DNA from: Streptomyces sp. B3I8
GTDB taxonomy: Bacteria > Actinomycetota > Actinomycetes > Streptomycetales > Streptomycetaceae
NCBI RefSeq assembly: GCF_030816915.1
Contig: NZ_JAUSYN010000002.1
Span: 806,001-870,000 of the forward strand
Direction: 5' to 3'
Length of the DNA stretch: 64,000 nucleotides
Shown: positions 1 to 64,000 of the stretch, one piece after another
Layout: every line of letters starts with the position of its first letter
Numbering within the stretch: position 1 is the stretch's first letter
The notes under the pieces: generated by a model
Seen by the model: only the letters and a program-made list of their open reading frames with translations
Database searches by the model: none
What the model was told of the DNA's origin: nothing
Program-made: the position numbers and the translations under genes

Positions 1-366
1 CGCGATGACGGCGCGGCGTCCGGCGGAGACCAGGTCCCGGGCCCAGTGCGGAGCGCTGGTGGCCTTGCTGACCACCACCGAGGCGCCCAGTTCGGCCGCG
101 GAGTCGATGATGCCTTCGAGGGTCTCGGCCACGTACGACCTGAGGCCGCCCTGGAACTGCACCTCGATGGTGGGGATGTCGGCTGCCTCGGTGTGACGGA
201 ACACGGGCGCGAGGTAGTGGTGCTGGTGCAGCAGTTCCTGCACTCGCGTGCGGGTGTGCGGCGCCACGTCACCGCGGCCGTTGACCACTTTCGACACGGT
301 AGCGACGGAGACTCCGGCCGCCTGGGCGATGTCCGCCAAAGTGGTGCGCCTGGCGTTCGGTCGCAT
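1..366 (-). CDS. LacI-family sugar-responsive regulator (partial, N-terminus only)
   Basis: The first 122 residues of a LacI/GalR repressor are visible; the rest lies beyond the window start. The N-terminus TLADIAQAAGVSVATVSKVV is the diagnostic LacI helix-turn-helix with hinge, followed by the start of the periplasmic-binding-like effector domain. It diverges from a sugar ABC operon ending in a GH3 glycosidase, the arrangement known for bxlR-bxlEFGA of Streptomyces thermoviolaceus, so it probably represses that operon in the absence of a xylo-oligosaccharide or similar ligand. The ATG at 366 begins with MRPNARRTT. The family call is certain; the ligand is inferred from context. Confidence 0.9.
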   Translation of the reverse strand, partial: MRPNARRTTLADIAQAAGVSVATVSKVVNGRGDVAPHTRTRVQELLHQHHYLAPVFRHTEAADIPTIEVQFQGGLRSYVAETLEGIIDSAAELGASVVVSKATSAPHWARDLVSAGRRAVIA

Positions 367-515
367 CGGTTCCTCTCCGCTGTACGTCTGTACGTCCACC
401 CGCGCGGTGCTCCGCCGGACGGGCCGGCGGCGAGGGTGGAACCGATCAACCGTACGGCACCCCGTCACCGGGCCGGTCCACAGAGGCCATGGCATCGTAT
501 CCCACCCTCCACCAG

Positions 516-690
516 CAGGTTTCGAAAAGTTTCGGATTTCGACAAGGCTTTCCGGAGGGTGTTTCCTGACGATAAAAACCATTTGACACAAGGGAATAAC
601 GCTACTGCACACGTCTTGACAGGGCTTCAGCCCGAAACCTAATTTGCACGCACAGAGCTTCGGGCAAGGCTGTTTCGAAAACCTTTCACC
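516..690 (+). promoter_or_regulatory. Promoter and LacI-type operators of the first sugar ABC operon
   Basis: A near-consensus promoter is visible: TTGACA at 616-621 and TAATTT at 640-645 with an 18-nt spacer. A second TTGACA lies at 583-588. Around it are CGAA/TTCG-type inverted repeats: CGAAAAGTTTCG at 523-534 and TTTCGAAA at 673-680, the latter a little downstream of the expected transcription start and so well placed to block it. BxlR of S. thermoviolaceus is reported to bind CGAA-N-TTCG-like repeats, which fits. Use by the divergent LacI protein is inferred. Confidence 0.6.
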
Positions 691-778
691 ATGACTGGCC
701 ACGGCTGGCCACGACTGGACACGACCGACCATGACTCATCGTGACTGACCATGACTCACATGACTCACGAGAAGCCGC
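688..778. repeat. Degenerate 10-11 bp repeats in the leader of the ABC operon
   Basis: About eight imperfect copies of a motif like CATGACTGGCCACG run through the untranslated leader just before the binding-protein gene. They contain many ATG and GTG triplets but no Shine-Dalgarno sequence. No function is apparent; similar short decaying repeats occur in several other intergenic regions of this window. Confidence 0.6.
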
Positions 779-803
779 TGGCTCTCGAGTGCGGAGAAAA
801 GAC

Positions 804-2111
804 ATGGCGCTCTCCCGACGTACCCTTCTCGGCCTGGCCGCCGGCGTACCGGCCTCCGCGGCCCTGGCGGCCTGCGGCTCTTCCGGACCCGGCTCCGGCA
901 AAGGGGCCACGTACTGGTACCTGAACGGCCAACCGCAGGAAGGCGTCAGGGCCGGGGCGGTGGACGCGTTCAACAAGGCCCATTCCAAGACGCAGATCAA
1001 GGACACGACCTACCAGAACGACGCGTACAAGACGAAGATCAAGACCGCCATCGGTGCCGGGAAGGCGCCCACCATCATCTGGGGCTGGGGCGGCGGGACG
1101 CTGCGCACCTACGTGGCGGCGGGGCAGGTCGAGGACCTCACGTCGTGGTTCGACTCCCACTCCGACATCAAGAAGCGGCTGTTCCCCTCCTCGTTCGGCG
1201 CGGCGACCGTCGACGGCAAGATCTACGCGATGCCGTGCGAAACGGTGCAGCCGATCATCCTCTACTACAACAGGAGGGTCTTCGAGAGGATCGGCGCGGA
1301 ACCGCCGAAGTCGTGGGACGACATCATGGCGCTGGTCCCCAGGTTCAACGCGAAGGGCATAGCGCCGTTCTCCCTCGGCGGTCAGTCCCGCTGGACGAAC
1401 ATGATGTGGCTGGAGTTCCTGTTCGACCGCATCGGCGGTGCGCAGCTGTTCCAGTCGATCGCCGAGGGCGAGAAGAACGCCTGGTCCCAGCCGGACGCCA
1501 TCGACGCGCTGACCAAGGTGCAGGACCTGGCCAAGGCGCACGGGTTCGTCAAGGGCTTCTCGTCGATCACCGCGGACTCCAACGCCGACCAGGCGCTGCT
1601 GTACACGGACAGGGCCGCGATGATGCTGCACGGCGCCTGGTCGTACGGCATCCAGAAGAACGACGGCAAGAAATTCGTCTCCAGTGGCGCGCTGGGTTAC
1701 ATGACCTTCCCGCCGGTGGAGGGTGGCAAGGGCGATCCGAGCGACACGGTCGGCAACCCCGCGCAGTACCTGTCGATCTCCTCGAAGGCGAGTGCCGAGC
1801 AGAAGAAGGTGGCCAGGGACTTCTTCGCCACGGGTGTCCTGCAGGACGAGGAGGTGAAGAAGTGGATCGACAACGGGTCGGTGCCGATCCGGCTGGGCAC
1901 GGAGAAACTGCTGGCCGCCTCGGACAGTGCCGACTTCCTGAAGTTCACCTATGACATCGCCAGCAAGGCGAAGGTGTTCGGGCAGTCCTGGGACCAGGCG
2001 CTGAGTCCGACGGCCGCCGAGACCCTGCTGGACAACATCGTGAAGTTGTTCCAGCTGTCGATCTCGCCGAAGCAGTTCGCCGACAACCTCAACGCGGTCA
2101 CCGGCAAATGA
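804..2111 (+). CDS. Sugar ABC transporter substrate-binding lipoprotein (BxlE-like)
   Basis: 435-residue extracytoplasmic solute-binding protein (SBP family 1). The N-terminus has a twin-arginine motif (SRRTLLGL) followed by a hydrophobic stretch and the lipobox LAAC, so it should be exported by Tat and lipid-anchored at the cysteine. The start is ATG 804 with GGAG upstream; an in-frame ATG at 741 would add an unlikely 21 residues before the signal. It overlaps the next gene by ATGA (2108-2111), showing translational coupling to two permeases and a GH3 enzyme. By analogy with bxlE it would bind xylo-oligosaccharides; the sugar is inferred from operon layout only. Confidence 0.9.
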   Translation: MALSRRTLLGLAAGVPASAALAACGSSGPGSGKGATYWYLNGQPQEGVRAGAVDAFNKAHSKTQIKDTTYQNDAYKTKIKTAIGAGKAPTIIWGWGGGTLRTYVAAGQVEDLTSWFDSHSDIKKRLFPSSFGAATVDGKIYAMPCETVQPIILYYNRRVFERIGAEPPKSWDDIMALVPRFNAKGIAPFSLGGQSRWTNMMWLEFLFDRIGGAQLFQSIAEGEKNAWSQPDAIDALTKVQDLAKAHGFVKGFSSITADSNADQALLYTDRAAMMLHGAWSYGIQKNDGKKFVSSGALGYMTFPPVEGGKGDPSDTVGNPAQYLSISSKASAEQKKVARDFFATGVLQDEEVKKWIDNGSVPIRLGTEKLLAASDSADFLKFTYDIASKAKVFGQSWDQALSPTAAETLLDNIVKLFQLSISPKQFADNLNAVTGK

Positions 2112-3013
2112 GCGCGGTCAGCCATCGTCCTCCGCCGCGCCGTCAGCAGCGCGATGTCCTGCCGTGGCTGGTGGCTCCGGCACTGTTGATCTTCGTCGGA
2201 TTCGCCGTGATCCCGCTTTTCGGGGTCTTCGCGCTGAGCTTCACCACGTGGGACGGGATCGGCGCCATCCACCCTTCGGGACTGACCAGTTGGCGTGCGG
2301 TGCTCACCCATCCGGGGCTGCCGCACGCGCTCTGGGTGACGTTCCTGGTGATGGCCGTGTCCTGGGCGTTCCAGACGCCGGCGAGCATCCTGATCGGTGT
2401 CTTCCTGGCGGGCGACCAGCGTTACCGAGCGGTGCTGGGCGTGGTGTACTTCGTGCCCCTGATGCTCAGCTCCGCGGCGATCGCGATCGCCTACAAGGCG
2501 CTGTTGAACCCGAACTTCGGCCTCGGTGCCGGGCTGGGCATCGATCTGCTGAGCCAGGACTGGCTGGGACGGCCGGGGTTGGCGTTCGGGGTGGTCGTCT
2601 TCGTCGTGTCGTGGCAGTTCGTCCCGTTCCATTCCCTGATCTACCAGGGGGGTGTGCAGCAGATCCCGAAGTCACTGTACGAGGCGGCGCAGTTGGACGG
2701 GGCGGGACGGGTCCGGCAGTTCTTCAGCATCACGTTGCCCCAGCTGAAGTACACGATCATCACCTCGTCGACGCTGATGGTGGTCGGGTCGCTGACCTTC
2801 TTCGACCTCATCTTCATCCTCACGGAGGGCGGCCCCGGCGATGCCACCCGGGTTCTGGCACTGGACATGTACAAGCGGGGGTTCCAGGCCAGCCTGATGG
2901 GCCCGGCCAGCGTCATCGCGGTCATCCTGGTCCTGGTGGGTCTGGCGCTGGCCCTGCTGCTGCGCCGGCTCGGCGGCCGGGACGCCGGGGCGAGCCAACT
3001 CGAGGGAGTCTGA
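2108..3013 (+). CDS. Sugar ABC transporter permease, MalF type (BxlF-like)
   Basis: 301-residue integral membrane protein with about six hydrophobic segments and the EAA loop characteristic of carbohydrate ABC permeases (YEAAQLDGAGRVRQFFSITLPQL, roughly residues 195-217), which contacts the ATPase. It overlaps the binding-protein gene by 4 nt and is followed after 1 nt by the second permease. No ATPase gene is in the operon; streptomycete sugar importers of this type usually share the multitask ATPase MsiK encoded elsewhere. Confidence 0.92.
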   Translation: MSAVSHRPPPRRQQRDVLPWLVAPALLIFVGFAVIPLFGVFALSFTTWDGIGAIHPSGLTSWRAVLTHPGLPHALWVTFLVMAVSWAFQTPASILIGVFLAGDQRYRAVLGVVYFVPLMLSSAAIAIAYKALLNPNFGLGAGLGIDLLSQDWLGRPGLAFGVVVFVVSWQFVPFHSLIYQGGVQQIPKSLYEAAQLDGAGRVRQFFSITLPQLKYTIITSSTLMVVGSLTFFDLIFILTEGGPGDATRVLALDMYKRGFQASLMGPASVIAVILVLVGLALALLLRRLGGRDAGASQLEGV

Positions 3014-3014
3014 C

Positions 3015-3911
3015 GTGACCACCACGCTGCCCGGGCAGCGCCGCCCGCAGAAGTCCGCTCCCCGCGAGCGGCGCCCCGTCTCCTCCCGGCCGCGCCGTCG
3101 GCGCAACTGGTTCGGCGGGCTGGCCGGATGGCTCTGGCTGGTCGTCGTCGCCGTGCCCCTGTACTGGTCCTTCATCACCAGTTTCAAGGAGCAGAGCAAC
3201 TATTACGCGAGCAATCCGCTGGTGCCCTCGGGGGATCCGACCCTGGACAACTACCGGCTGGTCATCGAGTCGGACTTCCTCAGCTATTTCCTGAACAGCG
3301 TCGTGGTCACCGTCGGTGCCGTGGTGCCCGCGGTGGTGGTGTCCTTCATGGCCGCCTACGCGATCGTGCGCGGGTGGCGCATGCGGTTCCTGCGGGCGGT
3401 CAACGGACTCTTCCTCATGGGCCTGGCGATTCCGCTGCAGGCGACGGTGATCCCGATCTATCTGATCATCATCAAGATGCACCTGTACGACAACCTGCTG
3501 GCGCTGATCCTTCCGTCGATCGCCTTCGCCATCCCGTTGTCCGTGCTGGTGCTCGCCAACTTCATCCGTGACGTGCCCAAGGAACTGTTCGACTCGATGC
3601 GGGTCGACGGTGCCACCGAGTGGACGACCCTGTGGCGGCTGGCGGCGCCGCTGACCCGGCCGGCGATCGTCACCGTGTCCATCTTCAACGCGCTGACGAT
3701 CTGGAACGGGTTTCTGCTGCCGCTGATCCTCACCCAGAGCCCGGAGCGCCGGACGCTGCCACTCGCGCTGTGGACCTTCCAGGGCCAGTACGGGGTCAAC
3801 GTTCCGGCCGTTCTCGCCGCCGTCGTCCTCACCACACTGCCCGTACTGATCCTCTACGTGTTCGGCCGCCGCCAGTTGCTGAGCGGTCTGACGGCCGGAT
3901 TCAGTCGTTGA
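3015..3911 (+). CDS. Sugar ABC transporter permease, MalG type (BxlG-like)
   Basis: 298-residue membrane protein of the MalG type with a GTG start at 3015, one base after the previous stop. It has a basic cytoplasmic N-terminus, six predicted membrane spans and an EAA loop (DSMRVDGATEWTTLWRLAAP). The C-terminal SGLTAG motif is typical of the family. It forms the heterodimeric channel with the upstream permease for the sugar delivered by the lipoprotein. Confidence 0.92.
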   Translation: MTTTLPGQRRPQKSAPRERRPVSSRPRRRRNWFGGLAGWLWLVVVAVPLYWSFITSFKEQSNYYASNPLVPSGDPTLDNYRLVIESDFLSYFLNSVVVTVGAVVPAVVVSFMAAYAIVRGWRMRFLRAVNGLFLMGLAIPLQATVIPIYLIIIKMHLYDNLLALILPSIAFAIPLSVLVLANFIRDVPKELFDSMRVDGATEWTTLWRLAAPLTRPAIVTVSIFNALTIWNGFLLPLILTQSPERRTLPLALWTFQGQYGVNVPAVLAAVVLTTLPVLILYVFGRRQLLSGLTAGFSR

Positions 3912-4040
3912 CCCGTCATGTGCCCGGCGTCGACCCGTCACGTGCCGTCCGTCGACCCGTCGCACCGTCCGCCGAACCGGCCAGCCCCGTAGCACCCCGT
4001 AGCGACCCGTCGTTGCCCCGTCAATGCCCCGTCGTGCCCG
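3909..4040. repeat. Degenerate GACCCGTC repeats before the GH3 gene
   Basis: The 160-nt gap between the permease and the glycosidase is filled with imperfect copies of GACCCGTCA/G spaced 10-24 nt apart. No hairpin or promoter is obvious. The last part, ending GGAGG at 4066-4070, supplies the ribosome-binding site of the next gene. Confidence 0.55.
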
Positions 4041-4073
4041 CGTCCGCCGAGGGTCGACGGGCGTGGGAGGAAA

Positions 4074-6455
4074 GTGAACGCCGACATGGCTGTGCAGAAC
4101 ACCCCCGACCTCTCCCTCTGGAACGATCCCGCCGTCCCCATAGCCGCGAGGGTCGACGCCCTGATCGGGGCCATGACGCTCGAGGAGAAGATCGCCCAGC
4201 TCTACGGAGTGTGGGTGGGCGCCTCCGACCAGGGCGGTGAGGTGGCTCCCCATCAGCACGACATGGAGGAGCCCGTCGATCTCGACGCGCTGCTGCCCAC
4301 CGGCCTGGGCCAGTTGACCCGGCCGTTCGGCACGCTTCCGGTCGATCCCGCGCTGGGCGCGCTGTCCCTCGCCCGCACCCAGGCCCGTATCGCCGCGACG
4401 AACCGTTTCGGCATCCCGGCGCTCGCCCACGACGAGTGCCTGGCGGGCTTCGCCGCCTGGGGGGCGACGGCCTACCCGGTCCCGCTGTCGTGGGGTGCCG
4501 CCTTCGATCCGGACACGGTGCGGCGGATGGCCGCCGCCATCGGCCGCGACATGGCCGCCGTCGGCGTCCACCAGGGGCTGGCGCCCGTCCTGGACGTGGT
4601 GCGCGACGCCCGCTGGGGCCGGGTGGAGGAGACCATCGGCGAGGACCCCTACCTCGTCGGCACCGTCGCCACCGCCTACGTCCAGGGCCTTCAGTCCGCG
4701 GGCGTCGTCGCCACCCTCAAGCACTTCGTCGGCTACTCCGCCTCCCGCGCCGGACGCAACCTCGCCCCGTCCTCCGTGGGGCCGCGGGAGCGCGCCGACG
4801 TGCTGCTGCCGCCGTTCGAGATGGCGGTCCGTGAGGGCGGCGTCCGGTCGGTGATGAACGCCTACACCGACACCGACGGCCTCCCCTCCGCCGCCGACGA
4901 GGAGTTGCTCACCGGGCTGTTGCGGGACACCTGGGGCTTCGACGGCACCGTCGTCGCCGACTACTTCGCCATCGCCTTCCTGAAGACCCTGCACGGGGTC
5001 GCGGGCGACTGGGCGGAGGCCGCCGGCGCGGCGCTGCGGGCCGGCGTCGACGTCGAACTGCCCACCGTCAAGACGTACGGCGCGCCCCTGGTGGAGGCCG
5101 TGACCGACGGCCGGGTGCCGGAGGCGTTGGTCGACCGTGCCGTGCGCCGGGTCCTCGCCCAGAAGGCGGTGCTCGGTCTGCTCGACCCGGACTGGGACCC
5201 CGTTCCGGCGGCGCTCGACGGGGTGGACGCGGACGATCCCGCCGCGCTGCGCGGGCGGATCGACCTGGACGGTCCGCAGAACCGCGCGCTGGCCCGGACG
5301 CTCGCCGAGAAGGCGGTCGTACTGTTGAGCAACGACGGCACCCTGCCGCTGGAACGGCCGCGCCGGATCGCCCTGGTCGGTCCCAACGCCGACGAGCCCG
5401 TCGCCGTGCTGGGCTGCTACTCCTTCCCCCAGCACATCGGCGTCCGCCACCCCGGAACCCCGCTCGGCATCGAACTGCCCACGCTGCGCGACACGCTGGC
5501 CGCCGAGTTCCCCGACACCGAGATCACCGTCGTCCGCGGCACCGGTATCGACGACGGGGATCTCTCCGGCGTCCCCGAGGCCGTGCGGGCGGCGCGGGAG
5601 GCCGACGTCGCGCTGGTGGTGCTCGGTGACCGGGCCGGGCTGTTCGGGCGGGGCACCAGCGGTGAGGGGTGCGACGTGGGGACGCTGGCCCTGCCCGGCG
5701 CGCAGCAGCAGTTGCTCGACGCGCTGCTCGACGGGGAGACGCCGGTGGTCACGGTGCTCCTCGCGGGGCGGCCGTACGCCCTCGGCCGTGCCGTGGCGGA
5801 GTCCGCCGCGATCGTGCAGTCCTTCTTCCCGGGCGAGGAGGGCACGCACGCGATCGCCGGGGTGCTCAGCGGCCGCGTCAATCCCTCCGGACGTCTCCCG
5901 GTCGGTGTGCCGCGCGATCCGGGCTCGCAGCCGTCGACGTACCTGGGGGCGCGGCTCGCCCACGTCAGCGGGGTGTCCAGCATCGACCCGACGCCGGCGT
6001 TCGCGTTCGGCCACGGGCTGTCCTACACACGGTTCGACTGGACGGACCTGGCGGTGGAGGTCCGACAGGCGCCCACGGACGGTGAGTTCGCCCTCGCCTT
6101 CACCGTGCGCAACGCGGGCGGGCGTGCGGGGACCGAGGTGGTCCAGCTCTATCTGCACGACCCGGTCGCCTCCGTGGTCCAGCCGGTGCAGCGCCTCATC
6201 GCCTACGCGCGCGTCGGCCTGGAGCCGGGCGAGGCCCGGCGGGTCCGGGTCACGGTCCCGGCGGACCTGGCCTCCTTCACCGGGCGCGACGGGCGGCGCG
6301 TGGTGGAACCGGGCGCGCTGGAGCTGCGGTTGGCCGCGTCCAGCGCGGATCCGCGGCTGACGGCCGAGGTGACGCTGACCGGGGCCGCCCGCCACGTGGA
6401 CCACACGCGGCGCCTGCACTCCACGGTCGTACAGGAGCCGGTCACCCGGGCCTGA
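4074..6455 (+). CDS. GH3 beta-xylosidase/beta-glucosidase (BxlA-like)
   Basis: 793-residue family 3 glycoside hydrolase. Visible landmarks are the (beta/alpha)8 domain with the KHF motif (216-218), the nucleophile Asp296 in VVADYFAI, the second domain with the probable acid/base Glu531 in SGEGCD, and a C-terminal fibronectin-III-like domain (about 650-790). There is no signal peptide, so it should act in the cytoplasm on imported oligosaccharides, releasing xylose or glucose, as BxlA does. The GTG at 4074 lies only 3 nt after GGAGG; ATG 4086 is an alternative start. Xylosidase activity is favoured by operon layout, not proven by sequence. Confidence 0.9.
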   Translation: MNADMAVQNTPDLSLWNDPAVPIAARVDALIGAMTLEEKIAQLYGVWVGASDQGGEVAPHQHDMEEPVDLDALLPTGLGQLTRPFGTLPVDPALGALSLARTQARIAATNRFGIPALAHDECLAGFAAWGATAYPVPLSWGAAFDPDTVRRMAAAIGRDMAAVGVHQGLAPVLDVVRDARWGRVEETIGEDPYLVGTVATAYVQGLQSAGVVATLKHFVGYSASRAGRNLAPSSVGPRERADVLLPPFEMAVREGGVRSVMNAYTDTDGLPSAADEELLTGLLRDTWGFDGTVVADYFAIAFLKTLHGVAGDWAEAAGAALRAGVDVELPTVKTYGAPLVEAVTDGRVPEALVDRAVRRVLAQKAVLGLLDPDWDPVPAALDGVDADDPAALRGRIDLDGPQNRALARTLAEKAVVLLSNDGTLPLERPRRIALVGPNADEPVAVLGCYSFPQHIGVRHPGTPLGIELPTLRDTLAAEFPDTEITVVRGTGIDDGDLSGVPEAVRAAREADVALVVLGDRAGLFGRGTSGEGCDVGTLALPGAQQQLLDALLDGETPVVTVLLAGRPYALGRAVAESAAIVQSFFPGEEGTHAIAGVLSGRVNPSGRLPVGVPRDPGSQPSTYLGARLAHVSGVSSIDPTPAFAFGHGLSYTRFDWTDLAVEVRQAPTDGEFALAFTVRNAGGRAGTEVVQLYLHDPVASVVQPVQRLIAYARVGLEPGEARRVRVTVPADLASFTGRDGRRVVEPGALELRLAASSADPRLTAEVTLTGAARHVDHTRRLHSTVVQEPVTRA

Positions 6456-6467
6456 CACGGGACGGAC

Positions 6468-6497
6468 GCGGGCGGGGCACGGACGGTCCCCGCCCGC
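6468..6497. terminator. Bidirectional hairpin between convergent genes
   Basis: GCGGGCGGGG (6468-6477) pairs perfectly with CCCCGCCCGC (6488-6497) over a 10-nt loop. It lies between the GH3 stop and the stop of the convergent FAH-family gene, so it can end both transcripts. Confidence 0.7.
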
Positions 6498-7685
6498 TCA
6501 GAGCAGGCCGCGCCGGGCGAGGTTGCGCATCAGCGCGCCCGCCCCGAACGTCCACGGCGCGGCCTGCTCGCTGGTGACGACGGTGTTGACCAGGGCGCCG
6601 AGCCTCGGACTGGAGATCCGTACGAGGTCGCCGTACTCGTGGGTGAAGCCGGCACCGGGCGCGTGCCGGTCCTCGGTGGGCGCGAACAGGGTTCCGGTGA
6701 ACAGCACGAAGCCGTCCGGGTACTGGTGGTGCGGGCCGAGCGTGGCGGCCACCAGATCGCTCACGTCGCGGCTGATCTCGCGCAGGGAGCTGCTGCCGTG
6801 CAGGACGTAGCCGTCCGTGCCGTCGATCCGCAGGTCGACGTCGAGATGGCGGACGGTGTCGAGGCCGAAGCCGTCGTCGAGCAGGCGGACGAACGGGCCG
6901 ATGGCGCAGGAGGCGTTGTTGTCCTTCGCGCGGGACAGCAGCAGGGCGCTGCGTCCTTCGATGTCGCGGAGGTTGACGTCGTTGCCGAGGGTCGCGCCGC
7001 GGACCCGGCCGTGCGAGTCGACGACGAGGACGACCTCGGGTTCGGGGTTGTTCCACACCGAGGCGCCGAGCACTCCGATGTCGGCGCCGGTGCCCACCGC
7101 GGACAGGACGGGCGCCTTGGTGAAGATCTCCGGGTCCGGCCCGATGCCGACCTCCAGGTACTGCGACCACAGTCCTTCGGCGACGAGTGCCTCCTTGGCC
7201 CGCTCCGCCTCCGGTGATCCGGGACGGATGCCGTCGAGCGCGCCGCCGACCACCCGGGCGACGCGCTCCCGTACGCGTGCGGCCTGTGCCGGGTCGCCGC
7301 CGGTGCGTTCCTCGATGACGCGTTCCAGCAGGCTGCGGGCGAAGGTGACGCCCGCGGCCTTGATCACCTGGAGGTCGACGGGGGCGAGGAGGTGGGGGAC
7401 GTCGGGGCGGTCGGCCGGCGCGGCGAGCAGGGCGTCCAGGCGCCAGGCGCGTGCGCCGTCGGCCTGCCGGACGAGCGTCGCGGCGTCGTCGCGTTCCATG
7501 AGGTCGGCGACGGTCGGGGCGAGGGCCGTCAGGTCGACGACGTGCTCGCCCCGGACCGCGGCCACGCACGGTCCGCCGCTCTCCGGGTCGTGCACGCGGG
7601 CGACGAGGGCGGCCCGGTCGGCGTCCTCGGGCAGGACGGATCCGGGATCGAGGCGCGGACGGGGGCGTGCTGCTGCCGGTTCCAC
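6498..7685 (-). CDS. FAH-superfamily sugar-acid dehydratase/hydrolase (XylX/GguC-like)
   Basis: 395-residue fumarylacetoacetate-hydrolase-fold protein. The C-terminal FAH domain (about 120-390) contains the metal-site region EVGIGPDPEIFTKAPVL and the stretch GNDVNLRDIEGRSALLL. GTG 7685 is chosen because AGGAG precedes it by about 7 nt; upstream in-frame codons run into the preceding gene. In the oxidative pentose route of Caulobacter, XylX of this superfamily dehydrates 2-keto-3-deoxyxylonate after the IlvD/Edd enzyme XylD. Here it lies 58 nt downstream of an IlvD/Edd gene on the same strand, so a consecutive step in aldonic-acid breakdown is likely. The exact substrate cannot be read from sequence. 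Confidence 0.8.
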   Translation of the reverse strand: MEPAAARPRPRLDPGSVLPEDADRAALVARVHDPESGGPCVAAVRGEHVVDLTALAPTVADLMERDDAATLVRQADGARAWRLDALLAAPADRPDVPHLLAPVDLQVIKAAGVTFARSLLERVIEERTGGDPAQAARVRERVARVVGGALDGIRPGSPEAERAKEALVAEGLWSQYLEVGIGPDPEIFTKAPVLSAVGTGADIGVLGASVWNNPEPEVVLVVDSHGRVRGATLGNDVNLRDIEGRSALLLSRAKDNNASCAIGPFVRLLDDGFGLDTVRHLDVDLRIDGTDGYVLHGSSSLREISRDVSDLVAATLGPHHQYPDGFVLFTGTLFAPTEDRHAPGAGFTHEYGDLVRISSPRLGALVNTVVTSEQAAPWTFGAGALMRNLARRGLL

Positions 7686-7743
7686 GATCGGTGCTCTCCT
7701 GAGTTCTGTGGGAGGGTGCGGTCGCCCAAGGGCCCAAGGGTGT

Positions 7744-9480
7744 TCAGTGGGAGTCGCGGGGGACCTCGTGTCCGCGGCTTCCGCGCAGGAAGCCGAAGTC
7801 GGCGCCCTTGTCCGCCTGTTCGACGTGCTGGGTGTAGAGCCAGGTGTAGCCGCCGGTGTACCGCTGCTCGGGTGCGCGCCAGGCCTGTCGGCGCCGGTCG
7901 AGTTCGGCATCGTCGACGTCCAGGCGCAGGGTGCGGTGGGGGACGTCGAGGACGACGGGGTCCCCGTCGCGCACCAGGGCGAGAGGGCCGCCGACGGCGG
8001 CCTCCGGCGCCACGTGCAGGACCACCGTGCCGTATCCGGTGCCGCTCATCCGGCCGTCGCAGACGCGCACCATGTCGGTGACGCCGGCCTTGAGCAGCTT
8101 GGCGGGCAGGGGGACGTTGGAGACCTCGGGCATGCCGGGGTAGCCCTTGGGGCCGGCGTTGCGGATGACGAGGACGGTGTTCTCGTCGACGTCGAGGTCG
8201 GGGTCGTCGGCCACCTCGTGGTAGGCCTCCGGGGAGTCGAACACGCGGGCGGGACCGCGGTGGGTGAGCAGGTGCGGGGATGCGGCGGACTGCTTGATGA
8301 CGGCGCCGTCCGGGCACAGGTTGCCGCGCAGGACGGCGATGCCGGTGCCGGCCGGCTGGAAGGGGGTGTCGAGGGGGGTGATGACGTCGGAGCCGAAGCG
8401 TTCGGTGTCACGGGTGTTCTCGGCGACGGTGCGGCCGGTGACCGTGATCGGTTCGCCGTGCAGCAGTCCGCCGGCGAGCAGCTCGGCGAGGACGGCGGGC
8501 AGGCCGCCCGCATAGCAGAAGTCCTCCATGAGGTATTTACCGCTGGGCATCAGGTTGACCAGGGTCGGCACCGCGCGGACGAGTCGGTCGAAGTCGTCGA
8601 GGTCCAGTTCGACACCGACGCGTCCGGCGAGGGCGGTGAGGTGGATGAGGGCGTTGGTGGAGCCGCCGATGGCCGCGTTGACCCGGACGGCGTTCTCGAA
8701 CGCCTCCCGGGTGAGGATGCGCGAGGGGCGCAGTTCCTCCTCCACCATGGTCACGACGCGCTGCCCCGCCGCCTGCGCGGTCTCCATGCGGCGGGAGTCG
8801 ACCGCGGGCCAGGCCGCCGAGCCGGGCAGTTGCATGCCGAGCGCCTCGGCCATGCACGCCATCGTCGAGGCGGTTCCCATGGTCATGCAGTGGCCGCGGG
8901 AGCGGGCCATGCACCCTTCCGCGAAGAAGCACTCCTCCTCGGTCATCCGGCCGGTCTTCAGGTCCTCCTCGAACTTCCAGACGTGGGTGCCGGATCCGAC
9001 GTCCTGGCCCCGGTACTTGCCGTTGAGCATGGGCCCGCCGGTGACCATGACGGCGGGCAGGTCCACGCTGGCGGCGCCCATGAGCATGGCGGGGGTGGTC
9101 TTGTCGCAGCCGGACAGCAGCACGACGCCGTCGAGCGGATTGGCCCGGATCAGTTCCTCGACCTCCATCGCCATGAGGTTGCGGTACAGCATGGCGGTGG
9201 GGCGCATCAGGGTCTCGCCGGTGGCCATGGTGGGGAACACGAGCGGGAGACCGCCCGCCTGCCACACGCCGCGCCTGACCGCTTCGGCGACGTCCGTCAG
9301 GTGGGCGTTGCACGGGGCGAGTTCGGAGGCGCTGGTGGCGATGCCGATGACGGGACGCCCGTCGAACACCTCGTGGCCGAAGCCCTGGTTGCGCATCCAG
9401 GAGCGGTACAGCATCCCGGCGCGGCCCTGGGCTCCGAACCAGGCCTGGCTGCGGCGACTCGTCCTGCGACCGTCGGTCAT
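7744..9480 (-). CDS. IlvD/Edd-family aldonate dehydratase (xylonate/arabonate type)
   Basis: 578-residue dehydratase of the dihydroxy-acid/6-phosphogluconate dehydratase family. Iron-sulfur ligands are recognisable: Cys57 (APCNAHL), Cys125 (SGCDKTTP) and Cys198 (RGHCMTMGTAS). Long IlvD/Edd homologues with a MRNQG-type N-terminus are typically pentonate dehydratases, not the biosynthetic IlvD. ATG 9480 opens MTDGRRTSRRSQ; the ORF extends further but into the regulator promoter. It is transcribed divergently from a FadR-type GntR regulator and is followed by the FAH-family partner, forming a compact sugar-acid degradation unit. Confidence 0.85.
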   Translation of the reverse strand: MTDGRRTSRRSQAWFGAQGRAGMLYRSWMRNQGFGHEVFDGRPVIGIATSASELAPCNAHLTDVAEAVRRGVWQAGGLPLVFPTMATGETLMRPTAMLYRNLMAMEVEELIRANPLDGVVLLSGCDKTTPAMLMGAASVDLPAVMVTGGPMLNGKYRGQDVGSGTHVWKFEEDLKTGRMTEEECFFAEGCMARSRGHCMTMGTASTMACMAEALGMQLPGSAAWPAVDSRRMETAQAAGQRVVTMVEEELRPSRILTREAFENAVRVNAAIGGSTNALIHLTALAGRVGVELDLDDFDRLVRAVPTLVNLMPSGKYLMEDFCYAGGLPAVLAELLAGGLLHGEPITVTGRTVAENTRDTERFGSDVITPLDTPFQPAGTGIAVLRGNLCPDGAVIKQSAASPHLLTHRGPARVFDSPEAYHEVADDPDLDVDENTVLVIRNAGPKGYPGMPEVSNVPLPAKLLKAGVTDMVRVCDGRMSGTGYGTVVLHVAPEAAVGGPLALVRDGDPVVLDVPHRTLRLDVDDAELDRRRQAWRAPEQRYTGGYTWLYTQHVEQADKGADFGFLRGSRGHEVPRDSH

Positions 9481-9610
9481 GTGAACACTCCCGTGGCTCT
9501 GGCGACGTGGCCCCGGCGTCGTCCGCTGCGCGGTGGGGCGGTGGGGCGGTAGCGCGTCGGGGTGGTGGGACGTTGTGGGGGACGGTCCCGCAGGCCGTAC
9601 CCTGTGGGCC

Positions 9611-9625
9611 AATCATTAAATGATT
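9611..9625. promoter_or_regulatory. GntR-type operator in the divergent intergenic region
   Basis: AATCATT-A-AATGATT is a perfect 15-bp inverted repeat and a conspicuously AT-rich island in this GC-rich DNA. It lies 6 nt upstream of the GntR regulator start and about 130 nt from the dehydratase start. Size and symmetry fit FadR/GntR operators. It may overlap the -10 element of the regulator, giving autorepression. Confidence 0.6.
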
Positions 9626-9631
9626 CGATGA

Positions 9632-10375
9632 ATGGCGTCCAGGGGGCGAGCGAAGATCGTGGTGCGTTTCCTGACCATGCACCAGCGCGTGGTCGACGAG
9701 CTCGGGCGGCGCGTCGCGGCCGGCGCGTGGGCGCCGGGGGACGCGTTGCCGGTCGAGGACGCGCTCGCGGCCGAGATCGGCGTCAGCCGGGGCGTGGTGC
9801 GAGAAGCGGTCAAGGCACTGGTGGCCAAGGGGATGCTGCACGTGCGTCCGCGTACCGGCACGCGCGTGCTGCCCCGGGAGCACTGGAACCATCTGGACCG
9901 TGACGTGCTGCGCTGGCAGCAGGCCGGGGACGCCGCGGCCCTGCTGCGCGACACCGGTGAGCTGCGCCGGATCGTCGAGCCGGAGGCGGCGCGGCTGGCC
10001 GCCGAGCGGGCCGGCTCCGAGGAGGTACGCGGGTTGTACGAGGCGCTGGCGGCCATGGAGGCCGCGGCGGCGGATCCGGGCCGCGGCGGCTATGTCGAGG
10101 CGGACATCGCCTTCCACCGGGCCCTGCTGGACGCCAGCGGCAACCGTCTGCTCGGCTCACTGGGGCGTGCCGTCGACATCGCGCTGGAGCACAGTTTCCT
10201 CGTCAGCACGCAGACGCCCGGCGCGGTGGAGGCCTCGCTGCCGGGCCACCGGGCCGTCGTGCGGGCCGTCGAGGCGCGCGATCCGGCGGCCGCGGCGGCC
10301 GCCGTACTGGCCATCATCGAGGCCGCCGACCAGGAGATCGCCCGGTCGCCCGGACTACCGGGCGACGCCGGGTGA
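9632..10375 (+). CDS. GntR-family (FadR/FCD) regulator of the sugar-acid operon
   Basis: 247 residues. The winged helix (about 15-75) shows the family pattern DALPVEDALAAEIGVSRGVVREAVKALVAKGML. The all-helical FCD ligand domain (about 95-235) keeps the metal-site features DIAFHRALLDASGN and GHRAVV. It probably represses the divergent dehydratase/FAH genes and senses a sugar acid or keto-sugar acid. No Shine-Dalgarno precedes ATG 9632, which starts 6 nt after the palindromic operator, so a leaderless transcript is plausible; GTG 9659 is an alternative start. Confidence 0.88.
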   Translation: MASRGRAKIVVRFLTMHQRVVDELGRRVAAGAWAPGDALPVEDALAAEIGVSRGVVREAVKALVAKGMLHVRPRTGTRVLPREHWNHLDRDVLRWQQAGDAAALLRDTGELRRIVEPEAARLAAERAGSEEVRGLYEALAAMEAAAADPGRGGYVEADIAFHRALLDASGNRLLGSLGRAVDIALEHSFLVSTQTPGAVEASLPGHRAVVRAVEARDPAAAAAAVLAIIEAADQEIARSPGLPGDAG

Positions 10376-10410
10376 CCCGATCGCGGGCCGCTCCCCCGCC
10401 GCCCCGCGGA

Positions 10411-10448
10411 AAGGCGCCCGCCCCGGGTTCTCCCCCGTCGGGCGCCTT
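10411..10448. terminator. Hairpin terminator between convergent genes
   Basis: AAGGCGCCCG (10411-10420) pairs with CGGGCGCCTT (10439-10448) around an 18-nt loop, between the GntR gene and the convergent DUF5302 gene. Confidence 0.6.
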
Positions 10449-10502
10449 CCACGACGCGTTTCAGGCGTTCTTCGGGCGTCTCTTCGGGCGCCCCTTCACG
10501 GC

Positions 10503-10760
10503 TCAGCCGCCGCTCTTGCGCCGGAACGAGCGCTGGCTCGCCGCCGGGCCGTGCGCCGCGCGCACCTTGGCGGCGTCCGGGCTGCCGCCGGCCTCGGCGG
10601 CGTTCGCCTGCGTACCGCGCTTGCGGTCCAGGGCTTCGCGGAACTTGCGCTTGAGGTCGTAGTTGCCGTCGCTGTCCGGCGCGAGCGGGGCGGCCTCGGG
10701 GGCAGTCCCCGGGGCGGCCTCCGGCTCCGAACCTTCCGGGGACACGGGCTCTGCGGTCAT
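10503..10760 (-). CDS. DUF5302-family small protein
   Basis: 85 residues with a disordered acidic, Pro/Ala-rich N-terminus (1-30), a conserved basic core DLKRKFREALDRKRG, and a C-terminal tail ending SQRSFRRKSGG. This pattern matches the actinobacterial DUF5302 family, whose function is unknown. AGGAGG sits 7 nt before the ATG. It is transcribed alone. Confidence 0.75.
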   Translation of the reverse strand: MTAEPVSPEGSEPEAAPGTAPEAAPLAPDSDGNYDLKRKFREALDRKRGTQANAAEAGGSPDAAKVRAAHGPAASQRSFRRKSGG

Positions 10761-10845
10761 GGTGACCTCCTGCGGTTCGGGGGTGAGTCAGCACAAGCTT
10801 GTCATGCCCGACGGGTGCGCGGTGCCGCGAGACCCCGCGGGCGCA

Positions 10846-10965
10846 GGCCCCGCCCCCTTCACCACCTCGGGCCCCGCCCCCTTCACCACCTCGGGCCCCG
10901 CCCCCTTCACCACCTCGGGCCCAGCCCGCTTCACCGCTGCCGGCCCCTCTCGCTTCACCACTTCA
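10846..10965. repeat. 24-bp tandem repeat, three perfect and two decayed units
   Basis: The unit, beginning GGCCCCGCCCCC and ending CACCTCG, occurs three times exactly (10846-10917), then twice with mismatches up to 10965, abutting the stop of the MarR gene. Twenty-four is a multiple of three: read on the minus strand in the frame next to that of MarR it encodes repeated EVVKGAGP, so it could be a frameshifted former C-terminal tail. Confidence 0.8.
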
Positions 10966-11553
10966 AGCCCCCTCCCCGTCCTCCCCCTCGTCCCCCGCCT
11001 CGGGCAGGGCCAGCCGGTCCGTGACGTCGTCGGCGAAGCGGGCGAGGAGGCGGAGGAGATCGTCGCGGTCCTGCCGGGGCCATCGGCCGAGGACGTCGGC
11101 GAACCAGCCGAGCAGGGAGGCGACATAGCGGCGGGCGGCCTCGTCGCCCGCCTCCGTCGGCTCGATGAGGCTCGCGCGGCGGTCGTGGGGGTCGGCGATG
11201 CGCCGCACGAGGCGGCGCTTCTCCAGGGCCTGGACCTGGCGGGTGACGTGCGGGCCCACGACCTGCATGCGGTCGGCGATCTCCCCGATGCGCAGGGGTT
11301 CCCCGGCCGCGAGCAGGGCCACCAGCACGCCCACGGCGGGGCGGTCCAAGGAGGGGCCGGCCGCCTCCGCAGCGCGATCGACGAGCCTGCCCTTGCTGAA
11401 CGCGGAACTGAGCCGGGTGAGCCGGGGCAGCACGGCGAGCAGATCGTCGGGCGAGAGGCCGGGCGCGGGTTCGGCCGCGGGCGCGGACTCCGGCGCGGAC
11501 TCCGGCGCGGACTCCGGCGCGGGCTCGGGCTCCCCGGGGGACTCGGGGATCAT
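10963..11553 (-). CDS. MarR-family regulator with repetitive acidic N-terminal tail
   Basis: 196 residues. After a low-complexity tail with three ESAP repeats (from 12-bp DNA repeats) comes a MarR winged helix (about 45-150). Its recognition-helix region is LRIGEIADRMQVVGPHVTRQVQALE and the wing is DPHDRRASLIEPTEAG. GGAGG precedes the ATG. It diverges from an FAD monooxygenase and the shared region carries two AGGTA-type palindromes, so it probably represses itself and the monooxygenase until an aromatic or drug-like ligand binds. The C-terminus runs into a 24-bp tandem repeat. Confidence 0.88.
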   Translation of the reverse strand: MIPESPGEPEPAPESAPESAPESAPAAEPAPGLSPDDLLAVLPRLTRLSSAFSKGRLVDRAAEAAGPSLDRPAVGVLVALLAAGEPLRIGEIADRMQVVGPHVTRQVQALEKRRLVRRIADPHDRRASLIEPTEAGDEAARRYVASLLGWFADVLGRWPRQDRDDLLRLLARFADDVTDRLALPEAGDEGEDGEGA

Positions 11554-11568
11554 GACACCTCCATTTGC

Positions 11569-11659
11569 ATACCTGAGTTAGGTATCTATATCGTGGGGAG
11601 CGGAGTCACGGCACCAGGGGTGCCGTACGACTTCATAAAGGATACCTAAGGTACGTATC
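11569..11659. promoter_or_regulatory. Two MarR-type operators
   Basis: ATACCT-N5-AGGTAT (11569-11585) and TACCTAAGGTA (11643-11653, inside the wider imperfect repeat 11641-11659) are inverted repeats sharing the half-site TACCT. One lies just upstream of the MarR start and the other about 75 nt before the monooxygenase start, the usual layout for a divergent MarR pair. Confidence 0.65.
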
Positions 11660-11730
11660 TACGCCGCCCTCCGCCGCGAGCCGCGTACCGCCTCCGTGCC
11701 GGGCCCGCCCGGCGGAAAGGTGCCATTTCC

Positions 11731-12963
11731 ATGACACGCCAGACATCCACGTCCGCCCCTCGTCGCGTACTGATCTCCGGAGCGAGTATCGCCGGTCCGA
11801 CGCTCGCGTACTGGCTCGACCGGTACGGCTTCGAGGTGACCGTCGTCGAGAAGGCCGCCGCCGTGCGCGGCGGCGGCTACGCGATCGACATTCGCGGCAC
11901 GGCCCGGGCGGTCGTGGACCGCATGGGCCTGCTGCCCCGACTGCGCGAGGCCCACGTGGACACCCGGCGGATCTCGTTCCTCGACGCCGCCGGGGACACG
12001 GTGGGCACGGTGCAGCCCGAGCAGTTGACCGGCGGGGAGAGCGGGAAGGACCTCGAGGTCCGGCGCGGCGACCTGGCCGACGCCCTCTACGCGCCACTGC
12101 GGGACCGCGTCGAGTTCCTCTTCGGCGACTCGATCGCCACGCTGGACGACGACGGGGACGCCGTGCACGTCGTCCTGGACAGCGGCACGTACCGCACGTT
12201 CGACTTCGTGATCGGCGCGGACGGGCTGCACTCGAACACGCGTCGGCTGGTCTTCGGCCCCGAGGAGCCCTTCCACCGCTACCTCGGACACGTCTTCGCG
12301 GGTTTCACCCTGCCCAACGAACTCGGGCTCTCGCACGAGGCGTTCATCTGGAACGAGCCGGGGCGCAGCGCCGTCATGTACGCCTACGACTCCTCCGAGC
12401 CCGTGCAGGGATTCCTCACCTTCGTCCGCGACACCCCGCCCTTCGAGGCGTTCCGCGACCCGCGTGCCCAGCGCGACCTGGTCGCCTCGCTCTTCCCCGA
12501 GCAGGTCTGGCAGGTGCCGCGCCTGGTGGCGGCGATGCGGGCGGCCGACGACCTCTTCTTCGACATCGTGAGCCAGATCCACATGCCCGCCTGGTCCCAC
12601 GGGCGCGTCGCGCTGGCGGGCGACGCGGCGCACGCCACGTCCTTCCTCTCCGGGCAGGGGTCCAGCATCGCGCTCGTCGGCGCATACATCCTGGCCGGCG
12701 AGCTCGCCTCGCACGCGGACCACGCCGAGGCCTTCGCGGCGTACGAGCGCCGGATGCGCCCCTTCGCGGAGCGCAACCAGGCGCTGGCCACCGAGGGCGG
12801 CACGATCGTCACTCCGACGACGCGCGCGCAGTTGGACGCCCGCAACGCGCTGCTCGGCGACCCGGCGGCGATCTCGAGGGAACTCGCGACGGCGGGCGCC
12901 GCGGCGGGACGGGCGACGCACTCGTCCCTGACATTGCCGGAGTACGCCCCGGCGGCGCTCTGA
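11731..12963 (+). CDS. FAD-dependent monooxygenase (PheA/TfdB type)
   Basis: 410-residue class A flavin monooxygenase. Three family fingerprints are present: the FAD/Rossmann motif VLISGASIAGPTLAYWLDRYG (12-32), the DG motif DFVIGADGLHSNTR (about 155-168), and the GD motif GRVALAGDAAHATSFLSGQG (about 290-310). Such enzymes hydroxylate aromatic or tetracycline-like compounds using NAD(P)H and O2 in the cytoplasm. The neighbouring MarR regulator suggests induction by such a compound. The substrate is not deducible, and roles in antibiotic inactivation or tailoring are both possible. Confidence 0.88.
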   Translation: MTRQTSTSAPRRVLISGASIAGPTLAYWLDRYGFEVTVVEKAAAVRGGGYAIDIRGTARAVVDRMGLLPRLREAHVDTRRISFLDAAGDTVGTVQPEQLTGGESGKDLEVRRGDLADALYAPLRDRVEFLFGDSIATLDDDGDAVHVVLDSGTYRTFDFVIGADGLHSNTRRLVFGPEEPFHRYLGHVFAGFTLPNELGLSHEAFIWNEPGRSAVMYAYDSSEPVQGFLTFVRDTPPFEAFRDPRAQRDLVASLFPEQVWQVPRLVAAMRAADDLFFDIVSQIHMPAWSHGRVALAGDAAHATSFLSGQGSSIALVGAYILAGELASHADHAEAFAAYERRMRPFAERNQALATEGGTIVTPTTRAQLDARNALLGDPAAISRELATAGAAAGRATHSSLTLPEYAPAAL

Positions 12964-13062
12964 GCCCCTCCTCCCTCACCGGACCGGAGTGATCCGCAGG
13001 TCTCGCCAGGAGCCACAGGCTCTAGGCTGTGTGCGACAAAACGCCGGTCTGCGGGGGTCGAC

Positions 13063-13569
13063 ATGGTTGAGGCGGGGAGTTCACCGGCGGAAGGTTCACC
13101 GGCGGGGCGTTCGTCGGCGGGCAGTTCACCGGCAGGGAGTTCACCGGCGGTGTGGCGGATTCCGCCCGTGCAGATCGCCGTACTGATCCTTCTCGCCTGC
13201 CCGTGCGCCGCGCTGAACATCTACGGGCAGCCGTCCGCGGCGCTGCGTCTGGTCACCCTCGCGGTGGGCGCCGTCGCGCTGGGGGCGGCGCTGGTGGCCT
13301 CGCGGATGTATCTCGTGGTGGACGACGAGGGGATCGCCGTCCGGTTCCTGCGCCGTGAGCAGTGGCTGCCGTGGCCGTCGGTCGCGCACATCGGTGTCGT
13401 CTCCGGTGTGCGCGGTGCGGAGACCGTCCGGGTCAGCCGTGCCGACCGGACGTACGTCGATGTGCCGCCGTCGCTGCTGCAGCCGTCTCGCCCGGTCGGG
13501 AAGCCGGTGGCCCGCGCGCTCCTCGGCGACGCCGTCCGCCGGATGGAGTCGCTGCGCCCTCCGGCGTGA
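13063..13569 (+). CDS. Small membrane protein with PH-like domain
   Basis: 168 residues: a low-complexity N-terminal tail of SSPAG/GSPAG repeats (1-29), two membrane segments (about 34-52 and 60-80), then a soluble domain opening with YLVVDDEGIAVRFLRREQWLPWPSVAHI. That pattern of a short beta strand followed by a Trp-Pro-Trp turn is seen in bacterial membrane-anchored PH-like domains (PF10756 type). The role is unknown. It begins about 100 nt after the monooxygenase and is probably transcribed separately. Confidence 0.7.
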   Translation: MVEAGSSPAEGSPAGRSSAGSSPAGSSPAVWRIPPVQIAVLILLACPCAALNIYGQPSAALRLVTLAVGAVALGAALVASRMYLVVDDEGIAVRFLRREQWLPWPSVAHIGVVSGVRGAETVRVSRADRTYVDVPPSLLQPSRPVGKPVARALLGDAVRRMESLRPPA

Positions 13570-13635
13570 GCGGCACCCTCCGGCGTGAGCGGCGCCCTGC
13601 GGCGTGAGCGGCGTCCTGCGGCGTGAGCGGCGCCC
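13555..13635. repeat. 18-bp tandem repeats spanning a stop codon
   Basis: Four copies of a unit like CCTCCGGCGTGAGCGGCA start inside the last codons of the PH-like protein and run on downstream. Each unit repeats the same TGA stop codon. The copies differ by one to three bases. Confidence 0.7.
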
Positions 13636-13831
13636 GACGGTACGCGGGTCGTCCGTACGACAAGGACCGTCCCGAAGCCGCCCGGGCCGACCGCCCGACG
13701 AGGACGATTGCCCGGCGTCGGCGCTGGATAGACTGCGCCTCACCGACGCCGCGGAACACCGGCGGTGTGGCGTGGACGCCCCGCGAGTGGCCACGCCGGG
13801 TGGCCGCCGGGGCCCGGGATGAGAGGGGACC

Positions 13832-14887
13832 ATGTCCCGTAGTGCGGGCGACAAGGTACCGACCATGGTGGACGTCGCGCGGCGCGCCGGCGTCTCGCCC
13901 AGCACGGTCTCCTATGCCATGACCGGCAGCCGGCCCATCTCCGAGGCCACCCGCCTGCGGATCCAGCAGGCGATGCTCGATCTGGGCTATCGGCCCAATG
14001 TCTTCGCGCGGGGGCTCAAGAGCAAGCGCAGCCACATCATCGCGGTGCTGTTTCCCAAGAACGAGCACGAGCGGGGCATGAACCTCGGTTCGATGGAGTA
14101 CATCTTCGGCGCCTCCGACCATGCCCAGGACCGCGGGTACCACCTGTTGCTGTGGACCTCCGGGGCCGATGCGCTGGACGACCTCGCCGGCCTCGCCCAG
14201 CAGGGGTTGGTGGACGGTGTCCTGCTCATGGAGGTCCGGCTGAAGGATCCGCGGATCGAGGTGCTGCGGAACTCCGAGCTGATCTTCACCATGCTGGGGC
14301 AGAACGCCGATCCGGGCGACCTGGACTACGTGGACACCGACTTCGACCAGTGCGCCAGGCTGGCCGTCGAACACCTCGTCGGGCACGGGCACCGTCATCT
14401 GGGTTTCGTGCACCAGGACGCCGCGACGATCGCCTCTGGACGCGGCAACGCGATCCGGCTGCGCGACGGCATGCTGCGGGCGGCGCGGGAGGCCGGCGTC
14501 GCGCTGACCGCGCTGACGTGCCGGAGTCACACCGCCGGGGGCCGGAAGGCGTTCGCCGAACTGCTCGCGGCGGATCCGCGGACGACCGCGGTGATCGCGT
14601 TCAACGAGCAGGCCACACCTGGGCTCATGGCCGCCGCGGTGGCCCAGGGCCGCCGTATCCCCGAGGACTTCTCCGTGGTGTCCATCGACATGCCGGCCCA
14701 GGCGGCGCAGATGACGACGCCGACGATGACCACGGTGGGACCGGTCGCCGCCGACATGGGCAAGGCGGCCGCCGAGATGCTGATCCGCCGTATCGAGGGG
14801 CAGCGGCTCGGCGCGCCTTCGCAACTGCTGTTCGACGGGCAGTTGGTGGTGCGGGCGAGTTCCGGACCGGCCCCCGAACCGCACTGA
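13832..14887 (+). CDS. LacI-family regulator of the GH76/GH13 sugar operon
   Basis: 351 residues. The N-terminal HTH and hinge (9-60: PTMVDVARRAGVSPSTVSYA... GYRPN) are followed by a complete periplasmic-binding-like effector domain. GAGAGGGGACC precedes ATG 13832. It lies immediately upstream of, and on the same strand as, a binding-protein/permease/glycosidase operon, which it presumably represses until a cognate oligosaccharide binds. A 15-bp palindrome at 14972-14986 in front of that operon is the likely operator. Confidence 0.92.
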   Translation: MSRSAGDKVPTMVDVARRAGVSPSTVSYAMTGSRPISEATRLRIQQAMLDLGYRPNVFARGLKSKRSHIIAVLFPKNEHERGMNLGSMEYIFGASDHAQDRGYHLLLWTSGADALDDLAGLAQQGLVDGVLLMEVRLKDPRIEVLRNSELIFTMLGQNADPGDLDYVDTDFDQCARLAVEHLVGHGHRHLGFVHQDAATIASGRGNAIRLRDGMLRAAREAGVALTALTCRSHTAGGRKAFAELLAADPRTTAVIAFNEQATPGLMAAAVAQGRRIPEDFSVVSIDMPAQAAQMTTPTMTTVGPVAADMGKAAAEMLIRRIEGQRLGAPSQLLFDGQLVVRASSGPAPEPH

Positions 14888-14926
14888 TCCGTTATCCACC
14901 CGTAACGCGGCCCGACTTCCCGGCCG

Positions 14927-14986
14927 TTGACACCCCTTCGCGCCTCACTTTAACGTGCTCGCAACATCGTCGAATCGTATCGATTC
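14927..14986 (+). promoter_or_regulatory. Promoter and LacI operator of the second sugar operon
   Basis: TTGACA (14927-14932) and TAACGT (14951-14956), 18 nt apart, form a plausible promoter. Directly downstream lies GAATCG-TAT-CGATTC (14972-14986), a perfect 6-3-6 inverted repeat positioned to block initiation, as expected for a LacI-family repressor. Confidence 0.62.
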
Positions 14987-15009
14987 CCCCGGACGAAGGA
15001 GAGCGGCTC

Positions 15010-16293
15010 ATGCGAGCAAGGAGGGTCGCGGGCGTCGCAGGCGTGCTCAGCGCGACACTGGTCCTGGCCGGCTGCGGCTCGGGCGGCGACGGTGACAGCG
15101 CGGCACAGGGAGCGGACGGCCGGGGGCCGATCACCTTCGTCACGCAGAAGGACAACAGCGGTGTCCTTCCGTTCATCGCCGACGAGTGGAACAAGGCGCA
15201 CCCCGACGAGAAGGTGACGATCAAGCAGCAGTCCGACCAGGCCGACCAGCAACTCTCCGACTTCGAACAGCACTTCCAGGCGAAGGACCCCGGCTACGAC
15301 GTGGTCACCGTGGACGTGGTGTGGACGGCCGAGTTCGCGGCCCGCGGCTGGATCGTCCCGCTCACCGGCCGACACGCCCTGGACACCGACAAGCTGCTCC
15401 CGGCGACGGTCAAGGCGGGCACCTACAACGGCAAGCTCTACGCGGCACCGTACGGCTCCGACGGCGGGCTGCTCTACTACCGCACCGACCTGGTCGACTC
15501 GGCGCCCACCACGTGGAACGAGCTGATCGGCGACTGCAAGGGCAAGACCACCAAGGGAACCATCACCGGCGCCCGGCCCGCCTGCTACGCGGGCCAGTTC
15601 GCCAAGTACGAGGGCCTGACGGTGAACGCCGCGGAGGCGATCAACGCCACCGGCGGCACGATCGTCGGCCCGGACGGGCGGAGCACGACGGTCGACTCCC
15701 CGAAGTCCGCGGCCGGTCTGGACTTCCTGGTCAACGGCTTCAAGGACGGCTACATCCCCAAGGAGGCGCTCGGCTTCCAGGAGACGCAGAGCGTGAACGC
15801 GTTCCAGTCGGGCCAGTTGATGTTCATGCGCAACTGGCCGTACGCGGTCGCCATCCTGAACGGCAAGGGCTCCAAGGTGGCCGGCAAGTTCGGCGTCGCA
15901 CCGCTGCCGGGCCCCTCCGGGCACGGCGCCTCCACGCTCGGCGGCCACAACCTCGGCATCAGCGCCTACTCCAGGCACCAGGCGACCGCCCTGGACTTCC
16001 TGAAGTTCATCGAGTCCGACAAGGTCCAGCGCAACAACCTCACGGTCGGCACGCTGGCGCCGGTGCTCACCTCGATGTACAGCGACCCGAAGCTCACACG
16101 CAAGTTCACCTACCTGCCCGACCTGCTCAAGAGCATCGAGACGGCGGTGCCGCGCCCCATCACCCCGTTCTACCCGGGCGTCACCGAGGCGATCGAGACC
16201 AACACCTACGCGGCGCTGCAGGGGCGGACGACCACCGCGCAGGCGCTGAAGAACATGCAGGCGGCGATCAAGTCCGCCACCGCCGGCGGCTGA
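15010..16293 (+). CDS. Sugar ABC transporter substrate-binding lipoprotein
   Basis: 427-residue family 1 solute-binding protein. The signal peptide begins MRARRVAGVAGVLSATLVLAG and ends in the lipobox LAGC, giving a lipid-anchored extracellular binding protein. GAAGGAG lies about 8 nt before ATG 15010; the longer open frame upstream overlaps the LacI gene in another frame and is not real. Two permeases, a GH76 and a GH13 enzyme follow. The ligand is probably an oligosaccharide with alpha-1,6 linkages, judged from the operon enzymes only. Confidence 0.9.
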   Translation: MRARRVAGVAGVLSATLVLAGCGSGGDGDSAAQGADGRGPITFVTQKDNSGVLPFIADEWNKAHPDEKVTIKQQSDQADQQLSDFEQHFQAKDPGYDVVTVDVVWTAEFAARGWIVPLTGRHALDTDKLLPATVKAGTYNGKLYAAPYGSDGGLLYYRTDLVDSAPTTWNELIGDCKGKTTKGTITGARPACYAGQFAKYEGLTVNAAEAINATGGTIVGPDGRSTTVDSPKSAAGLDFLVNGFKDGYIPKEALGFQETQSVNAFQSGQLMFMRNWPYAVAILNGKGSKVAGKFGVAPLPGPSGHGASTLGGHNLGISAYSRHQATALDFLKFIESDKVQRNNLTVGTLAPVLTSMYSDPKLTRKFTYLPDLLKSIETAVPRPITPFYPGVTEAIETNTYAALQGRTTTAQALKNMQAAIKSATAGG

Positions 16294-16411
16294 CCGTACG
16301 GCAGGGGGGGTCGGCGGGCCGGCGGGCCCGGGCCGACGGCCCCCCTCCACTCTGCCGCCCTTCTCCCCCAGGTCACGCCGTCGGACGGTGCACCCACCGC
16401 AAGGAGCAGTC

Positions 16412-17434
16412 ATGACCGTAGCCGGTCACGTGGAACCAGGAACCGCCGGGAAACCCGGCGGCGACCGGCGCCGGACCAGAATCCGCCGGGGCGCCCTTCG
16501 TCCCCGCGAGGCGCGCACGGCGTTTCTGCTGATCGCGCCCGCCCTCCTCCTGCTGGCACTCGTCGTCGGCTACCCGGTCGTCAAGGCCGTCTACCAGTCG
16601 TTCCTGACCGACCCGGGTCTGAACAAGGCCACCGGGATGTTCGACGCGGGAAACAACTGGTTCGGGCTGCACAACTACACGCACTGGCTGCTGCAACGGT
16701 GCGCCACCCCCGAGGGCGGCTACACCTCCTGCCCGAGCGGGGCCCTGGGCTCGCAGTTCTGGAGTTCGGTCGGGGTCACGGTCGGTTTCACCGTCGTCGC
16801 CTGCACGCTGGAGACCGTCATCGGCATGGCGTTCGCGCTGACGATGCACCGGGCCTTCCGCGGCCGCGCCATGGTCCGCGTGGCGATCCTCGTCCCGTGG
16901 GCGATCCCCACCGCCGTCACGTCCAAGTTGTGGCAGGTCATGTTCGACCCGCAGGGCTGCGTCAACAAGCTGCTGGGCACCCACTACGCGTGGACGTCCT
17001 CGCTGTGGCCGGCCCGGTCCGCGATCGTCATCGCGGACACCTGGAAGACCACGCCCTTCATCGCGCTGCTGATCCTGGCGGGCCTGCAGAACATCCCCGC
17101 GGAGACGTACGAGGCGGCGAAGATCGACGGCGCGGGCGCCTGGCGACGCTTCACGAACGTGACCCTGCCCTTGGTGAAACCCGCCCTGGCCGTCGCCGTC
17201 GTCTTCCGCGCCCTGGACACGCTGCGCATGTACGACCTGCCGAAGATCCTGACCGGTGGCTCCAACGGGACGACGACGAGCTCGATCCTCGTGGTCGACC
17301 AGCTCACCAGGGGCGCCAACTCGGCGTCCGCCCTCTCCACGATCACCTTCGTGCTCATCTTCGTGATCGCGTTCGGGCTGGTCCGCCTGCTCAACGCCAA
17401 TCTTTTCGGCGCGCAGGCGAAGGCGGTGAGGTGA
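16412..17434 (+). CDS. Sugar ABC transporter permease, MalF type
   Basis: 340-residue permease with six or more hydrophobic segments and the EAA loop YEAAKIDGAGAWRRFTNVTLP. AAGGAG lies 6 nt before ATG 16412, which is preferred over the in-frame ATG at 16388. It overlaps nothing but is followed after 1 nt by the second permease. As in the first operon, no ATPase is encoded, so a shared MsiK-type ATPase is expected. Confidence 0.92.
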   Translation: MTVAGHVEPGTAGKPGGDRRRTRIRRGALRPREARTAFLLIAPALLLLALVVGYPVVKAVYQSFLTDPGLNKATGMFDAGNNWFGLHNYTHWLLQRCATPEGGYTSCPSGALGSQFWSSVGVTVGFTVVACTLETVIGMAFALTMHRAFRGRAMVRVAILVPWAIPTAVTSKLWQVMFDPQGCVNKLLGTHYAWTSSLWPARSAIVIADTWKTTPFIALLILAGLQNIPAETYEAAKIDGAGAWRRFTNVTLPLVKPALAVAVVFRALDTLRMYDLPKILTGGSNGTTTSSILVVDQLTRGANSASALSTITFVLIFVIAFGLVRLLNANLFGAQAKAVR

Positions 17435-17435
17435 G

Positions 17436-18332
17436 ATGGCTCCCACCACCACCGCACCGCCCGTCCCCACCGCGGACGCGCCCGTCGCCCCCCGGCGCCG
17501 GAACATCGACCTGGGCGCGATCGGAACCGTCGTCACCACGGCGATCATCGTCGTGTGGTGTCTGGCGCCGTTCTACTGGATGCTCGTGCTGGCCTTCCGG
17601 GACAGCGACTACACCTTCTCGACGGACCTGTGGTTCAGCCACGTCACCCTGGACAACTTCCGGTACGCGTTCGACGCGCGCTACAACTCCTTCGCGCGCT
17701 CACTGGTGAACAGCCTCCTCATCGGCACGGTGGTGACCGTCGTGTCCATGGTGATCGGCGTCTTCGCCGCGTACGCGCTGGCCCGGCTCTCCTTCCGCGG
17801 CAAGGGTCTCGTCCTGACGGTGATCCTCGGCGCCTCCATGTTCCCCGGCGTCGCGATCCTGACCCCGCTGTTCCAGTTGTTCAGCAGCTGGCACTGGCTC
17901 GGCTCCTACCAGGCGCTGGCCCTGCCGCAGATCTCCTTCTCGCTGCCACTCGCCGTCTACACGCTGACCAGCTTCTTCGCCGACATGCCGTGGAACCTGG
18001 AGGAGGCCGCCCGGGTGGACGGCGCCACCTCCCGGCAGGCGTTCCGCCTGGTCATCCTGCCGCTGGCCGCCCCGGCCATGTTCACCACGGCGATCCTGGT
18101 CTTCCTCGCGTCGTGGAACGAATACCTGCTGTCCAGCGTGCTGTCCAACGGCTCGACCGACGTGGCACCGTCCACGGTGGCCATCGCCAACTTCACCGCG
18201 GGGCCGCACATCGTCCCCTACACCCAGACGATGGCCGCCGGCCTCATCGTCACCGTCCCCCTGATCGCCGTCGTACTGCTGCTCCAGCGCCGCATCGTGA
18301 GCGGCCTGACCGCCGGCGGCATCAAGGGCTGA
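17436..18332 (+). CDS. Sugar ABC transporter permease, MalG type
   Basis: 298 residues, starting one base after the MalF-type gene. It shows six membrane segments, the EAA loop EEAARVDGATSRQAFRLVILPLA and the terminal SGLTAGGIKG typical of MalG proteins. It completes the importer whose substrate is presumably processed outside by the GH76 enzyme and inside by the GH13 enzyme encoded next. Confidence 0.92.
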   Translation: MAPTTTAPPVPTADAPVAPRRRNIDLGAIGTVVTTAIIVVWCLAPFYWMLVLAFRDSDYTFSTDLWFSHVTLDNFRYAFDARYNSFARSLVNSLLIGTVVTVVSMVIGVFAAYALARLSFRGKGLVLTVILGASMFPGVAILTPLFQLFSSWHWLGSYQALALPQISFSLPLAVYTLTSFFADMPWNLEEAARVDGATSRQAFRLVILPLAAPAMFTTAILVFLASWNEYLLSSVLSNGSTDVAPSTVAIANFTAGPHIVPYTQTMAAGLIVTVPLIAVVLLLQRRIVSGLTAGGIKG

Positions 18333-18386
18333 CCTCCCCCGGACCGGACCACCCACCCCCAGAACCGCACCCAGCCCAGTACCGCA

Positions 18387-18456
18387 CCCCCATTCGCACC
18401 ACCCCCCATTCGCACCACCCCCCGTACGCACCACCCCTCGTACCGCACCACCCCAC
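18387..18456. repeat. 16-bp tandem repeat between permease and GH76 gene
   Basis: Two exact copies of ATTCGCACCACCCCCC (18392-18423) are followed by two variants with GTACGCACCACCCC cores. C-rich on the plus strand and without dyad symmetry, it is unlikely to be a terminator. Confidence 0.7.
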
Positions 18457-18511
18457 AGGGAACGATCCGCCGCGCGGCGAGTCGTTCAGCGACAGACAGG
18501 GAGCGCACCCC

Positions 18512-20104
18512 ATGAGGTACCGAACCCATGCGTTGAGGGCGACAGGAATCGTGCTGACGTCCGCGATGCTCACCGGCGGTCTTCTCGCGAGCGCCACGAC
18601 CGCGAACGCCACGACCGCCGGCGCCAGGACCCCCGGCGCCACGACCGCGAACGCCGCCGCCACGTTCAGCAGCGCCGACCTCGTCAGGACGACGAACTCC
18701 TTCCTCTCCCACTACGCCGTCAACGGAGGGGACTTCAAGACCGACCTGTCCAACACCTCGGCCATCCACTTCTGGGAGGCGTCCTTCGACCGCGAGACGC
18801 TCACCGACGCCTCACGGCTCACCGGACAGTGGAAGGACAAGATCAGCGAGGCCTACTACCGGTACGAGAACACGCACTCGGTCGACCGCTTCGGGAACCC
18901 GAAGTGCTGGATCGGCAACGACACGGACTGGAACGACGACTACTCCTGGGCCGTCCAGTTCGCCCTCGACGCCTACGAGGCGACGGGCGACCGGCACATG
19001 CGCGACCAGGCCAAGTGGCACACGGACTTCTTCTACCGCGACTACTACGACGACGTCCACGGCGGCGGCTTCTGGCGGGAGCGCGGCACCAAGGACCAGA
19101 AGGACGTCCCCTCCAACGGCTTCGCCATAGCGGCCTCCGAACTGGCCCGCTACTACCCGGACGCCACGGTGCACAACAACCCGTTGAACACCGACAAGAC
19201 GTACCTGCAGATCGCGCAGGACACCTACGACTGGCTGAAGAAGAGCTTCCTGCGGCCGGACGGCGGCTTCGAGAACTCCTTCTCCGGACGCTCCTGGGAC
19301 GACAACCTCTACACCTACAACGCCGGTGTCTTCCTGGAACTGGGCGCCAACCTCTACGACCTCACGAAGGACGACACCTATCTCGCCGACGGGCGGAAGG
19401 TCGCCGACTTCGCCAGGTCCCACTTCACCACCGGGAGCAAGCAGATCATCGTCGACGAGGACGACGTCGGCGGGAACGGCCTGTACCGGCCCGACCCGGT
19501 GGGCAACTACGAGATCGTCTTCAAGGGCATCTTCCTGCGCGGGCTGTACAAGTTCATCACGCTCGGCGGGCAGGACCAGTACCTCGGCTGGCTCGGTGAC
19601 AACGCCCAGTCGTCCTACGACCACCGCACCGACGACCTCCCCTCGGCCACCTTCGACCAGACCCTCACCAACGGGCGCTCGACGGGCGTGGCCTCCGGTC
19701 TCGCGGCGATGACGTACACCCTGGCCGCGCAGAAGCGCACGGGCAGGATCGAGGCGGAGACCGGCCTGCACTACGGCACGGGCCGCAACGAGTCGGCCTC
19801 GTCGGCGTCGAACGGCCAGCTCGTCGGGAGCATCGACAAGGCCGGGGCGGGCGTGGAGTTCCACAACGTGGCGGCGGCGAAGTCGCTGACCTTCAGGACC
19901 GCCAGCGCCAACAAGGGAGCGAAGCTCAGCCTGTACATCAATGGCCGCTTCGCGCGGAAGGTCAACTTCCCGTACACGGGGAACTGGAACGCCACCTTCA
20001 CCGACACATCCGTCCCGGTGTCGGTCCCCGACGGGGCGACGGTCAAGCTCCAGTTCGACTCCGGTGACTCCGCCGCGAACATCGACTACATCACCGGCAG
20101 TTAG
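18512..20104 (+). CDS. Secreted GH76 family glycoside hydrolase with C-terminal CBM
   Basis: 530 residues. A Sec signal peptide (about 1-33) is followed by a TTANA/TPGA repeat linker. An (alpha/alpha)6 domain of GH76 type (about 53-405) carries the adjacent catalytic aspartates Asp142-Asp143 in WNDDYSWA. A beta-sandwich module (about 411-530) opens with RIEAETG and resembles CBM35/CBM6. GH76 members are mainly endo-alpha-1,6-mannanases. The partner GH13 enzyme is an alpha-1,6-type glucosidase, so the real substrate may be an alpha-1,6-linked glucan or a mixed polymer. ATG 18512 follows GACAGACAGGGAG. It is the only secreted enzyme of the operon, probably the first step. Confidence 0.85.
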   Translation: MRYRTHALRATGIVLTSAMLTGGLLASATTANATTAGARTPGATTANAAATFSSADLVRTTNSFLSHYAVNGGDFKTDLSNTSAIHFWEASFDRETLTDASRLTGQWKDKISEAYYRYENTHSVDRFGNPKCWIGNDTDWNDDYSWAVQFALDAYEATGDRHMRDQAKWHTDFFYRDYYDDVHGGGFWRERGTKDQKDVPSNGFAIAASELARYYPDATVHNNPLNTDKTYLQIAQDTYDWLKKSFLRPDGGFENSFSGRSWDDNLYTYNAGVFLELGANLYDLTKDDTYLADGRKVADFARSHFTTGSKQIIVDEDDVGGNGLYRPDPVGNYEIVFKGIFLRGLYKFITLGGQDQYLGWLGDNAQSSYDHRTDDLPSATFDQTLTNGRSTGVASGLAAMTYTLAAQKRTGRIEAETGLHYGTGRNESASSASNGQLVGSIDKAGAGVEFHNVAAAKSLTFRTASANKGAKLSLYINGRFARKVNFPYTGNWNATFTDTSVPVSVPDGATVKLQFDSGDSAANIDYITGS

Positions 20105-20107
20105 GCC

Positions 20108-20240
20108 GGAGGGCGGCGGCACACCGCCGGTGTGCGCGTCGGCGATGAGCACCTCGGCATGAGCACATCTGCCGTGCGCGCGTCGACGGTACGCGCCTCG
20201 CCGGGGCGCACCTCGCCGACGCGCGCTTCGGCGGTGTGCG
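20108..20240. repeat. Degenerate GCGCGCCTCGGCGG-like repeats
   Basis: Imperfect alternating copies of GCGCG-TCG-CGG units fill most of the 210-nt gap between the GH76 and GH13 genes. No promoter is evident, so co-transcription remains likely. Confidence 0.45.
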
Positions 20241-20314
20241 CCGCTTCCGGCCGACAACGAATCAGGCTGCCGGGCGAATCCGCGGCGGCGACGCAAAGGG
20301 AAGGATGCAGCACG

Positions 20315-22021
20315 ATGGATCCCTGGTGGAAAAGCGCTGTCGTCTACCAGATCTACCCCCGCAGTTTCGCGGACGCCGATGGTGACGGCGTAGGGGACCT
20401 GCGCGGAATCATCGACCACCTGGACCACCTCGCCGGCCTCGGCGTGGACGTCGTCTGGCTGTCGCCCATCTATCCCTCCCCGCAGGACGACAACGGCTAC
20501 GACATCAGCGACTACCAGGACATCGATCCCCTCTTCGGCGACCTCGACGTCTTCGACGAACTGCTCGCCGGCGTCCACGCCCGCGGCATGAAGCTGATCA
20601 TGGATCTGGTGGTCAACCACAGCTCGGACGAACACCCGTGGTTCCTTCAGAGCCGCAGCGACAAGGCCTCTCCCAAGCGCGACTGGTACTGGTGGCGCCC
20701 GGCCCGCGAGGGCATGGAACCCGGGTCGCCCGGCGCCGAACCGACCAACTGGGGCGCGGCCTTCGGCGGACCGGCGTGGGAGTTCGACGAGCGGACCGGC
20801 GAGTACTACCTCCACCTGTTCTCCCGCAAGCAGCCCGACCTGAACTGGGAGAACGAGGAGGTCCGCGAGGCGGTGTACACGATGATGCGGTGGTGGCTGG
20901 ACCGCGGCGTGGACGGCTTCCGGATGGACGTCATCAACCTGATCTCCAAGGACACCGCGCTCCCGGACGGCCAGGTGTCGGACCACGGGGTCTTCCCCGA
21001 CAGCGCGGCGGGGTACGTCAACGGCCCGCGCGTCCACGAGTTCCTCCAGGAGATGCACGAGCGGGTCTTCGCCGGCCGGGACGCGGTGCTCACCGTCGGC
21101 GAGATGCCGGGCGTGACCATCGACGAGGCCGTTCTCTTCACCGACCCGCGACGCCGTGAACTCGACATGGTCTTCCAGTTCGACCACGTCTGGGCGGACC
21201 GCGGTGACGACCCGTGGCAGCTCGTCCCGCTCGAACTCACCCGTCTCAAGGCCATCCTCGGGCGCTGGCAGGCGGGTCTGGCGGAGCGCGGCTGGAACAG
21301 CCTCTACTGGAACAACCACGACCAGCCCCGCGCGGTCTCGCGCTACGGCGACGACAGCCCCGCCCACCGCGTCGCCTCCGCCAAGATGCTCGGCACCGTT
21401 CTGCACCTGCACCGCGGCACGCCCTACGTGTACCAGGGCGAGGAACTCGGCATGACGAACTACCCGTTCGAGACCATCGCCGACTTCCGCGACATCGAGG
21501 CCCTCGGGCAGTACGCGGAGGCGACCGAGAAGGAGGGTCGCGCACCCGAAGAGGTGCTCACCGTGCTGCGCGCCCGGGGGCGTGACAACGCGCGCACCCC
21601 GATGCAGTGGGACGCCTCACCGCACGCCGGCTTCACCACCGGCCGGCCGTGGCTGGCCGTCAACCCCAACCACGACCGCATCAACGCCGCCGCACAGCAC
21701 GACGACCCCGACTCCGTCTACCACTACTACCGCCGGCTGATCGAGCTCCGGCACACCGAACCGGCCGTGGTCGAGGGCGACTTCCGCATGCTCCTGCCGC
21801 ACGACGAACGGCTGTACGCCTTCACGCGCCGGCTCGACGCCACCGAGCTCCTGGTCATCGGCAACTTCACCGGCGAGTCCGTGAAGGCCGAGATTCCGGA
21901 CGCCGCCGCCTGGTCCACCGCCGAACTGCTGCTGACCAACACCACACCCCCGCCACCCGACCTCACCCTCACCCTCACCCCCTGGCAGGCGGTGGTCTAC
22001 CGGCGCACGGTGGCGGACTGA
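20315..22021 (+). CDS. GH13 oligo-1,6-glucosidase/alpha-glucosidase
   Basis: 568-residue cytoplasmic alpha-amylase-family enzyme. Conserved regions: DLVVNH (97-102), GFRMDVINLI with nucleophile Asp205, VGEMPG with acid/base Glu263, and NNHDQPR with Asp336. Val206 directly after the nucleophile is the residue type reported for alpha-1,6-specific (isomaltose-cleaving) members, whereas alpha-1,4-specific ones carry Ala or Thr there. It should split imported isomalto-type oligosaccharides to glucose. No signal peptide. It is the last gene of the operon, followed by a strong hairpin. Confidence 0.9.
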   Translation: MDPWWKSAVVYQIYPRSFADADGDGVGDLRGIIDHLDHLAGLGVDVVWLSPIYPSPQDDNGYDISDYQDIDPLFGDLDVFDELLAGVHARGMKLIMDLVVNHSSDEHPWFLQSRSDKASPKRDWYWWRPAREGMEPGSPGAEPTNWGAAFGGPAWEFDERTGEYYLHLFSRKQPDLNWENEEVREAVYTMMRWWLDRGVDGFRMDVINLISKDTALPDGQVSDHGVFPDSAAGYVNGPRVHEFLQEMHERVFAGRDAVLTVGEMPGVTIDEAVLFTDPRRRELDMVFQFDHVWADRGDDPWQLVPLELTRLKAILGRWQAGLAERGWNSLYWNNHDQPRAVSRYGDDSPAHRVASAKMLGTVLHLHRGTPYVYQGEELGMTNYPFETIADFRDIEALGQYAEATEKEGRAPEEVLTVLRARGRDNARTPMQWDASPHAGFTTGRPWLAVNPNHDRINAAAQHDDPDSVYHYYRRLIELRHTEPAVVEGDFRMLLPHDERLYAFTRRLDATELLVIGNFTGESVKAEIPDAAAWSTAELLLTNTTPPPPDLTLTLTPWQAVVYRRTVAD

Positions 22022-22033
22022 AGCCTGCGACCA

Positions 22034-22064
22034 CCGGTGTCCCCTCCAAGGGCGGGGACACCGG
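22034..22064 (+). terminator. Terminator hairpin of the GH76/GH13 operon
   Basis: CCGGTGTCCCC (22034-22044) and GGGGACACCGG (22054-22064) form a perfect 11-bp stem with a 9-nt loop, 12 nt after the GH13 stop. Confidence 0.8.
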
Positions 22065-22675
22065 GACCGCGGCGCACGGCGGACACACCGCATGGAACCG
22101 GGCGTTCGCGCCCGGGAGGAAGCGCTTCTCCGGATCGCTCCGACCCGTAGGGGTCCACGGGTCTGCGCTGCCGGCCTCACCCGAGGCCGGGGCGGAGGGG
22201 GCACCGGAGCGTCTCGTCGGGGGTGTCCGGCCGCCTACAGCGCCTGCATCTCGCCCACCAGACGCTGGGAGGCAGCGGCGGGCACCCTCCCTTACGGAAG
22301 GGTGCCCTGTCCGGCCCGGGGCGCGTGCTGAGCGGGGGCGCGGATGCGGACGCGGTCGCCCGGGGCTCCGGCCGTGCCCGGCCGGTGCGCTTCTCGGGCC
22401 CGCCATCCGGCACCTCGGCCCCGCCGGGCTCGACGTCGCGAAGCCCTCCGGCGGATGTTCCTCGACATCACGGCGGGCAAGGTCGACCGCCTGCTGTGAA
22501 GCGGCCCGCCCGGCGAGATCGACCGGGTGTCCAAGGACTTCGTGACCGAGTGGGGACGGGCGGTGCCGCGGGCCCCGAAGGCATCCGGCGATGCTCGCCA
22601 TCTTGCCCGCCCGGTCCTTGATCTTGAAACCTCCGGCACAGTTACATGGCTGTTGACCCCTGTGAGAGGCGACTC
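22065..22675. other. Intergenic region with one hairpin and no supported gene
   Basis: About 610 nt without a convincing coding frame. It holds a 9-bp perfect hairpin (GGGCACCCT 22280-22288 with AGGGTGCCC 22299-22307), which may be a second terminator. A short plus-strand frame near 22446-22610 reads MFLDITAGKVDRLL, stop, SGPPGEIDRVSKDFVTEWGRAV and looks like a protein fragment interrupted by a stop; I do not recognise it. Confidence 0.4.
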
Positions 22676-23851
22676 ATGCACGAACACCGACGGCGCGGCG
22701 GGTCCGTCACGGGCCCCGACAGGACCCCGTCCCGTTCCGTGACGGCGTCCGCCGCGGAGCTGGAGATCCTGGAGCTTCAGCGCACGGCAGGCAACGCAGC
22801 CGTCAACCGCGCGATGCGGCAGAGGCCGACCGCGCCGGTTCAGCGCATGCAGAGGCCGACCGCGCCGGTTCAGCGCATGGAGGACAACGAGGGGAAGAGC
22901 CCCGGGTATCCGCCCGACCTCTCCGGCCTCACCCTCTCCTCTCGGACCTACGAGCCCCCCACCCTCTCGGCCCGGGCCCACGAATCGCCCCGTCGCAGCG
23001 ACTCCCGCACGCCGAGCGACAGCCGGGACCGGGACGACCCCGGGGCTTCCCGTAAACCCGGTAATTCTGGCGTCCGTGTCGCCAAGAAGCTTTCCGACGT
23101 CCTCCCGGAGAGCGAATGGTGGAAACTCTTCATGGACCCGAATGACCACCAGAACGCACAGAAGAAGCACCCGGAGGACCCGGGCAGCTATTACGACAAC
23201 GATCGATCCCCAGGATTCAGAGCGGGGATGGTCGCGGCATACCACCAAACACTCGAGAATCCCGAAAACACCCTCGATTCCGAATCGTACAGCGATCTCC
23301 ACACCACAGTCACATCGAACCTGGGGAAGAAGCCGGAAAAAACAGGAAGGGGAGGCCAGCCGACGATATTCCCCTTGCGTGCCGACGCCATGAGCGAGGA
23401 CACCAATGAACTGCACGTCGGCGACCGAAAACTCCTGGCGGACTTCGCTCACTTCTCCTTCGACAAGCCGAACAAGGATCTCGGCAGGGCCGTCTCCGTT
23501 CTCGGCGTCCCCACCGCGAAGAAGCAGAACAATACCGAGATCTCGACCAATTATAATATTGCAGACTGGTCAACGCTGGTCGATCAGATATTCCAGGATT
23601 ACTACAGCGAAATAAGCACCGCAGAAACCGAAGAAACCAGGCTTGAAATAATAGCAAAGACGATCACCAAGCTGCAGATAACACATCCGTTCCAGGACGG
23701 GAACCGCCGGCTCAACGTTCACGTGATCCTGCCGAAGCTGCTCCTCGAAAACAATATCAGGCCGGTGATCTCACCGGATGTGCGCCACATATTCCAGGGT
23801 GGCGCCAGCCACAAGAAGCAGGTGGAGATCCTGCGGCAGAGCCAGATCTAG
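22676..23851 (+). CDS. Toxin-like protein: LQR/VQR leader plus Fic-type (Fido) domain
   Basis: 391 residues. The leader contains LQRTAGNAAVNRAM (34-47) and two exact 10-residue repeats ending in APVQRM, from a 30-bp DNA duplication at 22820-22879. This leader style occurs in streptomycete proteins linked to DUF4157 and extracellular contractile injection cargo. A disordered linker (about 70-130) leads to a globular domain with HPFQDGNRR (337-345), close to the Fic motif HPFxDGNGR but with Arg replacing the last Gly; Fic enzymes transfer AMP or other nucleotides. The 3' half is much AT-richer than the 5' half, suggesting a swapped module. Start ATG 22676 follows GAGAGGCGAC; ATG 22646 is an alternative. 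No immunity gene is recognisable. Confidence 0.6.
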   Translation: MHEHRRRGGSVTGPDRTPSRSVTASAAELEILELQRTAGNAAVNRAMRQRPTAPVQRMQRPTAPVQRMEDNEGKSPGYPPDLSGLTLSSRTYEPPTLSARAHESPRRSDSRTPSDSRDRDDPGASRKPGNSGVRVAKKLSDVLPESEWWKLFMDPNDHQNAQKKHPEDPGSYYDNDRSPGFRAGMVAAYHQTLENPENTLDSESYSDLHTTVTSNLGKKPEKTGRGGQPTIFPLRADAMSEDTNELHVGDRKLLADFAHFSFDKPNKDLGRAVSVLGVPTAKKQNNTEISTNYNIADWSTLVDQIFQDYYSEISTAETEETRLEIIAKTITKLQITHPFQDGNRRLNVHVILPKLLLENNIRPVISPDVRHIFQGGASHKKQVEILRQSQI

Positions 23852-24243
23852 TCTGGCCCGCCACCACCGAACACCGGCGCGAACCGCCCTTCGAGGGCAT
23901 GCCCCTTCTTCCCTTCGGCCCTTTTCCGGGCGCCTTTCGAAGTGCCGTCATCACGACAGACCGAACCGGAGCGGAGCCGTGTACACCGACGGCGACGACA
24001 TCCGGGCCGCGGACCGCGCGGCCACACAGGTCATGAACGTAACCAACGCACTCCGACGAACGCTCGGCACCGACCAGACGGCCGGCAACGACGAGACCAA
24101 GGTGGGCTTCGACCCCGGCGACCCGGCGATGTACCTGTGGTCGGAGCACGCGGGATGGCCCTGCGGCCCCTCGTCCACAACCACCCGCCGCAGTACCGGT
24201 TCAACCCCGGCGCTCGGCCTGCACGCCACGAACCGGCTCCCGT
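23852..24243. other. Remnant-like region downstream of the toxin-like gene
   Basis: A plus-strand frame beginning GTG 23980 reads MYTDGDDIRAADRAATQVMN and continues to about 24165. A neighbouring frame then looks more protein-like (LVHNHPPQYRFNPG). This suggests a short frameshifted gene or fragment. I do not recognise it, and its 3' end is overrun by the convergent lipoprotein gene. Confidence 0.25.
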
Positions 24244-25140
24244 TCACGGCGGTGAGATCCCGTCCAACCCCTTGTAGGGAACCGGTCGGCCGGTGCGCGC
24301 GTCGAGCAGGACGCGATTGCCCACGGGACGTTCCAGTTCCACCGTCACCTGCTGCAGACTGGCCTGCTTGGTGCAGGTGCTGCCGCTCCCATGGCCCTTG
24401 ACCGCGGCCGAGAGTACGACGCTTCCGTGTGTCTCCAGTACGTCCACCTCGGCCTCGTCGTCGCAGACCCCGTGAAGGGCGACCACCGTCACCGAGCGCC
24501 CGTGGTCGGTGATTTTTACGAGTCGGTCGAGTGGATGGCCGGGGATGTCACGAGCTGCCTTGATCGGTGACGTAGGAAGTTCCGATGGAAGGACCGCAGC
24601 TCGCTTGAGGGGAGTGGTGTAGCCGTCCAGGCTGAAGAGCCAGGCCGGGACTGTCGCCGACCCGCGGCTGGTGATCACCGTCATCCTGCCCGGTTTCGCC
24701 CCGGTCACCGTAAGGTGCGGTCTGCCGTCGACGTGGGTGTCGGCCAGGCCCTCGTACGACCGTACTGCGCCCTCCAGCGGCCGGGCGAGGGAACCACCGC
24801 CGGTCCACATGACCTGACCGTTCCGGGGTTCATCGACGGGCAGTTCGCCCCTCAGAACGAATTTCCTCTCCTTGAAGGCCAGCTTGTCGGCCTCGCTGTG
24901 CGGGCCGCCCTTCGGCAACTGAACCGGCTCTCCCCTGGGGTAGTAGCCGGCGCGCCACGCTGCGGCAGCCGCCGAGCCGTCCCAAGCCGCGGCGACCAAC
25001 TGGGCGCGGCCTGTGAGCCGGTCCGTGTCACTGTCGGCCGGCGCGCTCCGGCTGGCACAACCGGTGACGGCCGCCAGGACGACGACGGACAACGCGATCT
25101 CAGCAAGCACGCCTACCGAGCGCGATGTCCTGATGGGCAC
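24244..25140 (-). CDS. Putative secreted lipoprotein of unknown function
   Basis: 298 residues from a GTG start at 25140 preceded by GGGAGA. A basic N-terminus and hydrophobic stretch end in VTGC (lipobox-like), so it is probably lipid-anchored outside the membrane. The mature part contains two Cys (CDDEAEVD and STCTKQAS) that could form a disulfide, and it ends DGISPP. No enzymatic motif is visible and I do not recognise a family. It lies isolated between the toxin-like gene and a degraded region. Confidence 0.65.
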   Translation of the reverse strand: MPIRTSRSVGVLAEIALSVVVLAAVTGCASRSAPADSDTDRLTGRAQLVAAAWDGSAAAAAWRAGYYPRGEPVQLPKGGPHSEADKLAFKERKFVLRGELPVDEPRNGQVMWTGGGSLARPLEGAVRSYEGLADTHVDGRPHLTVTGAKPGRMTVITSRGSATVPAWLFSLDGYTTPLKRAAVLPSELPTSPIKAARDIPGHPLDRLVKITDHGRSVTVVALHGVCDDEAEVDVLETHGSVVLSAAVKGHGSGSTCTKQASLQQVTVELERPVGNRVLLDARTGRPVPYKGLDGISPP

Positions 25141-25586
25141 GTTCTCTCCCGAGGTGCGGAGCGGCAGCCGGCTGTTTCTGCTCCTGTGACGTGACCGGGC
25201 CACAACGGGTTTCACCGGTTACGGCAACTGAACGGACTCGGCCGTCAGGAGACGTGGAGGCCACGGTCGTCGCCAAGCTCGCCGTCGGCCGCCTTCAGTC
25301 GAACACGGGTTTCCGCGCGTCGTGGGCGAGCGGCATGAGGCTGCGGTGATTGCACAGTGTGGGGACCGGTGGCACACGGCCGGCCGGACCAGATCTGGAC
25401 CCTGTCACGGATAAAGACGCCGATCGGACGCAGACGCCCGGTGTGGGCAACCGTGGTGGATCGATGAGCCGACGTCAGCCGTGGCGGACAGGCTGAGCCA
25501 CGATTGTCCACGGCGGTCGCGCCATCCGCCCATGGACGCACGACACGACCCCGAGGTCCCCTTCGTTCCCGACGGCACGGAAGGGC
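25141..25586. other. No intact gene seen; short coding-like fragments
   Basis: A minus-strand frame at 25245-25541 ends RAETRVRLKAADGELGDDRGLHVS and looks like the tail of a protein, but its upstream part has no coding character and no start with a ribosome-binding site. Taken as a fragment. Confidence 0.3.
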
Positions 25587-25997
25587 TCAGCGGATTCCGC
25601 GGTGGCGGTCCAGGCCCTTGACGCGTTTGCGGTACCAGTCCAGTTCGGCGCGTGCGTAGTGGCGCACGGTATCCCCGCCGAGGAGATTGTAGGCAAGGGC
25701 GCTGTGTCAGAAGTACTGCACGGCTTGAGCCATGTCCCGGTGCACCGGTATGGCTCGTGTGTCCTGGTAGGCGCCGCAGTCGCACGGCGGGGGGCGGGAG
25801 GAGTGCCTTGTCAATGCCGTGAGTGAGGGCAAGGTGAGCGTGGGCGTCGGCGCCCGCAAGGCGGACTTCGAGAGGTTCCTCCAGGACTCGATCCCCAGCG
25901 CCTGTTCGACCTCGGCCTCGCCCTTGCAGCGCGCTCTTCCGCGCTCCCGGTCCGTCGCCCTGTCCGACTGCTTCTTCCCACCCGCCAAGGGTGGCAC
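25587..25997 (-). pseudogene. Degraded gene with in-frame TGA
   Basis: On the minus strand one frame reads from about 25997 (KGEAEVEQALGIESWRNLSK) through DMAQAVQYF to a TGA at 25707-25709. It then resumes in the same frame with HSALAYNLLGGDTVRHYARA and ends ELDWYRKRVKGLDRHRGIR at 25587. Both flanks look like real helical protein, so the TGA is probably a mutation. The middle (RAPTPTLTLPSL) looks frameshifted. The family is not recognised. Confidence 0.4.
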
Positions 25998-26134
25998 CCA
26001 GCCGGCACGACCGGCACCAGTATGCGTGCCATGTACTCAGTTCACAGACACTCTCTTATTTCACTCGTACACCCGCATGACCACGCCGGCCCCGGCCGGC
26101 CGGTTGTGGGGACCGACGAGCCGGAATCCGTGCG

Positions 26135-27565
26135 TCAGACCAGCCGCCTGATCTCACCGCGTACCCGATAGAAACCCGCCTGGGCGGGATGCAGGGCGTC
26201 GACCACATAGCGGGCCCCCGGCTGGCGCATCCCGCGCGGGAACTGCACGTTCCACGACGGCTCGAAGCCGTCGGAGAGGACATGGACCCGCAGCCTGCCC
26301 GCCTCCTGGACGCACTCCACGACCACCGCGCCGGCCGGGGCCGAGGTGACGGTCGTGACCGTGGCCGCCGGGGTGTAAGTGGGCAGCGCCGCCGCGGACT
26401 TGATGTCCGCCGCGACCGGGACCGTGCCCTGCTGGGCCGCCGCGACGGCCGCGGGGCTCGCGTCGAGGCACACCAGTGAGCCGTCCGTGGTGACCATGTA
26501 CAGCTTGTCGTCGAAGAACTGCATGGACAACGCCGAACCACCGCCCGTACCGAGCTTCCACAACCGGGTGCCGTCCGCGTCGAAGCAGTACACCGACGAG
26601 GAGCTGTCGCCCGCGAAGACGAAGCGGCCGCCGGGCGCTGTCGCACACGAGTACACGCTGGCGTCGCAGCGGAAGGTCGCCTCCACCGCTCCCGTCGCCT
26701 TGGACATCCGCTGCACGACGTGGCGTGCGGTGCCCGCGTACACCGAGTCGTCCTCCTGCCAGCCGAACAGCACCTGGCCCTGGGCCGGGGTGTGCCACAA
26801 CTCGCCCGAGCCGTCCGGTGCGTAGGCCGTGACGCCCTTGGCGTGTCCGTGGTAGACGCCCCGTTCGTCGGCGCGCACCATCCAGCCCTGAGCTCCGGTG
26901 GACTTGCGTGCCCACTGGTACTCGTCCTCGTGGTCGATGACCGTCAGACCCCCGTCGGCGGCGGAGACGTTCAGCACGCCTTCGCGGATGTCCAGCCAGA
27001 AGATGTCCACGTCGGCCGCGATGTCGTACGCCGCGAACGGAAGCTTCGAGGAGAGGTCGTAGACCTTGCCGTCGTCGCACCCCGCGTATATCCAGAAGTC
27101 GTCCGCCACCAGGCACTTGACGCCGTCGGGGAGCTGGTAGCGGGCCAGGACCTCACCTCCGTGGCTGACGGTGTAGACGTCACCCGCCTGATTCCCCACC
27201 CAGCAGCGGTCCTCGTCGACATGGATACCGAAGGCCGCCGCACCGGTCCTGAACCTCCACAGCACGGGCGCCACGGCGCGGGCGGTGGAGGGCGCGGAAC
27301 TGACCTGGCGGCGCGTCACCGCTCGGGCCGCGCGCTGCCCCTGGACCGCCGGTGCGTAGCCCTTGCGGACCTTCTCGCCGATCTTCTTGGCTGCCGCGGC
27401 CTGTGCCTTCGCCTCCGAGGGGAAGGTCGAGGTCTGCGACTGGCCGCTGGCACCGATGCGTCCGTAGCGCACCGAGACCACTGTCCCTCGCACGGTCACC
27501 TCGTAGAACTTGTGTGCCCCCTCGCCCTGCTGGGACAGCTCGAGATACGTGGTGGTGGATGACAT
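26135..27565 (-). CDS. WGR-domain protein with PQQ-like beta-propeller
   Basis: 476 residues. An N-terminal WGR-type domain (about 1-70) has the core VSVRYGRIGASGQSQ with YGR in place of WGR, followed by a basic Ala-rich linker (70-95). The rest (about 100-390) is a repeat protein with blades such as DRCWVGNQAGDVYTV, FWIYAGCDDGKVYDL and RFVFAGDSSSSVYCFDADGTRLW, the signature of quinoprotein-like or WD-like propellers. The last 80 residues form a separate small domain. WGR domains bind nucleic-acid ends in PARPs, but the bacterial stand-alone forms are uncharacterised. GAGGGG precedes ATG 27565. It is transcribed alone within a disturbed region. Confidence 0.78.
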   Translation of the reverse strand: MSSTTTYLELSQQGEGAHKFYEVTVRGTVVSVRYGRIGASGQSQTSTFPSEAKAQAAAAKKIGEKVRKGYAPAVQGQRAARAVTRRQVSSAPSTARAVAPVLWRFRTGAAAFGIHVDEDRCWVGNQAGDVYTVSHGGEVLARYQLPDGVKCLVADDFWIYAGCDDGKVYDLSSKLPFAAYDIAADVDIFWLDIREGVLNVSAADGGLTVIDHEDEYQWARKSTGAQGWMVRADERGVYHGHAKGVTAYAPDGSGELWHTPAQGQVLFGWQEDDSVYAGTARHVVQRMSKATGAVEATFRCDASVYSCATAPGGRFVFAGDSSSSVYCFDADGTRLWKLGTGGGSALSMQFFDDKLYMVTTDGSLVCLDASPAAVAAAQQGTVPVAADIKSAAALPTYTPAATVTTVTSAPAGAVVVECVQEAGRLRVHVLSDGFEPSWNVQFPRGMRQPGARYVVDALHPAQAGFYRVRGEIRRLV

Positions 27566-28022
27566 GGCAGTCCCCTCGGCAAGATGAACCGGCGCTCCGT
27601 GCACACCGTGTTCGACGAAGAGAATGCTAGGAGGGACCACTGACATCGCCACGGGCGAGCGGGTCCCGTCGGACGCGGCTCGGCCCCCTGGGTACTCGGT
27701 CGACCGCGGGCACCTCACGGGCGACGCCTCACCCCTCGCGCACACCGGCCGGGCGGCGCACGATGGGCTGCGTCGGCGCGAGGGAGAGCCGTGGTCGCAC
27801 GGTGCGTGGGGGGATCGCGTAGGCGGCGAACGCGCGCTCCGTCTCCACGACGGCTCACTCCGCGACGCGCGACGAGGTGCCCGAGTAATGGACGCCGAGG
27901 CGGGACAGCCCTTAGGGCAGCGGCTTTCCGTTCTCCCGCAGGAGCGCGGAGAGGACCGGCACGTGATTCCGCAGCGGACTGTCGACTTCGACCAGGAGGT
28001 GCTGCCGTTCGGCTTCGGAGCG
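27566..28022. other. Intergenic region; possible remnant on the minus strand
   Basis: About 450 nt without a supported gene. On the minus strand one frame reads LLVEVDSPLRNHVPVLSALL then RENGKPLP and a stop, resembling the tail of a protein, but its beginning would overlap the DUF397 gene. Confidence 0.3.
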
Positions 28023-28229
28023 ATGGGCCAGGACGGGCCGCGCTGGTCCAAGAGCAGCTACAGCGGGTCGGGAGGCGGCGACCGCGTGGAGGTGGCCGCC
28101 GGCCTGGACGCCGTGTACGTACGGGACTCCGAGGTCATGGACGGCGGCCCCGTGCTGCGGGCCGGCCGGGGCGAGTGGGCCGCGTTCGTAGGGCCGGCGG
28201 CCGGTGGGGCGCCGTTCCGGTCGGCGTGA
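28023..28229 (+). CDS. DUF397 protein
   Basis: 68 residues matching the streptomycete DUF397 pattern: W-KSSYSGSGGGDRVEVA, then VYVRDSEVMDGGPVLR and EWAAFV. The family usually forms pairs with an XRE regulator as small regulatory or toxin-antitoxin-like modules; no XRE gene is adjacent here, so this copy is an orphan. ATG 28023 follows CGGAG; the ORF extends upstream without coding character. The canonical Cys of the family (GGNCVEVA) is replaced by Arg. Confidence 0.75.
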   Translation: MGQDGPRWSKSSYSGSGGGDRVEVAAGLDAVYVRDSEVMDGGPVLRAGRGEWAAFVGPAAGGAPFRSA

Positions 28230-28314
28230 TCTCGCAGTCGTCGGCCTGGGGACCGCGAGGTGTCGGCCCCGGTCGCCTTCGTGGCCACGACGGATCGTGA
28301 GCGCCCGTTCGTCG

Positions 28315-28776
28315 CTACAGGAGCGGGAGGTCGACTCCGTATTCGTCCCTGGGCCGGGGGCCGTGAATGCGGCGGTCGGCCTCGGCCATGGCGACGTCGT
28401 TGATGCTCGCCTCGCGGCGTCGCATGAGGCCGCGCTCGTCGAATTCCCACAGTTCGTTGCCGTAACTGCGCCACCATGCGCCTTCCGCGTCGTGCCACTC
28501 GTACTGGAACCGGACGGCGATCCGGTCCTCGTGGAACGACCAGAGGTTCTTGCGCAGCGCGTAGTCGAGCTCCCGCTCCCACTTCCGGGTCAGGAAGGCG
28601 ACGATCTCCTCGCGTCCGCTGATGAACGTGTCCCGGTTGCGCCACGTCGAGTCGGGCGTGTAGGCCGACGCCACCCGGTGGGGATCGCGGGTGTTCCATG
28701 CGTCCTCGGCGGCCTGGACCTTCTGCTGGGCGGTCTCCCGCGTGAACGGCGGGTAGGGCGGTCGTTTGTCCGGCAC
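28315..28776 (-). CDS. DUF1348 (NTF2-like/SnoaL-fold) protein
   Basis: 153 residues, with GAGGAG 6-7 nt before a GTG start at 28776. The conserved run from [19 protein letters not shown] through [22 protein letters not shown] to [12 protein letters not shown] identifies the DUF1348 branch of the NTF2-like superfamily, a cone-shaped fold that often binds small hydrophobic ligands. It diverges from a TetR regulator across a region packed with GAACG/CGTTC palindromes and is probably its main target. Physiological role unknown. Confidence 0.85.
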
Positions 28777-28794
28777 TGCTGCTCCTCTTGCCGA

Positions 28795-28856
28795 GAACGG
28801 TCGAGAACGGTCGTTCCCTACCGGTCGGGACTAAGGTAGGGAACGACCGTTCTCGA
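28795..28856. promoter_or_regulatory. Paired TetR operators in a 21-bp inverted repeat
   Basis: Bases 28801-28821 and 28836-28856 are perfect reverse complements separated by 14 nt. Each 21-bp arm contains its own smaller palindrome GAACGGTCGTTC (or GAACGACCGTTC), giving two dimer sites. They lie between the divergent DUF1348 and TetR starts, suggesting cooperative binding and autoregulation. Confidence 0.8.
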
Positions 28857-28872
28857 TGTCAAGGAGTGTGGG

Positions 28873-29439
28873 ATGCCGGCCCCGATCACCGAGGAGCAGA
28901 ACCGCTCGGACCGCGAGGCACTGCTCGACGCGGCGGAGCGGCTCTACTACGAGCGCGGCATACAGGCGGTCGGCATGGACGAGGTCCGTACGGCATCGGG
29001 CCTGCCCCTGCAGCGGATCTACCGGTTCTTCGCGGGGAAGGAGGACCTGGTGGTGGCGGTGCTCAAGCGACGCGATCAGCGCTGGCGCGGAAGCCTGTCC
29101 GCCCACGTCGAGCAGGTCCAGGACCCCCGCGAGCGGGTTCTCGCCCTCTTCGACTGGCTGGCCGAGTGGTTCGCGGAACCCGGTTTCCGCGGCTGCGCCT
29201 GGATCAACGCCCACGGCGAACTCGGCCCTTCCTCCGAGGCGGTGCTGGCGGAGGTCCGGTCGCACAAGCGGGCCTTCCACGACCAGGTCGCGGTGTGGGT
29301 CCGTGCCACCGGGCTGCCGGTGGCCGAACCCGTCGTCCTGCTCGCCGAGGGAGCCATCGTGACGGCCGGCATCAGCGGCGATCCGGCCCCGGCGCGACAT
29401 GCCCGTGCAGCCGTCGCGACATTGCTCGGCATGCCGTGA
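28873..29439 (+). CDS. TetR-family regulator
   Basis: 188 residues. The HTH is AAERLYYERGIQAVGMDEVRTASGLPLQRIYRFFAGKEDLV (about 20-60). The C-terminal half (CAWINAHGELG, about 110-120) resembles the TetR subfamily that regulates small detoxification or transport genes. AAGGAG lies about 8 nt before the ATG at 28873. Its start is 16 nt from the inverted-repeat operators shared with the DUF1348 gene. The ligand is unknown. Confidence 0.88.
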   Translation: MPAPITEEQNRSDREALLDAAERLYYERGIQAVGMDEVRTASGLPLQRIYRFFAGKEDLVVAVLKRRDQRWRGSLSAHVEQVQDPRERVLALFDWLAEWFAEPGFRGCAWINAHGELGPSSEAVLAEVRSHKRAFHDQVAVWVRATGLPVAEPVVLLAEGAIVTAGISGDPAPARHARAAVATLLGMP

Positions 29440-29509
29440 TCCCCTGCTGAACGGCGAGGAGGTCGAGGACTCTGCACGACTCGGCGAGCGGACGACGAGA
29501 GACGGGCGC

Positions 29510-29980
29510 GTGGAGCAGGTGACCGAGAAGACCGAGAAGACCGAGAAGGCGGCCGCACCGCACTGGTTCCGGAGCAACCACAGCGGATCGGGCGGCGGCA
29601 ACTGCGTGGAGGCGGCCGCCGGTCTCGACGTCGTGTGCGTGCGGGATTCCAGGGCCGCGGACGGCGGGCCCGTGCCGCGCGTCGGCCGGGGGGAGCGGGC
29701 GGCGTTCGTCGCGCTCGCGGCGGAACAGCCGGCGCCGACCTGGATGCCCGGGCGGAACAATAGGCTAATCCGCGTCACCCGAGGCGAGGTGGTGCCCGTC
29801 AGCCTCGCCGAGATCGCCCAAATCGCCGGTATGGGGCACAGCCGTCAGCAACTGGCGCCTGCGCCACGACTCGTTCCCGACCCGGATCGGTGGCACCGAC
29901 GTCAGTCCGCAGTTCTCCCTCGCCGAGGTGGAGGAGTGGCTGCGGAAGAACGGCGAGCTCACGGGCATCGACGCACGTGA
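29510..29980 (+). pseudogene. DUF397 gene running on into a neighbouring relic
   Basis: From GTG 29510 the frame encodes an EKTEKTEK-containing leader and a full DUF397 core (HWFRSNHSGSGGGNCVEAAA, VVCVRDSRAADGGPVPR, ERAAFVALA), which ends at about 29725. The normal stop is missing; the frame continues through an AT-rich junction and into the first 15 codons of a methylase relic, then out of frame to 29980. The DUF397 part may still be functional; the extension is probably an accident of deletion. Confidence 0.6.
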
Positions 29981-30446
29981 GCTGCTCTGGCCCGGTTCGA
30001 GGCGCTCGGCAGCAGGGACGGTCCGGGGCCGGCCGGGGCCGGGCCGGCCCGGCGCATGCGTTCCCCTCGTACGCGCTCCGATCACCCGCGACTGCCGCCC
30101 GAGGCACGGGAGTCCGTGACGGTGACGGTGACGGTGACGGCCAGGCTGGGGCGGCGGGGATGGCCTTGTGAAGACCTTCGAGTTCCTGCCGCTGCGGTGG
30201 CTGGAGACGCACGTACGGCAGCTCAGCTCCACTCCCCCGCTGCCGGCGCCGGCGCCGGCGGCATTGAGATGCCGGGGATCGCCCTCGCCGTCCGTCTGGG
30301 CGGAAGCCGTGAGGAGGGCGTGAGCAGGGGTGGTGGCGAGAAGGCCGGGGAGCTCACCGTCCTCGATCCGGCCTGCGGCACCGGGCATCTGTCCGCCGCG
30401 GTCGCCCGGGAGTACGACGGCCGCGGCTGCGGTGGCGCGGCAGGGG
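29792..30446 (+). pseudogene. Frameshifted N6-adenine DNA methylase relic (Pgl/BREX-like type)
   Basis: The start is VPVSLAEIAQIAGMG from GTG 29792. Coding then shifts frame at about 29840 into AVSNWRLRHDSFPTRIGGTD and LAEVEEWLRKNGELTGIDAR. After further breaks, a piece with VLDPACGTGHLSAAVAREY near 30357-30420 carries the DPACGTG SAM-binding motif of class I N6 methyltransferases. This order (HTH-like N-terminus, then SAM domain) matches streptomycete N-6 DNA methylases of restriction/defence loci. The central and C-terminal catalytic parts are missing, and the relic stops at the convergent TetR gene. No associated restriction gene is visible. Confidence 0.65.
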
Positions 30447-30466
30447 CGTCACGCCGCTCCGGCCCC

Positions 30467-31045
30467 TTACCTCGACACGGCCGTCATCGCGACGAGTTCC
30501 TCCCACACCTCGCGCTGGATGTCCAGGAACGACCGCTCCTCGCCCTCGGCGACCCACACGCCGATGGCCACCCCGAACACGGCCACCCCGGAGCCCGCGG
30601 CGAGCCGGGCCGTCACCTCGGGAACCCCGCGTGCCCGGAGGGCGGCGGCGATCGACGTGGCCAGCCCCGCCGACTTCAGCAACTCCCGTTCCCGCAGCGC
30701 GGGGTTCTCGGCGACGATCGTCTGCCGTCGCCCGGAGAGGGGGCGGCGCTCGGCCGGGAAGTGCGGTGCCAAGGCCTCCAGGGCGGCTTGGACCGTTTCG
30801 AGCGGTGAGGCGTCCGGCGCGGCCGCGGCGATGCCGTCGAGCACTGCCTGCTCCAGCAGCTCCTGGCCGCCGAACAGCACCTCCCGCTTGTCGGCGAAGT
30901 GGCGGAAGAACGTCCGCTCGGTGAGCCCGACGGCCTGCGCGATGTCGGCGGCGGTCGTCCTGTCGTAGCCGCGGCTGACGAAGAGGTCCAGCGCCGCCGC
31001 CTGCAGCCGTTCCCGCGTTCCGGGCTCCCATCGCACCATGCGCAC
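30467..31045 (-). CDS. TetR-family regulator
   Basis: 192 residues with a typical TetR HTH (ALDLFVSRGYDRTTAADIAQAVGLTERTFFRHFADKREVL, about 16-56). The start is GTG 31045; ATG 31039 is an equally good alternative because neither has a strong ribosome-binding site. It diverges from an SDR-type gene across a 27-bp palindrome, so it probably represses that gene and itself. Confidence 0.88.
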   Translation of the reverse strand: MRMVRWEPGTRERLQAAALDLFVSRGYDRTTAADIAQAVGLTERTFFRHFADKREVLFGGQELLEQAVLDGIAAAAPDASPLETVQAALEALAPHFPAERRPLSGRRQTIVAENPALRERELLKSAGLATSIAAALRARGVPEVTARLAAGSGVAVFGVAIGVWVAEGEERSFLDIQREVWEELVAMTAVSR

Positions 31046-31093
31046 CAGTCTAGTGATGACATCGACTGACGTGGCGGCTACAGTGATGTCAGT

Positions 31094-31120
31094 GACCGAC
31101 GTCAGTCACTGACGTCGGTC
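31094..31120. promoter_or_regulatory. 27-bp palindromic TetR operator
   Basis: GACCGACGTCAGT and ACTGACGTCGGTC flank a single central base as a perfect inverted repeat. A partial copy (GTGATGTCAGTGAC, 31083-31096) abuts it. It lies between the divergent TetR and SDR genes, about 40 nt before the SDR start. Confidence 0.8.
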
Positions 31121-31160
31121 GTTCCCTCACACTGCCCGCGCCTCGAAGGAGAGCCTTCAC

Positions 31161-32057
31161 ATGCACGTTTTCGTCACCGGAGCATCAGGATGGATCGGAT
31201 CGGCCGTGGTCGACGAGTTGCTCGCCGCCGGCCACGAGGTGGAGGGGCTCGCGCGCTCCGACGCCTCGGCCGCCGCGCTCGGCGCGAAGGGTGTCCGGGT
31301 CCGCCGCGGCGACCTCGACGACCTCGACGGCATCCGGGAGGGCGCCGCCGCCTCCGACGCCGTCATCCACCTCGCCAACAAGCACGACTTCGCCCACCCC
31401 GACGTCTCCGCCCGCGCCGAACGGGACGCCGTGCGGACGATCGGCGACGCCCTGACCGGATCGGGCCGTCCGTTCCTGCTGGCCTCCGGCGTCGCCGGCC
31501 TGGCGAACGGCCGCACGGCCACCGAGAAGGACCCGTCGACGTTCCACGGCCCGGACTCCCCCCGGGGCGGCAGCGAGAACCTCGCCCTGGAATACGTCGA
31601 CCGCGGCGTGCACACGGTGAGCGTGCGGTACGCCCCGACCGTGCACGGCGACGGCGACCACGGTTTCCTCGCGGTCCTGACCGCCCTCGCCCGTGAGAAG
31701 GGGGTCGCGGGCTACCCGGGCGACGGCACCAACCGCTGGTCGGCGGTCCACCGGTCGGACGCGGCGCGGATCACCCGCCTGGGGCTGGAGAAGGCCCCGG
31801 CGGGGACGCTGCTGCACGCGGTGGGCGAGGAGGGCGTCCCCACACGGGACATCGCGGAAGCCGTCGGACGGGGGATCGGCGTTCCCGTCGCCTCGATCGC
31901 ACCGGAGGACGCCCAGGAGCATTTCGGCTGGATCGGCCGCTACTTCGCCGCGGACATCCCCGCGTCGAGCACTCTGACGCGGGAACTCCTCGGCTGGGCG
32001 CCGAGCGGGCCCGGCGTCATGGAGGACCTGGAGGCCGGGCACTACTTTCGCGCGTGA
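31161..32057 (+). CDS. NAD(P)-dependent epimerase/dehydratase-like SDR
   Basis: 298-residue extended short-chain dehydrogenase. The nucleotide-binding motif TGASGWIGSAV (residues 6-16) is near the N-terminus, and DLDDLDGIREGAAASDAVIHLA covers the second strand. The usual YxxxK is not intact: the region reads GGSENLALEYVDRG. It resembles NmrA-like or nucleoside-diphosphate-sugar epimerase-type sensors and oxidoreductases often controlled by adjacent TetR proteins. GAAGGAGAG precedes the ATG. Substrate unknown. Confidence 0.82.
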   Translation: MHVFVTGASGWIGSAVVDELLAAGHEVEGLARSDASAAALGAKGVRVRRGDLDDLDGIREGAAASDAVIHLANKHDFAHPDVSARAERDAVRTIGDALTGSGRPFLLASGVAGLANGRTATEKDPSTFHGPDSPRGGSENLALEYVDRGVHTVSVRYAPTVHGDGDHGFLAVLTALAREKGVAGYPGDGTNRWSAVHRSDAARITRLGLEKAPAGTLLHAVGEEGVPTRDIAEAVGRGIGVPVASIAPEDAQEHFGWIGRYFAADIPASSTLTRELLGWAPSGPGVMEDLEAGHYFRA

Positions 32058-32099
32058 CGCGCGTGACACGCGTGACACGTCGAGGGAGATGGGGGGTTC

Positions 32100-32245
32100 G
32101 CCCAGCGGGTTCTCGCCACCGCCGCCCCTTCCCTTCCCGACCTTCAGGGGCTCTGCCCCTTCGGACCCCGACACGGGGCTGTGCCCCGTTGTGCGCAGTT
32201 CCCCGGGCCCCCGGGGCTGCGCAGTTCCCCGCGACGCCCCTGACC
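32100..32245. repeat. Dispersed streptomycete intergenic repeat, copy 1
   Basis: A block with CCCTTCCCGACCTTCAGGGG, then hairpins AGGGGCTCTGCCCCT and ACGGGGCTGTGCCCCGT, then GCGCAGTTCCCCG twice. The same block recurs at 34811-34912 and, with variation, at 49219-49318. Such GC-rich hairpin blocks are common between Streptomyces genes and may serve as terminators here, after the SDR gene and before the convergent phosphoketolase stop. Confidence 0.75.
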
Positions 32246-32259
32246 GGACCCCCGCCGGG

Positions 32260-34668
32260 TCAGGCGTCCCAGGTCCAGTCGGCGACCTCCGGGAGGTCCA
32301 TGCCGTGTTCGCGGATCCACTCGTGGTGGCGCAGGCGGGCGTCCTGCATGTGCTGGCGGACGGCGGCGGCGCGGACGGCGAGGCCGGAGACGCGGTCGAT
32401 GACGTCCATGACCAGGCGGTAGCGGTCGAGGTCGTTCTGGACGACCATGTCGAACGGGGTGGTCGTGGTGCCGCGTTCCTTGTAGCCGCGCACGTGCAGG
32501 TGTTCGTGGCCGTCGCGGCGGTAGGCGAGGCGGTGGATGAGCCACGGGTAGCCGTGGTAGGCGAAGATCACCGGTTTGTCGGCGGTGAAGACGCCGTCGT
32601 ACTCGAAGTCGCTCATGCCGTGCGGGTGTTCCTCGGCGGGCAGCAGTCGGGCGATGTCGACGACGTTGACCACGCGGACGGCGAGGTCGGGCAGGTGGGT
32701 GCGGAGCAGCTGGGCGGCGGCGAGGGTCTCCAGGGTGGGGACGTCGCCGGCGCAGGCGAGCACCACGTCGGGTTCGCGGGTGCCGTCCTCGGTGCCTGCC
32801 CAGTCCCAGACGCCGAGGCCGCGGGCGCAGTGGACCCGGGCCTCGTCCATGCTGAGCCAGTCGAAGCAGGGCTGTTTGCCGGCGACGATCACGTTGACGT
32901 AGTTCTTGCTGCGCAGCGCGTGGTCGGCGACTGAGAGGAGGGTGTTGGCGTCCGGCGGGAAGTAGACCCGTACGGCCTCGGGGCTCTTGTTGAGAATGTG
33001 GTCGACGAAGCCGGGGTCCTGGTGGGAGAAGCCGTTGTGGTCCTGGCGCCAGACGTGTGACGTCAGCAGGTAGTTGAGCGAGGCGATGGGGGCGCGCCAG
33101 CTGAGGCGGCGGGTGGTGCGCAGCCACTTGACGTGCTGGTTGACCATCGAGTCGACGATGTGGACGAACGCCTCGTAGCAGGAGAACAGCCCGTGCCGGC
33201 CGGTGAGGAGGTAGCCCTCCAGCCAGCCCTGGCAGGTGTGTTCGGAAAGGATCTCCATCACCCGGCCGTGCCGGTCGAGGTCCTCGTCCACGGGGAGGGT
33301 GTCCGCCTGCCATGCCTTGCCGCTGGCGGCGTAGACGGCCTGAAGGCGGTTGGAGGCGGTCTCGTCGGGGCCGACGAGGCGAAAGTCGCGGCGGTCGGCG
33401 GTGGCGGCCATGACGTCTTCGAGCATGTCGCCGAGCACGCGGGTGGGTTCGTGCAGGGTGGTGCCGGGCTTGTCGACGGCGACGGCGTGCTTCTCCAGTG
33501 GCGGCAGGGGCAGTTGGCGCAACAGCAGCCCGCCGTTGGCGCGTGGGGTGGCGCCGAGCCGGCGCGTTCCCTGCGGCACGCAGGCCAGGACCTCGGGGCG
33601 GGGTGCGCCGTGCTCGTCGAACAGTTCCTCCGGACGGTACGAGCGCAGCCACGCCTCCAGTTGGCTCAGGTGCTCGGGGTTGTCGCGGACGGCCGACAGC
33701 GGAACCTGGTGGGCACGCCAGGTGCCCTCGACCGGGAGGCCGTCGACCTCGGCGGGGCCGGTCCAGCCCTTGGGGGTGCGCAGCACGATCATCGGCCAGC
33801 GGGGGCGCTCGGTGGCGCCGTCCTCGCGGGCGGCGCGCTGGATCGCGGCGATGCGGTCGAGGGCGGTGTCCATGGCGCCGGCCATCGCGCGGTGGACGGC
33901 GGCGGGGTCGTCGCCGGTGACGTGGAGGGGGTCGTGGCCGTAACCGCGCAGCAGTTCGTCGAGCTCGTGTTCGGGGAGGCGAGCGAGGACGGCCGGGTTG
34001 GCGATCTTGTAGCCGTTGAGGTGGAGGACCGGCAGGACGGCGCCGTCGTGGACGGGGTCGAGGAATTTGTTGGAGTGCCAGGACGTGGCGAGCGGGCCGG
34101 TCTCCGCCTCGCCGTCGCCGATGACACAGGTGACGAGGAGGCCGGGGTTGTCGAAGGCGGCGCCGTAGGCGTGGGAGAGGGCGTAGCCGAGTTCGCCGCC
34201 CTCGTGGATCGAGCCGGGGGTCTCGGGGGCGACGTGGCTGGGGATGCCCCCGGGGAAGGAGAACTGCTTGAAGAGGCGGGCCATGCCGGCGGCGTCGCGG
34301 GTGACGTCGGGGTAGGTCTCGGTGTACGAGCCCTCCAGCCAGCTGTTGGCGACGACGGCGGGGCCGCCGTGGCCGGGGCCCCAGATGCAGAGGGCGTCGA
34401 GGTCGCGGGTGCGGATGACGCGGTTGAGGTGGGTGTGGACGAGGTTGAGGCCGGGTGAGGTGCCCCAGTGCCCCAGGAGTCGGGGTTTGACGTGTTCGGG
34501 ACGCAGCGGCTCGGTGAGCAGCGGGTTGGCCATGAGGTAGATCTGGCCGACGGAGAGGTAGTTGGCCGCGCGCCAGTGGGCGTCGAGGGTGGTGAGGTCC
34601 TCGGAGGTGAGGGGGGTGGGGGTTCGAGGAGTGGGAGTGGGAGTGGGAGTGGGGGTGTCGGCGGGCAT
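32260..34668 (-). CDS. Xylulose-5-phosphate/fructose-6-phosphate phosphoketolase
   Basis: 802-residue thiamine-diphosphate enzyme, the full length of the XFP family. After a TPTPTPTP tail come [13 protein letters not shown], the N-terminal motif [12 protein letters not shown], ThDP/Mg motif [18 protein letters not shown], and C-terminal regions such as [11 protein letters not shown]. It cleaves xylulose-5-P (and often fructose-6-P) with phosphate to acetyl-phosphate plus glyceraldehyde-3-P or erythrose-4-P. CGGAGG precedes ATG 34668. It stands alone between two dispersed repeats. It could serve the pentoses released by the xylosidase-type operon at the start of the window, although physically separate from it. 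Confidence 0.95.
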
Positions 34669-34810
34669 GAGGGCCTCCGGGTCGGGGCGGGTGGTTCCAC
34701 CTTGTCGGGTTTCCCGGGTACCCGCGAGGGCCGGTCGGCCCCACCCGTTCCGGGGCCGGACGGCCCCACCCGTTCGGGGGGGGCGGTGCGCGTCCGAGTG
34801 GGTGCGGTGG

Positions 34811-34912
34811 GTTTTTCCGCCCCCGCCGCTCCTTCCCTTCCCGACCTTCAGGGGCTCTGCCCCTTCGACCCCGGCACGGGGCCTCGCCCCGTTTCGCGCA
34901 GTTCCCCGCTCC
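34811..34912. repeat. Dispersed streptomycete intergenic repeat, copy 2
   Basis: It contains the same ordered blocks as copy 1: CCTTCCCTTCCCGACCTTCA, AGGGGCTCTGCCCCT, ACGGGGCCTCGCCCCGT and GCGCAGTTCCCCGC. Together with copy 1 it brackets the phosphoketolase gene. Confidence 0.75.
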
Positions 34913-34984
34913 CCCAAAACCCGTTGCAACCTCGCTGCAACCCGGGGCGGCGTTCAATCGGGGGCGGAAGTCAGGAGGCGTGGA

Positions 34985-35368
34985 ATGGGTGAGGAAGAAG
35001 CCGGCGCCGGTGATGTCGTCGTGGGGCGTGTGGTGTTGACGGCGGCCGCCGCCGACCTCGTGCGGCGGTTGCGTGCGTTGCACGGGCCATTGATGTTCCA
35101 CCAGTCGGGCGGCTGCTGCGACGGCAGCGCCCCCATGTGCTACCCCGAGGGGGAATTCCGCACCGGTGGCTCCGACGTGCTGCTCGCCGAGCTGGAGGTC
35201 GACGGTGTCGGCGAACCCGTCGGGTTCTGGATGTCGCGGAGCCAGTACGAGGCGTGGGCGCACACCCGGCTGATCGTGGACGTCGTCCCGGGGCGCGGCA
35301 GCGGTTTCTCGCTCGAAGCACCCGAAGGAGTGCGTTTTCTGATCCGTTCCCGCGTCGTCGACGCATAG
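34985..35368 (+). CDS. DUF779 family protein
   Basis: 127 residues with conserved LMFHQSGGCCDGSAPMCYP (three clustered Cys, about 40-58) and HTRLIVDVVPGRGSGFSLE near the C-terminus, the pattern of DUF779. Members are often encoded next to acetaldehyde-type aldehyde dehydrogenases; none is adjacent here. The Cys cluster suggests a metal or redox role. AGGAGG lies 7 nt before ATG 34985. Confidence 0.85.
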   Translation: MGEEEAGAGDVVVGRVVLTAAAADLVRRLRALHGPLMFHQSGGCCDGSAPMCYPEGEFRTGGSDVLLAELEVDGVGEPVGFWMSRSQYEAWAHTRLIVDVVPGRGSGFSLEAPEGVRFLIRSRVVDA

Positions 35369-35488
35369 CCGTCCGACGCGTCACCGCCGTCTGGTGGACT
35401 GCCCCTCGCACTCCCGGCTCATTCCTGTGATGTGGTGATGAGCGGGTGAGTCGATGATGCGACAGCCACCAGTTCCCAGGGGGTACTT

Positions 35489-36739
35489 GTGACGCGTTAC
35501 CGGCACTTCCGTCCCAGAGCCCGGCTCACCACCGTCCTCGCCCAGCTCTCCGTCCTCGGCGCGCTGGCCGGCGCCACTCTCGCGGGCGCGGCGCCCGCCG
35601 GCGCCGTACAGCACGCCGTCGACGTCTCACCCGGCGTCACCTACCGGGACTTCGACCTCGCCGCGGCCCACGGGACGACCCACGTCCATCTGCTCTCCGT
35701 CGATCTGCGCGATCCGCATGTACGTGTCGACCTGCTGTATCCGGGTGCCGTCGCCGCCCGCGCCGCCGTGTCCCGGATGGCGGCGTCCGCCGGGGCAGTC
35801 GCCGGTGTCAACGGTGATTTCTTCGACATCAGCGAGGCCCAGCACCCCGGCGTGGAGGTGACCGGCGCCCCGGTCGGCCCGGCGGTCGCGGGCGGCCGGG
35901 CGCTGAAGGCGGCGGTGCCGCGCGGCCAGCGCTTCGGCCCGGCACTGCCGGCCGGGGGCAGCACCGAGGACGTACTCGGCGTCGGCACCGACGGGGTGGC
36001 GCGGCTGGACCGGCTGGCTCTCTCCGGAACGGTGCGGACGGCGGCCGACGGGGCGCTGCCGCTGCGCGGGCTCAACCAGTACGCGCTGCCCGAGGGTTCG
36101 GTCGGGGCGTACACCGCCGACTGGGGCGGCGTCTCGCGGCGGCGGGCGGTGTGCGGTACCGACACCGAGCGCGCGGCGCCCTGCGGTACGGACACCTACG
36201 AGGTCACCGTGCGTGGCGGGCGGGTCGTCTCGGCCGCGGACTCCCCCGGTTCCGGGACGATCGCCGGCGGCACGACCGTGCTGGTCGGCCGCGAGGCGGG
36301 CGCCCAGTGGCTGCGCAAGCTGTCCGTGGGCGAGAAGGTCACTGTGGGGCAGTGGCTGGTGGCTGCGAAGGCGGGCGTGCCGTACCGGTTCGCCGTCGGC
36401 GGTGCCGTACTGCGGCGGGACGGCCGGGAGGCGCCGGGGCTGGACGACTCGGTGTCGGCGGTCCGCACGGCGCTGGGCATCGCGGACGGCGGGAGGCGGT
36501 TGCTGCTGCTCGCGCTGGACGGCGGGGCGGCGTACCGGTCCGGGCTGACCGTCACCGAAGTGGCCGCGGAGTTGGGGCGGTTGGGTGCGTCGGACGCGTT
36601 CGGGGTGGACGGTGGGGGGTCCACGACACTCGTGACGAAGGGCGCGGGAAGTGGGGCTGTCGATGTGCGGAACCATCCCTCCGGGGGTGCGGAGAGGGCG
36701 GTCGCCAATGGGGTGGGCGTGTTCGCCGTCGGAGGGTGA
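35489..36739 (+). CDS. Secreted phosphodiester glycosidase-like protein (NAGPA domain)
   Basis: 416 residues. A GTG start at 35489 follows CAGGGGG. The Sec signal peptide spans about 1-39 (ends AGAV). The rest is a NAGPA/DUF2233-type phosphodiester glycosidase domain with landmarks GVNGDFFD (about 108-115), LLLALDGG and FGVDGGGSTTLV near the end. The family removes sugars from phosphodiester-linked glycans in some members and is extracellular in Streptomyces. One Cys pair (VCGTDTERAAPCGTDT) could form a disulfide. The substrate is unknown. Confidence 0.85.
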   Translation: MTRYRHFRPRARLTTVLAQLSVLGALAGATLAGAAPAGAVQHAVDVSPGVTYRDFDLAAAHGTTHVHLLSVDLRDPHVRVDLLYPGAVAARAAVSRMAASAGAVAGVNGDFFDISEAQHPGVEVTGAPVGPAVAGGRALKAAVPRGQRFGPALPAGGSTEDVLGVGTDGVARLDRLALSGTVRTAADGALPLRGLNQYALPEGSVGAYTADWGGVSRRRAVCGTDTERAAPCGTDTYEVTVRGGRVVSAADSPGSGTIAGGTTVLVGREAGAQWLRKLSVGEKVTVGQWLVAAKAGVPYRFAVGGAVLRRDGREAPGLDDSVSAVRTALGIADGGRRLLLLALDGGAAYRSGLTVTEVAAELGRLGASDAFGVDGGGSTTLVTKGAGSGAVDVRNHPSGGAERAVANGVGVFAVGG

Positions 36740-36793
36740 GCCCCGGGCCCGGGCGCGGGCCCAGGCCCAAGGCGCGGGCCCGGGCCCGCGCCT
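36740..36793. terminator. GC-rich palindromes between convergent genes
   Basis: GGCGCGGGCCC and GGGCCCGCGCC (36771-36792) form a perfect 22-bp palindrome, preceded by related GGGCCCGGGCGCGGGCCC. It lies between the secreted glycosidase-like gene and a convergent small membrane protein gene. Confidence 0.6.
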
Positions 36794-36798
36794 CTCGA

Positions 36799-36993
36799 TC
36801 AGGGGCGCAAGCCGCTGACGATGTCCGCCGTGGCCAGCAGGCCGTTGTGGATGGTGGGCGCCATGCTGGAGCTCGCCAGGAGGAAGCCCAGCAGGGCACA
36901 GACCAGCGCGTGCGAGACCTTCAGGCCGCCGTTGCGGAGGAAGATCACCGCAAGGATCGTCAGCAGCAGCACCAGCGAGATGGAAATGGCCAT
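36799..36993 (-). CDS. Small two-span membrane protein
   Basis: 64 residues starting at ATG 36993 with GGAGG 7 nt upstream; an upstream in-frame ATG at 37038 has no ribosome-binding site. Two hydrophobic spans (4-18 and about 26-44) are joined by RNGGLKVSHALVCALLGFLL, ending with a short tail GLLATADIVSGLRP. Similar tiny proteins with GHALVC-LLGF-LAS cores are widespread in Streptomyces; function unknown. Confidence 0.7.
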   Translation of the reverse strand: MAISISLVLLLTILAVIFLRNGGLKVSHALVCALLGFLLASSSMAPTIHNGLLATADIVSGLRP

Positions 36994-37150
36994 GGTCACC
37001 CTCCTCCGCAACGTCCGCTTCGCGGCGTTCGGCCGCAAGTGTGGCGCAGTGGAGGGTTCGTCCGGGCAGCTGACGTGTCCGCCGAACGAGTGGTGTCCCG
37101 GCCGGCCCGACGACGACAGCGAACCGACCGGCGGGGACAGCGGGGACCGC

Positions 37151-38251
37151 CTACGCGGGCGGGCGCAGGTCCACCATGGCGGCCAGCCGCTCGCGGTGGG
37201 CGCCCGCTGTGCCGTAGGCGAGCGAGTCGGCCTTGGCCCGCTTCAGGTAGAGGTGGGCCGGGTGCTCCCAGGTCATGCCGATCCCGCCGTGCAGTTGGAC
37301 GGCCTCCTCCGCGGCGTGCACGGCGACACCCGCGGCGTATGCCTGGGCCACGGCGACCGCGAGGTCGCGCTCCTCGCCGCCGGTGGCGAGCGCGTCGGCG
37401 GCGTTGCGCGCGGCGGCGCGCAGGTTGACGACCTCCAGCCACAGCGCGGCCAGCCGGTGCTTGAGCGCCTGGAAGCCGCCGACCGGCCGGTTGAACTGCT
37501 TGCGGTCCTTGAGGTAGCGGACGGTTTCGGTCAGGCACCAGTCGGCGAGGCCGAGTTGTTCGGAGGCGAGCAGTCCGGCTCCGGCCCGCAGCGCGCGGCG
37601 CACGGCGGGTGCCGCGTCGCCGAGGCGGCGGGCGGGCGCGGCGTCGAGCACGATCCGCGCCACGGGGCGGGTCAGGTCCAGGGAGATCCGCGGGGTGACG
37701 GTCGCGTCGGCTGCGGCCACCGCGTACAGGCCGCCGTCGTCGGCGGGGACGAGGAGTACGTCGGCGGCGCCGGCGTCGGCGACGGCGGTCAGCTCGCCGC
37801 GCAGCGTGCCGTTCTCCAGGCGCGCGGTCGGGAAGGGGGCGCCGGGTGCGGTGTGCAGTCCGACGGCGAGCACCCCGACCGACGCGCCCGAGGCCAGCTC
37901 GCCGAGCAGTGCGCCGGAAGTGCCCTCGTGTCCGCACTCCAGCAGGGCCTCGGTGGCGACGACGGCGCTGGTCAGGTACGGCACGGGGGCGACCGCGCGC
38001 CCCAGTTCCTCCAGGACGACGGCGGCCTCGCGGTGCGTGGCGCCCTGTCCGCCGAGTTCCTCGGGGACGAGCAGTCCGGCGAGGCCCATGCCCTCGGTGA
38101 GCGACTTCCACAGCTTCAGGTCGTGCGGGGAGTCCGACTCGGTGCGCCGCAGGACGCCCGCCGGGTCGCAGTGGTCCGTGAGCAGGTCGCGGACCGCGGC
38201 GCGCAGCGCCTCTTCCTCCTCGGAGTGGAGCAGGTCGGGCTGTGTGCTCAT
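37151..38251 (-). CDS. Acyl-CoA dehydrogenase family protein, small subunit-like
   Basis: 366 residues with the FAD-binding DRKQFNRPVGGFQALKHRLA and the C-terminal QLHGGIGMTWEHPAHLYLKRA of acyl-CoA dehydrogenases. The catalytic Glu region (FEGTSE in monomeric enzymes) is absent; the C-terminus ends AMVDLRPPA. That pattern fits the non-catalytic partner of heteromeric FadE pairs, as described for mycobacterial steroid side-chain enzymes. ATG 38251 overlaps the stop of the preceding ACAD gene (ATGA), indicating tight coupling and probably a complex. Confidence 0.88.
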   Translation of the reverse strand: MSTQPDLLHSEEEEALRAAVRDLLTDHCDPAGVLRRTESDSPHDLKLWKSLTEGMGLAGLLVPEELGGQGATHREAAVVLEELGRAVAPVPYLTSAVVATEALLECGHEGTSGALLGELASGASVGVLAVGLHTAPGAPFPTARLENGTLRGELTAVADAGAADVLLVPADDGGLYAVAAADATVTPRISLDLTRPVARIVLDAAPARRLGDAAPAVRRALRAGAGLLASEQLGLADWCLTETVRYLKDRKQFNRPVGGFQALKHRLAALWLEVVNLRAAARNAADALATGGEERDLAVAVAQAYAAGVAVHAAEEAVQLHGGIGMTWEHPAHLYLKRAKADSLAYGTAGAHRERLAAMVDLRPPA

Positions 38252-39477
38252 CGGGCCAGGTCCTTCCAGGCGACGTCCTTGTCGGTGCGCGGTTCGGCGG
38301 GCAGGCCCAGGACGCGCTCGGCGACGATGTTGAGCAGCACCTCGCTGGTGCCGCCCTCGATGCTGTTGCCCTTGGAACGGAGGTAGCGGTAGCCGGCCTC
38401 TCGGCCGGTGAAGTCGACGAGTTCGGGCCGGCGCATGGTCCAGTCGTCGTACAACAGGCCTTCCTCGCCGAGGAGTTCGACTTCCAGGCCGCTGATCTCC
38501 TGATTGAGGCGGGCGAAGGCGAGCTTCATGCCGCTGCCCTCGTAGCCGGGCTGTCCGGCGGCGAGCTGCTGGCGCAGGCGTTCGGCGGTGAGGCGGGAGA
38601 CCTCGGCCTCCACCCACAGTTTCAGCAGCCGCTGGTGCAGGTCGTGGGTGCGCAGCTCGGGGCGTTCGCGCCAGGTGCGGGAGACGGGGCCGATCATGCC
38701 GCCCTCGCGGGGCAGGCGCATGCCGCCGATGGAGACGCGCTCGTTCATGAGGGTGGTCTGGGCGACCCGCCAGCCGTCGCCGACCGCGCCGAGCCGGCGG
38801 GAGTCGGGGATGCGGACGTCGGTGAGGAAGACCTCGTTGAACTCGGCCTCGCCGGTGATCTGCCGCAGCGGGCGGACCTCGACGCCGGGGTCGGTCATGT
38901 CGCACACGAAGTAGGTGATGCCGCGGTGCTTGGGGACGCCGGGGTCGGTGCGGGCGATGAGGATGGCCCAGCGGGCGACATGGGCGCTGGACGTCCACAC
39001 CTTCTGTCCGTCGACCACCCAGTCCTCGCCGTCGGCCACGGCGCGGGTGCCGAGCGCGGCGAGGTCGGAGCCGGCGCCGGGTTCGCTGAACAGCTGGCAC
39101 CACACCTCCTCGCCGGTCCACAACGGGCGCAGGAAGCGCTGCTGCTGCTCGGGCGTGCCGTACTGCAGAATCGTCGGCGCGGCCATGCCGAGGCCGATGC
39201 CGATCCGCCGGGGGTCGTTGTCGGGGGCGCCCGCGGACTCCAGTTCGGTGTCGACGACGGCCTGCAGCGAGCGGGGGGCGCCGAGGCCGCCGAGGCCCTC
39301 GGGGTAGTGCACCCAGGCCAGGCCCGCGTCGAAGCGGGCGCGGAGGAAGTCGAGCCGGCCGGCACCGGCGGGCGGGTGGGCGGCGAGGAACTCGCGGGTG
39401 CGTCGGCGCAGTTCGGGGGCGTCGAGCTTCTCGGGCACGTGGGTCGCGGGTTCGCCGGGCGCGTCGTGGTCCGTCAT
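38248..39477 (-). CDS. Acyl-CoA dehydrogenase, catalytic subunit-like
   Basis: 409 residues: the ACAD N-terminal domain, the middle motif CQLFSEPGAGSDLA (about 130-145), and the C-terminal IEGGTSEVLLNIVAERVLGLP carrying the catalytic Glu. It is translationally coupled at both ends: its ATG overlaps the stop of the quinone oxidoreductase gene, and its stop overlaps the start of the second ACAD. The operon probably oxidises a branched or cyclic acyl-CoA; the substrate is not determinable. Confidence 0.9.
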   Translation of the reverse strand: MTDHDAPGEPATHVPEKLDAPELRRRTREFLAAHPPAGAGRLDFLRARFDAGLAWVHYPEGLGGLGAPRSLQAVVDTELESAGAPDNDPRRIGIGLGMAAPTILQYGTPEQQQRFLRPLWTGEEVWCQLFSEPGAGSDLAALGTRAVADGEDWVVDGQKVWTSSAHVARWAILIARTDPGVPKHRGITYFVCDMTDPGVEVRPLRQITGEAEFNEVFLTDVRIPDSRRLGAVGDGWRVAQTTLMNERVSIGGMRLPREGGMIGPVSRTWRERPELRTHDLHQRLLKLWVEAEVSRLTAERLRQQLAAGQPGYEGSGMKLAFARLNQEISGLEVELLGEEGLLYDDWTMRRPELVDFTGREAGYRYLRSKGNSIEGGTSEVLLNIVAERVLGLPAEPRTDKDVAWKDLAR

Positions 39478-40451
39478 GCGGAAGCTCCGTTCTTCGCTGC
39501 GGGCAGCACGACGATACGGCCCGTGCTGACGCCGTCGGCCACCCGCTGCACGGCGGCCGACGCGTCCTCCAGCGGGACCCGCTCGCTCACCAGCGGCTTG
39601 ATCGCGCCCCGGGCGGCCAGTTCGGTGAGCTGCTCGTGGCAGTGCCGGACCAGCTCGGGGTTCTTGGTGTTGTACAGGCCCCAGTGCAGGCCGAGGATGG
39701 AGTAGTTCTTGACCAGGGCGTGGTTGAGCGCCGGGCTGGGGATCGTGCCGCCGGCGAAACCGACGACGACGATGCGGCCCTCGAAGGCGGCGAGCTTGGC
39801 GGACTGCTCGTAGGCCGTGCCGCCGACGGGGTCGTAGATCACGTCGGCGCCCCGGCCCCCGGTGGCTTCCTTGACCGTGGCCACGACGTCCTCGGCGCGG
39901 CGGTCGACGACCAGGTCGCAGCCGAGGGTGCGGGCGACGGCGGCCTTCTCGGCACCGCCGACGACGCCGATGACCGTGGCGCCGGCGGCCTTGCCGAGCT
40001 GGACGGCGGCGCTGCCGACCCCGCCGGCGGCGGCGTGCACGAGGAGCGTCTCGCCGGCCTCCAGGCGGGCCCGGCGGTGCAGGCCGAACCAGCCGGTCTG
40101 GTAGCCGATGTGCAGGGCGGCGGCCTCGGCGTCGTCGAGCGGGTCCGGGGCGGGCAGGAGGGCGGCGGCGTCCGCGAGGGCGTACTCGGCGAATCCGCCG
40201 TACGGGAGAGCGGTGGTGGCGAGGACGCGACGACCGTCCTCGGTCTCGCCGCAGATCTCCACGCCCGGGGTGAAGGGCAGCGACGGGCGGACCTGGTACT
40301 GGCCGCGGCAGAGGAGGGCATCGGGGAAGTTGATGTTCGCGGCGCGCACCCTGAGCCGTACCTGGCCGTCGCCGGGGGTGGGCGGTTCGGCGTCCACGAG
40401 GCGCATGGCCTCAGTGGGTTCGCCGTTCTCGTGCACCTGCCATGCCTGCAT
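39474..40451 (-). CDS. Zinc-independent quinone oxidoreductase (MDR family)
   Basis: 325-residue medium-chain dehydrogenase/reductase. The NADPH-binding stretch LLVHAAAGGVGSAAVQLGKAAGATVIG (about 142-168) has the AAGGVG motif, and zinc-ligand cysteines are missing, as in quinone oxidoreductases (QOR). It is first in a three-gene operon with two acyl-CoA dehydrogenases, so it may act as an enoyl-CoA/enone reductase or handle electrons in the same lipid pathway. ATG 40451 lies about 100 nt from a TetR-type palindrome. Confidence 0.9.
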   Translation of the reverse strand: MQAWQVHENGEPTEAMRLVDAEPPTPGDGQVRLRVRAANINFPDALLCRGQYQVRPSLPFTPGVEICGETEDGRRVLATTALPYGGFAEYALADAAALLPAPDPLDDAEAAALHIGYQTGWFGLHRRARLEAGETLLVHAAAGGVGSAAVQLGKAAGATVIGVVGGAEKAAVARTLGCDLVVDRRAEDVVATVKEATGGRGADVIYDPVGGTAYEQSAKLAAFEGRIVVVGFAGGTIPSPALNHALVKNYSILGLHWGLYNTKNPELVRHCHEQLTELAARGAIKPLVSERVPLEDASAAVQRVADGVSTGRIVVLPAAKNGASA

Positions 40452-40552
40452 GCGCGGCCTCCAGAGACTGGGTCGTCGGTCGGTCCGGGATTCCGCGGTC
40501 TGCGCGGCCGAGCGGTCTGCGCAGTTCCGCGGTTCCGCCCCGACGACATACT

Positions 40553-40564
40553 AAGCGGTCGCTT
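40553..40564. promoter_or_regulatory. TetR-type operator upstream of the acyl-CoA dehydrogenase operon
   Basis: AAGCG-GT-CGCTT is a 12-bp inverted repeat in the context ACTAAGCGGTCGCTTGC, resembling operators seen before actinobacterial fatty-acid/acyl-CoA genes controlled by TetR repressors. It lies about 100 nt before the quinone oxidoreductase start. No TetR gene is adjacent. Confidence 0.55.
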
Positions 40565-40824
40565 GCACATAGGGGAACAGGCTCCGCTCCACGGCGTCAC
40601 CGGGGCGCCCCGCACTCCCGCTTTTCCATATGGTCTCATTGACGATAAGGGCGGCGGCGTGCGAAGCTGGCGGGGCGTCAATCCACGCCGATCAGCGGCA
40701 ATTCACCGAAAGGTGCGCCTATTTCGGCTTTCGCCGCGTTCGCGTCGTTCCGGTCGGCCGTCCGACCACTCTTCCGATCGCCGTTGTGTCACATCCCGTC
40801 TCGTCTCGTCCCCACGGAGTTTCC
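40565..40824. other. Upstream region of the ARH fusion gene
   Basis: About 260 nt with no convincing gene. The frame of the fusion protein stays open from 40630, but codon use before 40825 is not coding-like. ATG 40825 has CGGAG about 6 nt upstream. Confidence 0.4.
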
Positions 40825-43530
40825 ATGCCGCACGCCGCCGCCCGTGCCCCACAGCCCCACCTGGACCCGCAGTGCACCGATCGCGCCGCGGGCGTCCTGC
40901 TCGGCGCGGCCGTGGGAGACGCGCTGGGCGTGCCCTACGAGTTCCAGGCCACGCTGACCGGGAACGAGCAGCCGCGGATGATCGGCGGTGGTCTGGGGCC
41001 GTACAAGCCCGGCGAGTACTCCGACGACACCCAGATGCAGGTGTGCATCGCCGAGGTCGCGGCCACCGGAGCCGATCTGCGGGGTGCCGAGGCCCTCGAC
41101 GCGGTCGCGGCGAATTTCCAGCGGTGGCTGAGCGAGGGCGCGAGCGACGTCGGGAACCAGACCAGAGCCGTGCTGAACGCCGCCGGACGCGCGGCCGGAG
41201 CGGCCGGAGCGGCGATGCGGGAGGCAGCGGCCGCCTTCACCGCGGCCCGCGCGAACAGCGCCGGCAACGGCTCGCTCATGCGGACCGGGATCGTCGCCCT
41301 CGCCCACCTCGGTGACGCGACGGAGATGGCCGAGGCCGCCGTCGCGGTCAGCGGGCTCACCCACCCCGACCCCGACTGCGCCGATGCCTGCGTACTGTGG
41401 TGCTCCGGCATCCGCACCGCCGTGCTGAAGGGCACCTTCGACGGCGTACGGGCCGGTCTGGAACTGCTTCCCGCCGAGCGCCGGGCCCTGTGGACCGAGC
41501 GGCTGGACGAGGCGGAGGCCCACCCTCCGCACCACTTCTCCCCCAACGGCTGGGTCGTCACCGCGCTCCAGGCCGCCTGGTCGGCGATCACGCGCACCCC
41601 CGTGCCCGTGCTGAACCCCGGCGAGGGCAGCTTCCCCGCCCAGCACCTGCGGCTCGCCCTCGAGGCGGCGGTGCGGGCCGGCGACGACACCGACACGGTC
41701 GCGGCGATCGCGGGCGCCCTGCTCGGGGCGCGCTGGGGTTGTTCCGGCATCCCGCTGCGGTGGCAGCAGGACGTGAACGGCTGGCCCGCGCTCACCGGCG
41801 TCGACCTCGTCCGGCTGGCGGTGCGCACCGCCCGGGGCGGACGGGACGACTCCGCCGGCTGGCCCTCCGCGGGCCGCCTGCCCGTCCCGGCGGACGCGCC
41901 CCGCGCCTTCGCCGTCCCCCACCCGCTCGACCCCGGAGTCGTCCTGGGCAACCTCGCCCTCCTCCAGGGAAGCGCGCCGGTCGACGTCGACGCGGTGGTG
42001 TCGCTGTGCCGCATGGGCACGGACCCGGTCCTGCCGGGCACCGACGCCGAGCACGTGCGCGTCTGGCTGGTGGACAGCGACAAGCAGAACGCCAACCTCC
42101 ACTACGTCGTGGACCAGGCGGCCCGCGAGGTGCTGCGGCTGCGGAAGGAGGGCAAGCGGGTCCTGCTGCACTGCGTCGCCGGGCAGAGCCGTACGCCGGC
42201 CGTCGCCGCGGTCTACAGCCACCTCGCGCACGGAATCGGCTCCGAGGCCGCGCTCTCCGGTCTGCGTGAGGTGCTGCCGCACGGCCGGCAGCTCTCGGCA
42301 CACACCGAACTGCTGGACGCGGTCCACGCGTTGGCCGCCGGGGCCGTCGGGCCCGTCCGGGGGACCGGGTCCGCCGAGCCCAGCGAGTCCGCGCGGTCGG
42401 CGCAGGCGGAGCGGCCTGCGGAATTCCTGAATGGGAAGGGCGCTGCCTCCCGGGTGCGCGGCCTGATGCTCGGGCTCGCGCTGGGGGACACGCTGGGCAC
42501 CGCGAAGGGCAAGCTGCCCGCCGCCGGAACCCTGCGGGCCGGTGTCAGCACCCAACTGGCCTGCTTCACCGCGGAGGGCACCATCCGCGGTCTCGTGCGC
42601 GACGATCACAGAGGCATCTGCTCACCTTCGGGGGGCATCGCGCACGCCTACTGCCGCTGGGCCGCCCTCCAAGGGATCGAGGTCGAGCGGATGCGCGCAC
42701 GCTGGGCCCATGGTGACGGAGTCTGGCCCGACGGCTGGCTCGCCCAGGTGTCCGTGCTCGCCGAACGGCGCGGCTCGGCTCCGGCGACCGTGGCGGCCCT
42801 GTCCCGGATCGAGCAGGGCGACACGGGGAAGCCGACGGCCAGCCGCGGCTGCCACGCGCTCACCCGCACCCTTCCCGTCGCCGTGGTCGGCGCCGCCCAC
42901 ACCCACGGACAGGCAGCCGGGCTGGCACGGGGCGTCGCCGCCCTCACCCACGGCGACCCGGCCGCGCAGTCCGCGGCGGCCCATGCGGTGGTCCTGGCCG
43001 GCCACTGCCTCACCGCCGCGCAGGACGACGCCCGGGACTCCGGGCCCGCCGGGCGGTCGCGGGTCCGGCAGGCCCTGCGGGACGGCATGCGGGCCCTTCC
43101 CTACGCCGACCCGGATCTGACGGCCGACGAGCGCGACCGGCTCTGCGCCGCGCTCGGGGAGGCCGAGGGGCATCCCGCGGACGCGGCACGGCTCGCGAAG
43201 CTCGCGCCCGACGCCACCGCGCCGTCGGCACTGCTCGGCGGGGTGTACGTCGCCGCGTCCTTCCCCGGCCGGGACCAGTTGGACGCCGCGCTGTGCTTCG
43301 CCGCCGGGGCCCCGGACGGCGACTCGGTCGCCTGTGTGACCGGCGCGCTGCTCGGCGCGGCGCACGGCGCGGAGGCGCTGCCCGTCGGCCTGGTGAGCCG
43401 GCACGAGCTGGCCTGGGTGCTCGACACCCTCGCCCACGACCTCGTCGCCCAGTTCACCGATCCACCCAGCGGGAGCGAGTACGTCAGCGGCTGGGACCCG
43501 CACTGGTGGGGCCGCTACCCCGGCTGGTGA
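40825..43530 (+). CDS. ADP-ribosylglycohydrolase - dual-specificity phosphatase - ADP-ribosylglycohydrolase fusion
   Basis: 901 residues in three parts. (1) ARH/DraG-type domain (about 16-345) with metal motifs GDALG (31-35), SDDTQ (66-70) and GDDTDTVAAI (286-295), which removes ADP-ribose from targets or small metabolites. (2) Phosphatase domain (about 365-505) with the Cys-X5-Arg loop HCVAGQSRT, Cys450 and Arg456. (3) A second ARH-like domain (about 540-880) that keeps GLALGDTLG and FTAEG but has VSTQ where DDTQ is expected and DGDSV where DDTDT is expected, so it is probably inactive. Cytoplasmic, transcribed alone. A combined role in ADP-ribose-phosphate processing or reversing ADP-ribosylation is an inference. 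Confidence 0.88.
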   Translation: MPHAAARAPQPHLDPQCTDRAAGVLLGAAVGDALGVPYEFQATLTGNEQPRMIGGGLGPYKPGEYSDDTQMQVCIAEVAATGADLRGAEALDAVAANFQRWLSEGASDVGNQTRAVLNAAGRAAGAAGAAMREAAAAFTAARANSAGNGSLMRTGIVALAHLGDATEMAEAAVAVSGLTHPDPDCADACVLWCSGIRTAVLKGTFDGVRAGLELLPAERRALWTERLDEAEAHPPHHFSPNGWVVTALQAAWSAITRTPVPVLNPGEGSFPAQHLRLALEAAVRAGDDTDTVAAIAGALLGARWGCSGIPLRWQQDVNGWPALTGVDLVRLAVRTARGGRDDSAGWPSAGRLPVPADAPRAFAVPHPLDPGVVLGNLALLQGSAPVDVDAVVSLCRMGTDPVLPGTDAEHVRVWLVDSDKQNANLHYVVDQAAREVLRLRKEGKRVLLHCVAGQSRTPAVAAVYSHLAHGIGSEAALSGLREVLPHGRQLSAHTELLDAVHALAAGAVGPVRGTGSAEPSESARSAQAERPAEFLNGKGAASRVRGLMLGLALGDTLGTAKGKLPAAGTLRAGVSTQLACFTAEGTIRGLVRDDHRGICSPSGGIAHAYCRWAALQGIEVERMRARWAHGDGVWPDGWLAQVSVLAERRGSAPATVAALSRIEQGDTGKPTASRGCHALTRTLPVAVVGAAHTHGQAAGLARGVAALTHGDPAAQSAAAHAVVLAGHCLTAAQDDARDSGPAGRSRVRQALRDGMRALPYADPDLTADERDRLCAALGEAEGHPADAARLAKLAPDATAPSALLGGVYVAASFPGRDQLDAALCFAAGAPDGDSVACVTGALLGAAHGAEALPVGLVSRHELAWVLDTLAHDLVAQFTDPPSGSEYVSGWDPHWWGRYPGW

Positions 43531-43602
43531 CCCGCGGGACCCGGCACAGGCACGGCACCGACCTGGATCTCGGCCCGGCACAGGCCCCGTACCGGCGCGA
43601 CG

Positions 43603-44229
43603 TCAGGCGTCCCCGCCCCGTCGCGTCGGCCGGGCCCGTACGTGCATCCGCTCGCCCTGGGGGCCGAACAGGCTCAGGAACTCTGTCGGCCCCTCCCCCG
43701 TCGAGCCGAACCAGTGCGGCACGCGCGTGTCGAACTCCGCCGCCTCACCGGGGCCCAGCACCACGTCGTGGTCGCCGAGCACGAGCCGCAGCTTCCCCGA
43801 CATGACGTACAGCCATTCGTAACCCTCGTGGGTGCGCGGGTGGGGTTCGCAGGCACGCTGCGGTTCCAGCACCTTGAACGCCTGCAGCCCGCCGGGCTGG
43901 CGGGTGAGCGGCCAGTACGTGCGGCCGAACCGGGCGATCGGCTCCGACCGTACCCGGGGGTCCCCCACCTTCGGGGCGCCCACCAGTTCGTCCAGCGGCA
44001 CCTGGTGCGCGCGGGCGATCGGCAGCAGCAGTTCCAGGGAGGGCCTGCGGAGCCCGGACTCCAGCCGGGACAGTGTGCTCACCGAGATGCCGGTCGCCTC
44101 CGACAGCGCGGCGAGCGTGGCGCCGCGCTCCTTGCGGATCCGCCGCAACCGGGGGCCCACCTCGGCGAGGACCTCGTCCGTGTCGCCGTCACCGCTTGCG
44201 GGAGTTTCGTCCCGCGCATCGTCGCTCAT
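43603..44229 (-). CDS. XRE-family regulator with C-terminal cupin
   Basis: 208 residues. The HTH is VGPRLRRIRKERGATLAALSEATGISVSTLSRLESGLRRP (about 24-63), followed by a cupin_2 barrel (about 110-195) with HPRTHEGYEWLYVMSGKLRL and PGEAAEFDTRVPHWF, whose His residues may hold a metal. ATG 44229 lies 6 nt after a good -10 element, so the transcript is nearly leaderless. It diverges from a thioredoxin-reductase-like gene and probably regulates it; such cupin regulators often sense redox state or a small metabolite. Confidence 0.88.
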   Translation of the reverse strand: MSDDARDETPASGDGDTDEVLAEVGPRLRRIRKERGATLAALSEATGISVSTLSRLESGLRRPSLELLLPIARAHQVPLDELVGAPKVGDPRVRSEPIARFGRTYWPLTRQPGGLQAFKVLEPQRACEPHPRTHEGYEWLYVMSGKLRLVLGDHDVVLGPGEAAEFDTRVPHWFGSTGEGPTEFLSLFGPQGERMHVRARPTRRGGDA

Positions 44230-44235
44230 CGCTTC

Positions 44236-44264
44236 ATTGCAGGTTCGGCAAGTTCGTTTGTCAA
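44236..44264 (-). promoter_or_regulatory. Promoter of the XRE-cupin regulator
   Basis: On the minus strand TTGACA (44264-44259) and TGCAAT (44241-44236) are separated by exactly 17 nt. The -10 ends 6 nt before the ATG at 44229, which predicts a leaderless mRNA. Confidence 0.6.
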
Positions 44265-44305
44265 TACGGAGGGGTTCGGTGAGGCTGCCCGTGGAGGTGG
44301 TCACC

Positions 44306-45313
44306 ATGACCGACACGCACACCGACAACCACATCGACCGACCCACCGACAGCTACGAGGTCCTCGTCGTCGGGGGCGGCGCGGCCGGGCTCTCCGCCGG
44401 GCTGGTCCTCGGCCGGGCCCGGCGCAGGACGCTCGTCGTGGACGCGGGCGAACCGCGCAACGCGCCCGCCGCGCACATGCAGGGCTACCTGTCCCGGGAC
44501 GGCATGCCGCCGGCCGAGCTCCTGGCCGTGGGCCGCGAGGAGATCGCCCGGTACGGGACGGTCGAGCTGGTCCAGGACCGGGTCGTCGACCTGACCCGGG
44601 ACGGGGCGGACGGGACAAGCCCCCTCGGCTTCACCGCCGCCCTGGCCGGCGGGCGGACGGTCCGTGCTCGGCGGGTCGTCGTGGCGACGGGGCTGAAGGA
44701 CGAGCTGCCGTCCGTGCCCGGTGTCGCCGAGCGCTGGGCACGGGACGTCATCCACTGCCCGTACTGCCACGGCTGGGAGGTGCGCGACGAGGCGTTCGGA
44801 GTGCTGGCCACCTCCCCGATGAGCGTCCACCAGGCCCTGCTGGTCAGCCACTGGTCCAAGGACACCACGCTCTTCCTGAACGCCGTGGCCGAGGAGGACC
44901 TCTCCGACGACGAGCTGCGCAGGCTCGCCGCGGCGGGCGTGGACGTCGTCCCGGGCGAGGTCGCGGAGCTGGTGGTCGAGGAGGACCGGATCACCGGCGT
45001 ACGGCTGGCGGACGGCTCGGTGCACGCCCGTTCCGTGGTCTTCGTCGCGCCCCGCATGGTGCCGCGCACGGGGCTGCTGGAGAAGCTGGGCGCCGAGCTG
45101 CGGGAGACCCCGATGGGCTCCTGTCCGGTGGTGGACGAGACGGGGCGTACGACGGTGCCGGGGGTGTGGGCCGCGGGGAACGCGACCCTCGTCGCGCAGC
45201 AGGTGATCAACGCGGCGAGCACGGGGTACACGGCGGCGGCCGCCGTCAACGGCGAGCTGGTCTTCGAGGACATCGACGCCCGGGTCGGGGTGGCACGGGA
45301 CGGGGCGGCGTAG
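44306..45313 (+). CDS. Thioredoxin-reductase-like FAD oxidoreductase
   Basis: 335 residues. The FAD motif VLVVGGGAAGLSAGLVLGRA (about 19-38) is followed by the redox-active CPYC in DVIHCPYCHGWEV (about 150-162). The C-terminal FAD contact reads PGVWAAGNATLVAQQVINAASTGY. GGAGGTGG precedes ATG 44306. This group includes bacterial ferredoxin- or FAD-dependent disulfide reductases that lack a canonical NADPH motif: the second Rossmann region (GVLATSPMSVHQALLVSHWS) has no GxGxxA. Divergent from the XRE-cupin regulator. Electron donor and substrate are unknown. Confidence 0.85.
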   Translation: MTDTHTDNHIDRPTDSYEVLVVGGGAAGLSAGLVLGRARRRTLVVDAGEPRNAPAAHMQGYLSRDGMPPAELLAVGREEIARYGTVELVQDRVVDLTRDGADGTSPLGFTAALAGGRTVRARRVVVATGLKDELPSVPGVAERWARDVIHCPYCHGWEVRDEAFGVLATSPMSVHQALLVSHWSKDTTLFLNAVAEEDLSDDELRRLAAAGVDVVPGEVAELVVEEDRITGVRLADGSVHARSVVFVAPRMVPRTGLLEKLGAELRETPMGSCPVVDETGRTTVPGVWAAGNATLVAQQVINAASTGYTAAAAVNGELVFEDIDARVGVARDGAA

Positions 45314-45399
45314 ACCGGGGTGGCTCGGACCGGGACGGGCGATCCGGACGGGACCGGCGCGAAGGTGTGGACCCCCTGCTCCCGGTGCACCATGGCTGC

Positions 45400-46938
45400 A
45401 TGCTGCTGCACCGGCTCGCCCGTGTGTCCCGGGAGGTCGCGGCCACCTCGTCGCGCTCCCGCAAGGCCGCCCTGCTCGCCGAGCTGTTCCGGGCGGCCGA
45501 CCCCGAGGATGTGCCTGTCGTCATCCCCTACCTCGCGGGCCGGCTGCCACAGGGGCGCCTCGGCATCGGCTGGAAGCTGCTCGGCACCCCCGTGTCCCCG
45601 GCCGCCGAGCCCACGCTGACCGTGCGCGAGGTGGACGCCCGGCTGACCGCGATCGGCGCCGTCACCGGCACCGGTTCGCAGACCGCGCGCGGCCGCCTGC
45701 TGGGCGCGTTGATGGCAGCGGCCACCGAGGAGGAGCAGCGGTTCCTGGTCGGCCTGCTCACCGGTGAGGTGCGGCAGGGCGCGCTGGACGCGCTCGCGGC
45801 GGAGGGGCTGGCCGGTGCCACCGGCGCGGCACCGGCGGATGTACGGCGGGCGGTGATGCTGGCCGGTGCGCTGGAGCCGGTGGCGCGGGCGCTGCTCGCG
45901 GACGGACCGGCGGCGCTGGAGGCGTTCCGGCTCACCGTCGGCCGCCCGGTGCTGCCGATGCTCGCACACACCGCCTCCTCGGTCACCGCGGCGGTGGAGA
46001 AGCTGGGCGCCTGCGCGGTGGAGGAGAAACTGGACGGCATCCGGGTCCAGGTGCACCGGGACGGCGGCACGGTGCGCGTGTACACCCGTACGCTCGACGA
46101 CATCACCGACCGGCTGCCCGAAGTCGTCTCCGTGGCCGAGCGGTTGGCGCAGGACCGGTTCGTGCTGGACGGCGAGGTGCTGGCGCTGGCCGAGGACGGG
46201 CGGCCCCGCTCCTTCCAGGAGACCGCGGGCCGGGTGGGTTCCCGGGTGGACGTGGCGCGGGCGGCGACGGCCGTGCCGGTCTCCCCCGTCTTCTTCGACG
46301 TACTGGCGGTGGACGGCCGCGACCTGCTCGACCTGCCGTTCGCCGACCGGCACGCCGAACTCGCCCTGCTGGTCCCGGAGCCCCTGCGGGTGCGGCGGGC
46401 GGTGGTGACGGGCCGGGAGGAGAGCGCACGGGCCGAGGCGTTCCTCGCGGCGACGCTGGAGCGCGGGCACGAGGGCGTCGTCGTCAAGTCGCTGGACGCC
46501 CCCTACAGCGCGGGCCGACGCGGCGCCTCCTGGCTGAAGGTGAAGCCGGTGCACACCCTCGACCTGATGGTGCTGGCCGCCGAGTGGGGACACGGCCGGC
46601 GCAGCGGCAGACTCTCCAACCTGCATCTGGGCGCCCGCGGCGAGGACGGATCGCCGGTGATGCTCGGCAAGACCTTCAAGGGTCTGACGGACGCGATGCT
46701 GGCCTGGCAGACCGAGCGGCTGCGCGAGCTGGCCGTCGAGGAGCACCGCTGGGGTTTCACCGTGCGGCCGGACCTGGTGGTCGAGATCGCGTACGACGGG
46801 CTGCAGCGCTCCACCCGCTACCCGGCCGGCGTCACCCTGCGGTTCGCGCGCGTGCTGCGCTACCGGGAGGACAAACGGCCGGAGGAGGCGGACACCGTGG
46901 CGACACTGCTGGCGGCGCACCCGGGGGTGGCGCCGTGA
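45400..46938 (+). CDS. ATP-dependent DNA ligase (LigB type)
   Basis: 512 residues: an N-terminal all-alpha DNA-binding domain (1-180), the adenylation domain with nucleotidyl motif EEKLDGIR (Lys210 is the AMP-carrying residue), later ligase motifs FVLDGEVLA and EGVVVKSLDAPYSAGRRG...WLKVKP, then an OB-fold C-terminal part (about 420-505). It is the auxiliary ligase of actinobacteria, distinct from NAD-dependent LigA, and probably acts in repair. ATG 45400 is preferred; GTG 45385 is possible. It overlaps the NUDIX gene by GTGA. Confidence 0.93.
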   Translation: MLLHRLARVSREVAATSSRSRKAALLAELFRAADPEDVPVVIPYLAGRLPQGRLGIGWKLLGTPVSPAAEPTLTVREVDARLTAIGAVTGTGSQTARGRLLGALMAAATEEEQRFLVGLLTGEVRQGALDALAAEGLAGATGAAPADVRRAVMLAGALEPVARALLADGPAALEAFRLTVGRPVLPMLAHTASSVTAAVEKLGACAVEEKLDGIRVQVHRDGGTVRVYTRTLDDITDRLPEVVSVAERLAQDRFVLDGEVLALAEDGRPRSFQETAGRVGSRVDVARAATAVPVSPVFFDVLAVDGRDLLDLPFADRHAELALLVPEPLRVRRAVVTGREESARAEAFLAATLERGHEGVVVKSLDAPYSAGRRGASWLKVKPVHTLDLMVLAAEWGHGRRSGRLSNLHLGARGEDGSPVMLGKTFKGLTDAMLAWQTERLRELAVEEHRWGFTVRPDLVVEIAYDGLQRSTRYPAGVTLRFARVLRYREDKRPEEADTVATLLAAHPGVAP

Positions 46939-47444
46939 GCGGAGCCACGAGCGCGGTCGGGGGCGGCGCGGCGCGCGGCCGGCGCAGTGCCGGGCTGCTG
47001 CTGTACCGCCGTGCCGGCGACGGCGGCCTGGAGGTGCTGCTCGGCCACATGGGCGGCCCCTTCTACGCCCGCAAGGAGGCCGGAGCGTGGACCGTGCCGA
47101 AGGGCGAGCACCCGCCCGAGGAGCCGGCCTGGGAGGCGGCCCGCCGGGAGTTCCGGGAAGAGCTGGGGCTGGCGCCGCCGGACGGCGAGGCGGTGCCGCT
47201 GGGCGAGGTGCGGCAGGCGGGCGGCAAGGTCGTCACGGCGTGGGCGGTGGCGGCGGACCTGGACCCGGCGACGGTCGTACCGGGGACGTTCACGATGGAG
47301 TGGCCGCCGCGTTCGGGCCGCCGGCAGGAGTTCCCCGAGCTGGACCGGGTGCGCTGGTTCCCGCTCGCCGAGGCGCGGGCGGTGGTCGTGAAGGCGCAGG
47401 CCGCGTTTCTCGACCGGCTGGCGGAGCACTCGGACGGAGGGTGA
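46935..47444 (+). CDS. NUDIX hydrolase
   Basis: 169 residues with the complete Nudix box G-X5-E-X7-REFREELGL (KGEHPPEEPAWEAARREFREELGL, about 55-78). A leading low-complexity stretch precedes RSAGLLLYRRAGDGGLEVLLGHMGGP, typical of the bis(5'-nucleosyl)-tetraphosphatase/DIADENOSINE-like NUDIX group. The GTG start overlaps the ligase stop, so the two are co-translated. Hydrolysis of a damaged nucleotide or dinucleotide alongside a repair ligase is a sensible inference. Confidence 0.9.
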   Translation: MSGATSAVGGGAARGRRSAGLLLYRRAGDGGLEVLLGHMGGPFYARKEAGAWTVPKGEHPPEEPAWEAARREFREELGLAPPDGEAVPLGEVRQAGGKVVTAWAVAADLDPATVVPGTFTMEWPPRSGRRQEFPELDRVRWFPLAEARAVVVKAQAAFLDRLAEHSDGG

Positions 47445-47554
47445 GTCGCCGGGACCGTGTTGCGGCGTCCGCCCGACGCAGAGCCGTACCCGCGTTGCGG
47501 CGCCCACCGGGGCGCGGGAAGGTCGAGACACAGCCTGCCCAGGAGGTCACAGCC

Positions 47555-48940
47555 ATGCCCCTCGCGACCGTGAATCCGGCGACCGGCCAGACGCTCAGGA
47601 CGTTCGACGCCCTGGACGCGCGGGCGGTCGAGCGCAGGCTCGCCGCCGCCGAGGCCGCGTTCCGCACCCACCGCACCACGTCCTTCGCCGAACGGGCCCG
47701 GCTGCTGCACGCCGCCGCCGATCTGCTGGAGGCGGACGAGCGGGAGATCGCGGAGGTGATGACCACCGAGATGGGCAAGCCGGTCACCCAGGCGCGCGCC
47801 GAGGCCGCCAAGTGCGCGAAGGCGATGCGCTGGTACGCCGACCACGCCGAGGAACTCCTCGCCGACGAGGAGCCGGCCGAGTCGGACATCAAGGACTCGG
47901 GCGCCTCGCGGGGGTTCGTGCGCTACCGGCCGCTCGGCCCGGTGCTGGCGGTGATGCCGTGGAACTTCCCGCTGTGGCAGGTGATCCGGTTCGCCGCGCC
48001 CGCGTTGATGGCGGGCAACGTCGGCCTGCTCAAGCACGCCTCGAACGTGCCGCAGACCGCGTTGTATCTGGAGGAGCTGTTCCGGCGGGCGGGGTATCCG
48101 GAGGGCTGCTTCCAGACGTTGCTGATCGGCTCCGGGGAGGTCGAGAGCGTCCTGCGCGACCCGCGCGTCGTCGCCGCGACGCTGACCGGGAGCGAGCCTG
48201 CGGGCCGGTCCGTGGCCGCGGTGGCCGGGGACGAGATCAAGAAGACGGTGCTGGAGCTGGGCGGCAGCGACCCGTTCGTCGTGATGCCGTCCGCCGACCT
48301 CGACCGGGCGGCGAAGGTGGCGGTGACCGCGCGGGTGCAGAACAACGGGCAGTCGTGCATCGCGGCCAAGCGGTTCATCGTGCACACGGATGTCCACGAC
48401 GCGTTCGCCGAGCGGTTCACGGCCGGGATGAAGGCTTTGAGGGTGGGCGATCCGATGGACGAGGAGACCCAGGTCGGGCCGGTCGCCTCCGAGCGGGGCC
48501 GGGCGGACCTGGAGGAGCTGGTCGCGGACGCCGTCGAGCACGGCGCCACCGTGCTGTGCGGTGGCGAACGTCCGGACGGGCCGGGCTGGTACTACCCGCC
48601 GACCGTGCTGGCCGGTATCACCCCCGAGATGCGTGTGCACCACGAGGAGACGTTCGGGCCCGTCGCCACGCTGTACCGGGCGGCGGACCTCGACGAGGCC
48701 GTGGCGATCGCCAACGACTCCCCGTTCGGGCTCAGTTCGAACGTGTGGACGCGCGACGAGGCGGACGTGGACCGCTTCGTGCGGGATCTGGAGGCCGGTG
48801 CCGTGTACGTCAACGGCATGACGGCCTCGCACCCGGCGTTCCCCTTCGGCGGGATCAAGCGGTCCGGGTACGGGCGCGAGCTGGCCGGGCACGGAATCCG
48901 GGAGTTCTGCAACATCACCACGGTGTGGCAGGGGGCGTGA
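47555..48940 (+). CDS. NADP-type succinate-semialdehyde dehydrogenase family protein
   Basis: 461-residue aldehyde dehydrogenase. Catalytic Glu234 (TVLELGGSDP) and nucleophile Cys268 (NNGQSCIAAKRF) are intact. The cofactor and substrate regions (MPWNFPLWQVIRFAAPALMAGN, EETFGPVA, NGMTASHPAFPFGGIKRSGYGRE) match GabD1/NADP-dependent SSADH. It converts succinate semialdehyde, or another short semialdehyde, to the acid. AGGAGG lies about 8 nt before ATG 47555. It is monocistronic or loosely followed by the DUF6213 gene. Confidence 0.93.
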   Translation: MPLATVNPATGQTLRTFDALDARAVERRLAAAEAAFRTHRTTSFAERARLLHAAADLLEADEREIAEVMTTEMGKPVTQARAEAAKCAKAMRWYADHAEELLADEEPAESDIKDSGASRGFVRYRPLGPVLAVMPWNFPLWQVIRFAAPALMAGNVGLLKHASNVPQTALYLEELFRRAGYPEGCFQTLLIGSGEVESVLRDPRVVAATLTGSEPAGRSVAAVAGDEIKKTVLELGGSDPFVVMPSADLDRAAKVAVTARVQNNGQSCIAAKRFIVHTDVHDAFAERFTAGMKALRVGDPMDEETQVGPVASERGRADLEELVADAVEHGATVLCGGERPDGPGWYYPPTVLAGITPEMRVHHEETFGPVATLYRAADLDEAVAIANDSPFGLSSNVWTRDEADVDRFVRDLEAGAVYVNGMTASHPAFPFGGIKRSGYGRELAGHGIREFCNITTVWQGA

Positions 48941-48965
48941 GCGTTCCGCGGCTACGATCGCTGCT

Positions 48966-49202
48966 GTGAACCGCGAAGTGACCCTGCCTCTCATCGTCGA
49001 CGACCGCGGCACGTTGCAGGTGGCGGCGGCCGATGTCAGCAAGCTGCTGCGTGCGGTCGGCGGGCGGTGGCTGCGTCTGGTGGAGGCCGGTGAGGACGGG
49101 CTCGACGAGGACACGGTGGCGGCGCTGACCATCGAGCTGGCGAAGTTGGCGGACCGGATCGATGTGGCGTGCATCGCGCACAGCAGCGGTACGGCTCCCT
49201 GA
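48966..49202 (+). CDS. DUF6213 small protein
   Basis: 78 residues beginning MNREVTLPLIVDDRGTLQVA and containing DVSKLLRAVGGRWLRLVE, a highly conserved streptomycete small protein assigned to DUF6213. GTG start at 48966, 26 nt after the aldehyde dehydrogenase. Function unknown. Confidence 0.8.
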   Translation: MNREVTLPLIVDDRGTLQVAAADVSKLLRAVGGRWLRLVEAGEDGLDEDTVAALTIELAKLADRIDVACIAHSSGTAP

Positions 49203-49218
49203 GGCGGGCGTGGGGGGT

Positions 49219-49318
49219 GGGGGCCCCTTTTTCCTCGCCCCCGCCGCCCCTTCCCGTCCCGACCCCGGGGGCTTCGCCCCCGGACCCCCCAGAAGATCGC
49301 GCGGTTCCCCGCGCCCCT
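49219..49318. repeat. Dispersed streptomycete intergenic repeat, copy 3 (variant)
   Basis: It shares CGCCCCCGCCGCCCCTTCCC, a hairpin CCGGGGGCTTCGCCCCCGG and the end GCGCGGTTCCCCGCGCCCCT with the two copies around the phosphoketolase gene. It separates the DUF6213 gene from the convergent acyl-CoA dehydrogenase and can act as a terminator. Confidence 0.7.
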
Positions 49319-50544
49319 TATCGGATCGTCATGCCCGACAGAGTGCGCGCGATCACCAAGCGCTGGATCTCGCTCGTGCCTTCGAAAATGGTGTAGATCG
49401 CGGCGTCACGGTGCATGCGTTCCACCGGGTACTCCCGGGTGTAGCCGTTGCCGCCGAGGATCTGGACGGCCTGCGCGGTGACTTTCTTCGCCGTCTCACT
49501 TGCGAACAGCTTGGACATCGAGCCCTCGGCCGCCGTGAACGGCCTGCCGTTGACGGCCATCCAGGAGGCCCGCCACACCAGCAGCCGGGCCGCGTCGATG
49601 GACGTGCGCATGTCGGCGAGCTGGAAGGCGACGCCCTGGTTGTCGATGATGGGCCGGCCGAACTGCTCGCGGGTCTTGGCGTAGTCCAGGGCGACCTCGT
49701 ACGCGGCGCGGGCGGTGCCGACCGCCATCGCGCCGACCGCCGGGCGGGACGCCTCGAACGTGGCCATCGCCGCGTTCTTCAGGCGCTCGCCGCCCTGCCT
49801 GGCCTTCTCGCGGGCCCGGGCGAGACGCTCGTCGAGTTTCTCCTTGCCGCCGAGCAAGCAGGAGCCGGGGACGCGCACGTTGTCGAGGACGACCTCGGCG
49901 GTGTGCGAGGCGCGGATACCGTGCTTCTTGAACTTCTGCCCCTGGGAGCAGCCCGGTGTGCCCGGCGGGACGATGAAGGAGGCGTGGCCCTTGGAACCGA
50001 GCTCGGGGTCGACCGACGCGACGACGACGTGGACGTTGGCGATGCCGCCGTTGGTGGCCCACGTCTTGGTGCCGTTGATCACCCACTCGTCCTTGGCCTC
50101 GTCGTAGACGGCGCGGGTGCGCAGGGAGGCGACGTCGGAGCCGGCGTCGGGCTCGGAGGAGCAGAACGCGGCGACCTTGACGTCGCCCGCGTCGCCGTAC
50201 ATCTGGGGGATCCAGGTGCCGATCTGCTCCTCGGTGCCGTTGGCGAGGACGCCGACGGCGGCGAGGCCGGTGCCGACGATGGACAGGGCGATGCCCGCGT
50301 CCCCCCAGAACAGCTCCTCCATGGCCATGGGGATGCCGAGGCCGGTGGGGTCGAAGTACTGCTGGGCGTAGAAGTCGAGAGAGTAGATGCCGACCTTGGC
50401 GGCCTCCTGGATGACAGGCCAGGGCGTCTCCTCGCGCTCGTCCCACTCCGCGGCCGCGGGGCGGATCACGTCGGCGGCGAAGCCGTGCAGCCAGTCCCGG
50501 ACCTCCCGCTGTTCCTCGCTCAGCTCCATGGTGAACTCGGCCAT
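49318..50544 (-). CDS. Acyl-CoA dehydrogenase
   Basis: 408 residues with all ACAD landmarks: [21 protein letters not shown] (about 120-140), [43 protein letters not shown], and the catalytic Glu in [26 protein letters not shown] precedes ATG 50544; the extra ten residues from 50574 lie over the operator region and are unlikely. It diverges from a TetR regulator, so it is probably the regulated acyl-CoA oxidation gene. Confidence 0.93.
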
Positions 50545-50561
50545 GTCCCCTCCACTGCTGC

Positions 50562-50612
50562 GGTAACCTCTCACTAGCGATGTTACTAGCGGTAACTCCG
50601 GAGTGTGTTACC
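50562..50612. promoter_or_regulatory. TetR operator cluster (GTTAC/GTAAC)
   Basis: GTTAC-TAGCG-GTAAC (50582-50596) is a perfect 5-5-5 inverted repeat. Additional half-sites are GGTAAC (50562-50567) and GTTACC (50607-50612), giving symmetric arrays just upstream of the acyl-CoA dehydrogenase start. Confidence 0.7.
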
Positions 50613-50749
50613 GATGAGTAGCAAAAGTCAACTCCCGTGCCCGAACGGGCCGCGACCTGCACTCGCGTCGGCAGTCCGTTCGAGGTCGGCCTGCCGGGCA
50701 GTGCTACTTTGCGCAGGCGTCACCGAATCACGACGGGTGGGGAGAGATC

Positions 50750-51400
50750 ATGGAGACCACGCAGCGGACCGTTCACCAGACGTCCGCCGACCGCCGCCGG
50801 CGCGAGTTGCTGGAGGCCGCCGACCGAGTGGTGCTCCGCGACGGCCCCGGCGCCTCGATGAACGCCATCGCCGCCGAGGCCGGCATCACCAAACCGATCC
50901 TCTACCGCCACTTCGGCGACAAGGGCGGGCTGTACGCCGCCCTGGCCAAGCGGCACACCGACGCGCTGCTCGCCTCGTTGCGGGCCGCGCTGGACGCCCC
51001 CGCCGAGCGCCGGGAGCGGGTGGAGGCCACCCTCGACACCTACCTCGCCGCGATCGAGGCCCGTCCGCAGGTGTACCGGTTCCTGATGCACCCCTCGGAG
51101 GGCGGCCCGCAGCAGACGGGCGAGGCCGGCTTCGACACCGGCCGGAACTCGATCCCGGTGCTGCGGCGGATGGGCGAGGAGCTGGGCCAGGTCATCGAGG
51201 AACGGCTCGACCTCGGCCCCGGCACCCAGCAGCTCGCCCGGGTGTGGGGCCACGGCATCGTCGGCATGATGCACGCGGCCGGCGACTGGTGGCTGGGCGA
51301 ACGCCCTTGCTCCCGCGCCGAGTTGGTGCACGCCCTGGCCGACCTGCTGTGGGGCAGGCTGGCCGCGGCGGGCGACCGGGTGGGCGGACCGGGATTCTGA
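50750..51400 (+). CDS. TetR-family regulator (fatty-acid type)
   Basis: 216 residues. HTH: RRRELLEAADRVVLRDGPGASMNAIAAEAGITKPILYRHFGDKGGLYAAL (about 17-66). The C-terminal domain with RPQVYRFLMHPSEG and HGIVGMMHAAGDWWL resembles TetR repressors that sense acyl-CoA. ATG 50750 follows GGGGAGAGATC. It diverges from an acyl-CoA dehydrogenase across a GTTAC/GTAAC operator cluster. Confidence 0.9.
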   Translation: METTQRTVHQTSADRRRRELLEAADRVVLRDGPGASMNAIAAEAGITKPILYRHFGDKGGLYAALAKRHTDALLASLRAALDAPAERRERVEATLDTYLAAIEARPQVYRFLMHPSEGGPQQTGEAGFDTGRNSIPVLRRMGEELGQVIEERLDLGPGTQQLARVWGHGIVGMMHAAGDWWLGERPCSRAELVHALADLLWGRLAAAGDRVGGPGF

Positions 51401-51451
51401 ACCCGGGTCACCGCAACCGCCCGGCCACCGGCCCGGTACGGGAGCGGCGGG

Positions 51452-51469
51452 CTCCGGACCGGTCCGGAG
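51452..51469. terminator. Palindrome between convergent TetR and def genes
   Basis: CTCCGGACC directly abuts GGTCCGGAG, a perfect 18-bp palindrome inside a longer GC-rich stretch of CCGG-type repeats (51420-51500). A role in terminating both transcripts is plausible, though the loop-less form is not ideal. Confidence 0.45.
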
Positions 51470-51516
51470 TCCGGGCTCGGCCCGGGTTCCGGCCCCGGCG
51501 ACCCACCCCGCCCCCG

Positions 51517-52056
51517 CTACCGGGCCCAGTCCGCCCGTGCCGCCTGCCGCATCACCCGGCGGTGGCGCCATCCCGTCACACGGTCCACGTACAGCCCGCC
51601 GTCCAGATGGTCGTACTCGTGCTGCAGGCACCGCGCGAACCAGCCCGTGCCCTCCACCCGCAGCGGCTCGCCGGTGACCGTGCGGCCCTCCAGCACCGTA
51701 CGGTCGTACCGCGGTGTGGCCGCCTCCAGGCCGGGCAGGGACAGGCACCCCTCGGGGCCGCGCACGCTCACCCCGTCCGCCGCCACCGACCGGGGGTTGA
51801 CGAGGTGTCCCACGTGGCGCACGTCCTCGTCGTCCTCGCAGTCGAAGACGAACACCCGCAGCGGCTCGCCGACCTGGTGGGCGGCCAGGCCCACCCCCCG
51901 GGCCGCGTACATGGTGGCGAACATGTCCTCGACCAGCGAGGCCAGTTCGGGACCGAACGCGGTCACCTCCGCGCCGGGCGCACGCAGCACCGGGTCGCCG
52001 AGCAGGGTCAGGGGCCGCACGCGCCCGCGGGCGCCCGGGAGGGAACGGTGTCGCAT
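51517..52056 (-). CDS. def: Peptide deformylase
   Basis: 179 residues with the three defining motifs: GVGLAAHQ (54-61, normally GxGLAAxQ), EGCLSLP with metal ligand Cys104 (102-108), and HEYDH with ligands His146 and His150 and catalytic Glu147. It removes N-formyl groups from nascent proteins. The His of GLAAHQ is an uncommon residue in motif 1, and the C-terminal helix is short. Streptomycetes often carry several def paralogues. ATG 52056 opens MRHRSLPGARG. Confidence 0.92.
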   Translation of the reverse strand: MRHRSLPGARGRVRPLTLLGDPVLRAPGAEVTAFGPELASLVEDMFATMYAARGVGLAAHQVGEPLRVFVFDCEDDEDVRHVGHLVNPRSVAADGVSVRGPEGCLSLPGLEAATPRYDRTVLEGRTVTGEPLRVEGTGWFARCLQHEYDHLDGGLYVDRVTGWRHRRVMRQAARADWAR

Positions 52057-52215
52057 GGCGGTCAGCGTACGGTTTCCCCGACACCGTTCCGCGGGAGCGG
52101 GCGGCCGCCGTACCGGTCCGGGATTCGGGTGTGCGAATGGATCTCGATAGGCTGACGTCCATCACGTTGCCGACAGGCTTCCCGGGCGGCGCGTACCAGA
52201 GAGGATCGAGAACTG

Positions 52216-53454
52216 ATGGCAGGCAACTCGGACCCGCTCTCGCCGCGGGCCAAGCTGGCCGTGACCGCCGGCAAGGCGGTCGCAGCGGCCTCGCGCGCCG
52301 CGGGGCGCGGCAGCGGTTCGGTGATCGGCGGCAAGGTGGCGCTCAGGCTCGACCCCGACCTGCTGGCGCGGCTCGCCCAGAACCTGGACGTCGTCCTCGT
52401 GTCGGCGACCAACGGCAAGACCACCACCACCCGGCTGATCGCGGAGGCGCTGCGCGCCGCGGGCCCGGTGGTGTCCAACGCGCTGGGCGCCAACATGCCG
52501 GCCGGCATCACCTCGGCGCTGGCGGGCGGGTCGGAGTCGAAGTACGGCGTCATCGAGGTCGACGAGAAGTACCTCGCCGGCGTCGCCCGGGACACCGACC
52601 CCAAGTGCATCGCGCTGCTCAACCTCTCCCGCGACCAGCTCGACCGCGCCGCCGAGACCCGCATGCTGGCGGAGAACTGGCGTGAGGGGCTGGCCGGTTC
52701 GAAGGCGGTGGTCGTCGCCAACGCCGACGACCCGCTGGTGGTGTGGGCCGCATCCTCCTCCCCCAACGTGATCTGGGTCGCGGCCGGCCAGATGTGGAAG
52801 GACGACGCCTGGTCCTGCCCGTCCTGCGGCGGTGTGATGCAGCGTCCGGGCGACGACTGGTTCTGCGGCGAGTGCGGCTTCCGCCGCCCCGTGCCGAGCT
52901 GGGCGCTCTCCGGCGACCACGTCCTGGACCCGCACGGCTCCGCCTGGCCCATCCACCTCCAGCTCCCGGGCCGCGCCAACAAGGCCAACGCGGCCTCCTC
53001 CGCGGCCGTCGCCGCCGTCTTCGGGGTGCCGCCGCAGGTCGCGCTGGAGCGGATGTACCAGGTGCAGGCGGTGGCCGGCCGCTACGACGTGGTCCAGTTC
53101 CAGGGCCGCGACCTCCGGCTGCTCCTCGCGAAGAACCCGGCCGGCTGGCTGGAGACGTTCTCGCTGATCGACCCGCCGCCCACCCCGGTGATCCTCTCGG
53201 TGAACGCGCGCGGCGCCGACGGCACCGACACCTCCTGGCTGTGGGACGTGGACTACACCCGGCTCACCGGCCACCCGATCTTCGTCCTGGGCGACCGCAA
53301 GCTGGACCTCGCCGTCCGGCTGGAGGTCGCGAACCAGTCCTTCCAGGTGTGCGACACCCTCGACCAGGCGGTGGGGGCCGCCCCGCCCGGCCGGATCGAG
53401 GTCATCGCGAACTACACCGCCTTCCAGGACCTGCGCCGCCGCGTCGGCAACTGA
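52216..53454 (+). CDS. murT: Lipid II isoglutaminyl synthase, ligase subunit MurT
   Basis: 412 residues: Mur-ligase central domain with P-loop ATNGKTTTTRL (64-74), a four-cysteine zinc ribbon typical of MurT (Cys201, Cys204, Cys217, Cys220 in CPSCGG and FCGECGF) and the C-terminal DUF1727 domain. With GatD it amidates the alpha-carboxylate of D-glutamate in lipid II, giving D-isoglutamine in peptidoglycan. The partner gene starts 26 nt downstream. AGAGGATCGAGAACTG precedes the ATG. Confidence 0.95.
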   Translation: MAGNSDPLSPRAKLAVTAGKAVAAASRAAGRGSGSVIGGKVALRLDPDLLARLAQNLDVVLVSATNGKTTTTRLIAEALRAAGPVVSNALGANMPAGITSALAGGSESKYGVIEVDEKYLAGVARDTDPKCIALLNLSRDQLDRAAETRMLAENWREGLAGSKAVVVANADDPLVVWAASSSPNVIWVAAGQMWKDDAWSCPSCGGVMQRPGDDWFCGECGFRRPVPSWALSGDHVLDPHGSAWPIHLQLPGRANKANAASSAAVAAVFGVPPQVALERMYQVQAVAGRYDVVQFQGRDLRLLLAKNPAGWLETFSLIDPPPTPVILSVNARGADGTDTSWLWDVDYTRLTGHPIFVLGDRKLDLAVRLEVANQSFQVCDTLDQAVGAAPPGRIEVIANYTAFQDLRRRVGN

Positions 53455-53480
53455 CCTCGAGCGATCTTCCAAGGATGAGC

Positions 53481-54209
53481 ATGAGCGACAACCAACTGCG
53501 GCTGGTGTGGATCTACCCCGACCTGCTGAGCACCTACGGCGACCAGGGCAACGCGCTGGTCGTGGAGCGCCGGGCGCGCCAGCGCGGGCTCGACGTGGCC
53601 CGGCTCGACGTGCGCAGCGACCAGCCGATCCCGACCTCCGGCGACATCTACCTGATCGGCGGCGGCGAGGACCGGCCGCAGCGGCTGGCCGCCGAGCGGC
53701 TGCGCCGTGACGGCGGGCTGCACCGGGCGGCGGGCAACGGCGCGATCCTCTTCTCCGTGTGCGCCGGCTACCAGATCCTCGGCCACGAGTTCATCAACGA
53801 CCTCGGACAGCGCGAGGCGGGCCTCGGGCTGCTCGACGTGGTCTCGGTGCGCGGCGAGGGCGAGCGGTGCGTGGGCGACGTGCTGGGCGACATCGACCCC
53901 CGGCTCGGCCTGCCCCCGCTGACCGGCTTCGAGAACCATCAGGGCGTCACCCATCTCGGGCCCAGTGCGCGCCCCTTCGCCCAGGTCAAGCTGGGCAAGG
54001 GCAACGGCTCCGGGGACGGCACGGAGGGCGCGTACAACGACACCGTGTTCGGGACGTACATGCACGGGCCGGTGCTCGCCCGCAACCCGCTCATCGCGGA
54101 CCTGCTGCTGAAGCTGGCGCTCGACGTGAACGCGCTGCCGCCGGTGGACGACCGCTGGTACGAGGCGCTGCGCGGCGAGCGGATCACGGCGGCGCAACAG
54201 CCCGCGTAG
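53481..54209 (+). CDS. gatD: Lipid II isoglutaminyl synthase, glutaminase subunit GatD
   Basis: 242-residue class I glutamine amidotransferase of the CobB/CobQ-like type. Nucleophile Cys94 (SVCAGYQILG) and catalytic His195 (GTYMHGP) match GatD of Streptococcus pneumoniae (Cys94, His189). It supplies ammonia to MurT. AAGG sits 6 nt before ATG 53481; an in-frame ATG at 53475 is too close to that ribosome-binding site. A strong hairpin follows the gene. Confidence 0.95.
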   Translation: MSDNQLRLVWIYPDLLSTYGDQGNALVVERRARQRGLDVARLDVRSDQPIPTSGDIYLIGGGEDRPQRLAAERLRRDGGLHRAAGNGAILFSVCAGYQILGHEFINDLGQREAGLGLLDVVSVRGEGERCVGDVLGDIDPRLGLPPLTGFENHQGVTHLGPSARPFAQVKLGKGNGSGDGTEGAYNDTVFGTYMHGPVLARNPLIADLLLKLALDVNALPPVDDRWYEALRGERITAAQQPA

Positions 54210-54229
54210 ACGCCCGGCACAAGGCCTTG

Positions 54230-54254
54230 GCGAGGCCCGTCTGACGGGCCTCGC
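54230..54254 (+). terminator. Terminator of murT-gatD
   Basis: GCGAGGCCCGT (54230-54240) and ACGGGCCTCGC (54244-54254) form a perfect 11-bp stem with a 3-nt loop, about 20 nt after the gatD stop. Confidence 0.85.
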
Positions 54255-54394
54255 GCACAGGTGAGCGGGGGCGTCCAGCAAGCGGACGCACGGTGCGGCA
54301 CCGCCCCCCTGTGCCGCTAGGGTGGCGGGGATCGAACCGGACGACGTGGTCCGGTCCCCGGCCCCCGGGCCCAGTGGAGAAGGTAATTCGGGCG

Positions 54395-55420
54395 ATGCGC
54401 ATTGGTGTCCTCACGTCCGGCGGCGACTGCCCCGGCCTGAACGCCGTCATCCGGTCCGTCGTGCACCGAGCCGTCGTCGACCACGGCGACGAGGTCATCG
54501 GTTTCCGCGACGGTTGGCGGGGCCTCCTGGAGTGCGACTACCTCAAGCTCGACCTCGACGCGGTGGGCGGCATCCTCGCCCGCGGCGGCACCATCCTCGG
54601 CTCCTCCCGGGTCCGGCCCGAACATCTGCGGGACGGGGTGGAGCGGGCCCGCGGCCACCTCGAGGAGCTCGGTCTCGACGCGGTCATCCCGATCGGCGGC
54701 GAGGGCACCCTGAAGGCGGCCCGGCTGCTGTCCGACGCCGGCCTGCCGATCGTCGGCGTGCCGAAGACCATCGACAACGACATCGCGGTCACCGACGTCA
54801 CCTTCGGCTTCGACACCGCGGTGGGCGTCGCCACGGAGGCGCTGGACCGGCTGAAGACCACCGCCGAGTCCCACCAGCGGGTGCTCATCGTGGAGGTCAT
54901 GGGCCGGCACACCGGCTGGATCGCGCTGCACTCCGGCATGGCGGCCGGCGCGCATGCCATCGTCGTCCCCGAGCGGCCCTTCGACATCGACGAGCTGACC
55001 GCGAAGGTCGGCGAGCGGTTCTCCGCGGGCAAGCGGTTCGCGATCGTCGTCGCCGCCGAGGGCGCCAAGCCCAAGGCAGGCGGCATGGACTTCGACGAGG
55101 GCGGCAAGGACGTCTACGGGCACGAGCGGTTCGCCGGCATCGCCCGCCAGCTCGCCCTCGAACTGGAGGAGCGCCTCGGCAAGGAGGCGCGTCCCGTCAT
55201 CCTCGGCCACGTGCAGCGCGGCGGGACGCCGACGGCGTACGACAGGGTGCTGGCCACCCGCTTCGGCTGGCACGCGGTGGAGGCGGTGCACCGGGGCGAG
55301 TTCGGGATGATGACCGCGCTGCGCGGCACGGACATCCACATGGTGTCGCTCGCGGAGGCCGTCGAGACGCTCAAGACGGTGCCCGACGAGCGGTACGCGG
55401 AAGCGGAGTGCGTGCTGTAG
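54395..55420 (+). CDS. pfkA: ATP-dependent 6-phosphofructokinase
   Basis: 341 residues. GGDCPGLNAV (9-18), GGEGT (101-105) and the active-site PKTIDNDI with Asp127 identify group III phosphofructokinases of actinobacteria. Gly104 in GGEGT is the residue that favours ATP; pyrophosphate-dependent relatives have Asp there. The product phosphorylates fructose-6-P in glycolysis. ATG 54395 follows GGAGAAGG; the longer frame upstream is not coding-like. A terminator hairpin follows. Confidence 0.95.
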   Translation: MRIGVLTSGGDCPGLNAVIRSVVHRAVVDHGDEVIGFRDGWRGLLECDYLKLDLDAVGGILARGGTILGSSRVRPEHLRDGVERARGHLEELGLDAVIPIGGEGTLKAARLLSDAGLPIVGVPKTIDNDIAVTDVTFGFDTAVGVATEALDRLKTTAESHQRVLIVEVMGRHTGWIALHSGMAAGAHAIVVPERPFDIDELTAKVGERFSAGKRFAIVVAAEGAKPKAGGMDFDEGGKDVYGHERFAGIARQLALELEERLGKEARPVILGHVQRGGTPTAYDRVLATRFGWHAVEAVHRGEFGMMTALRGTDIHMVSLAEAVETLKTVPDERYAEAECVL

Positions 55421-55440
55421 CGGGCGGCCCGGCATGACCT

Positions 55441-55470
55441 CGCCCCCGGTCGCGGACGCGGCCGGGGGCG
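55441..55470 (+). terminator. Terminator of the phosphofructokinase gene
   Basis: CGCCCCCGG (55441-55449) pairs with CCGGGGGCG (55462-55470) around a 12-nt loop, followed by GTTCTACTCTT. It lies 20 nt after the stop codon. Confidence 0.75.
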
Positions 55471-55527
55471 GTTCTACTCTTGGTTCGGACAGACAGCGCC
55501 CAACCCCCACGAATCAGGAGCCGGCGG

Positions 55528-56478
55528 ATGGAGCACAGCGGCCACGGCATGGTCATGGATCTGCCGCCGTTCACGCTGGGCCGGGGCCTTCACTGGTCGG
55601 CGGACCCGTTCTTCCTCGTCGCCTGCCTGCTGGGACTCGCCCTGTACGGCTGGGGTGTCGCCCGGCTGCTGCGGCGCGGCGACGCATGGCCGGTGGGCCG
55701 CACCATCGCCTTCGCCGTGGGTGTGCTGACCGTCATGCTGATGATGTGCACCCGGCTGAACGACTACGGCATGGTCATGTTCAGCGTGCACATGGTGCAG
55801 CACATGGTGATCAGCATGCTCTCCCCCATCCTGGTCCTCATGGGCGCGCCCATCACGCTGGCGCTGCGCGCGCTGCCGACGGCGGGGCACGGCCGCAAGG
55901 GCCCGCGCGAGCTGCTCCTGATGCTGCTGCACAGCCACTACATGCGGATCGTCACGCATCCGGCGTTCACGATCCCGCTCTTCATCGCGAGCCTGTACGG
56001 GCTGTACTTCACGCCGCTCTTCGACTTCCTGATGGAGTCCAGGACCGGACACGCGGCGATGATGGTGCACTTCCTCGCCGTCGGCCTGGTGTTCTTCTGG
56101 CCCATCATGGGCGTGGACCCGGGCCCGCACCGGCCCGGCTATCTGATGCGGATGCTGGAACTGTTCGCGGGCATGCCGTTCCACGCGTTCTTCGGCATCG
56201 CACTGATGATGGGCTCGACGCCGATGGTCGGGACGTACGAGAACCCGCCGGCCTCACTGGGCATCGACGCGCTGGCGGACCAGACGTCGGCGGGCGGCAT
56301 CGCCTGGGCGTTCAGCGAGGTGCCGTCGGTGCTGGTGCTGCTGGCGCTGCTGTTCCAGTGGTACCGCTCCGAGCAGCGGCAGGCCCGGCGCAAGGACCGG
56401 GCGGCGGACCGGGACGGCGACATGGAGCTGGCGGCGTACAACGCGTACCTGGCCTCGCTCAACGCGCGCGGCAACTGA
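55528..56478 (+). CDS. ctaG: Cytochrome c oxidase assembly protein, CtaG family
   Basis: 316-residue integral membrane protein with about seven spans and conserved His and Met positions typical of Caa3-type CtaG: MVQHMVISMLSPILVLMGAPI (about 89-109), MMVHFLAVGLVFFWPIMGVDPGP (about 174-196) and MPFHAFFGIALMMG. These residues are thought to handle copper for oxidase assembly. ATG 55528 follows AGGAGCCGGCGG. An octanucleotide repeat starts 9 nt after its stop. Confidence 0.88.
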   Translation: MEHSGHGMVMDLPPFTLGRGLHWSADPFFLVACLLGLALYGWGVARLLRRGDAWPVGRTIAFAVGVLTVMLMMCTRLNDYGMVMFSVHMVQHMVISMLSPILVLMGAPITLALRALPTAGHGRKGPRELLLMLLHSHYMRIVTHPAFTIPLFIASLYGLYFTPLFDFLMESRTGHAAMMVHFLAVGLVFFWPIMGVDPGPHRPGYLMRMLELFAGMPFHAFFGIALMMGSTPMVGTYENPPASLGIDALADQTSAGGIAWAFSEVPSVLVLLALLFQWYRSEQRQARRKDRAADRDGDMELAAYNAYLASLNARGN

Positions 56479-56486
56479 AGGGCTTC

Positions 56487-56593
56487 TCGGCGGATCGGCG
56501 GATCGGCGGATCGGCGGATCGGCGGATCGGCGGATCGGCGGATCGGCGGATCGGCGGATCGGCGGATCGGCGGATCGGCGGATCGGCGGATCG
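56487..56593. repeat. Octanucleotide tandem repeat (GATCGGCG, about 13 copies)
   Basis: Twelve perfect consecutive copies of GATCGGCG occupy 56493-56588, with partial units at both ends. Perfect conservation suggests recent expansion or active slippage. The repeat is in the 3' untranslated region of ctaG and about 235 nt before the next gene; it has no stable dyad itself. Confidence 0.95.
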
Positions 56594-56827
56594 CTGAGTA
56601 TCGCGGCATCAGTCGTGGCATTGGTTCGTGGCATCAGTCATGGCATTTCCGGGGCGGAGCGCCGGGTTCCTGCCAAGAGCTCCATTGTCCCGGTGCGCCC
56701 CGGCGGCACGCTCTACGCTCTGCGGTCATACGTTCGACGGGGGGCGGGCGCGGATTTCATGTCCGCGTCCGCCCCTTCCCTGGACGCGATCCCTTCCGTC
56801 TTCCCTCTGCCCCCTGGAGAGACACCG

Positions 56828-57385
56828 ATGAAACTCGCCACCCGTCTCGCTCTCACCACCACGGCCGTCACCGCCGTGGCCGTCGGCACCTTCTTAGGGG
56901 TGACGACCGGCACGGCCGCGGCCACCGGTTCCGGTTCCGACGGCACGGCCCCGCGCGTGCCCGCCGCGTTGAAGGTCCCGGACGGCAACCGGCTCACCGG
57001 TGTCTTCGCCGCCGAGGGCGTGCAGACCTACACATGCATCGACGGCGCCTGGAAGTCGCTGGAGCCCGCCGCCACCCTGCGGGCCGCACACAACGGGTCC
57101 CACCGCCCCGTCGCCCTGCACACGCGCGGCCCGGCCTGGGTCTCCACGGTGGACGGCAGCGCCGTCAACGCCACCTCGGTCGCCTCCTCGCCGAAGGACG
57201 GCGCTGTCGCCGAACTCCTGCTCCAGGCCACCTCCACCCGCGGCTCCGGGTTGTTCGCCGGCGTCTCCTACGTGCAGCGCCTGGACACCGAGGGCGGACT
57301 CGCCCCCACCACCGCCTGTACCGGCAGCGACCAGGTGAGCATCCCCTACTCCGCCACCTACGTCTTCTACAAGCCGTCCGCGTGA
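56828..57385 (+). CDS. Secreted DUF3455 protein
   Basis: 185 residues: a Sec signal peptide (about 1-32, cleavage near GTAAA) and then a DUF3455 domain with VPAALKVPDGNRLTGVFAAEGVQTYTC and GDVSYVQRLDT-like GVSYVQRLDTEGG motifs. The family is widespread in bacteria and fungi, extracellular, and of unknown function. Two Cys (QTYTC, TTACTG) could be bridged. GGAGAGAC precedes ATG 56828. Confidence 0.85.
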   Translation: MKLATRLALTTTAVTAVAVGTFLGVTTGTAAATGSGSDGTAPRVPAALKVPDGNRLTGVFAAEGVQTYTCIDGAWKSLEPAATLRAAHNGSHRPVALHTRGPAWVSTVDGSAVNATSVASSPKDGAVAELLLQATSTRGSGLFAGVSYVQRLDTEGGLAPTTACTGSDQVSIPYSATYVFYKPSA

Positions 57386-57491
57386 GGCAGTGACGGGACA
57401 GAACGGGACGGGGCGGCCGGTCCGGTCGCCCGGTTCCCCCGCCCGCCGAAGGCGCGCATGATGAGGGGAACGAACCCGTGAGGAGGGTGTG

Positions 57492-57650
57492 ATGCCCGGT
57501 TCCACGAAGGCCATGGGGGTGATCACGGTCGGCGGGCTGGTGGTCGTCACCGCCTACACAGTGACGCTCGGCAGCAACGGCTGGCTGTGGTTCGGCTGGG
57601 TCGTCCTCGTCCTGATCACCCTCGGCATGGTGGCGTCCCACGGCACCTGA
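57492..57650 (+). CDS. Small two-span membrane protein
   Basis: 52 residues, MPGSTKAMGVITVGGLVVVT onward, with hydrophobic spans at about 8-24 and 29-47 separated by LGSNGW, ending VASHGT. AGGAGG lies 8 nt before ATG 57492, a strong ribosome-binding site. It is too small for a firm family assignment, but codon use is typical and the convergent next gene starts only after its stop. Function unknown. Confidence 0.6.
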   Translation: MPGSTKAMGVITVGGLVVVTAYTVTLGSNGWLWFGWVVLVLITLGMVASHGT

Positions 57651-57664
57651 GGCCGCACCACGCC

Positions 57665-58873
57665 CTACGGTTCCCGGGGCAGCCGGGTCCCCGAGTGGAC
57701 GCCCGGCTGGTACTTCGGGAGCCGTGCGGTGATCTTCATGCCGGCGCCGGCCGCGGTCTCGATGACAAGGCCGTGGTCGTCGCCGTAGACCTGGCGCAGC
57801 CGGTCGTCGACGTTGGACAGGCCGATGCCGCCGGACGGGCTCGTCTCGCCGGCGAGGATGCGGCGCAGCAGCGCGGGGTCCATGCCGGGGCCGTCGTCCT
57901 CTATGACGACGAGGGCCTCGGCCCCCGCGTCCTGCGCGGTGATGCTGAGGTGCCGTTTGTCGGCGGCGCCCTCCAGGCCGTGCTTGACGGCGTTCTCCAC
58001 CAGTGGCTGCAGGCACAGGAACGGCAGTGCGACGGGCAGCACCTCGGGCGCGATCTGCAGGGTGACGGAGAACCGGTCGCCGAAGCGGGCGCGGACCAGG
58101 GCGAGGTAGTGGTCGATGGCGTGGAGTTCGTCGGCGAGGGTGGTGAACTCGCCGTGCCGGCGGAACGAGTAGCGGGTGAAGTCGGCGAATTCCAGCAGCA
58201 GTTCGCGGGCGCGTTCGGGGTCGGTGCGGACGAAGGACGCGATCACCGCGAGCGAGTTGAAGATGAAGTGCGGGGAGATCTGGGCGCGCAGGGCCTTGAT
58301 CTCGGCCTCGATGAGCCGGGTGCGGGAGCGGTCGAGGTCGGCCAGTTCGAGCTGGACGGAGACCCAGCGGGCGACCTCGCCGGCGGCCCGGACCAGGACG
58401 GCGGACTCGCGGGGCGCGCAGGCCACCAGGGCGCCGTGCACCCGGTCGTCGACGGTGAGCGGGGCGACCACCGCCCAGCGCAGCGGGCAGTCGGGGACGT
58501 CGCAGCGCAGCCGGAAGGCCTCGCCGCGGCCGGTCTCCAGGGGACCGCCGAGCCGCTGGAGGATCTCCTCGCGGTGGTGCTCCCCCACCCCCTCCCAGGC
58601 GAGCACCGTCTCCCGGTCGGTGAGGCAGAGCGCGTCGGTGCCGAGCAGGGTGCGCAGCCGCCGCGCGGACTTGCGGGCGGTCTCCTCGGTGAGGCCGGCG
58701 CGCAGCGGGGGCGCGGCGAGGGTGGCGTTGTGCAGGGTCTCGAAGGTGGCGTGCTCGACCGGGGTGCCGAGGTCGCCGAGGTTCTGCGGGCGGGCGGTGC
58801 GCCGACCGAGCCAGAACCCGGCGGCGAGCAGCGGCAGGACGGCGACGCACAGTCCGGCGAGGAATCCGCTCAT
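57665..58873 (-). CDS. LytS/YehU-type sensor histidine kinase
   Basis: 402 residues: one N-terminal membrane span (about 4-22), a GAF-like sensor region (about 60-165) with two Cys in CDVPDC, then a HisKA_7TM-less LytS kinase core. Phospho-acceptor His202 lies in AQISPHFIFNSLAVI, and the ATPase has the N-box LVENAVKHG and the G-box DDGPGM...GGIGLSNVDDRL. The response regulator with LytTR domain is the first gene of the same operon. ATG 58873 overlaps the symporter stop, so kinase and transporter are made together. Confidence 0.9.
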   Translation of the reverse strand: MSGFLAGLCVAVLPLLAAGFWLGRRTARPQNLGDLGTPVEHATFETLHNATLAAPPLRAGLTEETARKSARRLRTLLGTDALCLTDRETVLAWEGVGEHHREEILQRLGGPLETGRGEAFRLRCDVPDCPLRWAVVAPLTVDDRVHGALVACAPRESAVLVRAAGEVARWVSVQLELADLDRSRTRLIEAEIKALRAQISPHFIFNSLAVIASFVRTDPERARELLLEFADFTRYSFRRHGEFTTLADELHAIDHYLALVRARFGDRFSVTLQIAPEVLPVALPFLCLQPLVENAVKHGLEGAADKRHLSITAQDAGAEALVVIEDDGPGMDPALLRRILAGETSPSGGIGLSNVDDRLRQVYGDDHGLVIETAAGAGMKITARLPKYQPGVHSGTRLPREP

Positions 58874-60603
58874 GCCCGCGCCTCCGTCCGCGCCCGGCCC
58901 CCGGTGAGCTGCTCGGGCAGGTGGAAGCGGGCGAGGATGGCGGCCGTGCCGGGCGGGACGCGGCCCGGGGTGGCCAGCGAGACCGAGATCATGGTGAGGA
59001 AGCCGAGCGGCACCGACCACAGCGCGGGCCAGGCGAGCAGCGCGTGCAGGGTGCCGGTGCCCGCGCCCGGGTAGCCGGCCATGGTGGCGGTGACGGCGAC
59101 GAAGGCCGAGCCGCCGCCGCCGAGCATTCCGGCCGCCGCGCCGGGCGGGGTGAGCCGGCGCCACCAGATGCCGAGCACCAGCAGGGGGCAGAACGAGGAG
59201 GCGGACACGGCGAAGGCGAGCCCGACCGCGTCCGCCACCGGCAGCCCGCCCACCAGCACACTGGCCGCCAGCGGCACGGCCATGGCGAGCAGCGTGCCGA
59301 GCCGGAAGTGGCGTACGCCCCGGCTGGGCAGCACGTCCTGGGTGAGCACGCCGGCCACGGCCATGGTCAGCCCGGAGGCGGTGGACAGGAACGCGGCGAA
59401 GGCGCCGCCCGCCAACAGCGCGCCGAGCAGATCCGCGCCGAGGCCGCCGATCAGCCGTTCGGGCAGCAGCAGGACGGCGGCGTCGGCGTTGCCGGTCAGG
59501 GCGAGTTCGGGGACGTAGAGGCGGCCGAGCGCACCGTACAGCGGTGGCAGCAGGTAGAAGGCGCCGATCAGGCCGAGGACGGCGACGGTGGTGCGGCGGG
59601 CGGCGACGCCGTGCGGGCTGGTGTAGAAGCGGACGACGACGTGCGGCAGGCCCATGGTGCCGAGGAAGGTGGCGAGGATCAGCCCGTAGGTGGCGTACAG
59701 CGGGCGTTCCTCTCGGGCGGAGGCGAGGGAGCCGGACATGCCGCCGTCGCCGCGCCGGTCAGCGACGGGGACGCCGGCGCCCTCGGGGAGGGTGAGCCGG
59801 GTGCCGCCGGTGACGTGGTGGACGCCGGCCGGAAGCGTGATCCGCTCCCCCGCGCGACGGCGGCCGTCGACCGTGCCGGTGGCGGTGACCGTGAGCGGTT
59901 CGGCGAGGCGCAGGTCGAGCCCGGCGTCGACGCGCACGGTGTGCTGCGCGCGCAGGGCGGGGGGTTCGTCGAAGGCGCCGCGGGGTGCGCCGTCGCCCTG
60001 CCAGGCGAGCATCAGGAAGAGGGCGGGGACGAGGAGGGCGGTGAGCTTGAGCCAGTACTGGAAGGCCTGGACGAAGGTGATGCTGCGCATGCCGCCCGCG
60101 GCGACGATGACGACGACCACGACCGCCACGATGATTCCGCCGAGCGGTGCGGGCGCCCCGGTGAGCACGGCCAACGTCAGCCCCGCGCCCTGGAGTTGGG
60201 GCAGCAGGTAGAGCCAGCCGACGCCGACGACGAACGCCCCCGCCAGCCGCCGCACCGGCTGCGAGGCGAGGCGGGCCTCGGCGAAGTCGGGCAGCGTGTA
60301 GGCGCCGGAGCGACGCAGCGGGGCGGCGACGAAGAGCAGCAGGACGAGGTATCCGGCGGTGTAGCCGACCGGGTACCAGAGCATGTCGGGGCCCTGGGTG
60401 AGGACGAGCCCGGCGATGCCGAGGAAGGAGGCGGCGGAGAGGTACTCGCCGCTGATCGCGGCGGCGTTGAGGCGGGGGCCGACGGTGCGGGAGGCGACGT
60501 AGAAGTCGGAGGTGGTGCGGGAGACGCGCAGGCCGAACGCGCCGACGAGGACGGTGGCGAGCACCACCAGGGCGACGGCGGTGACGGAGTAGGTGCGGTC
60601 CAC
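58870..60603 (-). CDS. Sodium:solute symporter (acetate/pyruvate-type SSS)
   Basis: 577 residues of the SSS family with the N-terminal pattern SRTTSDFYVASRTVGPRLNAAAISGEYLSAASFLG, as in ActP/MctC monocarboxylate carriers, and about 13 hydrophobic segments. An unusual hydrophilic segment of about 100 residues (203-302) lies between two spans, probably outside the cell, with beta-rich sequence (TVTATGTVDGRRR, LPAGVHHVTGGTRL). It is co-transcribed with a small membrane protein upstream and the LytS kinase downstream, as in regulated monocarboxylate uptake. The substrate is inferred. Confidence 0.9.
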   Translation of the reverse strand: MDRTYSVTAVALVVLATVLVGAFGLRVSRTTSDFYVASRTVGPRLNAAAISGEYLSAASFLGIAGLVLTQGPDMLWYPVGYTAGYLVLLLFVAAPLRRSGAYTLPDFAEARLASQPVRRLAGAFVVGVGWLYLLPQLQGAGLTLAVLTGAPAPLGGIIVAVVVVVIVAAGGMRSITFVQAFQYWLKLTALLVPALFLMLAWQGDGAPRGAFDEPPALRAQHTVRVDAGLDLRLAEPLTVTATGTVDGRRRAGERITLPAGVHHVTGGTRLTLPEGAGVPVADRRGDGGMSGSLASAREERPLYATYGLILATFLGTMGLPHVVVRFYTSPHGVAARRTTVAVLGLIGAFYLLPPLYGALGRLYVPELALTGNADAAVLLLPERLIGGLGADLLGALLAGGAFAAFLSTASGLTMAVAGVLTQDVLPSRGVRHFRLGTLLAMAVPLAASVLVGGLPVADAVGLAFAVSASSFCPLLVLGIWWRRLTPPGAAAGMLGGGGSAFVAVTATMAGYPGAGTGTLHALLAWPALWSVPLGFLTMISVSLATPGRVPPGTAAILARFHLPEQLTGGRARTEARA

Positions 60604-60606
60604 GGC

Positions 60607-61041
60607 TCAGCGGTCCTCCACCAGCCGCACGAAGTCCCGCTCGTTGCGCTCGGCCCGCCGCACGTACCAGCGGGCGAGCAGCACGAGGGGGGCGTAGAGG
60701 CCGAAGCCGAGCACGGCCCACTGCACTCCGCCGCCGTGCCGCAGGGTGGCGAACAGCAGCGGCAGTGGTCCCACGAGCAGCACCAGGACGGCGAGCACCA
60801 CGAGGGCGGCGCGGAGTTGGGAGCGCATCAGGGAGCGGACGTAGGTGTGACCGAGGGTGGTCTGCTCGTCGATCTCGGTGCGCGGCCGGTAGGGGGCGGA
60901 GGGGCCGCGGGTGCGGCGAGGCGGTCCGGTGACGACGACACGGCGCTCGGCGGGACGCCGCTCGCCGGGACGGGGCTCGACGGGACGGGGCTCGACGGGA
61001 CGCAGCTCAATGGCACGGCGCTCGACGGGGTCCTGGGGCAC
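60607..61041 (-). CDS. Small membrane protein accompanying the symporter (DUF485-like)
   Basis: 144 residues: a low-complexity N-terminus with VEPRP repeats, then two membrane spans (about 79-98 and 108-122) and a basic tail ERNERDFVRLVEDR. It occupies the position that DUF485 proteins (YjcH) occupy before ActP-type symporters, and is 3 nt upstream of the symporter gene. Sequence identity to DUF485 is weak by eye, so the assignment rests on position and topology. Confidence 0.65.
   Translation of the reverse strand: MPQDPVERRAIELRPVEPRPVEPRPGERRPAERRVVVTGPPRRTRGPSAPYRPRTEIDEQTTLGHTYVRSLMRSQLRAALVVLAVLVLLVGPLPLLFATLRHGGGVQWAVLGFGLYAPLVLLARWYVRRAERNERDFVRLVEDR
60955..61030. repeat. 15-bp in-frame repeat inside the small membrane protein gene
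   Basis: Units such as GACGGGGCTCGACGG recur about four times with decay; translated on the minus strand they give the VEPRP/RRPVE low-complexity tail. The repeat length keeps frame, so copy-number change would alter only the tail. Confidence 0.65.
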
Positions 61042-61051
61042 ACCGTCCTCC

Positions 61052-61867
61052 TCAGGTCGTGGTCCGGCGCATCAGCAGGTCCCGCAGTTCGCGGGTGTGC
61101 CGACGGCTGACCTGGAGTTCCTCGCTGCCTACCAGGACGCTCACGGTCCCGGCGTCCAGCCGGAGTTCGACGACGTGGCGCAATGCGACGAGGTGGCGGC
61201 GGTGGATGCGGACGAAGCCGCGGGCCCGCCAGCGCTCCTCCAGCGTGGAGAGCGGGATGCGGACCAGGTGGCTGCCCTGCGGGGTGTGCAGCCGGGCGTA
61301 GTCGCCCTGCGCCTCGACGTGGGTGATGTCCTCGATGGGCACGAAGCGGGTGACGCCGCCGAGTTCGACCGGTATGTGGTCGGGGTCGGGTTCGTGCACG
61401 GGTATGCGCGGCGGAGCGCCCTTGGCGGCCGCGTCCTGGGCGTTGGAGTCCTGGGCGGGCGCGCCCTCGGCGGGGACGTCCTTGAGTTGTGCGGCCCGGC
61501 GGACGGCCTCCGCGAGCCGTTCCCGGCGCACCGGCTTGAGCACATAGTCGACGGCCTTGAGGTCGAACGCCTGGACGGCGAAGCCCTCGTGGGCGGTGAC
61601 GAACACGACGAGCGGGGGGCGGGCGAACCCGGTGAGCAGCCGGGCCAGGTCGAGGCCGTCCAGGCCGGGCATGTGGATGTCGAGGAAGACGACGTCGATC
61701 GCGTCGGGTCCGTCCGGACCGGACTCCAGTGCGCGGTTGATGCGGCGCAGCGCCTCGGTGGCGTCGCTCGCCCCCTCGGCGCCGGCGATCCTGGGGTCGG
61801 CGTTGAGCAGGTAGAGGAGCTCTTCGAGCGAGGGACGTTCGTCGTCGACGGCGAGAGCGCGCAGCAT
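61052..61867 (-). CDS. LytTR-family response regulator
   Basis: 271 residues: receiver domain (1-120) with acidic pocket DDE (8-10), phospho-acceptor Asp63 in VVFLDIHMPGLDG and Lys111 in YVLKPV; an Ala/Pro-rich linker with AQD repeats (about 130-150); and a LytTR DNA-binding domain (about 165-271) with RFVPIEDITHVEAQGDYARLHT and FVRIHRRHLVALRHV. It pairs with the LytS kinase three genes downstream and probably controls the symporter. LytTR proteins bind spaced direct repeats, which I did not find by eye. Confidence 0.92.
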   Translation of the reverse strand: MLRALAVDDERPSLEELLYLLNADPRIAGAEGASDATEALRRINRALESGPDGPDAIDVVFLDIHMPGLDGLDLARLLTGFARPPLVVFVTAHEGFAVQAFDLKAVDYVLKPVRRERLAEAVRRAAQLKDVPAEGAPAQDSNAQDAAAKGAPPRIPVHEPDPDHIPVELGGVTRFVPIEDITHVEAQGDYARLHTPQGSHLVRIPLSTLEERWRARGFVRIHRRHLVALRHVVELRLDAGTVSVLVGSEELQVSRRHTRELRDLLMRRTTT

Positions 61868-61944
61868 GAAGGTGGAGTGTAGGGGCGATTGGTTCGTCGG
61901 GACATGTGCCGAACGCGGAGGTTGTCGCTGGATACAGTGCGGCC

Positions 61945-62466
61945 ATGAACAGCAGGCCGGGCGGTTTCGACGCCCTCGACCGCCAGATCGTCACCGCGCT
62001 CACGGCGAACGCGCGGTCCAGCTTCGCCGAGATCGGCTCCGCGGTCGGACTGTCGGCGACGGCGGTCAAGCGCCGGGTGGACCGGTTGCGGGAGACGGGG
62101 GTGATCACCGGGTTCACGGCCACGGTGAAGCCGTCGGCGCTGGGCTGGCGCACGGAGGCGTACGTGGAGGTGTACTGCGAGGGTGCGGCGCCGCCGCGCC
62201 GGCTCGCGGAAGTGGTGCGCAACCACCCGGAGATCGCGGCGGCGATGACGGTGACAGGGGGCGCGGACGCGCTGCTGCACGTGCGGGCGCGGGACGTGGA
62301 GCACTTCGAGGAGGTGCTGGAGCGGATCCGGGCGGAGCCGTTCATCCGCAAGACGGTCAGTTGGATGGTCCTCTCCCACCTGCTGCCGGAGAGTGTGGAG
62401 GCGGGCGCGAGCCAGGCCGCCCCGCAGGGGGAGGGGGCGTCGGCGAGCGGGCCCGACGAGGGCTGA
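61945..62466 (+). CDS. Lrp/AsnC-family regulator
   Basis: 173 residues: winged-HTH LDRQIVTALTANARSSFAEIGSAVGLSATAVKRRVDRLRETGVITGF (about 9-55) and an AsnC-type RAM ligand domain (about 65-150) with AAAMTVTGGADALLHVRARDVEHFEEVLERI. It regulates amino-acid-related genes in general, but no target is evident next to it. ATG 61945 lacks a strong ribosome-binding site, so a leaderless transcript is possible; the divergent LytTR gene starts 77 nt away. Confidence 0.88.
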   Translation: MNSRPGGFDALDRQIVTALTANARSSFAEIGSAVGLSATAVKRRVDRLRETGVITGFTATVKPSALGWRTEAYVEVYCEGAAPPRRLAEVVRNHPEIAAAMTVTGGADALLHVRARDVEHFEEVLERIRAEPFIRKTVSWMVLSHLLPESVEAGASQAAPQGEGASASGPDEG

Positions 62467-62637
62467 ACGGAGAGCGGAGGGCGGGCAGTCGGACCGCGAG
62501 TACCGCTGGGCGGACGCTTCCGTACCGGATATCGGATTGGCAAAGGAGGCCGACCGCCCCTGTTCTCAGGGACCTCACAGCGACAAGGATCCCCGTAGCC
62601 ATCGGAAGATTCGTCACGATGTACGGGGAGGTCCCTC

Positions 62638-64000
62638 TTGAGGGGTATGAGACCGACGAAGCGAGCCACCGCGCTCGGCTCCGCCGGAGCGCTCGTCACA
62701 GCGGCGGCACTGATAGCCGGGGCCGTGGCGGCACCGTCGGCCACCGCCGACACGCGCCACGGCCAGGGTCACGGCAGCGAGGCGTACGGCGCCTCGGTCG
62801 CCGCCGCGCGGGCCGCGAAGGCCGGGATCGACTGGCGGGACTGTCCGGCCGACTGGGGGCTCGCCGCGCCGATCCAGTGCGGCTGGGTCAGCGTCCCCGT
62901 CGACTACGCCAAGCCGAACGGCAAGCAGATCGAGCTCGCCGTCGACCGCATCGGCAACACCGGCACCGCGCGCGAGCGCCAGGGTGCCCTCGTCTACAAC
63001 CCGGGCGGCCCCGGCGCCTCCGGGCTGCGCTTCCCGGCCCGCGTCACCGCGAAGAACCCGGTCTGGGCCGATGTCGCCAAGGCCTACGACTTCGTGGGCT
63101 TCGACCCGCGCGGTGTCGGCCACTCCGCGCCCATCTCCTGCATGGACCCGCAGGAGTTCGTCAAGGCGCCCAAGATGGACCCGGTGCCGGACTCCGAGGC
63201 CGACAAGCAGGCGCAGCGCAAGCTGGCCCGCGAGTACGCCGAGGGCTGCGCCGAGCGCACCGGCCGCGCCATGCTGCAGCAGATGACCACCCCGAACACC
63301 GCCCGCGACCTGGACGTCATCCGGGCCGCGCTGGGCGAGCGCAAGCTCAACTACCTGGGCGTCTCCTACGGCACCTACCTCGGCGCCGTCTACGGCACGC
63401 TCTTCCCGGGGCACCTGCGTCGCATGGTCGTCGACAGCGTGGTCGGCCCCGCGCGGGAGAACATCTGGTACGAGGCCAACCTCAACCAGGACATCGCCTT
63501 CGAGGGCCGCTGGAAGGACTGGGAGGACTGGGTCGCCGAGAACGACGCCGCCTTCCACCTCGGCGACACCCGTGCCGAGGTGCAGCAGCAGTGGCTGAAG
63601 CTGCGCGCCGCGGCGAAGAAGAGCCCGCTCGGCGGGGTCGTCGGCCCGGCCGAGCTGATCTCCTTCTTCCAGAGCGCCCCGTACTACGACTCCTCCTGGG
63701 CACCGGTCGCGAGGGTGTTCAGCAAGTACGTCGCCGGTGACACCCAGGCGCTGGTGGACGCCGCCGCGCCCGACCTCACGGACACCGCGGGCAACATCTC
63801 CTCGGAGAACGGCAACGCGGTCTACACGGCCGTCGAGTGCACCGACGCCAAGTGGCCCACGAGCTGGCGGACCTGGGACCGGGACAACACCCGGCTGAAC
63901 AGGGACTACCCGTTCATGACCTGGGCCAACGCATGGCTGAACCTGCCGTGCGCGACCTGGCCGGTCAAGCAGCAGTCACCGGTGGACGTGCACACCGGCA
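62638..64000 (+). CDS. Secreted alpha/beta-hydrolase (tripeptidyl aminopeptidase type), 3' end cut
   Basis: The first ~454 residues of a SlpD/SlpE-like serine peptidase are present; the gene runs past the window end. A Sec signal peptide (about 4-35) is followed by WRDCPADWGLAAPIQCGWVSVPVDYA, an oxyanion motif NPGGPGASG (about 118-126) and the nucleophile elbow GVSYGTYLG, whose Ser is catalytic. Members release N-terminal tripeptides from extracellular proteins. GGGGAGG lies 6 nt before TTG 62638, which is taken as the start; ATG 62647 is the alternative, 15 nt from that site. Confidence 0.9.
   Translation, partial: MRGMRPTKRATALGSAGALVTAAALIAGAVAAPSATADTRHGQGHGSEAYGASVAAARAAKAGIDWRDCPADWGLAAPIQCGWVSVPVDYAKPNGKQIELAVDRIGNTGTARERQGALVYNPGGPGASGLRFPARVTAKNPVWADVAKAYDFVGFDPRGVGHSAPISCMDPQEFVKAPKMDPVPDSEADKQAQRKLAREYAEGCAERTGRAMLQQMTTPNTARDLDVIRAALGERKLNYLGVSYGTYLGAVYGTLFPGHLRRMVVDSVVGPARENIWYEANLNQDIAFEGRWKDWEDWVAENDAAFHLGDTRAEVQQQWLKLRAAAKKSPLGGVVGPAELISFFQSAPYYDSSWAPVARVFSKYVAGDTQALVDAAAPDLTDTAGNISSENGNAVYTAVECTDAKWPTSWRTWDRDNTRLNRDYPFMTWANAWLNLPCATWPVKQQSPVDVHTG

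Follow-up and report, generated by a model that had tools for sequence, protein, structure and literature searches.

A Streptomyces protein joining a predicted ADP-ribosylhydrolase, a cysteine phosphatase and a conserved, most likely non-catalytic second ARH fold

Enzymes that erase ADP-ribose play a central part in conflicts involving toxins, phages and RNA repair. To our knowledge, many bacterial proteins of the ADP-ribosylglycohydrolase (ARH) family have no assigned role. Among the closest described systems are those of Iyer et al. 2022, whose text reports ARH domains (their ARG) together with phosphatases of the rhodanese-phosphatase superfamily, in the same polypeptide or in an adjacent gene (PMC9503650). 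According to the same text, phosphatases of all kinds occur in a little over 55% of ARG neighbourhoods, a Nudix or WYL regulator in over 42% of ARG systems without being obligatory, and REases are among the neighbours named. The joining of an ARH to a phosphatase, which had been put forward as new when the present locus was read from its sequence alone, had therefore already been published. With regard to substrates, the part of PMC11833690 drawn on here describes ARH-like and macrodomain enzymes, including SCO5809 of S. coelicolor, that act on RNA ADP-ribosylated at a phosphate end. SCO5809 was less active there than a PARG, and ADP-ribose linked to guanosine was not removed by the ARH-like enzyme.

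Within the window (the whole 64,000-nucleotide stretch of Streptomyces sp. B3I8 DNA that was analysed), a single forward-strand gene encodes the 901-aa protein P0001. A GGAG motif just upstream supports the ATG at 40825 as its start. In order, the protein contains a complete ARH/DraG-type ADP-ribosylhydrolase (D1), a Cys-x5-Arg dual-specificity-type phosphatase (DSP) and a second ARH fold (D3). The coordinates, length and three-domain anatomy first proposed for it are all confirmed. Sixty-six of the 120 homologues listed are at least 800 aa long (the fused set). SDDTQ, HCx5R and the D3 loop are all present in 59 of these 66, mostly from Streptomyces, so the three-part layout is not chance; of the others, five have Ser in place of the phosphatase Cys and two are without the first motif. 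Counts out of 66 below refer to this set.

40816..40819, forward strand: GGAG, likely ribosome-binding site as read from the sequence, 5 nt 5' of the ATG
40825..43530, forward strand: P0001, the 901-aa three-domain protein, stop codon included
40825..41859, forward strand: D1, aa 1-345, complete ARH/DraG-type ADP-ribosylhydrolase (Pfam stretch aa 23-311)
41020..41034, forward strand: D1 metal motif 1, SDDTQ, aa 66-70 (S66, D67 and D68 in 64/64 ungapped rows of 66)
41680..41697, forward strand: D1 metal motif 2, GDDTDT, aa 286-291 (D288, D290 and T291 in 66/66)
41902..42351, forward strand: DSP-type cysteine phosphatase domain, aa 360-509
42169..42195, forward strand: phosphatase P-loop HCVAGQSRT, aa 449-457 (C450 in 61/66, Ser in 5; R456 in 64/66)
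42352..42441, forward strand: fast-evolving linker, about aa 510-539 (dN/dS 0.84 for aa 506-538; pLDDT <50 for aa 510-529)
42442..43527, forward strand: D3, aa 540-901, ARH-fold pseudo-hydrolase
42544..42555, forward strand: former D3 metal motif 1, now VSTQ, aa 574-577 (V574 and S575 each in 62/66)
43315..43329, forward strand: former D3 metal motif 2, DGDSV, aa 831-835 (D831 in 65/66, D833 in 60/66, S834 in 66/66)

D1 matches PF03747, the score being 218.5 bits (2e-64) when the whole protein is searched; it is above the cut-off of this profile and has the ARH fold in structure comparison. It carries the Glu and the two Asp-containing metal motifs by which the ARH/DraG type is recognised, and E39, like the first metal motif, is present in 64/64 ungapped rows. 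We take the ligand roles of these residues over from ARH3, for which E41, D77 and D314 are named in PDB titles. The complete set of ligands and the fold lead us to predict that D1 binds two metal ions and hydrolyses ADP-ribose from a macromolecule. The middle domain scored 31.8 bits against DSPc (PF00782) within the whole protein and 34.8 bits as a 160-aa piece, the curated cut-off being 33.5; structure comparison gave the DSP fold, and the HCx5R[ST] loop is present. A profile search of each third, as originally proposed, thus places D1 and D3 in PF03747 and the middle near the DSPc cut-off. The full-length structure model has a pTM of 0.65, which does not fix the arrangement of the domains.

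These two domains might together erase two protein marks, D1 taking off ADP-ribose and the phosphatase taking off protein phosphate, on the same or different targets, with D3 docking the target. We consider this rather unlikely; a shared fold says nothing on substrate, and D1 falls far under the cut-offs of both the Tri1 equivalog NF041672 (104.9 bits, cut-off 490) and the DraG equivalog TIGR02662 (86 bits, cut-off 337).

D3, searched as a 326-aa piece, matches PF03747 at 6.6e-18 (65.8 bits, cut-off 26.2) and likewise has the ARH fold. The Asp-Asp pair of D1 (67-68) corresponds to Val574-Ser575, the equivalent of Glu39 is absent, and the stretch from GD to motif 1 is shorter than in D1. Asp was found at 574 or 575 in 0/66 fused rows and in 0/117 rows of a D3-only set (117 proteins of 243-585 aa, median 366, some of which may be fragments from short contigs, with P0124 carrying a phosphatase loop). 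In the latter, V574 is kept in 113/117 and S575 in 94/117. The sequence-only reading held that both metal pairs of D3 had been replaced; this is right for motif 1 but only half right for motif 2, as DGDS keeps both Asp, and P0001 retains D831, D833 and S834 alike. D831 and S834 are found in 107/117 and 109/117 of the D3-only set. D833 varies among relatives (60/66 fused, 65/117 D3-only) and is therefore not under ligand-like constraint. As D831 and S834, and here also D833, are kept, D3 may have a residual single-metal site.

The former active-site loop, STQLACFT, is among the most conserved blocks of D3; in the 117 D3-only proteins, segment 575-582 (the former metal loop) ranks second in conservation among 8-residue blocks, and H709 is constant (117/117). 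Because D3 has an ARH fold without the Glu and the Asp-Asp pair, yet conserves the altered loop, its most likely role is to assist D1 as a reader or regulatory module without catalysis of its own. The proposal that D3 is non-catalytic holds up, the survey of homologues showing the altered loop to be strongly conserved. A purely structural D3, serving as a ligand-free dimer or scaffold surface, would fit the lost metal pair and the ARH-like folds seen inside large assemblies (8xks_Q, 9hny_FP). However, a pure scaffold would need neither the conserved loop nor the invariant H709, and we regard this as rather unlikely. That D3 is still an enzyme, using one metal or a new mechanism, is the least probable of the alternatives: the retained D831 and S834 and the strongly constrained VSTQ loop would suit it, but D3 has no counterpart of Glu39 or of Asp67-Asp68, and D833 is free to vary.

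Median dN/dS was 0.26 for D1, 0.34 for the DSP domain, 0.37 for D3 and 0.84 for the linker (78 pairs from 13 sequences, with L069 left out and treated separately); purifying selection acts on each of the three domains. Recent decay of D3 was rejected for most of the family, given this purifying selection and the constant replacement of the metal pair, the exception being the P0067/68/75/83 line. In that line the phosphatase and D3 are both altered, and values in L069 are relaxed for both: in this locus of Actinacidiphila glaucinigra, where the phosphatase Cys is Ser, dN/dS was 0.70 for DSP, 0.67 for D3 and 0.36 for D1.

In the tree, D3 belongs to a separate Streptomyces ARH lineage, in a clade distinct from that of D1 (support 98/94), with a long-branch warning and a weak deepest fork (61/21). 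For the tree, the 66 proteins with D1 and D3 matches were sampled at one in four and the others at one in six, omitting own_L005, own_L006, own_L007 and P0060; alignment rows were hand-picked (A1, 87 rows out of 237 proteins; A2, 41 rows from the D3 set). An origin of D3 as an internal duplicate of D1 was rejected, as the best match between the two spans 43 columns (E 0.002) and they lie in different ARH clades.

The three-part fusion represents one of several arrangements of a modular set. Proteins with D1 and D3 but without the phosphatase keep D3 (P0061, P0062, P0064, L072, L080), and D1-DSP and D3 are also encoded apart from each other, by genes lying on different plasmids and chromosomes. 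Homologues with the parts separate and unlinked had been named as evidence that would count against the sequence-only reading; such evidence was found in part, namely separate D1-DSP, separate D3 and the D1-D3 form. D3 was found without a detected D1 in a draft genome (G152, only 4 candidates scored) and on two plasmids (H45 and H46, one match place each), so its job need not be serving D1. Where D3 occurs apart from D1 it has the same lost metal pair. Coupling between the parts is not uniform, since D3 is relaxed together with the DSP domain in L069, yet kept in the phosphatase-less D1-D3 forms. Moreover, the locus of S. sennicomposti (L074, with phosphatase) and that of Streptomyces sp. BK239 (L080, 758 aa, D1-D3) share three downstream neighbours, by crude gene calls from G+C at third positions; the phosphatase was therefore lost or gained at one place. 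The natural series D1-DSP, D1-D3, D1-DSP-D3 and D3 alone is a ready-made set of domain combinations.

The absence of the phosphatase from some relatives also tells against the scheme first proposed for P0001, in which the phosphatase and D1 would act sequentially on a small molecule, for example the ADP-ribose-1''-phosphate that Tpt1/KptA RNA repair leaves as a by-product. Having a phosphatase next to an ARH suits removal of the 1''-phosphate, and a KptA/Tpt1 homologue is encoded in the genome (E 4.1e-49). However, that gene is unlinked, about 2.6 Mb off, and hydrolysis of this compound needs the phosphatase only, leaving D1 unexplained. We therefore judge the scheme quite unlikely.

The gene lies in an islet bounded as follows:

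39474-40451, reverse strand: QOR, islet neighbour
40452..43602, forward strand: single-gene islet, the first 373 and last 72 bases lying outside the gene
43603-44346, reverse strand: XRE-cupin regulator, islet neighbour

In 29/29 relatives (the best 29 of 106 with a QOR match) the site is empty, with ACAD, QOR and XRE-cupin adjoining and no P0001 match at E 1e-6. The G+C content of the islet (0.751) is close to that of its flanks (0.743 each), giving no compositional sign of foreign origin, and no convincing pair of mobile-element terminal repeats was seen around it among the repeats listed. No conserved operon was found, the window's flanks being common only to L060 (Streptomyces sp. NRRL F-6676) among the loci compared. 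The gene thus seems to travel alone, here as an accessory islet. A Pfam scan covered 19 neighbouring reading frames (30.4-55.4 kb), two of which, at 47-50.6 kb, are probably antisense to genes. It detected an HTH-cupin and two TetR proteins and no Nudix or WYL regulator; no ADP-ribosyltransferase family was among the matches. With regard to chaperone or ARPP partners, some of the frames had no Pfam match of any kind. A phosphodiester glycosidase (PF09992) lies near P0001, in the D1-only locus L073 and near a lone D3 in L091. This link is weak, as the 44 loci scanned gave no match to the window's PF09992 protein beyond itself, L060 and L073. PADLOC gave no match for the three proteins tested.

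Parts of P0001 are found on mobile elements. Of 72,556 plasmid records, 76 match the protein and none of these covers 80% of it. Among the 40 of these matches listed, 26 span roughly D1-DSP with 62-70% identity (25 Streptomyces, several of them near-copies from S. cellulosae, and 1 Kitasatospora) and two span D3 alone with 62-68%. The D1-DSP half sits on large Streptomyces plasmids. On a Pimelobacter plasmid, a D1-DSP relative adjoins a gene for a RecB-like nuclease, the kind of neighbour (REase) named in the text of PMC9503650. A scan of viral contigs with P0001 gave no match; by tblastn, D1-like matches were present in 18 of 50,697 phage records, none extending to the phosphatase or D3, and D1-like proteins occur in Streptomyces phages.

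Taken together, we put a probability of about 0.5 on P0001 being an 'ARG plus rhodanese-phosphatase' eraser of ADP-ribosylation, with D1 as hydrolase, the phosphatase acting in a follow-up step and D3 as a non-catalytic reader or regulatory module. D1 would hydrolyse ADP-ribose from a macromolecule. The phosphatase would then remove a phosphate exposed or left by this step, for example on the released product or on a nucleic-acid end whose phosphate had been ADP-ribosylated. This order is plausible because ARH-like enzymes act on phosphate-end ADP-ribosylated RNA in the part of PMC11833690 used here; the higher activity of a PARG and the inactivity on guanosine-linked ADP-ribose tell against the reading. 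In D3, the ADP-ribose pocket would be reused for holding or sensing the substrate or the product. The protein may serve in conflicts between host and mobile elements over ADP-ribosylation, since it lies in an accessory islet here, D1-DSP is carried on large plasmids and D1-like enzymes occur in phages; these last two raise the question of whether host or mobile element is served. A more tentative version is a one-chain 'eraser, end-trimmer, reader', in which D1 would clear ADP-ribose from phosphate ends or proteins, the phosphatase would trim the phosphate so exposed and the D3 reader would steer or gate D1. If true, a second ARH lineage would have given rise in D3 to a bacterial reader with an ARH fold, a kind absent from our limited literature search; fusion would have recruited it, and a host-plasmid-phage arms race would have spread it in the form of a single-gene accessory islet.

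In that limited search no publication was found on the three-domain form, PMC9503650 being judged by its text without figures and supplements, and no paper on ADP-ribosylglycohydrolase combined with pseudoenzyme. ARH and phosphatase together are already known; what is new seems to be the conserved and most likely dead third domain. Joined as it is to a phosphatase and to an ARH that looks active, this domain offers a direct way to probe bacterial ARH pseudoenzymes.

P0001 resembles the ARG/rhodanese-phosphatase systems, as set out in the text of PMC9503650, in being an actinobacterial polypeptide that combines an ARG with a cysteine phosphatase, and in that the Pfam matches of the scanned neighbouring frames include no ADP-ribosyltransferase family. 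It differs from them in its degenerate third ARH domain, which has no description in that paper's text (figures and supplement aside), and from many of them in that no Nudix or WYL regulator was found in the window. D1 shares its fold and all metal-motif residues with the ARH/DraG family (DraG 2woc, Tri1 6dre/6drh, ARH3), but shows 18-28% identity in structure alignments, lies far below the Tri1 and DraG equivalog cut-offs and is fused to a phosphatase. Its likeness to SCO5809, as presented in the part of PMC11833690 used here, is that of an ARH-family enzyme from Streptomyces, at the family level only. The phosphatase agrees with dual-specificity phosphatases (PF00782; MKP-2, 3ezz) in fold and HCx5R[ST] loop; it differs in scoring near the Pfam cut-off and in being flanked by two ARH folds. 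By analogy, D3 may be compared with ADPRHL1, a vertebrate ARH pseudoenzyme which is reported to be missing catalytic residues and to retain a biological role, as D3 presumably does; ADPRHL1 is a cardiac protein of vertebrates, whereas D3 groups with actinobacterial ARHs.

P0001, the 901-residue product of gene 40825..43530 (plus strand), consists of an ADP-ribosylglycohydrolase (ARH) domain (D1), a dual-specificity-type (DSP) phosphatase and a C-terminal ARH fold (D3). A homologue search returned 598 matches at E 0.001, and the counts below rest on the 120 listed, of which 66 are at least 800 residues long. Among these listed matches, SDDTQ, HCx5R and the D3 loop occur together in 59 of the 66; in five the phosphatase Cys is replaced by Ser (P0029, P0067, P0068, P0075, P0083), and motif 1 of D1 is missing from two (P0060, P0063). 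In the alignment of 66 proteins, E39 and the motif 1 ligands of D1 are intact in all 64 ungapped rows, the motif 2 ligands in 66/66, and the phosphatase Cys is kept in 61/66. D1 conforms to an ARH in every feature tested; the middle domain is a DSP-type phosphatase, and D3 has the ARH fold but falls outside the catalytic definition of an ARH.

At the Asp-Asp position of D3, Val is found in 62/66 rows and Ser in 62/66, with Asp in 0/66 rows of the fused-protein alignment. Aligned with active-looking VTDDTQ relatives, D3 also lacks the Glu that follows GDALG and some of the loop leading to DDTQ. The sequence-only reading held that both metal-binding pairs of D3 had been replaced; this is borne out for motif 1 (Val-Ser) and only half right for motif 2, where D831, D833 and S834 are all present in P0001. 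A D3 search matched 421 proteins, 120 of them listed. In a D3-only set of 117 proteins, D833 is variable (Asp in 65), the former metal loop STQLACFT ranks second among conserved eight-residue blocks and H709 is invariant (117/117). Because this block and H709 are conserved while the Asp-Asp pair is lost, D3 is, judging from the alignments, a conserved pseudo-ARH, without decay, in most of the family.

Median dN/dS (78 pairs, 13 sequences) rises from D1 (0.26) through the phosphatase (0.34) and D3 (0.37) to the linker (0.84). The Actinacidiphila glaucinigra protein (L069) carries Ser at the phosphatase Cys position; compared with P0001, it gives dN/dS values of 0.70 (phosphatase), 0.67 (D3) and 0.36 (D1). 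Strict coupling of phosphatase and D3 is disfavoured, since D3 is retained without a phosphatase in P0061, P0062 and P0064 (D1 present, VSTQ and DGDS retained) and at L072 and L080 (D1 present, SDDTQ and VSTQ retained).

In the ARH tree, which drew a long-branch warning from the program and whose deepest fork is weakly supported (61/21), D3, fused or alone, groups with ten same-genus ARHs (support 98/94), six of which carry V[TS]DDTQ, and D1 falls in a different clade (99/95). P0001 is therefore probably a fusion of two ARH lineages. The Asp pair was lost a second time in the D3 sister clade (VTAATQ, VTHLTQ, VSHLTQ; four members). One of the four, L002 (1360-2475; C2 ~3046 kb of the source genome), is a second, separate degenerate ARH paralogue with VSHLTQ in the Asp-Asp motif's position, and its relatives at L041, L043 and L051 likewise lack the pair, so that loss has occurred more than once in the genus. 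Elsewhere in the source genome, L053 (6459-11655; C2 ~1593-1598 kb) holds four PF03747 matches in 5 kb on one strand, three frames being confirmed as whole proteins. L048 (C2:4795256-4795562), also in the source genome, matches P0001 residues 160-218 (75%) and directly afterwards residues 856-900 (67%), as if it were the trace of a decayed second copy; G177:C24, from a same-genus genome, holds a similar tail match.

The upstream neighbour, QOR, is a zinc-type quinone/alcohol dehydrogenase present in 107/121 genomes. In the best 29 relatives the genes for the acyl-CoA dehydrogenase, QOR and the XRE-cupin protein lie side by side, and none has P0001-like sequence between them; in the window 3,151 bases separate the QOR and XRE-cupin genes. 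In Streptomyces sp. NRRL F-6676 (L060) the gene occupies this same site; six of its neighbours are 90-97% identical and one reading frame 80%, and its product shares 91 (D1), 87 (DSP) and 85% (D3) identity with P0001. With this exception, the window's flanks were not found at the other three-domain loci compared. Ordinary genes lie nearby (phosphoketolase, aldehyde and acyl-CoA dehydrogenases, DNA ligase, phosphofructokinase, TetR regulators). Phosphodiester glycosidase genes occur within a few kb of the three-domain gene in the window (35489-36739), of the D1-only gene at L073 (13246-14310) and of the D3-only gene at L091 (5687-7294), assigned by PF09992 in the window and L091 and by match to the window protein in L073; this proximity may be chance.

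Across 199 same-genus genomes (four candidates scored per genome), matches to all three parts were found in the source genome, G142 and G177. A close D3 occurs in 7/295 genomes: these three, G102 (fragment), G152, G216 and G223. Plasmid records matching P0001 numbered 76 of 72,556; of the 40 listed, 26 (223-518 kb) cover approximately D1-DSP at 62-70% identity and two carry D3 alone. All six matching plasmids inspected are linear. On pFRL4, pFRL5 and a S. cellulosae plasmid, D1-DSP is oriented against a series of genes, most of them hypothetical, and a DNA methylase lies at a distance of a few kb; a S. nojiriensis plasmid has similar surroundings, but a small same-strand gene comes next and a NUDIX gene lies ~7 kb off. 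Pimelobacter simplex plasmid pA-N39 (L100) bears a less closely related D1-DSP protein (48.5%), whose gene is followed by one for a TM0106-type RecB-like nuclease; a DUF6569 gene belongs to the same co-oriented run. On the linear 713 kb plasmid NZ_CP109267.1 (L097), ~4-5 kb separate a D3-only gene from contractile phage-tail genes. A D1-like gene (43-49% identity) is present in eleven Streptomyces phages, under the name 'hydrolase' in 10, and no phosphatase or D3 match was found in these 11. In phage Marky (L093) an SprT-like protease gene and a small ORF precede it, near the genome's right end.

The analysis shows the anatomy, conservation, likely origin and patchy distribution of the P0001 family. 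As to its working, D1 would hydrolyse ADP-ribosyl bonds using two metals, the phosphatase would take off a phosphate close to D1's site of action, and D3 may read or position ADP-ribose species, or regulate D1. RNA 5′ ends can be substrates of DSP-fold enzymes. ARH-like and macrodomain enzymes, including SCO5809, are described as stripping ADP-ribose off RNA phosphate ends (PMC11833690); such removal would expose a phosphate, so an order of hydrolase then phosphatase would be chemically sensible.

The joining of ARH and phosphatase, singled out in the sequence-only reading, is already known: Iyer et al. 2022 (PMC9503650) describe ARG domains paired with phosphatases of this kind, either within a single polypeptide or through adjacent genes, proposing that hosts counter viral ADP-ribosylation with ARG-phosphatase systems, and JGI names among the homologues include 'ADP-ribosylglycohydrolase/protein-tyrosine phosphatase'. 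The passages of that paper on ARG-phosphatase systems make no mention of an extra conserved pseudo-ARH. Structural matches of D1 and D3 include 8xks_Q (Orf2971-FtsHi motor) and 9hny_FP (mitoribosomal small subunit complex), both ARH-like folds within large assemblies. ARH pseudoenzymes do exist, as vertebrate ADPRHL1 exemplifies. Taken as a whole, P0001 is a variant form of the ARG-phosphatase proteins.
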